Source: a virus
Length of the DNA: 23,871 bases
Strand: one strand, 5' to 3'
IMG/VR virus record: IMGVR_UViG_3300028392_001569
Coordinates: 1 to 23,871 of that record
The translations under genes and the position numbers were made by a program. Under the pieces are notes generated by a model. The model made no database searches and was not told where the DNA came from. It saw only the letters and a list, made by a program, of their open reading frames with translations. Position 1 is the first letter of the stretch. Every line of letters starts with the position of its first letter. This document shows positions 1-23,871 of this stretch, in pieces.

Positions 1-651
1 CATTTCTTCATACCAATCATCACTCTGTGTATGATTACGACCTTGCAACACATTTAAGAACTTACAGTTACCATTACGATGTTTAATAAAGTATTCATTG
101 TTGATATGAGTAGCACTAATAGCTTCTTCAATTGTACTGATTCCATGAGCACTCTTACCTGTCTTTGGATCTTTGATATGAAATGTAGATAGAGATTGTG
201 ATGGGATATCTAAACACATACCATAGTCCATGTATGTGTCCATCCAGTTCAATACAGCTTTACGTTTTACCATAGCACGTGGACAGTTAGGATCTTTCCA
301 GTCTGCTGGCCACTGAGCCTTTAAAATCTGAAAGCCGCCACTGTCACCCAACATGAATGTACCACTTTCACGTTTGCGAATGATACTTTCGTTAGGATCA
401 TCTTTGGTAGTATCTAAGTTAGCATGACCTGCACTATACAAACCCCACTTGTAATAGTATAATCCTTCTTTGCTATTAAGAAAGTTCAGTTTCTCAACAT
501 CACCATTGAATTGTGCAGGTATACGTTGAGGTTCAAAGTATACTTCGCCCTCACGTTGCTTACCCAAGCCAGCAATATAAAAACTACTGACTGCAGGTAA
601 GAACAATGCCCAATCGGGATTATGACTTGCTGATAAATTAACTTGTTCCAT
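1..651 (-). CDS. TGT/DpdA-family tRNA- or DNA-guanine transglycosylase, C-terminus cut off by window edge
   Basis: The first 217 residues are visible and the frame stays open to base 1, so the gene is truncated only by the window. The start is ATG at 651, sharing the A of the TAA of the upstream gene (TAATG), which suggests coupled translation. Residues 102-109 read GDSGGFQI, the substrate-pocket motif of tRNA-guanine transglycosylases. D148 in LDIPS and the NVLQG segment (residues 200-204) sit where TGTs carry a second key Asp and the Gln-Gly loop. The family swaps guanine for a 7-deazaguanine base. In phages, relatives called DpdA act on DNA and protect it from restriction. The visible part cannot tell a tRNA enzyme from a DNA enzyme. 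No preQ0 synthesis gene (queC, queD, queE, folE) lies in the window. Confidence 0.8.
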   Translation of the reverse strand, partial: MEQVNLSASHNPDWALFLPAVSSFYIAGLGKQREGEVYFEPQRIPAQFNGDVEKLNFLNSKEGLYYYKWGLYSAGHANLDTTKDDPNESIIRKRESGTFMLGDSGGFQILKAQWPADWKDPNCPRAMVKRKAVLNWMDTYMDYGMCLDIPSQSLSTFHIKDPKTGKSAHGISTIEEAISATHINNEYFIKHRNGNCKFLNVLQGRNHTQSDDWYEEM

Positions 652-1037
652 TATGGTACCATAGAATTTTTGATTTCATTATGACCTGGACTATTAAGTA
701 GAGTTTGAACCATATTTATTTGTTCTTCTTTTTGTTTAATCTGTTCAACAAGGTCTTTGATAGCGGGATTTGTTTCTGCTAATTTATTGCGCTCGGCTTC
801 TTCTAGCATTTTCTGTTCAGCCCACTTTAGTATACTGATAGCATCATGCGATAGATTAACAGTAGCAGTGCCACCACCAACAGCTTGCCAACCATGACCA
901 TCATAAACTTTCATAGTTTGACTAACACCATCAAATGATACCATGCCTGTTATTGGTTGACCAGTATTGATGTAGGGAGTTGCCCCTTTAGTACTAGTTA
1001 CATTCATGAATATACCGCCGTGTACATAGTCAATCAT
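651..1037 (-). CDS. Probable virion protein with fibre-like N-terminus and coiled-coil C-terminus
   Basis: This 128-aa protein is not assignable to a named family. ATG at 1037 overlaps the stop of the clamp gene (ATGA), which favours this start; a second ATG encoding MNVTS eleven codons later is also possible. Residues 28-52 (GQPITGMVSFDG, then KVYDGHGWQ) resemble the short 'G.v.fd....vydG..W' stretch common in phage fibre and whisker proteins. The C-terminal half, from about residue 65, is charged and heptad-like (AEQKMLEEAERNKLAE and onward), so a coiled-coil trimer or rod is plausible. The gene shares a transcription unit with the sliding clamp and a TGT-like enzyme. A structural role is inferred from the pattern only. 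Confidence 0.6.
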   Translation of the reverse strand: MIDYVHGGIFMNVTSTKGATPYINTGQPITGMVSFDGVSQTMKVYDGHGWQAVGGGTATVNLSHDAISILKWAEQKMLEEAERNKLAETNPAIKDLVEQIKQKEEQINMVQTLLNSPGHNEIKNSMVP

Positions 1038-1768
1038 TTTGCGTTTGCTGGAAGTAAGTAACGATATGTTGCCAAACCACTGTCAACTGTAATCTCAGTT
1101 GCACCAGCATCAGCTACACGAATTGTCTTGTCACCGGGAAGATCCATGATTGCCAAGAATACCTTAACAGGCCAGTTCCATGTTTTGTTCAATGTTCCAC
1201 CTACACCAGCTTGAAACACAAAGTTACCACTGTGAGTTGATGGATCACCAAAGTTAGCTTTCAAGTCACCATTAACTGTAGTCAATGTAAAATGATCTTC
1301 TTCACTGTTAGCACTTGCTTGCTTCTTTAGTCGTTGAATGCCTGCAATTGTAGGTTCAAATTCAACATTCCATGTAGTACCCTTGAAGGTAACAGTTTTG
1401 ACTTTTTCTTCAACAATTGCTTTACTCATCAATCTATAGTCATTAACAAAGTCACCGTTCTTAGTTTCAAAGTGAATTGCTGATGGAACATCAACTCCAT
1501 CTTTTTTTACATATGTAATATTAATTTTAGCATCTGAATCATAAACGTCATCAAAGCCTAAAATTGTTTTTAATTTGCCTAAGTTAGGCATACCAAACGT
1601 ACCAATAAAACCTGCATTTGGATTCTTAAATGAACCACTAACAATAACAGATTTGTCTTCTGCTACTGCGTTAACTTGTGTCTCTTGATCTGTACCTGTG
1701 ATTTTGATTAAGTCAACATTGCCTAAGCCATGTGTATGTTGAATCAAGTCTTGTAAATTATCTTTCAT
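1034..1768 (-). CDS. Sliding clamp, T4 gp45-like
   Basis: A 244-aa protein, close to the 228 aa of T4 gp45. Similarity is weak but position-consistent: GTFGMPNLGKLKTIL (residues 56-70) matches the interdomain 'ydLngFlgilsl' region of gp45. A VTFKGTTWNVEF stretch and a C-terminal TYRYLLPA end fit the repeated beta-alpha-beta layout of clamps. Clamps encircle DNA, tether the polymerase and, in T4, activate late transcription through gp33 and gp55. The nearby polymerase ends in a clamp-binding-type tail and late-type promoter boxes are common in the window, both supporting the call. The start is ATG at 1768 behind a good ribosome site (AAAGGAAAAAC). A structure prediction showing two or three clamp folds would settle it. 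Confidence 0.7.
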   Translation of the reverse strand: MKDNLQDLIQHTHGLGNVDLIKITGTDQETQVNAVAEDKSVIVSGSFKNPNAGFIGTFGMPNLGKLKTILGFDDVYDSDAKINITYVKKDGVDVPSAIHFETKNGDFVNDYRLMSKAIVEEKVKTVTFKGTTWNVEFEPTIAGIQRLKKQASANSEEDHFTLTTVNGDLKANFGDPSTHSGNFVFQAGVGGTLNKTWNWPVKVFLAIMDLPGDKTIRVADAGATEITVDSGLATYRYLLPANAK

Positions 1769-1826
1769 GTTTTTCCTTTGTATGTTGAATTGTATACATT
1801 TTTTATAGAATATACAACTAGTCTGG

Positions 1827-2393
1827 TCATTTCCAATATGGGCCCCATGCCCAACAATTCAGTGACCAGCGTTCTCCTGATGTTATTGTTTTTACTTCAT
1901 GTAAATAGAATGCAGGTAAAATTACCAATGATCCTATAGTTTTGCTTCTTGGATATCTGATCACATGTAAATCACCATCAACATAATCAGACTCGTCACT
2001 TAATTGAACAAGCATCGTTAATTTTCGTTCAATTCCTGCTTTACCGTAAAACTGGTCAACGTGTTCTGTAACGTAATCACCTTCACTGTATTTTTTTACC
2101 TCATAATGTTCTACATGAGTTACATTCATACCGTAATATTCAATTGCTTCTTCCCAGACTGGTGATAGTAATTTATGCAATTCACCATTGTCCCACTCTA
2201 GTGGGATTCTACAAGTGTGACATTCAATATCCCAATGCTTTGGTGTACGATTAATAGAACGATGCCATCCAGAATGTTCAGTTTTTGTAAACTCTTTAAT
2301 ATTATTACACATCTCTACACTTAACACATTTTCCCTAACAAATAATTTTAAAGGAAAGTTATTGTTTCTAGCAAATTCAATTTGAGATATCAT
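1827..2393 (-). CDS. 2-oxoglutarate/Fe(II)-dependent dioxygenase, prolyl 4-hydroxylase type
   Basis: A 188-aa single-domain enzyme of the double-stranded beta-helix fold. The Fe(II) ligands are visible: H111 and D113 in EHVDQF, and H165 in FYLHEV. R175 in GERWSL sits where the family binds the 2-oxoglutarate carboxylate. The usual strand GSLVILPA precedes the distal histidine. Such oxygenases are frequent in T4-type phages, but their substrates (protein, nucleic acid or small molecule) are mostly unknown. The gene lies alone between polymerase and clamp, with its own candidate promoter just upstream and no strong Shine-Dalgarno sequence. Given a TGT-like enzyme and a glycosyltransferase in the same window, a nucleic-acid-modifying role is possible but only a guess. 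Confidence 0.85.
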   Translation of the reverse strand: MISQIEFARNNNFPLKLFVRENVLSVEMCNNIKEFTKTEHSGWHRSINRTPKHWDIECHTCRIPLEWDNGELHKLLSPVWEEAIEYYGMNVTHVEHYEVKKYSEGDYVTEHVDQFYGKAGIERKLTMLVQLSDESDYVDGDLHVIRYPRSKTIGSLVILPAFYLHEVKTITSGERWSLNCWAWGPYWK

Positions 2394-2396
2394 AGA

Positions 2397-2405
2397 ATTA
2401 TTTAG
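2397..2405 (-). promoter_or_regulatory. Possible late-type box CTAAATAAT before the oxygenase gene
   Basis: Shares TAAATA with the T4 late box but ends only 3 bases before ATG 2393, which would give almost no leader. Low confidence; the sigma70-like promoter upstream is an alternative. Confidence 0.3.
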
Positions 2406-2420
2406 GTTGTTTATATGTGT

Positions 2421-2449
2421 ATTATAGTGGATTTTATTGCGAAATGCAA
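2421..2449 (-). promoter_or_regulatory. Possible sigma70-like promoter for the oxygenase gene
   Basis: The minus strand has TTGCAT (2449-2444), a 17-base spacer and TATAAT (2426-2421), a perfect -10. It lies in the 63-base gap between the polymerase stop and the oxygenase ATG. The -35 is a poor match. Confidence 0.45.
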
Positions 2450-2456
2450 CATCAAT

Positions 2457-5174
2457 TCACCCGAATGAGAACAAATCATCAAATGTACTCTTTGTGTCTG
2501 TATTAGAACGAATATCCCAACCCAACACACCTAGTAAATTATCAATCTTTTCATCAACTAATGTCTTTTCCATTTCAGCATCATCAAACGGTAATTCAGT
2601 AAACCATTTAGGTAGTCGTAGTTCATCAACAGGATAAGCAATACTTGTAAACCCTAACGCATTAGATTTTAGTTTACAAACAACTACCTTCATACCGTCA
2701 ATGATACTCTGGCTATAGTTATCACCATTAACTCTACGCAAGTAGTTGTAATTAAGTGCGGCTCTAACGTGCCCGGGCATGTTTGCTCTGCCAGTTTTAC
2801 TTTTAGCTTCCAAGTCACCGTAGTATGTAAGTTTGTTTACACCTTTAGGTGAACCCTTAGTCCAACTGTCTTGTGATGACAAGATACGCTTAAAGTCTTT
2901 GATTGCTTCAATAACTTCATCACGACCTTTACCTTGTTGAAGGACCATTTGCAACACATTCATTAAGAATTCTTGTATATACTTAGGTGTGTCAGCACGT
3001 TTCAAGTCAAGACCCATAGCTTTGATGTCACCTGCACTGCCATCTTTGTCCTTACGCTTACCTTCTTTGTCAAAGATGTTGATAGCATATCGTTTCTTAA
3101 CAATAAAGATAGCACGATCACCAATTAGTTCTCGTCCAGCTTTGATAATCTCACCGTTCTTGCGAGGTGTGTGAAATGCTTTCTCCATGAATCCCGGAAA
3201 TGAATCATTAGCTTGATCGGCAATACTATCATATAGACCAATGCAAGTTTCTTTGTTCCATTCAAGCTCACCATTTGCTATTTGCGATTTGAGAATAGGG
3301 TATGCAGTAAAGTAGCAACTGTCTGTGTCACCATAGACTATGGCATTGCCCTCATGCGAATAAACACCTTCAACCGTTTCATTGATGTTACTCATCATAT
3401 GACGAACAATCTGCCTGCCACTTAATGTAACACTCTGACCTATACGCTTGTCGTAGAATCTACAATGTTCATTCAACAATGCACCGTATGCTGAGTTCAA
3501 CAAAATCTTACGAACAAGTTGACGCTTATCATAATAATCATATTTGTCAGTGCCATACGCTTCTTTTGCTAGCTTCTGTGTTTCTTTACGTTCTGAGTAC
3601 CAGCGACTTAATAGTCCGGGAACAACGCCCTCTTTTTCATAAGTAAAGATTGTGCCGTTTGCACTTAGCATCCAGGGCTTATGACTATCAAATACTAATT
3701 TCCATATCTCTGCCGCACTCATTTCTACACTGCGACCATCTTCGTAGTCTACAGTAAGCATGGTACCTCGTTCTTGATTTATAATTGCAGTGTACTCTAG
3801 TGAACCAAACAAGTTTTCCCATAGAACAGCGCCAGTCACATCATCGTCACCTTCTTTATAGCGTTTCTTTTCACTTGCTAGTCGAAGGCCCTTGTCGCTC
3901 ATGTACTGGTCTGTGATTGTCTGTCTGACTTGTGCAACGATTGTTTCTCCTGCCATGTTGAGGGCACGAATAACCGAGGGATAGAGCGAGTTGATGTCAA
4001 CTGCCCCGACGTATTCGTGCATTCCTTTTTTGGGAGTAGCAACGAAGGCACCTGCCGCTTGTTGAATTTCATTATCATTTTCAGTCTTTCGTTTTTTATC
4101 AGGAACTACCAATCCACGTGCGTGGGCCTCATTAAAAATGGCCATCTCAATCATTGCCACAGAACCCATAACTGTTGGTAACAGTACAGTGTTCTCATGT
4201 GCAAGTTGATTAGCTAATTCTAAAAACTTAAGTTTGTTGTGAATCTTCACCAACAACATAGTATCTTGTCGGTTGTACTCGATAAACTTTTTGAAGTCTT
4301 TGTTGTACAACTGGTCAAGAGTACCTTCGTATACAGTTTTGTTCTCGCCTACTTCCATCTCACCAATAGAATCTAACTTATATGAGTGGCGAGACTCATA
4401 GTTGTACTTTTTGTAGAGTTGTAAATAGTCAAGATGTACACGACCAACTAAGTCGTATGTAGTTTCTGATTTACCAAATCGTTCATATTCTCTAGCTTTA
4501 GGTAATTGACCCATCAAGCAAAACTTGCGTGTGTCATCTTTACTCATTACCCTAGTAACACGATTGACCATGTAAGGTATATCATAGCCCTCTGAGTTCC
4601 AACCAGTTAATACATCTGCATCTTCAATCAATTGAAAAAACACATCAAACATTTCTTTCTCAGTCTTGAACAACATTGTGTTCCCAAACTCATTAGTGAT
4701 TTCATTAGCTGTTTCACTAGACATATGTTTGGGAGCAATGACTAATGTGATACATTGGTCAAGCCAGTCTAAGTAACAACTGATAGCAGTAACTGGATTG
4801 AATGGGTCACTAGTAGGGCTGAAGCCTTTGACAGGATCAAAGTCAACTTCAATGTCAAAGAAACAAGTATGTAATTTAGGTGCGTCAACACCTAGATAGT
4901 TTTCACTTAGACAACGGAAGACAACAGGTACATCACTTTCAAATAATTTCTTACCTGAATGGATGCGCTTTTCTTTTTCAAACTCTTGTCGTTTACGTGT
5001 ACTGAAACGACTCACTGGATCACCATAGATACTACGCTGTTTACCCTTAGGATCAGGATAATACATTACATAGTTTGTAGGATATTCTTTGTATTGACGC
5101 TTGCCGTTATTATCCCGTTCTACTACATAGATACGATCTTCATCTCTACTGTGAATAGCGTCAACGTAACTCAA
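2457..5174 (-). CDS. Replicative DNA polymerase, family B, T4 gp43-like
   Basis: A 905-aa polymerase with 3'-5' exonuclease, near T4 gp43 (898 aa). Exonuclease motifs: FFDIEVDF (acidic residues 107 and 109), GWNSEGYDIPY (191-201) and EYNRQD (299-304). Polymerase motifs: DINSLYPS (393-400), KILLNSAYG (556-564) and VYGDTDS (613-619). All catalytic acids are present. The C-terminus STFDDLFSFG resembles the clamp-binding tail of gp43 proteins. The start is TTG at 5174, overlapping the TGA of the upstream gene (TTGA). The frame is closed by TAA three codons upstream, and the next ATG (codon 37) would remove N-terminal sequence that aligns with gp43, so TTG is the only reasonable start. It likely copies the phage genome with the clamp at 1034-1768. 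Confidence 0.97.
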   Translation of the reverse strand: MSYVDAIHSRDEDRIYVVERDNNGKRQYKEYPTNYVMYYPDPKGKQRSIYGDPVSRFSTRKRQEFEKEKRIHSGKKLFESDVPVVFRCLSENYLGVDAPKLHTCFFDIEVDFDPVKGFSPTSDPFNPVTAISCYLDWLDQCITLVIAPKHMSSETANEITNEFGNTMLFKTEKEMFDVFFQLIEDADVLTGWNSEGYDIPYMVNRVTRVMSKDDTRKFCLMGQLPKAREYERFGKSETTYDLVGRVHLDYLQLYKKYNYESRHSYKLDSIGEMEVGENKTVYEGTLDQLYNKDFKKFIEYNRQDTMLLVKIHNKLKFLELANQLAHENTVLLPTVMGSVAMIEMAIFNEAHARGLVVPDKKRKTENDNEIQQAAGAFVATPKKGMHEYVGAVDINSLYPSVIRALNMAGETIVAQVRQTITDQYMSDKGLRLASEKKRYKEGDDDVTGAVLWENLFGSLEYTAIINQERGTMLTVDYEDGRSVEMSAAEIWKLVFDSHKPWMLSANGTIFTYEKEGVVPGLLSRWYSERKETQKLAKEAYGTDKYDYYDKRQLVRKILLNSAYGALLNEHCRFYDKRIGQSVTLSGRQIVRHMMSNINETVEGVYSHEGNAIVYGDTDSCYFTAYPILKSQIANGELEWNKETCIGLYDSIADQANDSFPGFMEKAFHTPRKNGEIIKAGRELIGDRAIFIVKKRYAINIFDKEGKRKDKDGSAGDIKAMGLDLKRADTPKYIQEFLMNVLQMVLQQGKGRDEVIEAIKDFKRILSSQDSWTKGSPKGVNKLTYYGDLEAKSKTGRANMPGHVRAALNYNYLRRVNGDNYSQSIIDGMKVVVCKLKSNALGFTSIAYPVDELRLPKWFTELPFDDAEMEKTLVDEKIDNLLGVLGWDIRSNTDTKSTFDDLFSFG

Positions 5175-5437
5175 AGGGTTTTACCAACGGTCTCTAAAAT
5201 CGTCACAAGTTCGTCATGGTCTTTGGTAGTCTGACCGAGACTTGCTTTGTGTGCAATACGAATAGCTTTCTTCAGTGTACTGGCTTTGATTTCCAATTCT
5301 TCTGCTACTGCTTTGATAGTATCTGTTAAACCGCCATTCAATGTATCAATTTCGTGCATGACTGTCATGCCCTCGTTAATCAATTGCGTTAGTTTAATCT
5401 TTGCGTCACCATTAAAGGTTCTGTTGTAATCTGACAT
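5171..5437 (-). CDS. Small helical protein, resembles T4 DsbA (dsDNA-binding)
   Basis: An 88-aa, mostly alpha-helical, charged protein. ATG at 5437 (MSDYNRTF) is chosen over an upstream in-frame start at 5488 because a strong ribosome site AAGGAG lies 7 bases before it. Length and pattern recall T4 DsbA, an 89-aa double-stranded DNA-binding protein: an N-terminal helix with LIKLTQLINEG-like spacing, a middle 'eele...tlkkairiahk' segment, and a C-terminal helix after DHDEL. The polymerase gene begins inside its stop codon, so the two are translationally coupled. Identity is low and the call rests on size, helix pattern and location among replication genes. DNA binding has not been shown here. 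Confidence 0.6.
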   Translation of the reverse strand: MSDYNRTFNGDAKIKLTQLINEGMTVMHEIDTLNGGLTDTIKAVAEELEIKASTLKKAIRIAHKASLGQTTKDHDELVTILETVGKTL

Positions 5438-5468
5438 AATTTCTCCTTGAAATACTAGTATACACAAA

Positions 5469-6062
5469 TTATCGTTGCTTTTCAACAACTTTTTTTACCA
5501 AAGTATGCAAACCTGGGTTAACTCGCAATGCATGTGGCATTAATTCGTTGCGAATGTAGTTACGCATGTATTTAGAATCTTGATTACTTGAATCTTCAAT
5601 CCAGGGTACATTGTGTCGTTGACACCAAGAGATAAATTCACTCTTGCGTGTTGTTAAGAATGGTCGCAACACATTGTTGCGAATCATAGGGATAACTTTG
5701 GGTGTGCCATTAAGTGCCGAATGGATGTATGTTTCAACACAATCATCTAAGTGATGTGCTGTAATGACGGGACCTAATGTTTGTAGAAATGTATATCTTT
5801 GATCGCGCCAATGTTCTTCTTGACTGATACCTTTTGGAACAACTGGTTCACTAATACGAGCAAAGATTAATGATAGTTTTCTATCATTGCAAAAGTTAGC
5901 AACAAACTCATATGCCCGTTCGCTATTCTCTGTATCATGATGAAAGAAAGCACAAATAACATCATGCTTTCTACTTAGAAAATCAACTGCGGCACAACTG
6001 TCTACACCACCACTAAAGGCTACTGTTAATTGTTTGGGTAATGGAACTGTTAATTTAATCAT
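5469..6062 (-). CDS. tilS: PP-loop ATPase, minimal tRNA(Ile)-lysidine synthase-like (TilS)
   Basis: A 197-aa N-type ATP pyrophosphatase. The P-loop SGGVDS is at residues 17-22 and the TilS signature AHHLDDCVET at 102-111. RPFL..R (133-139), WIEDSSNQD (154-162) and YMRNYIRNELMP (165-176) are TilS tRNA-recognition and core motifs. TilS changes C34 of the tRNA-Ile CAU anticodon to lysidine, so that it reads AUA and is charged with Ile. Bacterial TilS usually has about 430 residues; only the catalytic domain is present here. It could support translation in an AT-rich genome that uses AUA often. No tRNA gene lies in the window. It might also modify another nucleic acid. The ATG at 6062 has no strong ribosome site. 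Confidence 0.85.
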   Translation of the reverse strand: MIKLTVPLPKQLTVAFSGGVDSCAAVDFLSRKHDVICAFFHHDTENSERAYEFVANFCNDRKLSLIFARISEPVVPKGISQEEHWRDQRYTFLQTLGPVITAHHLDDCVETYIHSALNGTPKVIPMIRNNVLRPFLTTRKSEFISWCQRHNVPWIEDSSNQDSKYMRNYIRNELMPHALRVNPGLHTLVKKVVEKQR

Positions 6063-6115
6063 TTATGTTATTATAACACAAACAATTTTAATTACCTAGT
6101 TAATAAGGAAACCTT

Positions 6116-7063
6116 TTATGATGATTCCCATAATGTTTCACCATCTAAGACGATAGAGATTAGTTTACCTTTTTTAAAAACATTCCAATTTATAGTGTCA
6201 ACATCAACTATATTTCCAATTGGATATCTATTAATTGGTTTTTTAGAATCAAGTACGAATTGCTTAAATTTTGGATCATCCATTATAGTGGCGTAGATCA
6301 TATCTGGATCAATCATTATATTTGGAGACATGAACATATTACCATGTACATGGTCATTTAATGCGTCATCTTCGTCATACCAACATTTGAAGTGATCCTT
6401 GCCTTCAATATCATCTGCCATCCAAACAGTGTGACGATATTCATTGTTAAATGTAAAATCTTCCTCAGGATCCTCAATCATACCATTACCCCATAATGAT
6501 GCGCTGTCGTTTAAATTTATAGCATCTGCCGATCGGATGCTATAAAATGTTTTATTTTTCAGGGGCGCAATGCGTACACTATCCCTACGTGTAAAAGATA
6601 TAAAAGATTCTAAATTGTGAGTACACTGATTTAACATATGTATGGTTGCAAAGATAATATGATCCGGCGTGTCAGTATGGGGTATTAAATGATTTGTTTC
6701 TATATTTGTAACAAAGTCACTAGCATTTGTAGTGAAGTGACGGTTCCACAAATTTAAGTGTGATTGTGTTAATTCCTTAGGATTCTGAATTAAGTTATCT
6801 AGTTCATTAATTTCAAATGAATAATCAGTTCCATAATGTTTTTGTAATAACACAAATGATTCTTTTAACTTTTCAAAAGTGTTTAATGGATTTATTGGTA
6901 CATAATTAACTATAGGATTATACCCGGGCTTCCAAGCAAGATTAGGTAATCGCTTAATAGTTCTAGTTAAATAATCTTTCCACTTATTTGCAAAATTAGT
7001 ATCTAGTAATTTAATGTTAACTTGAATGATTGTGGTATCTTTAGATAAAGTATAACTTAGCAT
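6116..7063 (-). CDS. Unknown 315-aa protein
   Basis: I do not recognise this protein. The start is placed at ATG 7063 (MLSYTLSKD) rather than the in-frame TTG at 7081, because no ribosome site supports the TTG. It has no signal peptide and no membrane segment. A central part (TNHLIPHTDTPDHIIF, near residues 125-140 from this start) is His/Asp-rich. Another acidic segment (WMADDIEGKDHFKCWYDEDD) follows near residue 220, and PIGNIVDVDTINW near the end. Its acidic and aromatic make-up suggests a folded cytoplasmic or virion protein. A TATAAATA box ends 7 bases before the ATG, an unusually short spacing for a leader with a ribosome site. The previous gene ends 27 bases upstream, so read-through transcription is also possible. 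Confidence 0.75.
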   Translation of the reverse strand: MLSYTLSKDTTIIQVNIKLLDTNFANKWKDYLTRTIKRLPNLAWKPGYNPIVNYVPINPLNTFEKLKESFVLLQKHYGTDYSFEINELDNLIQNPKELTQSHLNLWNRHFTTNASDFVTNIETNHLIPHTDTPDHIIFATIHMLNQCTHNLESFISFTRRDSVRIAPLKNKTFYSIRSADAINLNDSASLWGNGMIEDPEEDFTFNNEYRHTVWMADDIEGKDHFKCWYDEDDALNDHVHGNMFMSPNIMIDPDMIYATIMDDPKFKQFVLDSKKPINRYPIGNIVDVDTINWNVFKKGKLISIVLDGETLWESS

Positions 7064-7070
7064 AGCAAAA

Positions 7071-7078
7071 TATTTATA
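7071..7078 (-). promoter_or_regulatory. Exact T4 late box TATAAATA before the 315-aa gene
   Basis: A perfect TATAAATA on the minus strand, 7 bases before ATG 7063. If used as in T4, the transcript would be nearly leaderless. Confidence 0.5.
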
Positions 7079-7090
7079 CAACTATCAGTA

Positions 7091-7666
7091 TTATTGAAAA
7101 ATTTTATGATTCTTTTCACCATAGATTTTAATATATTTGCCTGCTAGCATATCTGCCATTGCTTCAATCGGGCTACCGGGATAACTGTCTCCCGGTGATA
7201 TCATGTTCAACTCACCCTGACGAACATGTACCAATTCATGGAATACTGTGCGTAAGACATCAACTAGATTGCGATTATTCACGTATACCCAAATATTATC
7301 ATCTCCCATGACATGACCTCCGGTGTGATGATTTGTTTGAGCTTCTTCAGTATCCATGCTCAATTCAATATGTGGTTTATTTTGTACATGAAGTTGTTGA
7401 CAAGCCCACTCACAGAATTTGTCAACTTCATTTTGCAAATCAGAATCAACATCATCCTCATCTATTTTGTTCTTAATCCAATTATCTGGTGTTGTATGAA
7501 ATTTTTTAACAAATAAGTCATGTAACGCTTTTCCAGTAAGATTGTGTTGTTTGGCTACGGTTTGTAGTAGCTTATCTAGAGTAGTATAGTCGTGCTTTTC
7601 TAAGCTAGGCAATTTTGTTGCTAGTTTATTTATTGCTGATTCTGATAAAACTTCCCCAATACGCAT
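7091..7666 (-). CDS. Zinc metallopeptidase-like protein (HELVH) with cargo-type N-terminus
   Basis: A 191-aa protein with two parts. Residues 26-66 form a small helical module (DYTTLDKLL, then ALHDLFVKK and TPDNWIKNK) that looks like a reusable phage domain. Residues 80-191 contain the zincin motif HELVH (143-147) and a downstream glutamate in SPIEAMAD (E168), as expected for a gluzincin-type zinc site. Substrate is unknown. The N-terminus MRIGEVLSESA has a Leu-Ser-Glu before Ser near residue 9. This resembles the short capsid-targeting leaders of T4 internal proteins, which gp21 removes after Leu/Ile-x-Glu. It may therefore be packaged in the head; that is inference. It follows the 71-aa gene by 12 bases without a strong ribosome site. 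Confidence 0.8.
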   Translation of the reverse strand: MRIGEVLSESAINKLATKLPSLEKHDYTTLDKLLQTVAKQHNLTGKALHDLFVKKFHTTPDNWIKNKIDEDDVDSDLQNEVDKFCEWACQQLHVQNKPHIELSMDTEEAQTNHHTGGHVMGDDNIWVYVNNRNLVDVLRTVFHELVHVRQGELNMISPGDSYPGSPIEAMADMLAGKYIKIYGEKNHKIFQ

Positions 7667-7678
7667 TCAACTAAACGA

Positions 7679-7894
7679 TCACTCGTCTTCTGTCATAATA
7701 TGAGTAATACCGTTAACGGTTTTCCATTCTTCATATACAGTACTTGCTTCTATGTCAGTAGGCTCAAGCAATTTCCAACTAGCATGGAAATCTTTTCCTT
7801 TAGTTTGGAGTATCCAATCTTCTAAAAACGTAAATTCTTTTTCCGATGTGAACACGTGATTTGTTTTTCCAGTTTTGCCTAATTTTGTAATCAT
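7679..7894 (-). CDS. Unknown 71-aa protein
   Basis: A small acidic protein that I cannot assign. It starts at ATG 7894 behind a clear ribosome site (AGGAGA), 21 bases after a GATAAATAT late-type box, so it is very probably a real, late-expressed gene. It is rich in Trp, Lys and Glu, with WKLLEPTDIEAS and YEEWKTVNGITHI segments that could form a small alpha/beta fold. There is no signal peptide and no membrane segment. The metallopeptidase gene follows 12 bases after its stop, so the two probably share a transcript. Confidence 0.7.
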   Translation of the reverse strand: MITKLGKTGKTNHVFTSEKEFTFLEDWILQTKGKDFHASWKLLEPTDIEASTVYEEWKTVNGITHIMTEDE

Positions 7895-7915
7895 AACTTT
7901 TTCTCCTGTTATACT

Positions 7916-7924
7916 ATATTTATC
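7916..7924 (-). promoter_or_regulatory. Late-type promoter box GATAAATAT
   Basis: Located 21 bases before ATG 7894 with an AGGAGA ribosome site between. The match to TATAAATA is 7 of 8. Confidence 0.7.
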
Positions 7925-7925
7925 T

Positions 7926-8738
7926 TTATTCTAAATTTTTACTACATTTAGTTCTTTTAGCATTAGTTAATGCACCGTAATCCACACTCCACTCTTTGCC
8001 GGGTTGCAATTCAACAGCATTTTTTGGGAACGCATATTGTACACCAGCTTGTTGCTGAATTTGTGCTACTGTAACACGAAACTTAGTTAAGTCATTACCC
8101 AAGTTAGGATAAGGGGCAGTATGAGGGAATAGCCATCCTGCTATTTCTTTAGTTTGATTATTGATAACAATCTTGTAAAAACCATGAGGAACAACGACGC
8201 CGTTGCCGATTTTCTTGTCTTGTGCATTATATACTCCACCTACATAAACAATGTAACTTTGATTGTGCTGAACTGCCCAACCACGTACACTAGTTTCTAG
8301 TAATTTCCATATTCCACGATTTAATGAACCAGCTTGTGGACTCATGTTGGTCATTAAAAAACTTTCAAACTCCACTTGAGTATCCCATGATAGGTCACCG
8401 TCTGGACTCATATGTCCCTTGTCATAGCCTGTACCAGCATAGTCATCTGGTCTAGCACCATTTGGTACTGATTGGTCAGCTACAAAAGCATTTGTTCTTG
8501 CTACACATCCTAATGCATTTTGTGGTAATAGCTCATACGTCACAAACTTTGGTAGTTTAGCTGACGCATCGTAGCCTACTAAGTATGCTTGACGGCAGAT
8601 AGGTGCTACATCAATAGTTTGTGGGAAACCATAAGGACTATGTACTTGACATTGTTGTAATGGTAGTGGTTGACGTTGTTCCCAAGCAAAGGCATTTGCT
8701 GATAGTATTGCTACTATCATTGTTAAAATTTTTTTCAT
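7926..8738 (-). CDS. Secreted DNA/RNA non-specific endonuclease (NUC1/NucA type)
   Basis: A 270-aa beta-beta-alpha-metal endonuclease. Residues 1-18 are a classical Sec signal peptide: MKK, a hydrophobic core, then ANAFA before W19. The active site motif YDKGHMSP (105-112) carries the general-base H109 and corresponds to DRGH of Serratia nuclease. LNRGIWKLLE (139-148) supplies the metal-binding N140. Cysteines (30, 48, 78, 264) could form disulfides in the periplasm. The enzyme would cut DNA and RNA with little sequence preference, in the periplasm or outside the cell. Roles could include destroying DNA injected by competing phages or salvaging nucleotides. Its ATG overlaps the stop of the 63-aa gene (ATGA), at the end of the cargo/Dps operon. 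Confidence 0.9.
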   Translation of the reverse strand: MKKILTMIVAILSANAFAWEQRQPLPLQQCQVHSPYGFPQTIDVAPICRQAYLVGYDASAKLPKFVTYELLPQNALGCVARTNAFVADQSVPNGARPDDYAGTGYDKGHMSPDGDLSWDTQVEFESFLMTNMSPQAGSLNRGIWKLLETSVRGWAVQHNQSYIVYVGGVYNAQDKKIGNGVVVPHGFYKIVINNQTKEIAGWLFPHTAPYPNLGNDLTKFRVTVAQIQQQAGVQYAFPKNAVELQPGKEWSVDYGALTNAKRTKCSKNLE

Positions 8739-8926
8739 TGTTTTATTTCTTTAATAGTACCAATTCTGCCATCATCTACATTGTATTGTAGTTTGATAAG
8801 TTGTCTTGCTTGCGCCACGTCTTTGGCGTTTACGATAGCATCCATATGAACGGAATAGTGAGGGTTCTTCACTAATATCTTAGCAGAATAAGTTTTGAAA
8901 CCCTTATATATTTCCTTTGCCTTCAT
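8735..8926 (-). CDS. Unknown 63-aa protein
   Basis: A small basic protein lying between Dps and the nuclease, overlapping both (TAATG at its start, ATGA at its end), so it is almost surely co-translated with them. It reads as a compact beta-alpha-beta unit: YSAKILVKNPHYSVHMDAI, then a helix AKDVAQARQLIKLQYN, then a short basic tail GRIGTIKEIKQ. The 'DVAQARQLI..QY' helix looks like a reusable small phage module, but I cannot name a function. It could bind a neighbour or nucleic acid; no motif proves it. Confidence 0.75.
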   Translation of the reverse strand: MKAKEIYKGFKTYSAKILVKNPHYSVHMDAIVNAKDVAQARQLIKLQYNVDDGRIGTIKEIKQ

Positions 8927-9366
8927 TACTCACGCTCTCTCTTTAATGTTGCACGAATGAACCATGCTTTCTTGCCATACAAGTCTTGTAATTCAGCCAT
9001 GTAGTTAGCAATACCTTGTTGACGTTCAGTCGTTGCTTCATCAAACATAGCAACAACAAGTTGCCCCAGTGTTTCGCAATCTTGTAGTAACTCCATAAAC
9101 ATGAGTTCTGCTCTTGGCACTTTAGTTTGGTCTTGAATGATACTTAGTTCAGCATAACGTGTTAAGCTACCGGGAGTATAAGCACCTAGTACTCTGACAT
9201 ATTCAGCAATAGGATCAATGGTTTCATTTACGTCTTTGTACAATGTATTGAAGAAGTCGTGATATTGTGGGAAGTTACTACCTTCAACATTCCAATGAAA
9301 GTTTTGTGTTTTAATAGCAAACGCCTGTGTACTTGCTAGAAGTACTTTTAAGTTATCCGATAACAT
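8926..9366 (-). CDS. dps: Dps/ferritin-like protein
   Basis: A 146-aa four-helix Dps family protein; length fits the family (about 150-170 aa). The ferroxidase region is recognisable: H24 in NFHWNVEG, H36 in QYHDFF, then D51 and E55 in ETIDPIAEY, with the spacing of Dps ferroxidase residues. Position 40, which is often Asp, is Asn here. Dps dodecamers oxidise and store iron and can coat DNA, lowering hydroxyl-radical damage. The N-terminus is short, without the Lys-rich DNA-binding tail of E. coli Dps; the C-terminus ends in a charged RATLKRERE. The ribosome site AAGGAA precedes ATG 9366. It sits directly after the 1220-aa protein gene in the same operon. Confidence 0.92.
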   Translation of the reverse strand: MLSDNLKVLLASTQAFAIKTQNFHWNVEGSNFPQYHDFFNTLYKDVNETIDPIAEYVRVLGAYTPGSLTRYAELSIIQDQTKVPRAELMFMELLQDCETLGQLVVAMFDEATTERQQGIANYMAELQDLYGKKAWFIRATLKRERE

Positions 9367-9378
9367 TTAAATTCCTTA

Positions 9379-12300
9379 TTACTTACTTATAACAAATACT
9401 CTATCACCTACTAGAATACCTGTATAGTTTCCTATACCTCGTTCTCCTAATACTGCTTGAGGAACAACGATTCGTTGTCCACCACGTGGTCTAATATCAG
9501 TTGGGGATATTTCAACAAGTCCATACTCTTTTCCGTCAACAGTTATAGTCTTTGCTTGTCTATCGGCACTATCAGCACGGACTAAACCTTTAAAAGGATC
9601 TGATGTGTCAGATGAAGCAGTAGGTGCGGTAGCAGATGGAGTATTATCTGGTGCTGTCACGGTTGCTGTGGGTTTTAATCCACCGGTAAAGCCACCTTGT
9701 CCATCAGGGGTAACTCTAGCATGTGCACCGGCTGCGCCTAATGCCATAGAACCGGCTAATGCGGCTGCGCCTAGTTTTTCTCTCCAACCCTCGCCTATAT
9801 TTTCGTTAGATTTTTTCTTTGTGTTGACATTTATAGCTGAACCATGCCGGTCTGGATTAGGATCTTCTCTGCGTTTGCGTTGTGCGGCACTTGCACGACC
9901 TTTTTTACCTAGGCTATGCGCTTTTGCTTGTGGCAAACATTTTGGTTTACCTTCTCCTGGTTCTCTTGCACATGGACCTTTAATCTTTCCTTTAGTATCC
10001 ATGCGAACCCATTTTTCTTTATTGAACCAATCATGTAAACTTTCATCTGCTTGTTCAATACCTTCTAAAATAGAACTCTCATTCTTCTTGCCGCCGTTGC
10101 CCCAGTTGCTTGCGCCTTTTTTACGACACTTGACTAATGCACCACTAGCGTAAGCACTAGGCCATACACTATAACGGCTCTTGACTTTGTAGTAGCAAGC
10201 ATCTTTCTTTTCGTTCATTAGTTCTTCACTGACCATCTCGCCACCGCAATGTGGGCAACTATGTTGTTCTTCCGCTACACCTTTATTAAATGCTTTGTTA
10301 AGAATATCCGATGCCGTTTTGGTTGTTTTTTCAGGGCGTTCCATTTTGCCGTAGTATTGCTTCTTACCAGAATCTGGATCTTTCTTGTCTCTCGAACCGT
10401 ATGTGCCATGACTTACGTGACCGTCTCGTCCTGGCGGAGTTTGTGATTTGTCCATTTCTGATAGGCCCTTCGCCACACCTTCCTTTGTATTCTTTCTACA
10501 GTCTGGATATTGTTTTCCAAACATCTTTTTGTTACCCTCTTTGTGATAACCTTTCCAACAGGCTTCTTCTAAGTTGTCATGTGAATGATCTCCGTGTGTT
10601 TGACACATTCCGCAATCCTCACAGACCATTTCCATCTCAATACTTTCATTATGCTTTTTCTTGCCAGCACAGTGAGCTTTTTGTGAGAAGCCTTTGGGGT
10701 GGCTACAGTTGATACTGCTTTTGTATTTTTGACTCCATTCCTCTGCTACACGTGCAACAGGTGTTGCTGCCACTGCTGGTTTAGCACCTGGTGTTGCTGC
10801 CATTGCTGGTTTTACTGCTGGTTGTTTAAATGTAGTATTCATACTAGAGTAACCAGTTGGGCCACCGCTGAAATTCGCAGGTTTTGCAACTGCTGGTTTA
10901 GCGTACTTTTCCATACCAGGCATCTTCATTACATTACTAGCATTAAACCCCTGAGGTGCTGTAGCTCCGGCCGCTTTAGCCACAGGTGCTACTTGAGGTA
11001 TAGTTGTTTTTTGAGCAGGAACTGCCATTTTGGTTGCAGGTGCTGCCGCCGGTGCTGATACTATAGCTGGTGTAGTTGTCTGAATTGGTTTAGCACCTGG
11101 TGTTGCTGCCACTGCTGGTTTAGCACCTGGTGTTGCTGCCACTGCTGGTTTAGCACCTGGTGTTGCTGCCACTGCTGGTTGACCTGGTGTTGCTGCCACT
11201 GCTGGTTGACCTGGCACTGGTATTTTCATGTTAGTAAACACTTGTTTAATAGTAGCTGTTGGCACGCCAGCTCGTTGAACAATACTAGCAATGTCTAAGC
11301 TGTCAGTTGGGCTACCTGCTTTCTTCCATGCTTGTAATAGTTTGTCAGCAGTAACTTTAGTTGTTAAGTTAGTGCCTTTGGTCTTGGCCCAGTCAACTGC
11401 CTTACCTGCGGCGCCTTTGATGGTGTCCATGATCCCTTCATCAAGTTTGCGGTGACGTTCAACTATCTTACCGATCAGTAAGAAGATTTGACTTTCAGTT
11501 AGTTCTACTGATTCCTTAACAGGCTTAAGCATACCAGAAGCTACTTTTCCTGCATAGTCTTTGGCTCGCATTATATCGTTTGCGCTTGGGTTACTAGGGT
11601 TGACAGCAAACTTTGCAAGACCTTGTTTGAATGCTTGGTCATACGAACTACCACCACCATCTGGTATAATATTATATGTTGGTTGTCCAAAGTCACCTGT
11701 TTGACCAGTTGCAGTTTGCGTATAACCCGAGCCTTGCATCCCTTGAGCACGATTCATATAGATTTGATCTAGTTCAGATTGACCAGGTGCTCCTTGTGCT
11801 CCGGGTAATTCTTGTTGAGGCGTACCTTTTAACGCTTGACCAATCTGGCCAGCGGCATAAGCCATGCCACCAGTTTTAGCACCGGCGTATGCGGCACTAC
11901 TGAACTTTTCGCCTTGCAATAGTTTGTCTACTAGTTTGAATAGACCTAATGCGGCTGCACCACCAATACCTGCACCTGAAATACCAGCAGCCGCAATCAA
12001 TGCTGAATAAATTAAACTCTGTGCAATTGGATGTTTTTTAGCAAAATCACGATACTTCTGAACATACTGCATGACACCTTGATCGCCACCAGTTGCTTGT
12101 TTTAATTGTTCAGCAGCCTTGTCATACATAGCGTCAACACCTTTAATAGGTCCTGAATTTTGTACTTTAGTTTTTAACTCTTCCCAGGCTTTACTTATAG
12201 CGGCAGTAGCATCTTTGCCTCTGCCAAGCATAGTGCGATTACCGCCAGCCGCTGTTGCACCCTGTTCTACTTGTTGAAAAATTTGATTAATTTGATCGGC

Positions 12301-13041
12301 TGTTAGTTGTGCTTCATATAACTTCTTACCAGCACTTTCCCATAACTTGTATGTGCGTGTTTCAGTAATTATTGATTTACTGTTAGTTGAGCCTTCCGCC
12401 ACACCTTGCTCTCTAATTTTTAATTTGTCTGCAGGATTGCCACCACCAAACATATTGTCAAAAGCATCACGTGCTCGTTGTTGAGTTTGTTTTTGCTGTT
12501 CCTTGCGGTCTAAGGTTTTTTGTTTATTAGTACCTTTTGATATGTTCTTCATCATATTGTCAAAAGGTTTATCACCAGTGGCTTCCGCCATACCTTGTTG
12601 TCCGCCCTTAGTTATTAAACCAATTTCTAAATCAGGACGATTCTTTAATATAGAATTTCTTATATTCAAGGCAGCGTCTTTACTATTGAATGTAACTGAT
12701 TTTCCACCTTTGCTCCATACTTTGCCATTGATCTTTAAGCCCCAAACTTGAGGTCTTACTTGTTTTGGTACATCTAAATCATGTCGCTCATCATCACCGC
12801 GATTGAATGCGCCGCCCACTCCACGAAATGGAATGCCTGTTTCTGTCACATCTTTTTTTCTTTCATCATTAGCAAACTGTTTCTTAGTTGCTTTGATAAT
12901 ACCACTCATACGCTTGTCGCCACGCTTATAGTTACCTTCTTTATCAGCGGCAGTAGCATCAGCACCTGCGGCTGTTTTGTAGTCACCTAATTTTTTATTA
13001 GATAATTCGTTTAGTTGTAAACCTTTTAAAATGCTACTCAT
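9379..13041 (-). CDS. 1220-aa modular protein, proposed capsid-packaged cargo polyprotein
   Basis: A mosaic of short modules split by [L/I/V/M]-x-E sites: after E153, E216, E235, E243, E516, E535, E767, E826, E862, E923, E993 and E1084. Modules: Lys-rich start (1-90); a small fold with VWGLKINGKVWS (99-110); a helical part with a Gly/Ala-rich hydrophobic stretch (341-372); a Gln/Gly linker (405-470); helices (536-605); a Pro/Ala repeat linker (609-763); Cys/His-rich modules (779-850, 929-932); basic Cys-containing modules (947-980, 1001-1067); a Sec-like signal (1085-1108) and a C-terminal domain (1109-1220). Site style matches T4 gp21 cleavage (Leu/Ile-x-Glu), so processing in the prohead is inferred. 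ATG 13041 overlaps the preceding stop (ATGA). I do not assign a single enzymatic function. Confidence 0.85.
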   Translation of the reverse strand: MSSILKGLQLNELSNKKLGDYKTAAGADATAADKEGNYKRGDKRMSGIIKATKKQFANDERKKDVTETGIPFRGVGGAFNRGDDERHDLDVPKQVRPQVWGLKINGKVWSKGGKSVTFNSKDAALNIRNSILKNRPDLEIGLITKGGQQGMAEATGDKPFDNMMKNISKGTNKQKTLDRKEQQKQTQQRARDAFDNMFGGGNPADKLKIREQGVAEGSTNSKSIITETRTYKLWESAGKKLYEAQLTADQINQIFQQVEQGATAAGGNRTMLGRGKDATAAISKAWEELKTKVQNSGPIKGVDAMYDKAAEQLKQATGGDQGVMQYVQKYRDFAKKHPIAQSLIYSALIAAAGISGAGIGGAAALGLFKLVDKLLQGEKFSSAAYAGAKTGGMAYAAGQIGQALKGTPQQELPGAQGAPGQSELDQIYMNRAQGMQGSGYTQTATGQTGDFGQPTYNIIPDGGGSSYDQAFKQGLAKFAVNPSNPSANDIMRAKDYAGKVASGMLKPVKESVELTESQIFLLIGKIVERHRKLDEGIMDTIKGAAGKAVDWAKTKGTNLTTKVTADKLLQAWKKAGSPTDSLDIASIVQRAGVPTATIKQVFTNMKIPVPGQPAVAATPGQPAVAATPGAKPAVAATPGAKPAVAATPGAKPIQTTTPAIVSAPAAAPATKMAVPAQKTTIPQVAPVAKAAGATAPQGFNASNVMKMPGMEKYAKPAVAKPANFSGGPTGYSSMNTTFKQPAVKPAMAATPGAKPAVAATPVARVAEEWSQKYKSSINCSHPKGFSQKAHCAGKKKHNESIEMEMVCEDCGMCQTHGDHSHDNLEEACWKGYHKEGNKKMFGKQYPDCRKNTKEGVAKGLSEMDKSQTPPGRDGHVSHGTYGSRDKKDPDSGKKQYYGKMERPEKTTKTASDILNKAFNKGVAEEQHSCPHCGGEMVSEELMNEKKDACYYKVKSRYSVWPSAYASGALVKCRKKGASNWGNGGKKNESSILEGIEQADESLHDWFNKEKWVRMDTKGKIKGPCAREPGEGKPKCLPQAKAHSLGKKGRASAAQRKRREDPNPDRHGSAINVNTKKKSNENIGEGWREKLGAAALAGSMALGAAGAHARVTPDGQGGFTGGLKPTATVTAPDNTPSATAPTASSDTSDPFKGLVRADSADRQAKTITVDGKEYGLVEISPTDIRPRGGQRIVVPQAVLGERGIGNYTGILVGDRVFVISK
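9718..9789 (-). other. Internal Sec-type signal sequence inside the 1220-aa protein (residues 1085-1108)
   Basis: Directly after the IGE1084 site the protein reads GWREKLGAAALAGSMA and then LGAAGAHA before R1109. It has a basic n-region, a 16-residue Ala/Gly/Leu/Met core and an Ala-His-Ala end typical of signal peptidase I sites. It is hidden in the full protein and would become N-terminal only after cleavage at E1084. Function is inferred. Confidence 0.6.
10756..10812 (-). repeat. Second, diverged copy of the AATPGAKPA-type repeat
   Basis: Residues 744-762 of the 1220-aa protein repeat the AATPGAKPAVAATP unit of the main tandem array about 280 bases away, with one copy changed to AMAATPG. 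It forms the end of the Pro/Ala linker, just before the VAE767 site. Confidence 0.85.
11086..11217 (-). repeat. In-frame tandem repeat coding for a Pro/Ala linker
   Basis: Three perfect 30-base units (11091-11120, 11121-11150, 11151-11180) are followed by shorter variants (27 bases at 11181-11207). They encode repeats of PAVAATPGAK or PAVAATPGQ at residues 609-652 of the 1220-aa protein. All units keep the frame. This is an extended flexible linker of the kind found between domains; unit number could change by slippage. Confidence 0.95.
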
Positions 13042-13835
13042 TTTGTTTTACTTTCTTTAGCTTTGTGTGCATCATCCCATGCTTTGTCAGTTTTGACATT
13101 ATATTCTTTGCCACCTGCACCAATATCAGCAACTCTTGAGCCAACTTCTTTACTAGTCTTTACTACTGCCTTGTTACTCTTGTCTACGTTTTTTTGTATC
13201 TTTTTAGCAAAGTCAATCTTGCCTTCTCGTTGCATTAATTTTTCATCGTAGTATTCTTTTACTGCGTTTAGATAATCGTTTGCTTTGATAAGTTTTTCTT
13301 GTACCCAGCCTTCTAATCCTTCTTCTTCTGACTTATTTTTTAATAGTTCGTAGATTACTCTGGCATTCTTCATTGTAGCTAGTACATCACTACGTGCCAT
13401 TTCAACTTCATGGTCAACACGACTTTGACCATGCTTTGTAAATCCAGTTTTTCTCGTGCGGCCATAACCAGGAACTACTATGATATCATCTTCTTGTAAG
13501 TCAGCTTCGTTAACTTTTTCAGGCTTCTTGTTGTCTTTTCTATTAGCGGTCAACTCTTTGCGAGCTTCTTGCTTAGTCATCTTATATTTCTTTTGAAATT
13601 CTTCGTCAGATAATCCATCAACTCCACCTTTCAAGTCCATTGAAAGTTGGTTCATTGCTCCCTCATTGATGCTGTTAGCAAAAGGCTTACTAGTCTTTTT
13701 ACCTTTGAATAGTGATCCTGCTTTTGTATTTCCATAGACACTAGGACTGCGAGTTTGCATTTTGACAAAACTATGCTCTACTGGGGCAACGGATCCCGAT
13801 GTAGTAGTTTCTTGTACGATTTGATTGATTTTCAT
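13038..13835 (-). CDS. 265-aa modular protein, probable packaged protein
   Basis: ATG 13835 (MKINQIVQETTT) is preferred over the in-frame ATG at 13874: a GATAAATAC late-type box lies inside the upstream stretch, 21 bases before 13835, the same spacing as at 7894. The N-terminus recalls the short capsid-targeting leaders of T4 internal proteins. Candidate gp21-type sites follow: INE58 before G, VNE110 before A, LQE115 before D. Residues 60-100 are basic and helical (DEEFQKKYKMTKQEARKEL); residues 139-200 form a helical module beginning DHEVEMARSDVL and including EGLEGWVQEKL, which looks like a reusable phage domain. The rest is Lys-rich. It leads the operon that contains the 1220-aa protein, Dps and nuclease. 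Function is unknown. Confidence 0.75.
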   Translation of the reverse strand: MKINQIVQETTTSGSVAPVEHSFVKMQTRSPSVYGNTKAGSLFKGKKTSKPFANSINEGAMNQLSMDLKGGVDGLSDEEFQKKYKMTKQEARKELTANRKDNKKPEKVNEADLQEDDIIVVPGYGRTRKTGFTKHGQSRVDHEVEMARSDVLATMKNARVIYELLKNKSEEEGLEGWVQEKLIKANDYLNAVKEYYDEKLMQREGKIDFAKKIQKNVDKSNKAVVKTSKEVGSRVADIGAGGKEYNVKTDKAWDDAHKAKESKTK

Positions 13836-13856
13836 AGCGAATTCCAAAGTTATGTA

Positions 13857-13865
13857 GTATTTATC
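13857..13865 (-). promoter_or_regulatory. Late-type promoter box GATAAATAC for the cargo/Dps/nuclease operon
   Basis: Located 21 bases before ATG 13835, the same spacing as at 7894. It would drive the 265-aa, 1220-aa, Dps, 63-aa and nuclease genes, which overlap or nearly touch. Confidence 0.7.
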
Positions 13866-13886
13866 AAATACCATATCAATTAGAAC

Positions 13887-15089
13887 TTACCAGGGTTCGA
13901 TGTTAAATTGCTTGGCCAACTCTAAAAAATGAGGCTTTGTTTTAAAAAGATTTTGATTTCTAAGAGAATCCCAATCTTTCTGTTGTTTGAAGAAAGTAGC
14001 AACTTCTTCGTATGCTAAGTTACGTGATGGTTCAACTTCGGCTTCTAGCATCTTAACTAAAGCATGTATAGTATAATTCATGTTTTGATTTAATGCTTTT
14101 AAACGATCTATTTCACGCTCTATAACCCATGTTGGTATAATTTTAATATCATTTATATTGGTGTGACTAGTTACTTTGCGGTATGTACTATTTTGATATT
14201 TAAAATTTTCAATGGTGCTTAAATATACCATCAAATTTGACAGATTATCAATATTTAAATTTTGTACTACTGATGAGACATGGAAATCGTTCCTAGTATT
14301 ACTTAATATTTTTAAGTTATTTTGTATTTTATTCCAATTACCGGGCCATCTGATGTACTCATATGTATCCCCCTCACCGTCTACACTTACTGCAATGTGT
14401 ACATTCTTAAAGTGACGATGTAATTCATTTTTTCTTTCTAAATCAACTTGCAGATTAGTTGAAAGATCCAATGTGATTTTTGAGGCTCTTCCATTAGCTA
14501 TTAAATGTGAGCAAATTAAATCATAGAAATCATTTATTAATGGTTCACCACCATACATATGAATTTTTTCTAAGTTTTCACTATTGTCTATAAATTCAAT
14601 GATTCTTTGTTGAGTATCATCATTAAATTGAATAATTGGTGTAGGTGGTCGTTGGTAAATAATGTCAGTTTGTTTTGCTATTAATGAACTGCACCAAGGA
14701 CTACACATTCTACATGCTAAATTACATTTATTTCCTAAAAATAAGTTAATATGAAATATATTTGAAAAATCAATTATTTTGTTATATACATCAGAATTTC
14801 GTAAATTTGTATTTCCTAAAGTTCTCTCACTCTCACCATTAATTCTTTCACTCTGCCAACATGTATCGCATAGTGAATTTTTTTCTCCGGCAACCATTGA
14901 TTTTCTAAGATTAACTATTTGGGTGTTGTTCAATACCTCATTAAAGTCATCATGTATAACTAAAGGATTTTTTATTTTATCATGGTATACTTTAGTATGC
15001 GGGCCATTTGGTGCACAACAAGGGTCTACTGTTCCGCTGTTTGATATGGTGATACTATTGAATACATATTTACAAATAGTATCGTTCAT
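13887..15089 (-). CDS. Radical SAM enzyme with N-terminal SPASM/twitch-like Cys cluster
   Basis: A 400-aa radical SAM protein. The 4Fe-4S motif CNLACRMC (C122, C126, C129; CX3CX2C) is preceded by the typical LFLGNK strand. YGGEP (179-183) is the SAM-binding GGE motif and VSVDGEGDTYEYIR (234-247) is a later core strand. N-terminal cysteines C6, C24, C25, C74 and C77 lie in a 'C...i.i...G.vdpCC ... LCDTCW' pattern. This is like the auxiliary-cluster region of SPASM or twitch enzymes, but placed before the core rather than after it. Such enzymes modify peptides or other substrates; the target here is unknown. ATG 15089 overlaps the stop of the 680-aa gene (ATGA). A nearby cargo peptide or the 30-aa protein could be a substrate, but nothing proves it. 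Confidence 0.9.
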   Translation of the reverse strand: MNDTICKYVFNSITISNSGTVDPCCAPNGPHTKVYHDKIKNPLVIHDDFNEVLNNTQIVNLRKSMVAGEKNSLCDTCWQSERINGESERTLGNTNLRNSDVYNKIIDFSNIFHINLFLGNKCNLACRMCSPWCSSLIAKQTDIIYQRPPTPIIQFNDDTQQRIIEFIDNSENLEKIHMYGGEPLINDFYDLICSHLIANGRASKITLDLSTNLQVDLERKNELHRHFKNVHIAVSVDGEGDTYEYIRWPGNWNKIQNNLKILSNTRNDFHVSSVVQNLNIDNLSNLMVYLSTIENFKYQNSTYRKVTSHTNINDIKIIPTWVIEREIDRLKALNQNMNYTIHALVKMLEAEVEPSRNLAYEEVATFFKQQKDWDSLRNQNLFKTKPHFLELAKQFNIEPW

Positions 15090-17128
15090 ACCTTACCATT
15101 TGGGCTTGCTGTTGGTGGAATGCCGGCCCTTGATGTAAGCCAGCTAAATGCTTTTGCGTTCTTTTTGATGCTATATGGTCCTACATCTACTGTTAATGCT
15201 GTCTTAAAACGTGGATCGTTTTTTTCTTTTTCACTAGGGATATAGCCACTTGCTTCTGCTAAGCCTTGCTTTAGTTGTTGAGCAAGTGAATCAATATATT
15301 GTATAGTGTTATGTGATAATTCAAAATCAGCATTCTTTTTCAAAAACTTTACTCTATCAACTGGTTCTAAATGAGGATCATTGGGTGATCCATTTTTTAA
15401 TTGTTCAGCTTTAGCATTGAATAAAAAATTAAAGAAATTAGCCCTGTCATAACCTATTTTTTTAGCAAGAGAGGCTCCAATAATATCTGCTTCTTGTTCA
15501 TTATTTCTAGCATCAGATGCCAAAGAAAACCCATGATTCATAATTATATGTCCACACTCATGACCTAAAATAAAAGCAAGCGTATCATTAGGAGCATCCC
15601 AAAATACAGTTGTTTCGATACCAATTTGACCGGCTTGTACACCTATCGGTTTACCATTTACTACCCTAGATGATACTCTAGAATTTGCGGCATTTCCTTG
15701 ACGAAATACTTTATCACCTAAAGTAGTGTTTACTTTTATTTTTTGAATTACTTTAACCCAATCAGGATGCGATTCGGCTATACTATTAGCAAATGATTTT
15801 AATATAGCATAGCATCTAGTTTCTAACTCACCTTTTCTTGGCTTCCAAATTTGTTGCATCTGCTCTGGACTTATTTCAGTAGAAGATTGATATTGACCAG
15901 CCTTAGCACTACCTGTTACCGCTGCCGCGCCCATGCCTTTTAAGAATCCTCTACGGCTGATATCTTCATCTACCGGTTGCTTTCTACTTAATTCGTATAT
16001 AACTTTATTACCAGTATCAGCACGAAATGCTCTAAATCCCCATGCTCTAGCATAACGCTGAACTAAACTATCATATAGTCTTGCTCTACTTTCTGAGTTT
16101 TGTCCATCTTCAACTTCTTTACTAGCTGAAAAGATTACTTTGTTGGGCTTGTATTTTTTAATGAATGTTTGAATAGCACTTAATACAGTAGCAAATACAC
16201 GTTGTGCATCACCCTCACCGGTAACTTCTTGGCTGTTGTTTCTGTAGAACTCAACACTCCATGCTTCTTCCTTATCTTGATTATATCCTTTGTTGAACAT
16301 AATACTTAGATAATTACCATCATCCATTTTAGCATAGGCATCAACGTCACCGTAATCACTTTTTTCCCATTTAAGTTTATAAGGTTGGTCAAAGGTTTCA
16401 TCAATGTTTTGATACATAGTTTCAATGGTTAATACCTCACTATGCAACTTGTTTTTTAAATCGTGTAATTTTGTAATATACCCCTGACTACGCAATGCTT
16501 TATATGCTAAATTCTCAGGACCAAACTCGCCACCTTTATCTAACCCGGCTTGACGATATTGCTTAATCTTCTTTAATACTTTTTGAATTTTAGTTAAGTT
16601 CTTTGAGTCTAATGCTCTTTCTACAATATCAAGTAATTTTTCATACTTCAATCTTGTAGCTGATTGGTCAAAGTTAGCTCTACGCTTTGTAGGAATACGC
16701 AACCACTTATCATTTTGTAAACTGTATTCTCCTAACGACACTGATGGTTGTGCGGCATCTTGTATATATAACTCTACGGGAACCCCATGAATAGTTATAT
16801 CATGGTTATCGTTGTATAATGATTTCTTTGCGTCAAAGAATTCACGGTATATATCATTATTAGGTAAATCATTTATATTGACTAAGAGATGTAAATCCAA
16901 GTCACTGTGTTTTGTATAACTGTATGCGGCGTTAGACCCAGAGATAGTAATATCTCTAACATCTAAATCATTGATACCCATTTCTTCTAGGAAGTCTTTT
17001 GCTATTTCTTCTAGTTGATTTTTAACTTCAGGACGCAATTTATTTCCTGCCCACAACGCAGGGTTAAGCTTGTCATGGAAAGTGACGGCGTCAGATATTT
17101 TGAAGGAATCAAGCTCTTTTAAGTTCAT
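15086..17128 (-). CDS. Nucleotidyltransferase / unknown domain / internal Tat signal / M48-type peptidase fusion
   Basis: A 680-aa protein from ATG 17128 (a TTG one codon upstream is also in frame). Residues 1-150: Pol-beta-type nucleotidyltransferase with GSNAAYSYTKHSDLDLHL (64-81; D76, D78) and probable third acid E119 in VELYI. Residues 250-383: an unknown alpha/beta domain (FATVLSAIQTFIKKYKPNK, LYDSLVQRYA). VDE388 is followed by the Tat consensus SRRGFLK (391-397) and an Ala/Gly core. Residues 420-620: M48-like peptidase with HECGH (523-527) and NNEQEAD (E544 or E546 as third ligand). LAE625 precedes a 55-aa module beginning ASGYIPSEKEK. IDE244 and these sites resemble gp21 cuts, so release of separate domains is inferred. 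The start codon lies 3 bases after a late-type box and hairpin. Confidence 0.85.
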   Translation of the reverse strand: MNLKELDSFKISDAVTFHDKLNPALWAGNKLRPEVKNQLEEIAKDFLEEMGINDLDVRDITISGSNAAYSYTKHSDLDLHLLVNINDLPNNDIYREFFDAKKSLYNDNHDITIHGVPVELYIQDAAQPSVSLGEYSLQNDKWLRIPTKRRANFDQSATRLKYEKLLDIVERALDSKNLTKIQKVLKKIKQYRQAGLDKGGEFGPENLAYKALRSQGYITKLHDLKNKLHSEVLTIETMYQNIDETFDQPYKLKWEKSDYGDVDAYAKMDDGNYLSIMFNKGYNQDKEEAWSVEFYRNNSQEVTGEGDAQRVFATVLSAIQTFIKKYKPNKVIFSASKEVEDGQNSESRARLYDSLVQRYARAWGFRAFRADTGNKVIYELSRKQPVDEDISRRGFLKGMGAAAVTGSAKAGQYQSSTEISPEQMQQIWKPRKGELETRCYAILKSFANSIAESHPDWVKVIQKIKVNTTLGDKVFRQGNAANSRVSSRVVNGKPIGVQAGQIGIETTVFWDAPNDTLAFILGHECGHIIMNHGFSLASDARNNEQEADIIGASLAKKIGYDRANFFNFLFNAKAEQLKNGSPNDPHLEPVDRVKFLKKNADFELSHNTIQYIDSLAQQLKQGLAEASGYIPSEKEKNDPRFKTALTVDVGPYSIKKNAKAFSWLTSRAGIPPTASPNGKV
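15899..15970 (-). other. Internal twin-arginine (Tat) signal-like sequence (residues 387-410 of the 680-aa protein)
   Basis: SRRGFLKGMGAAAV matches the S-R-R-x-F-L-K Tat consensus exactly. It is followed by a short, weakly hydrophobic Ala/Gly core and SAKA, a possible signal-peptidase site. It sits in the middle of the protein, three residues after the VDE388 site and ahead of the M48-type peptidase domain. Confidence 0.65.
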
Positions 17129-17129
17129 C

Positions 17130-17147
17130 AAGTATTTATCAATACTT
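17130..17147. repeat. Perfect 7-bp inverted repeat before the 680-aa gene
   Basis: AAGTATT, 4-base loop, AATACTT. It overlaps the stop of the 30-aa gene and ends 1 base before the start region of the next gene, so an RNA hairpin could affect translation of the fusion protein. Confidence 0.7.
17132..17140 (-). promoter_or_regulatory. Late-type box GATAAATAC 3 bases before the 680-aa gene
   Basis: Matches the motif but is too close to ATG 17128 to leave a leader. It overlaps one arm of a hairpin, so the similarity may be accidental. Confidence 0.35.
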
Positions 17148-17238
17148 ACTTAGTAGGCTTATTGTTTTGAGGAATAGGGTCTTTAACGGGTTCTTTGTGT
17201 GGTGGATACTTTGGGGGCCTGTGTCTAAACCATGACAT
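17146..17238 (-). CDS. 30-aa basic, proline-rich small protein
   Basis: A 30-residue product beginning MSWFRHRPPKYPP and ending QNNKPTK. It has an AAGGGA ribosome site and a CTAAATAC late-type box 19 bases before the ATG, so the spacing matches other late genes in the window. It lies just after the terminator of the glycosyltransferase gene and heads the transcript of the 680-aa fusion. The Trp-Phe-Arg start and Pro/His/Lys make-up could suit nucleic-acid or membrane contact, but function is unknown. It could also be a precursor peptide for the radical SAM enzyme two genes downstream; it has no Cys, so that is a weak guess. Confidence 0.65.
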   Translation of the reverse strand: MSWFRHRPPKYPPHKEPVKDPIPQNNKPTK

Positions 17239-17257
17239 ATTGTTATTTCCCTTTAGT

Positions 17258-17265
17258 GTATTTAG
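17258..17265 (-). promoter_or_regulatory. Late-type promoter box CTAAATAC
   Basis: Located 19 bases before the ATG of the 30-aa gene and just after a terminator, so it probably starts the transcript of the 30-aa, 680-aa and radical SAM genes. Confidence 0.6.
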
Positions 17266-17275
17266 TATAGTCATT

Positions 17276-17296
17276 AAAAAAGCCCCTTTCGGGGCT
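17276..17296 (-). terminator. Rho-independent terminator after the glycosyltransferase gene
   Basis: On the minus strand AGCCCC, loop GAAA, GGGGCT, then a run of six T. The 6-bp stem is perfect and begins 4 bases after the gene's stop codon. It separates this transcript from the 30-aa gene operon. Confidence 0.95.
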
Positions 17297-17300
17297 AATT

Positions 17301-18263
17301 TTAAGTTATGCTTAATGTAACGTTTCCGGTTGCATCCGGGACAACTTGTGCCGCAACCTGAGCAGCCGCTGCCTTTGCTTGTTCCTCTGCCACAAACATA
17401 GGTCCGATTGTGCTCATCAAGTGTTGTTGATTTTCCATACAGAAAACATAACTACCACTGTGACGCAATAGAATGCGTTTGTCAACCCAAATCTTACCAC
17501 CTAAATCACGCCAGTTTTCACAGAATGTCCAGTCTTCTGAATAGTAACGATTCTGACGAACTGCTGTGTCAAAATATGTTTTCAAGTGTTGGTCGTATTT
17601 TGGATCTAGACCAATGTCATTTTTATACTGCTTAACAGCTGGATGTGATTTGAGTTTATCAAACACATGTTTCTTCATTAACAGGAAACCTGTACCGGCT
17701 TTAGATACTTCTTGGAAACCATCTGGTCCTTCTTCCGCACCTTCAAATCCATTAACTACCCACTTGATTGGCATTGTCTTCATTGGATATAATCCTGCAC
17801 AAACATCTACGTCACGGTTCAATAGAACTAATAGATGCCAGGGTTCCCATCCAATATCAGCATCAACAAAAAACAAGTGTGTTGCGTCTGGCATGTCTAA
17901 GAACTTAGCAGTTAGTGTATTACGTGCTCGGCTAATCAATGATTCATTAACCATTGTTTCTAATGTCCAATCAATGCCAAGTTGACGGGCTGTATTAGCC
18001 CATTTGATAAATGACATAAATGTTGATTCAGTTAACATACCACCATAACATGGCATTGCTATGTGTACTTTGGTTGTTCGTAGAAAATCTACATTGACTT
18101 GAACTTGACCTGGTTGTGGTGCTTGTTCTTTTGGTTGCTCTTGCGTAGCTTGAGCGGCTTGGTCAGCAATTTCTAAAACCTTTTCTACTGGAACAGTTTT
18201 TGGTTCTGTAGATTGTTTTACAGGTTTTGTCGTTGCTTTTGGAGTTGTTTTCTTTGTTGCCAT
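17301..18263 (-). CDS. GT-A fold glycosyltransferase (GT2-like)
   Basis: A 320-aa protein. Residues 1-60 are a Lys/Thr/Pro/Gln-rich, disordered leader. From residue 65 a GT-A core follows: KVHIAMPCYGG, SLISRARNTLTAKFL (108-122), and the metal-binding DAD motif in FFVDADIGWEP (131-141). AGLYPMK and AGTGFLLMKKHVFDKL (189-204) are typical of phage and bacterial GT2-like enzymes. SEDWTFCENWRDLGG provides an acidic region that often carries the catalytic base. Substrate is unknown: phage DNA bases, a virion protein or host surface sugar are all possible. ATG 18263 has a strong ribosome site (AGAGGACC). The gene is alone between a late-type palindromic box and an intrinsic terminator, so it is a single-gene transcript. 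Confidence 0.85.
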   Translation of the reverse strand: MATKKTTPKATTKPVKQSTEPKTVPVEKVLEIADQAAQATQEQPKEQAPQPGQVQVNVDFLRTTKVHIAMPCYGGMLTESTFMSFIKWANTARQLGIDWTLETMVNESLISRARNTLTAKFLDMPDATHLFFVDADIGWEPWHLLVLLNRDVDVCAGLYPMKTMPIKWVVNGFEGAEEGPDGFQEVSKAGTGFLLMKKHVFDKLKSHPAVKQYKNDIGLDPKYDQHLKTYFDTAVRQNRYYSEDWTFCENWRDLGGKIWVDKRILLRHSGSYVFCMENQQHLMSTIGPMFVAEEQAKAAAAQVAAQVVPDATGNVTLSIT

Positions 18264-18280
18264 TTGGTCCTCTTAAATGA

Positions 18281-18294
18281 TGTAAATATTTACA
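18281..18294. repeat. Perfect 14-bp palindrome TGTAAATATTTACA
   Basis: It lies between the glycosyltransferase start and the end of the nucleotidyltransferase gene. It contains the TAAATA core on both strands; it could be an operator or simply a symmetric promoter box. Confidence 0.65.
18286..18293 (-). promoter_or_regulatory. Late-type box GTAAATAT within a palindrome
   Basis: Located 22 bases before ATG 18263 of the glycosyltransferase, with AGAGGACC as ribosome site. It is half of the 14-base palindrome at 18281-18294. Confidence 0.55.
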
Positions 18295-18319
18295 CTAGTT
18301 AAGAGGTGTCGAAATATTT

Positions 18320-19489
18320 TTATTTTTCGTCTAAGTAATCTACGCTCTCTGTAGTAAGAGATGTAATACGTAGTCCGCCCTTATGGGTAAACGGACCATT
18401 TTCCTCTTCGTAAGTGCCTGGATAGTTTGTACCAAACCCGCCGCCTACTCCGCCGTTTTCTTCTGATAAGCCTGTTCGTTTTAAATCACGAGTGAGTACA
18501 TCTTTAGTTACACCGCCCATTTTGTTTGCGATAGTAATGCGAGAGGTATTACCGGTTTTAGACATAGCATCTATTCTTGCTTTTTGTCCTAAATACGTTA
18601 CAATATCACCAACTTGTAATTGCTTGACTGTTTCTCCACCAATGTTGGGTTGAGGTGAGTCACCTACAAAGTTACCTTGATCTCCCCAAGGGTTATCATG
18701 TAAATTAATGCCTTCATCTACATTTTCTTCTGCGGCAACCGTTCTGACATATTTAGGATTTTTAGTATCAGTGTTATTAGAATATTTTTTTAAGTTTGTG
18801 GATTTATCTTTTTCAAACTCTTTCCTCATATCAGCTAAACTGGTAGTCTGCTTAGTAGTCTTGTTCGGTGTTTTAACTATTTTGAAGCCAAGCATTTCGT
18901 TCAACTCATTACCCATACCCATGTCTAACATCTTAACTACGTTGGCGGCAAGTTTAGGATTCTTTTGTGTTGTGGGATATAAACTCATAACCATTGCTGT
19001 TTTACGCTTATCATTCAACGTAGGCCAGGCCGCACGAATCTCACTTGCACTGGTAATGCCAGGTCCAAACTCTACTGTAGGTAGATACGCCATATAAGCA
19101 TGTTGACTGAATGGTTGTAGATTCTTACCAGTATATGGTTGAAAGTAAGCAGGCGTACCATCTTTTTTCATGCCGCCTGGTTTAGGTTGTTCTGTTTTAT
19201 CTTTCTCACTACGTACAAAAATTAGTACATCTTCGTTAGGATTGTAATGACTTGTAATTTCTTCCGCTTTGAATGGACTTTTAACTTGTATAAAATGTCC
19301 AGGAGCTACGCCTGCAAGTTTTGCTAATTTTTCTTTGATACTAAACGGAAAAGGTCTTGATTTTGTGTCATTAGTAGCGGCAACATATACTTCTGCATCA
19401 GGGAACGCTTTCAATGCACTTTGGTACAATGCGGCGTGACCTGCATGAAACGGATGAAATCCTCCCGGCATGACTACAATCTTTTTCAT
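18320..19489 (-). CDS. HIGH-type nucleotidyltransferase with a long cargo-like tail
   Basis: A 389-aa protein. Residues 1-200 are an adenylyl/cytidylyltransferase fold: VVMPGGFHPFHAGH (5-18) contains the HxGH nucleotide motif, and GITSASEIR (144-152) matches the second conserved 'ISsTxIR' motif. Relatives include NMN or phosphopantetheine adenylyltransferases; the substrate cannot be read from sequence. Residues 285-340 look like a small SH3-like beta barrel (LQVGDIVTYLGQKARI). Candidate gp21-type sites occur after LNE198, VDE259 and LSE343, cutting off the enzyme, a linker, the barrel and a Gly-rich end. It may therefore also be packaged. ATG 19489 comes 3 bases after the preceding stop codon begins, so the gene is coupled to the 129-aa gene. 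Confidence 0.85.
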   Translation of the reverse strand: MKKIVVMPGGFHPFHAGHAALYQSALKAFPDAEVYVAATNDTKSRPFPFSIKEKLAKLAGVAPGHFIQVKSPFKAEEITSHYNPNEDVLIFVRSEKDKTEQPKPGGMKKDGTPAYFQPYTGKNLQPFSQHAYMAYLPTVEFGPGITSASEIRAAWPTLNDKRKTAMVMSLYPTTQKNPKLAANVVKMLDMGMGNELNEMLGFKIVKTPNKTTKQTTSLADMRKEFEKDKSTNLKKYSNNTDTKNPKYVRTVAAEENVDEGINLHDNPWGDQGNFVGDSPQPNIGGETVKQLQVGDIVTYLGQKARIDAMSKTGNTSRITIANKMGGVTKDVLTRDLKRTGLSEENGGVGGGFGTNYPGTYEEENGPFTHKGGLRITSLTTESVDYLDEK

Positions 19490-19490
19490 A

Positions 19491-19880
19491 TTAGTAACTT
19501 AATTTAACATATTGTAGCACACCTGAAGCAAAGTCTTGTATTTTTGCTCTCATCCAAACAAAGTTACCTTCAATATTAATTGCTTCATTAACAGAAGAAT
19601 TAAGATTGGGTTCACTGTTTGCAGGTGCACCTGAATTGGCTTCTAATGTGTAAACATTAAACCAGTCAGTGTCCTCAGGAAGTGTTGCTAGTGTTGCCTG
19701 AACAATTATGTTGCCAGTCAATCCAACTTGATTAACGTTAATAGTTTGTAGGTCTTTGCTACCAACATAGTAAGAAGCAGCCGGGTTCTTTAAACCAACA
19801 ACATCATATATTTGCACGTTAGAAACATTGCCGTTCCATGTTGTTTGTGGCAACAAGACTAATGTTGTAGTTTGGCTCAT
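19491..19880 (-). CDS. 129-aa beta-rich protein, probable virion component
   Basis: It has a Thr/Val/Asn-rich, strand-dominated make-up (TTLVLLPQTTW, NIIVQATLATL, FVWMRAKIQDF, VLQYVKLSY) and no Cys or signal peptide, as expected for a beta-sandwich head, neck or fibre decoration protein. DTDWFNVYTLEA in the middle is a pattern seen in phage structural proteins, but no named family is certain. ATG 19880 overlaps the stop of the 54-aa gene (ATGA). It belongs to the late-type transcript that starts at the box at 20062. Confidence 0.6.
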   Translation of the reverse strand: MSQTTTLVLLPQTTWNGNVSNVQIYDVVGLKNPAASYYVGSKDLQTINVNQVGLTGNIIVQATLATLPEDTDWFNVYTLEANSGAPANSEPNLNSSVNEAINIEGNFVWMRAKIQDFASGVLQYVKLSY

Positions 19881-20041
19881 GCTTTGACAACCTCAACAAC
19901 AACACCGTCCCCTACTAATTCTTGGGCAACCTGTTCCAAAGCTGATTGAATATCAGGATTGGTTACATTAGTACCTGATTCATTGTCTTTTACTATCTTA
20001 CTAAAAGTGATTACGATTGATTCTGTTACGATTTTTGCCAT
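19877..20041 (-). CDS. 54-aa small protein
   Basis: A short gene with strong support: GATAAATAC late-type box 20 bases before the ATG, ribosome site GGAG, and a stop that overlaps the next start (ATGA). The protein runs from MAKIVTESIVITFSK to VVVEVVKA: two strands around a helix containing PDIQSALEQVAQEL, a simple beta-alpha-beta unit. No family recognised. It is probably made with, and may bind, the 129-aa protein downstream. Confidence 0.8.
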   Translation of the reverse strand: MAKIVTESIVITFSKIVKDNESGTNVTNPDIQSALEQVAQELVGDGVVVEVVKA

Positions 20042-20044
20042 GAA

Positions 20045-20067
20045 AAATACTCCATTATAGAGTATTT
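20045..20067. repeat. 8-bp inverted repeat around the promoter of the 54-aa gene
   Basis: AAATACTC and GAGTATTT flank a 7-base centre. One arm overlaps the late-type box and the other overlaps the ribosome site. Confidence 0.6.
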
Positions 20068-20070
20068 ATC
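20062..20070 (-). promoter_or_regulatory. Late-type promoter box GATAAATAC
   Basis: Located 20 bases before ATG 20041, with a GGAG ribosome site between. It probably drives the 54-aa, 129-aa and nucleotidyltransferase genes. Confidence 0.7.
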
Positions 20071-20073
20071 ATA

Positions 20074-20796
20074 TTAAACTTCTTCTGGGCGTTTTTCTAA
20101 TTTATAGCGTTTTCCAAGCATGTCCCCATGCATTAACGCTAGATAGCTTAATGTGCTTTCATCATCGTAATCAATAAAGTGACTGGCATTACTGAAACGG
20201 TATCTCCAACTAGTTTGATTGTTTTTGGATCCTAATGCCCAGTGTCTAAGAGCAGGGCTAGGATACAACTTTTTGTTTTTCTTAAACATACTGTGTAGGT
20301 CTTCAGCAAAAGAACCCTCAACACGCCTAGATTTTAGGTAAACTCTAAATTTATGTTTGGGCTTACGCACAAAATGCTTAACTCCAATATAATTAGATAT
20401 TTGTGCCTGTGTTAAATCTATTTCAATACCTGGAATACTAGTTGTAATATTCTTTAGTTCTTGTAAATCATTACTGAATACACCTACAGTATTGTGTTCG
20501 ATTCTAATTGTAGAATTTTTCTTCATTTTCAATTCATTGCGCCATTTAAGAAATGATGCTAGAACTGTTAAATTTTCACGAACCTCTTCTCGTTCATATG
20601 CTAAACGATGATAGGCTGTAGCAGGTGCTTCTAGTCTTTCGATTAATTCTTGAATATCATCTTTAATATACCATGTATAACGAACACCTATTAGATTAAA
20701 TCTAGCTCGGTATTCGTACTTGTTATAGTAATGTTGGTCTCGATATTCGTAAAAATCAACATCGGTGTTGTCTTCAGCTAATTTCAATAATCCCAT
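20074..20796 (-). CDS. Unknown basic 240-aa protein
   Basis: I do not recognise it. It is rich in Tyr, Lys and Arg. The N-terminal half has YYNKYEYRARFNLIGVRYTWYIKDD and a helix with HRLAYEREEVRENLTVLASFLKW quoted here in part only as landmarks near residues 23 and 63. The second half (about 95-175) reads as alternating strands with IRIEHNTVGVFSND and KHKFRVYLKSRRVEG, a basic patch that could contact nucleic acid. The start ATG 20796 lies 23 bases inside the end of the ClpA-like gene, so the two are co-translated. A link with the unfoldase (adaptor or substrate) is possible from context only. Confidence 0.7.
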   Translation of the reverse strand: MGLLKLAEDNTDVDFYEYRDQHYYNKYEYRARFNLIGVRYTWYIKDDIQELIERLEAPATAYHRLAYEREEVRENLTVLASFLKWRNELKMKKNSTIRIEHNTVGVFSNDLQELKNITTSIPGIEIDLTQAQISNYIGVKHFVRKPKHKFRVYLKSRRVEGSFAEDLHSMFKKNKKLYPSPALRHWALGSKNNQTSWRYRFSNASHFIDYDDESTLSYLALMHGDMLGKRYKLEKRPEEV

Positions 20797-23047
20797 CTTC
20801 GCCTACTCTTGCTGTTGCTTTTTGAGCAACTGTATATTCAATGCCCTCATCGCCCATCACCGCTGTTACGGTTGCGTTTTTGATTCGTTCAAATAAAATT
20901 TTCTTACTAAGAGGAACACGAATCAATTCGTCAATTTTTCGTGCTAACGGTCGAGCGCCCATTTTCTTATCGTAACCTTGCTCTGCCAGATATTCAACTA
21001 CTGGCTCAGATAAATTAATAGTAATGTTGTGTTTATCCAACAATTGTTTTTTCAATTCATCAGAAAACTTAACAACAATCTTCTTAATCGCAAGCATATC
21101 AAGTTTATTAAACTTACATACCAAATCAATACGATTTCTGAATTCTGGTTTAAAGAATTCCTTCAGTGCTTTGTCATCCTCACCCAATTTCTCTTGACTA
21201 CCAAAGCCAATGTTGTTGCGTTCACTATCACTACTACCTAAATTACTTGTCATAATAATGATAGAATTTTTGCAGTTAACTTCTTTACCATTCGATCCAG
21301 TAACACGACCTTCGTCTAGCATTTGTAAAAAGATGTTGAAGATATCTGGGTGTGCTTTTTCAACTTCGTCAAATAATAAAATGCTGTGTGGATTCTTGCT
21401 TAAATCATTAATCAATCGTCCACCGCTTACTTGACTATCGCCAAAACCAACATAACCAGGAGGAGGACCAATCAAACTTGATACTGAGTGTCGTTCACCG
21501 TATTCACTCATATCATATTTGAGTAATGGCATATCAAGGTTCTTGCTCAACAACTTAGCCAATTCTGTTTTGCCTGTACCTGTTGGGCCTAAGAACAAGA
21601 AACTTGCTGTAGGTTTAGTCTCACTACCGATACCTGCAAATGAAACATAGACACGCTCAAGTACTTTGTCAACAGTTTCATCTTGACCATATAATTTACC
21701 CTTGACATTGACTTCAAGAGTTTGAATACGATCCATATTATCTCCGTTGAGTTTATCAGCAGGTACTCCGGTGAATTTCTCTACTTGGTCAAAAATTAAT
21801 TCTTTGGTAATTACAACACCGTTGTTACCCAATACTCTTTGTTTAGCACAGGCTGCATCTAATAAGTCAATACTCTTGTCAGGGTTTTTGCGGTCATGAA
21901 TGTAACGATCGGCTGACTCAACTGATGCAGTAATAGCATCTTCTCCAATCTTTACACTATGAAAGTCACTCAATCGTTGACTCAATCCACTTAGAATACG
22001 AACAGTGGTATCATGATTGGGTTCATCAATTGATACACGATAGAATCTACGCATCAATGCACGATCTTTTTCAAAACTGTCATAGTATTCTTCCCATGTT
22101 GTACTAGCAATAACTTTCAACGTGCCTTTGGTAATTGCAGGCTTAATCATGTTAGCAAAGTCAACACTACCACCACTACCACTTCCACTGCCACTCATAG
22201 TGTGCGCTTCGTCAATAAACAAAATTGCTTTCTTTTTTGTGTTTAACGCTTCTAATACTGCTTTAACTTTTTCTTCAAAGTCTCCTCTATATTTGCTACC
22301 AGCAAGTAATGAACCAACTTCAAGTGAATATACCTCGTGATTTAGAATGAATTCAGGGCAATCTCCCATTGCAATCATATTAGCAAGACCTTCAGCAATA
22401 GCGGTCTTACCAACTCCCGGATCACCTACCATCAAAACATTTGACTTAAATCGTTTAGCAAGAACATTAATAATATCGTCAAGTTCTTTGACACGTCCAA
22501 TTAGTGGTTCAAGTTTTCCCTTACGTGCAAGGTCAGAAAGATTAGTTGTGTATTCTTCTAAAATTTCTTCTGCTTGACCTTCTGATAATTTAGATGTGAA
22601 TTCAGCACCCTTATAAGTTTTTTGCCAATGAGTTAAAAATTCCTGTTTGTTGACACCGTATTTCAATAAGAAATAATGTGCATGACTATTACCTTCACTT
22701 GCAATTGATAGGTACAAATCAATAGTTGTGACTTGTCTGCGACCGGTAAACAATACTTGTGTCACAGAACGATTCATGGTTCGTTCAAGACTATTAGTTT
22801 TTCTTGGTTGAATATCTTCTGCGGCTACACCTTTAAGTTCAATTGCGTGTAGGCTATCTAAATATGCACCAATTTCTTGACTTAGTAAATCAGAATCTGC
22901 TCCAAAACCGTCTAAGCATTTTTTAAATGGGGTATGTGTGACTAATGCGAGTAATAAATGTTCTAAGGTGCAATATTGGTGTTTACGCTCTTTGGCATAA
23001 ACAATGGCTTGTTCGATAATGCTTTCAATTTCCGGTGAATTTGTCAT
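20774..23047 (-). CDS. clpA: ClpA-like AAA+ unfoldase
   Basis: A 757-aa Hsp100 protein, like E. coli ClpA (758 aa). Residues 1-145: Clp N-domain. D1: Walker A GDPGVGKT (208-215), Walker B ILFIDE (275-280), pore loop KYRG (252-255). D2: Walker A GPTGTGKT (487-494), Walker B ILLFDE (556-561), pore loop GYVG (531-534). There is no long middle coiled coil, which excludes ClpB. IGF at 613-615 in RNNIGFGSQ lies where ClpA and ClpX keep the IGL/IGF tripeptide that docks on ClpP. No clpP lies in the window, so it may use host ClpP or act as an unfoldase alone. An AATAAATAA late-type box lies 17 bases before ATG 23047. Confidence 0.93.
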   Translation of the reverse strand: MTNSPEIESIIEQAIVYAKERKHQYCTLEHLLLALVTHTPFKKCLDGFGADSDLLSQEIGAYLDSLHAIELKGVAAEDIQPRKTNSLERTMNRSVTQVLFTGRRQVTTIDLYLSIASEGNSHAHYFLLKYGVNKQEFLTHWQKTYKGAEFTSKLSEGQAEEILEEYTTNLSDLARKGKLEPLIGRVKELDDIINVLAKRFKSNVLMVGDPGVGKTAIAEGLANMIAMGDCPEFILNHEVYSLEVGSLLAGSKYRGDFEEKVKAVLEALNTKKKAILFIDEAHTMSGSGSGSGGSVDFANMIKPAITKGTLKVIASTTWEEYYDSFEKDRALMRRFYRVSIDEPNHDTTVRILSGLSQRLSDFHSVKIGEDAITASVESADRYIHDRKNPDKSIDLLDAACAKQRVLGNNGVVITKELIFDQVEKFTGVPADKLNGDNMDRIQTLEVNVKGKLYGQDETVDKVLERVYVSFAGIGSETKPTASFLFLGPTGTGKTELAKLLSKNLDMPLLKYDMSEYGERHSVSSLIGPPPGYVGFGDSQVSGGRLINDLSKNPHSILLFDEVEKAHPDIFNIFLQMLDEGRVTGSNGKEVNCKNSIIIMTSNLGSSDSERNNIGFGSQEKLGEDDKALKEFFKPEFRNRIDLVCKFNKLDMLAIKKIVVKFSDELKKQLLDKHNITINLSEPVVEYLAEQGYDKKMGARPLARKIDELIRVPLSKKILFERIKNATVTAVMGDEGIEYTVAQKATARVGEDGIIEIS

Positions 23048-23064
23048 GGTTTTCTTTTGTAAAA

Positions 23065-23073
23065 TTATTTATT
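23065..23073 (-). promoter_or_regulatory. Late-type box AATAAATAA before the ClpA-like gene
   Basis: Located 17 bases before ATG 23047, overlapping the stop of the DnaJ-like gene. Only the TAAATA core is kept and the ribosome site is weak. Confidence 0.4.
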
Positions 23074-23871
23074 TGGATTTAAAACGTAATATACTTTGTG
23101 TTATATCGTCATCAATTATATCAGGTACAAAGGGTTTTAACAAGATTATTTGGTCTCCAAAGATAGAAGAATTTGGAATTGGCATTCCTTCGCCTGCTAT
23201 TTTAAGGTGCATAAAAGGCTGTGTTTTAGGTGGGATTCTAACTATCAATGTTTTTCCTGATATGGTAGTAAATTCAAAATCACTACCCACAATTAAATCC
23301 AACACAGACACTTGCTGATTACAATACAAATCTGTTCCTTTGCGGTCAAACCTTAAATGAGGTGCTACTCTAAATTCTACAACCAAACTTGCATTTGGTA
23401 TAAGATTATCGTAACGCATTTGACCCCCATCAATTACACTTTTTGGTATTTCAACATTAACTGCATATACACTAGTAGGTGTTTGTAATCTTAATGATTG
23501 TGAACCGCCACTATAACTTTGTTCCAGTGTAATATGAATTGATGTTCTATATGCCGGCTGCTGATTATGCTGGCGCTGATTATGTTGATTAAACATTTGC
23601 CCAAAAAAATCATTCATATCACCGTTGAAGTTAAAATTAAATCCCCCCGGAGCTTGCTGAAATCCTTTAAAGGGATTTCCTTGCGGCATAGGTCTATCAT
23701 ATTGTTGACGTTGTTGTGGATCTGAAAGAATACGATATGCTTCTTCAATCTTTTGAAATGTAGCGGTATCACCACCCTTATCAGGATGATGTTGACTTGC
23801 TAGTTTCCTATACGATTTCTTAATTTCGTCAGGTGTAGCTGTTTTAGCTACACCCAACGTTTGATAGTGGT
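23069..23871 (-). CDS. DnaJ/CbpA-like co-chaperone, N-terminal few codons beyond window
   Basis: The frame stays open through the right edge, reading HYQTLGVAKTATPDE as in J-domains, so the true start is just outside; an internal TTG at 23857 is not a start. The J-domain has the catalytic HPD in ASQHHPDKGG and ends near QQYDRP. A Gly/Phe/Gln/Asn-rich linker follows (NPFKGFQQ, GGFNFNFNGD, then NQHNQRQHNQQ). The C-terminal part contains beta-sandwich substrate-binding domains (YRTSIHITLEQSYSGG, IPPKTQPF, LKIAGEGMP). There is no zinc-finger, so it is CbpA-like. It would recruit host DnaK. The ClpA-like gene follows directly, making a chaperone/unfoldase pair. Confidence 0.93.
   Translation of the reverse strand, partial: HYQTLGVAKTATPDEIKKSYRKLASQHHPDKGGDTATFQKIEEAYRILSDPQQRQQYDRPMPQGNPFKGFQQAPGGFNFNFNGDMNDFFGQMFNQHNQRQHNQQPAYRTSIHITLEQSYSGGSQSLRLQTPTSVYAVNVEIPKSVIDGGQMRYDNLIPNASLVVEFRVAPHLRFDRKGTDLYCNQQVSVLDLIVGSDFEFTTISGKTLIVRIPPKTQPFMHLKIAGEGMPIPNSSIFGDQIILLKPFVPDIIDDDITQSILRFKSK

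Follow-up and report, generated by a model that had tools for sequence, protein, structure and literature searches.

RNA viruses offer well-known examples of polyproteins that a viral protease processes. For tailed phages, to our knowledge, prohead processing is known mainly to remove propeptides or to break down core proteins. The closest known counterparts of the locus described here are the internal proteins and Alt of phage T4, and the polyvalent proteins. T-even internal proteins are described as diverse defence proteins in which the tag alone is conserved (PMC3012670), and Alt is cut at ITE-6 and LTE-619 (PMC5694885). In the T4 annotation, gp22 is degraded by gp21, and gp67 is the precursor to internal peptides. 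The ejection proteins of the giant phages phiKZ, 201phi2-1 and SPN3US are head proteins that the prohead protease cleaves after x-x-Glu and that are expected to enter the cell (PMC5694885, PMC10052503); in SPN3US, 13 of 14 sites remove N-terminal propeptides and one removes a C-terminal one (PMC10052503). Polyvalent proteins combine many domains in one phage protein, and their delivery is presumed to accompany that of the DNA (Iyer et al. 2017, PMC5512222); the processing of P1 DarA and DdrB is ascribed there to built-in peptidase domains.

The window analysed in this study (23,871 nucleotides) matches, at 99.99% identity, one of the two ends of the phage contig G001 (524,565 bp). An ORF of 1220 aa on its minus strand, running from 13041 down to 9379, was found to be real, and the plus strand is full of stops. 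From the sequence evidence presented below, we consider it probable (about 0.7) that this gene encodes a modular, head-packaged polyprotein of a large T4-type phage, which is cut by the prohead protease.

Table 1. Modules, joints, tags and signals of the 1220-aa protein and its neighbours (window positions; slashes mark putative cuts).
Feature	Position	Strand	Basis
1220-aa modular protein, putative head polyprotein	9379..13041	(-)	ORF, site counts, homology breakpoints
N-terminal tag MSSILKGLQLNE/, aa 1-12	13006..13041	(-)	
Module LSNKKLGDYKTAA..., aa 13-67; begins other proteins directly behind tag	12841..13005	(-)	
Joint QGMAE153, variant adapter, 1 mismatch in 14	12583..12597	(-)	
Exact adapter CAAGGTGTGGCGGAAGGC = QGVAE216/G	12391..12408	(-)	
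Large module aa 244-516, hydrophobic centre; three sites ahead (E227, E235, E243)	11494..12312	(-)	
Module aa 536-610, behind LDE535/	11212..11436	(-)	
PAVAATPGAKP repeat linker and spacer, aa 611-767, ending VAE767/	10741..11211	(-)	
EWSQKYKSSINCSH module, aa 768-826	10564..10740	(-)	
CWKGYHKEG...YPDCRKN module, aa 827-862	10456..10563	(-)	
Degenerate adapter EGVAKG, Lys for Glu	10465..10485	(-)	
Joint KGVAE924, variant adapter, 1 mismatch in 14	10270..10284	(-)	
CPHCGGEM and DUF5872-like module, aa 925-993	10063..10269	(-)	phrog_727; DUF5872 below cut-off
LHDWFNKEKWVRMDT... basic module, aa 994-1084	9790..10062	(-)	phrog_23735
Last module, aa 1085-1220; starts with Sec-like signal peptide GWREKLGAAALAGSMALGAAGAHA/RV directly behind IGE1084/	9382..9789	(-)	Signal judged by eye
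Tag MKINQIVQE/ of next gene, internal ATG of 278-aa ORF	13809..13835	(-)	
Tag MRIGEVLSE/ of 191-aa ORF	7640..7666	(-)	
681-aa neighbour of same style: N-terminal domain, VDE389/, Tat-like signal, M48 peptidase match	15086..17131	(-)	
Internal Tat-like signal DISRRGFLKGMGAAAVTGSAKA of 681-aa neighbour, aa 390 on	15887..15964	(-)	Pfam TAT_signal 19.5 bits, cut-off 22.7

The sequence-only reading had described this protein as a chain of modules with gp21-type joints, a description that the site excess, the homology breakpoints and the protease gene on G001 all support. Its "about a dozen" [LIVM]xE sites exist, and the number proved an undercount: the protein contains 23 [LIVM]xE sites against 9.8 expected, a value reached by one of 5000 shuffles of its sequence. 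Eleven of the twelve sites listed at that stage were exact, and the one placed at E923 is E924. As had also been stated, most of them (nine of twelve) precede G, A or S, the exceptions being E767/E, E862/M and E924/E. In the same shuffles, [LIVM]xE[GAS] (10 vs 2.9 expected) was matched in 3 of 5000 and G[VM]AE (3 vs 0.06 expected) in none, and the control motifs gave 7 vs 10.3 ([LIVM]xD) and 24 vs 22.0 ([LIVM]xK). [LIVM]xE[GAS] is mildly in excess in the other G001 genes too (406 vs 301), and in ORFs carrying the adapter described below the Q and K controls are also raised (292 vs 215 and 437 vs 390). The longer form QG[VM]AE or KGVAE, reported earlier for several sites, is present in three copies (E153, E216 and E924), and a fourth (EGVAK, aa 854-858) is degenerate, with lysine replacing glutamate. 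Several sites lie close together at E227, E235 and E243. E1177 and E1200 sit within the last module and may be unused as cut sites; the previously proposed "ten or more small proteins" would be the number only if every border site were cut. Structure prediction was poor (mean pLDDT 41.6 for aa 244-612 and 44.0 for the stretch around aa 921-1080), and a Pfam search of the protein at E 0.01 gave nothing beyond the sub-threshold DUF5872 match.

Relatives of the protein have the same modules arranged differently, and homology often ends at the glutamates. Alignment with homologs gave 50 distinct left-hand breakpoints, and at 30 of these an [LIVM]xE site of the query is no more than 5 aa away (null 9.2), which bears out the earlier placing of sites at module borders above chance; the other 20 have no such site nearby in the query. 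The motif is near in the relative at 26 breakpoints (null 9.6) and in both sequences at 23. Replacing E by D, K, G, A, S or Q left 0-3 breakpoints with the motif in both, the query side alone being somewhat raised for K (15 vs 9.2), and any E gave 30 in both. Modules that are internal here begin other proteins directly behind a tag, MRxxEFLxE/; the EWSQKYKSSINCSH module, for instance, is a separate gene in contig G008 (MRSSEFVFE/KWSEKYKSS...). Among 409 collapsed pairs in which the module of a tagged protein is internal elsewhere, 339 have [LIVM]xE at the aligned position. A stricter recount, which drops pairs whose "internal" copy might be a tag in an overlong ORF, gave 256 of 302 (random mean 38.1, maximum 54; eight other residues 4-23). 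Large T4-type phages are not the only carriers of the modules, as matches to them were also found in 37.8-kb P-SCSP1 phages.

The tag pattern M[RK]xxxF[ILV]xE begins 8/620 (G001), 5/380 and 5/413 called genes of three contigs, with null means of 0.15, 0.08 and 0.09, respectively; exchanging E for D, K, Q, N or S in a very similar pattern gave 0-1. When [LIVMF]xE was simply counted at residues 6-14 across all called genes, no clear excess over other residues emerged; only the complete tag pattern showed one. T4 IPII and IPIII start with MKTYQEFIAE/A, and a relative here starts with MKTYQFITE/T. The own tag of the 1220-aa protein, MSSILKGLQLNE, differs from the MRxxEF type; its relatives mostly have MSNILKG(I/L)..NE/, or MKPSDFLTE/ ahead of the same module. 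Other tagged proteins match enzymes (GH19, amidoligase).

The QGVAEG joint is conserved as DNA over about 20 bp (AGCAAGGTGTGGCGGAAGGC). Exactly GGTGTGGCGGAA was found in 45 of 69 independent joints, against approximately 0.3% expected from the codon usage of G001, in which the adapter codons are rare. GVAE lies in the longest open frame in 318 of 319 adapter contexts, and up to eight GVAE joints occur per ORF. Of the pairs compared at the adapter, 123 have a single flank in common and 6 have both, whereas at 60-135 nt from it 4-10 have one in common and 41-63 have both (pairs >90% identical around the adapter are included in this count). Behind the adapter, information content is near background after +14. 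In bacterial genomes, the 18-mer adapter was present in 26 stretches among 257 billion bases (including actinobacteria and Xanthomonas), with about 7 expected for random bases, and these matches are taken to be mostly due to chance. QGVAE in a sliding-clamp-like ORF was considered as an adapter joint and rejected, as relatives have QGAAE, AGATE etc. at that place. The string QGVAEG does not occur in the open-licence literature searched, the titles and abstract openings of which contain no description of such a polyprotein/adapter system (topics: phage polyproteins, prohead protease, internal head proteins, Tat with phage heads, shuffling linkers and DUF6321/DUF5872). Shuffling linkers yielded no paper there, and DUF6321/DUF5872 yielded one, on an algal virus.

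Export-type signals also follow the sites. Eleven of 13 internal Tat-like signals are located directly behind [LIVM]xE (null 1.9; 0/2000), the remaining two having none ahead. The signal of the 681-aa neighbour, whose Pfam match is below the cut-off, has no ATG, GTG or TTG in the 10 codons ahead of it. The sequence-only reading had included neither the adapter at the level of DNA, nor the tags of T4 type carried by other genes, nor the export-type signals behind sites. A 389-aa cytidylyltransferase-like neighbour has just two weak matches in the phage collection, and virion-borne cyanophage enzymes of that kind (PMC3037559, PMC10665884, PMC9602691) are therefore only a loose parallel.

A prohead protease gene elsewhere in the genome, which the first reading had proposed to look for, is present on G001: an S77 (gp21-type) protease (PF03420, E 1.9e-27), together with gp23 (PF07068, E 4.4e-99). 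As the window is the end of G001, the protease and the 1220-aa protein belong to the same virus. The N-terminus of gp23 is dotted with [LIVM]xE-type sites (MSKVLLE/SRWDETKEALLE/GLKGTRRSTMGVILE/NTKKQLLAE/SS), and a protein encoded between protease and gp23, scaffold-like by position, contains KLVAE/GR and RFVAE/SA. Adapter joints have V at P3, whereas head proteins prefer I, L or M. The last 4.1 kb of G001 are 99.6% identical to a stretch inside it, and given this duplicated end the assembly may be wrong. The pairing of protease and chain rests on G001 being sound; contigs G002 and G008 likewise carry S77, gp23 and chain relatives together. Of 20 relative-bearing records searched, only 3 contain S77 and gp23; another 16 have lengths of 45.6-116 kb and could be fragments, and one of 315,852 bp has a weak relative and neither gene.

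With the T4 internal proteins and Alt, the locus shares an S77 protease in the same virus and diverse payloads; a short N-terminal tag ending in [LIVM]xE is carried by other genes of G001 and by proteins that begin with modules of this chain. T4, however, has one payload per gene, whereas here several joints are strung along one ORF, with a repeated DNA adapter and export-type signals behind sites. Many cutting sites in one precursor are also a feature of gp22 and gp67, but these are core proteins, and we know of no exchangeable modules that they have in common with tagged genes. The motif of the giant-phage ejection proteins differs (A-x-E or S-x-E), and a chain split into several payloads is absent from the descriptions in the accessible portions of PMC5694885 and PMC10052503. 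The likeness to polyvalent proteins lies in the many domains of one phage protein; unlike them, the 1220-aa protein showed no built-in peptidase domain (Pfam) and no portal/MuF fusion among its profile matches, and several recognised conflict domains in one chain were not found at Pfam E 0.01. Related chains exist in isolated marine cyanophages: T4-GC 119 (S-SSM5_108, SSM1_115) and a relative in S-RS29 contain these modules in a different arrangement, the joints in the S-SSM5 and S-RS29 chains having the form [IVF]xE/[GA], and a relative annotated only as hypothetical lies at the same place in S-SM1. These chains are shorter (401 and 504 aa), and the adapter DNA is absent at all seven cyanophage joints examined.

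The joints might be recombination scars only, left by in-frame swaps in multidomain virion or host-takeover proteins that stay whole. Such an origin would suit an adapter that is conserved as DNA with codons rare in G001 and at which homology switches, but we find it rather unlikely, given that many non-adapter joints still keep [LIVM]xE (LDE, VDE, ITE, VLE), that two cyanophage chains follow the amino-acid rule without the adapter codons, that the tags match those of T4 internal proteins, ending in [LIVM]xE, and that export-type signals are placed behind joints. The density of sites, similar to that in the scaffold-like protein of G001, and their clustering around E235 would also fit a scaffold or core role of the kind that T4 gp22 and gp67 play, in which the chains are chopped and then mostly lost or kept as small peptides, and the modules have no function in the host. 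This explanation is improbable in view of modules that are individually conserved (over aa 921-1080, the two nearest copies that are not identical show 94-96% identity) and common to separate tagged genes, and of the matches of tagged proteins to GH19 and amidoligase and of a window neighbour to M48. It is hardly credible that the pieces arise from internal translation starts instead of cutting: T4 is annotated with such starts in some genes (gp21', gp17', gp26'), yet no conserved start codon stands behind the adapter, and the 10 codons ahead of the Tat-like signal in the window contain none.

Under the preferred reading, that of a head-packaged polyprotein, the N-terminal tag would take the chain into the prohead core, where the S77 protease would cut it after [L/I/V/M]-x-Glu at the joints into perhaps ten small proteins, often basic or cysteine-rich. 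The freed proteins would remain associated with the packaged DNA and pass into the host alongside it, and some of them would expose a Sec or Tat signal at the new N-terminus and be directed to the host envelope. New modules could be gained by recombination at the ~20-bp adapter, which would keep the frame and supply the site QGVAE/G. We suggest, quite tentatively, that across many phage contigs this adapter serves at once as recombination joint, frame keeper and capsid-protease site, and that prohead cutting of packaged polyproteins unmasks Sec/Tat signals, such that one virion delivers a mixture of cytoplasmic and envelope-directed effectors before phage gene expression.

The presence of related chains in isolated marine cyanophages makes the question directly testable. 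Searches for unrecognised virion-delivered proteins can start from the tag MRxxEFLxE, from the joint rule and from the adapter DNA, and export signals hidden within chains would, if the proposal is true, become understandable. If confirmed, this would be a route by which a phage delivers many payloads from each gene, the genetic joint making it easy to add further ones.

The 1220-aa ORF of this phage contig contains 23 [LIVM]xE sites (9.8 expected from shuffled sequences), ten [LIVM]xE[GAS] sites (2.9 expected) and three G[VM]AE motifs (0.06 expected); the D and K control motifs show no excess over shuffled sequences. The sequence-only reading had described modules bordered by such gp21-style sites, and its site list stands save for one position (E923, which is E924), as does the enrichment that it proposed to check by shuffling. 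The window matches the first ~23.9 kb of G001, a 524,565-bp IMG/VR contig, at 99.99% identity; the features discussed are collected in the table.

Features of the window and of contig G001
Feature	Contig	Position	Remarks
DNA/RNA non-specific endonuclease	window	7926-8738	PF01223, E 1.1e-41; signal-peptide-like start by eye
Ferritin-like gene	window	8926-9366	PF00210; close to endonuclease gene
1220-aa ORF, putative head polyprotein	window	13041 to 9379	minus strand
400-aa protein	window	13887-15089	CNLACRMC stretch; putative radical SAM enzyme
Clp-ATPase-like and DnaJ-like genes	window	20774-23857	adjacent; putative, by eye
Internal copy of end repeat	G001	172924-177012
Three adjacent genes downstream of gp23	G001	357815-360736	built of repeats like KAIFGYG...TNLVSNTGVVATDTTGVGTAR
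MRATEFINKE-tagged, GH19-matching protein	G001	514599-515795	mid-chain Tat-like signal behind IIAD, not [LIVM]xE
End repeat	G001	520477-524565

Modules are exchanged between proteins at these sites. A viral-contig search yielded 78 loci, which together with three long contigs provided a comparison set of 3294 distinct ORFs. After exclusion of the same-virus copies (loci L001 and L002, and the G001 original), 50 distinct breakpoints were examined, i.e. positions internal to both partners at which similarity to the window protein sets in. The motif [LIVM]xE lay within 5 aa of the breakpoint in both partners in 23 of the 50 cases (six control residues, 0-3; any E, 30), in agreement with the earlier claim that the sites lie at module borders. 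The EWSQKYKSS... module, preceded by VARVAE/ in the window protein (the slash marks the proposed cut after Glu), is found elsewhere after unrelated sequence behind NVEE/, VDE/, LAE/, DVAE/, EMDE/, GLKE/ and LDE/, and as a standalone gene in contig G008 (MRSSEFVFE/KWSEKYKSS...).

Modules also occur behind tags, short protein starts of the T4-internal-protein type. Tag-like starts (M[KR]x3-7[LIVMF]xE) are present in 312 proteins, and in 409 collapsed pairs a module lies directly behind a tag in one protein and internally in another; [LIVM]xE is aligned with the tag Glu in 339 of the internal copies (random mean 51.5, maximum 74; other residues 11-29), some of which are the same tag in over-long ORF calls (e.g. 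SVMKIKQITE/). Removal of pairs with a Met 5-14 aa before the aligned place left 302 (100 tagged and 134 internal proteins), 256 of them with [LIVM]xE (random mean 38.1, maximum 54; other residues 4-23). These figures are descriptive, since the pairs are mutually related and a shared Glu favours extension of the BLAST alignment across it; control residues score far lower, however. The form M[RK]xxxF[ILV]xE occupies residues 1-9 in 8 of 620, 5 of 380 and 5 of 413 called genes of three contigs (nulls 0.15, 0.08 and 0.09). According to the T4 record, IPII and IPIII begin with MKTYQEFIAE/A and gp24 with MAKINELLRE/S. A looser form is carried by 14 G001 proteins; among the ten scanned against Pfam, single matches to GH19 chitinase, amidoligase and leucine-rich variant repeats and two to DUF6321 scored above the cut-off, and five proteins had no match above it.

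Many joints share not only the peptide QGVAE/G, but also its ~20-bp coding DNA, the adapter. An unbiased figure comes from loci found by protein similarity alone, whose 95 in-frame GVAE contexts collapse to 69 that differ from one another on both sides: exact GGTGTGGCGGAA is present in 45 and CAAGGTGTGGCGGAA in 35 of these, and, counted from the first base of the core GGTGTGGCGGAA, conservation extends 6 nt upstream and 14 nt downstream. Codon usage of G001 (GGT 0.57, GTG 0.10, GCG 0.06, GAA 0.79) predicts this core at about 0.3%, the contexts themselves coming from several contigs. At least 120 viral-contig stretches contain the 18-mer CAAGGTGTGGCGGAAGGC, versus 20 for a synonymous 18-mer of mostly commoner codons. 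In 318 of 319 distinct core contexts (197 loci) the longest open frame is that of GVAE; loci L150-L268 were picked by the 18-mer, so base conservation over these contexts is biased, while the reading frame played no part in the choice of loci. Among 302 contexts, with no pairs dropped, sharing at the adapter is confined to one flank in 123 pairs and extends to both in 6; 60-135 nt away, 4-10 pairs share one flank and 41-63 both. At 180 nt the two classes are nearly equal (21 and 17; 30 and 29), as expected if the next joint is near. In one clean case the adapter is present in locus L019 and missing in L020 between identical flanks (GSCAKNKTNE and EQHSCPHCGG). The window protein holds a degenerate copy at aa 854-858, with Lys replacing Glu.

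Each of the 157 non-redundant adapter ORFs has between 1 and 8 GVAE, with a median spacing of 77.5 aa (208 spacings), and 41 of the 93 complete ones have a strict tag-like start. With GVAE masked, they still contain 543 [LIVM]xE[GAS] sites versus 263 expected (controls: D 228 vs 285, K 437 vs 390, Q 292 vs 215); other G001 genes of >150 aa (n=364) have 406 vs 301.

A pattern search gave 16 non-redundant Tat-like signals, 13 of which lie >40 aa inside their proteins. The set is partly one family and its cases are not fully independent, with [LIVM]xE within ten residues before the Arg pair in 11 of the 13 internal signals (null 1.9, 0/2000); the other two are IIADDISRRGF (G001) and TDEDLSRRGF (locus L053). 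Two of the three N-terminal signals directly follow a tag (MRATEFVTE/MDRRGF and MRASEIIAE/DLTRRGF). Sec-like stretches stand behind a joint of the window protein (IGE1084/GWREKLGAAALAGSMALGAAGAHA) and behind QGVAE/GWKD... joints in other proteins, in a loose scan, run without a null, whose 98 stretches include many unrelated ones. A mid-chain Tat or Sec signal would be understandable if cleavage took place just ahead of it.

The prohead protease gene, which the sequence-only reading suggested seeking elsewhere in the genome, is encoded in G001 as a gp21-type (S77) protease. It occurs together with the head protein gp23 in three of 20 relative-bearing records, G001, G002 (348,701 bp) and G008 (346,856 bp); both are absent from the other 17, of which 16 span 45.6-116 kb and one 315,852 bp. 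The G001 head genes encode, in order, a 596-aa protein taken for the portal, a 74-aa protein beginning MKLFEMFDE/A, an acidic 276-aa protein, the S77 protease, a 367-aa protein taken as the scaffold from its position, and gp23. Both the scaffold-like protein (with VAE/G and VAE/S among its sites) and the gp23 start are dense in [LIVM]xE/[GASN], and thus the likely head substrates and the polyprotein joints follow the same site rule, for which the protease is probably specific.

The last 4089 bp of G001 repeat an internal stretch at 99.6%, and the assembly may be unfaithful. The 463-aa chain at this end therefore duplicates a portion of the 1173-aa chain and was rejected as a third chain of G001. 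Another stretch, L094, resembles parts of the window at ~79-82% identity; this likeness and the end repeat may reflect a duplicated block, a strain mixture or misassembly.

Searches of titles and abstract openings in the open-licence literature turned up neither the adapter nor a polyprotein of this kind. Parts of the arrangement are shared by T4 internal proteins (PMC3012670), Alt (PMC5694885), gp22/gp67, giant-phage ejection proteins (PMC5694885, PMC10052503) and polyvalent proteins (PMC5512222). Marine cyanophages S-RS29, S-SSM5 and S-SM1 have the same modules in shorter chains, flanked by the small terminase gene and plastocyanin. The S-SSM5 chain matched 490 phage records by tblastn, 467 of them named Synechococcus, Cyanophage or Prochlorococcus, the remainder including Pelagibacter (10), Planktothrix (2) and Roseobacter (2) phages; among the 60 records listed, one, S-B43, labels the match 'structural protein', an annotation only.

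The simplest account of all these observations is a head-packaged polyprotein that the S77 protease would cut at its [LIVM]xE joints. That the sites serve as prohead cutting sites has a probability of about 0.75, judged from the T4 parallel together with the protease gene and the head proteins that G001 encodes. The pieces would then enter the host, which the T4 parallel, as sole basis, makes slightly favoured, and the Tat and Sec signals might, more tentatively, direct export once the chain has been cut.
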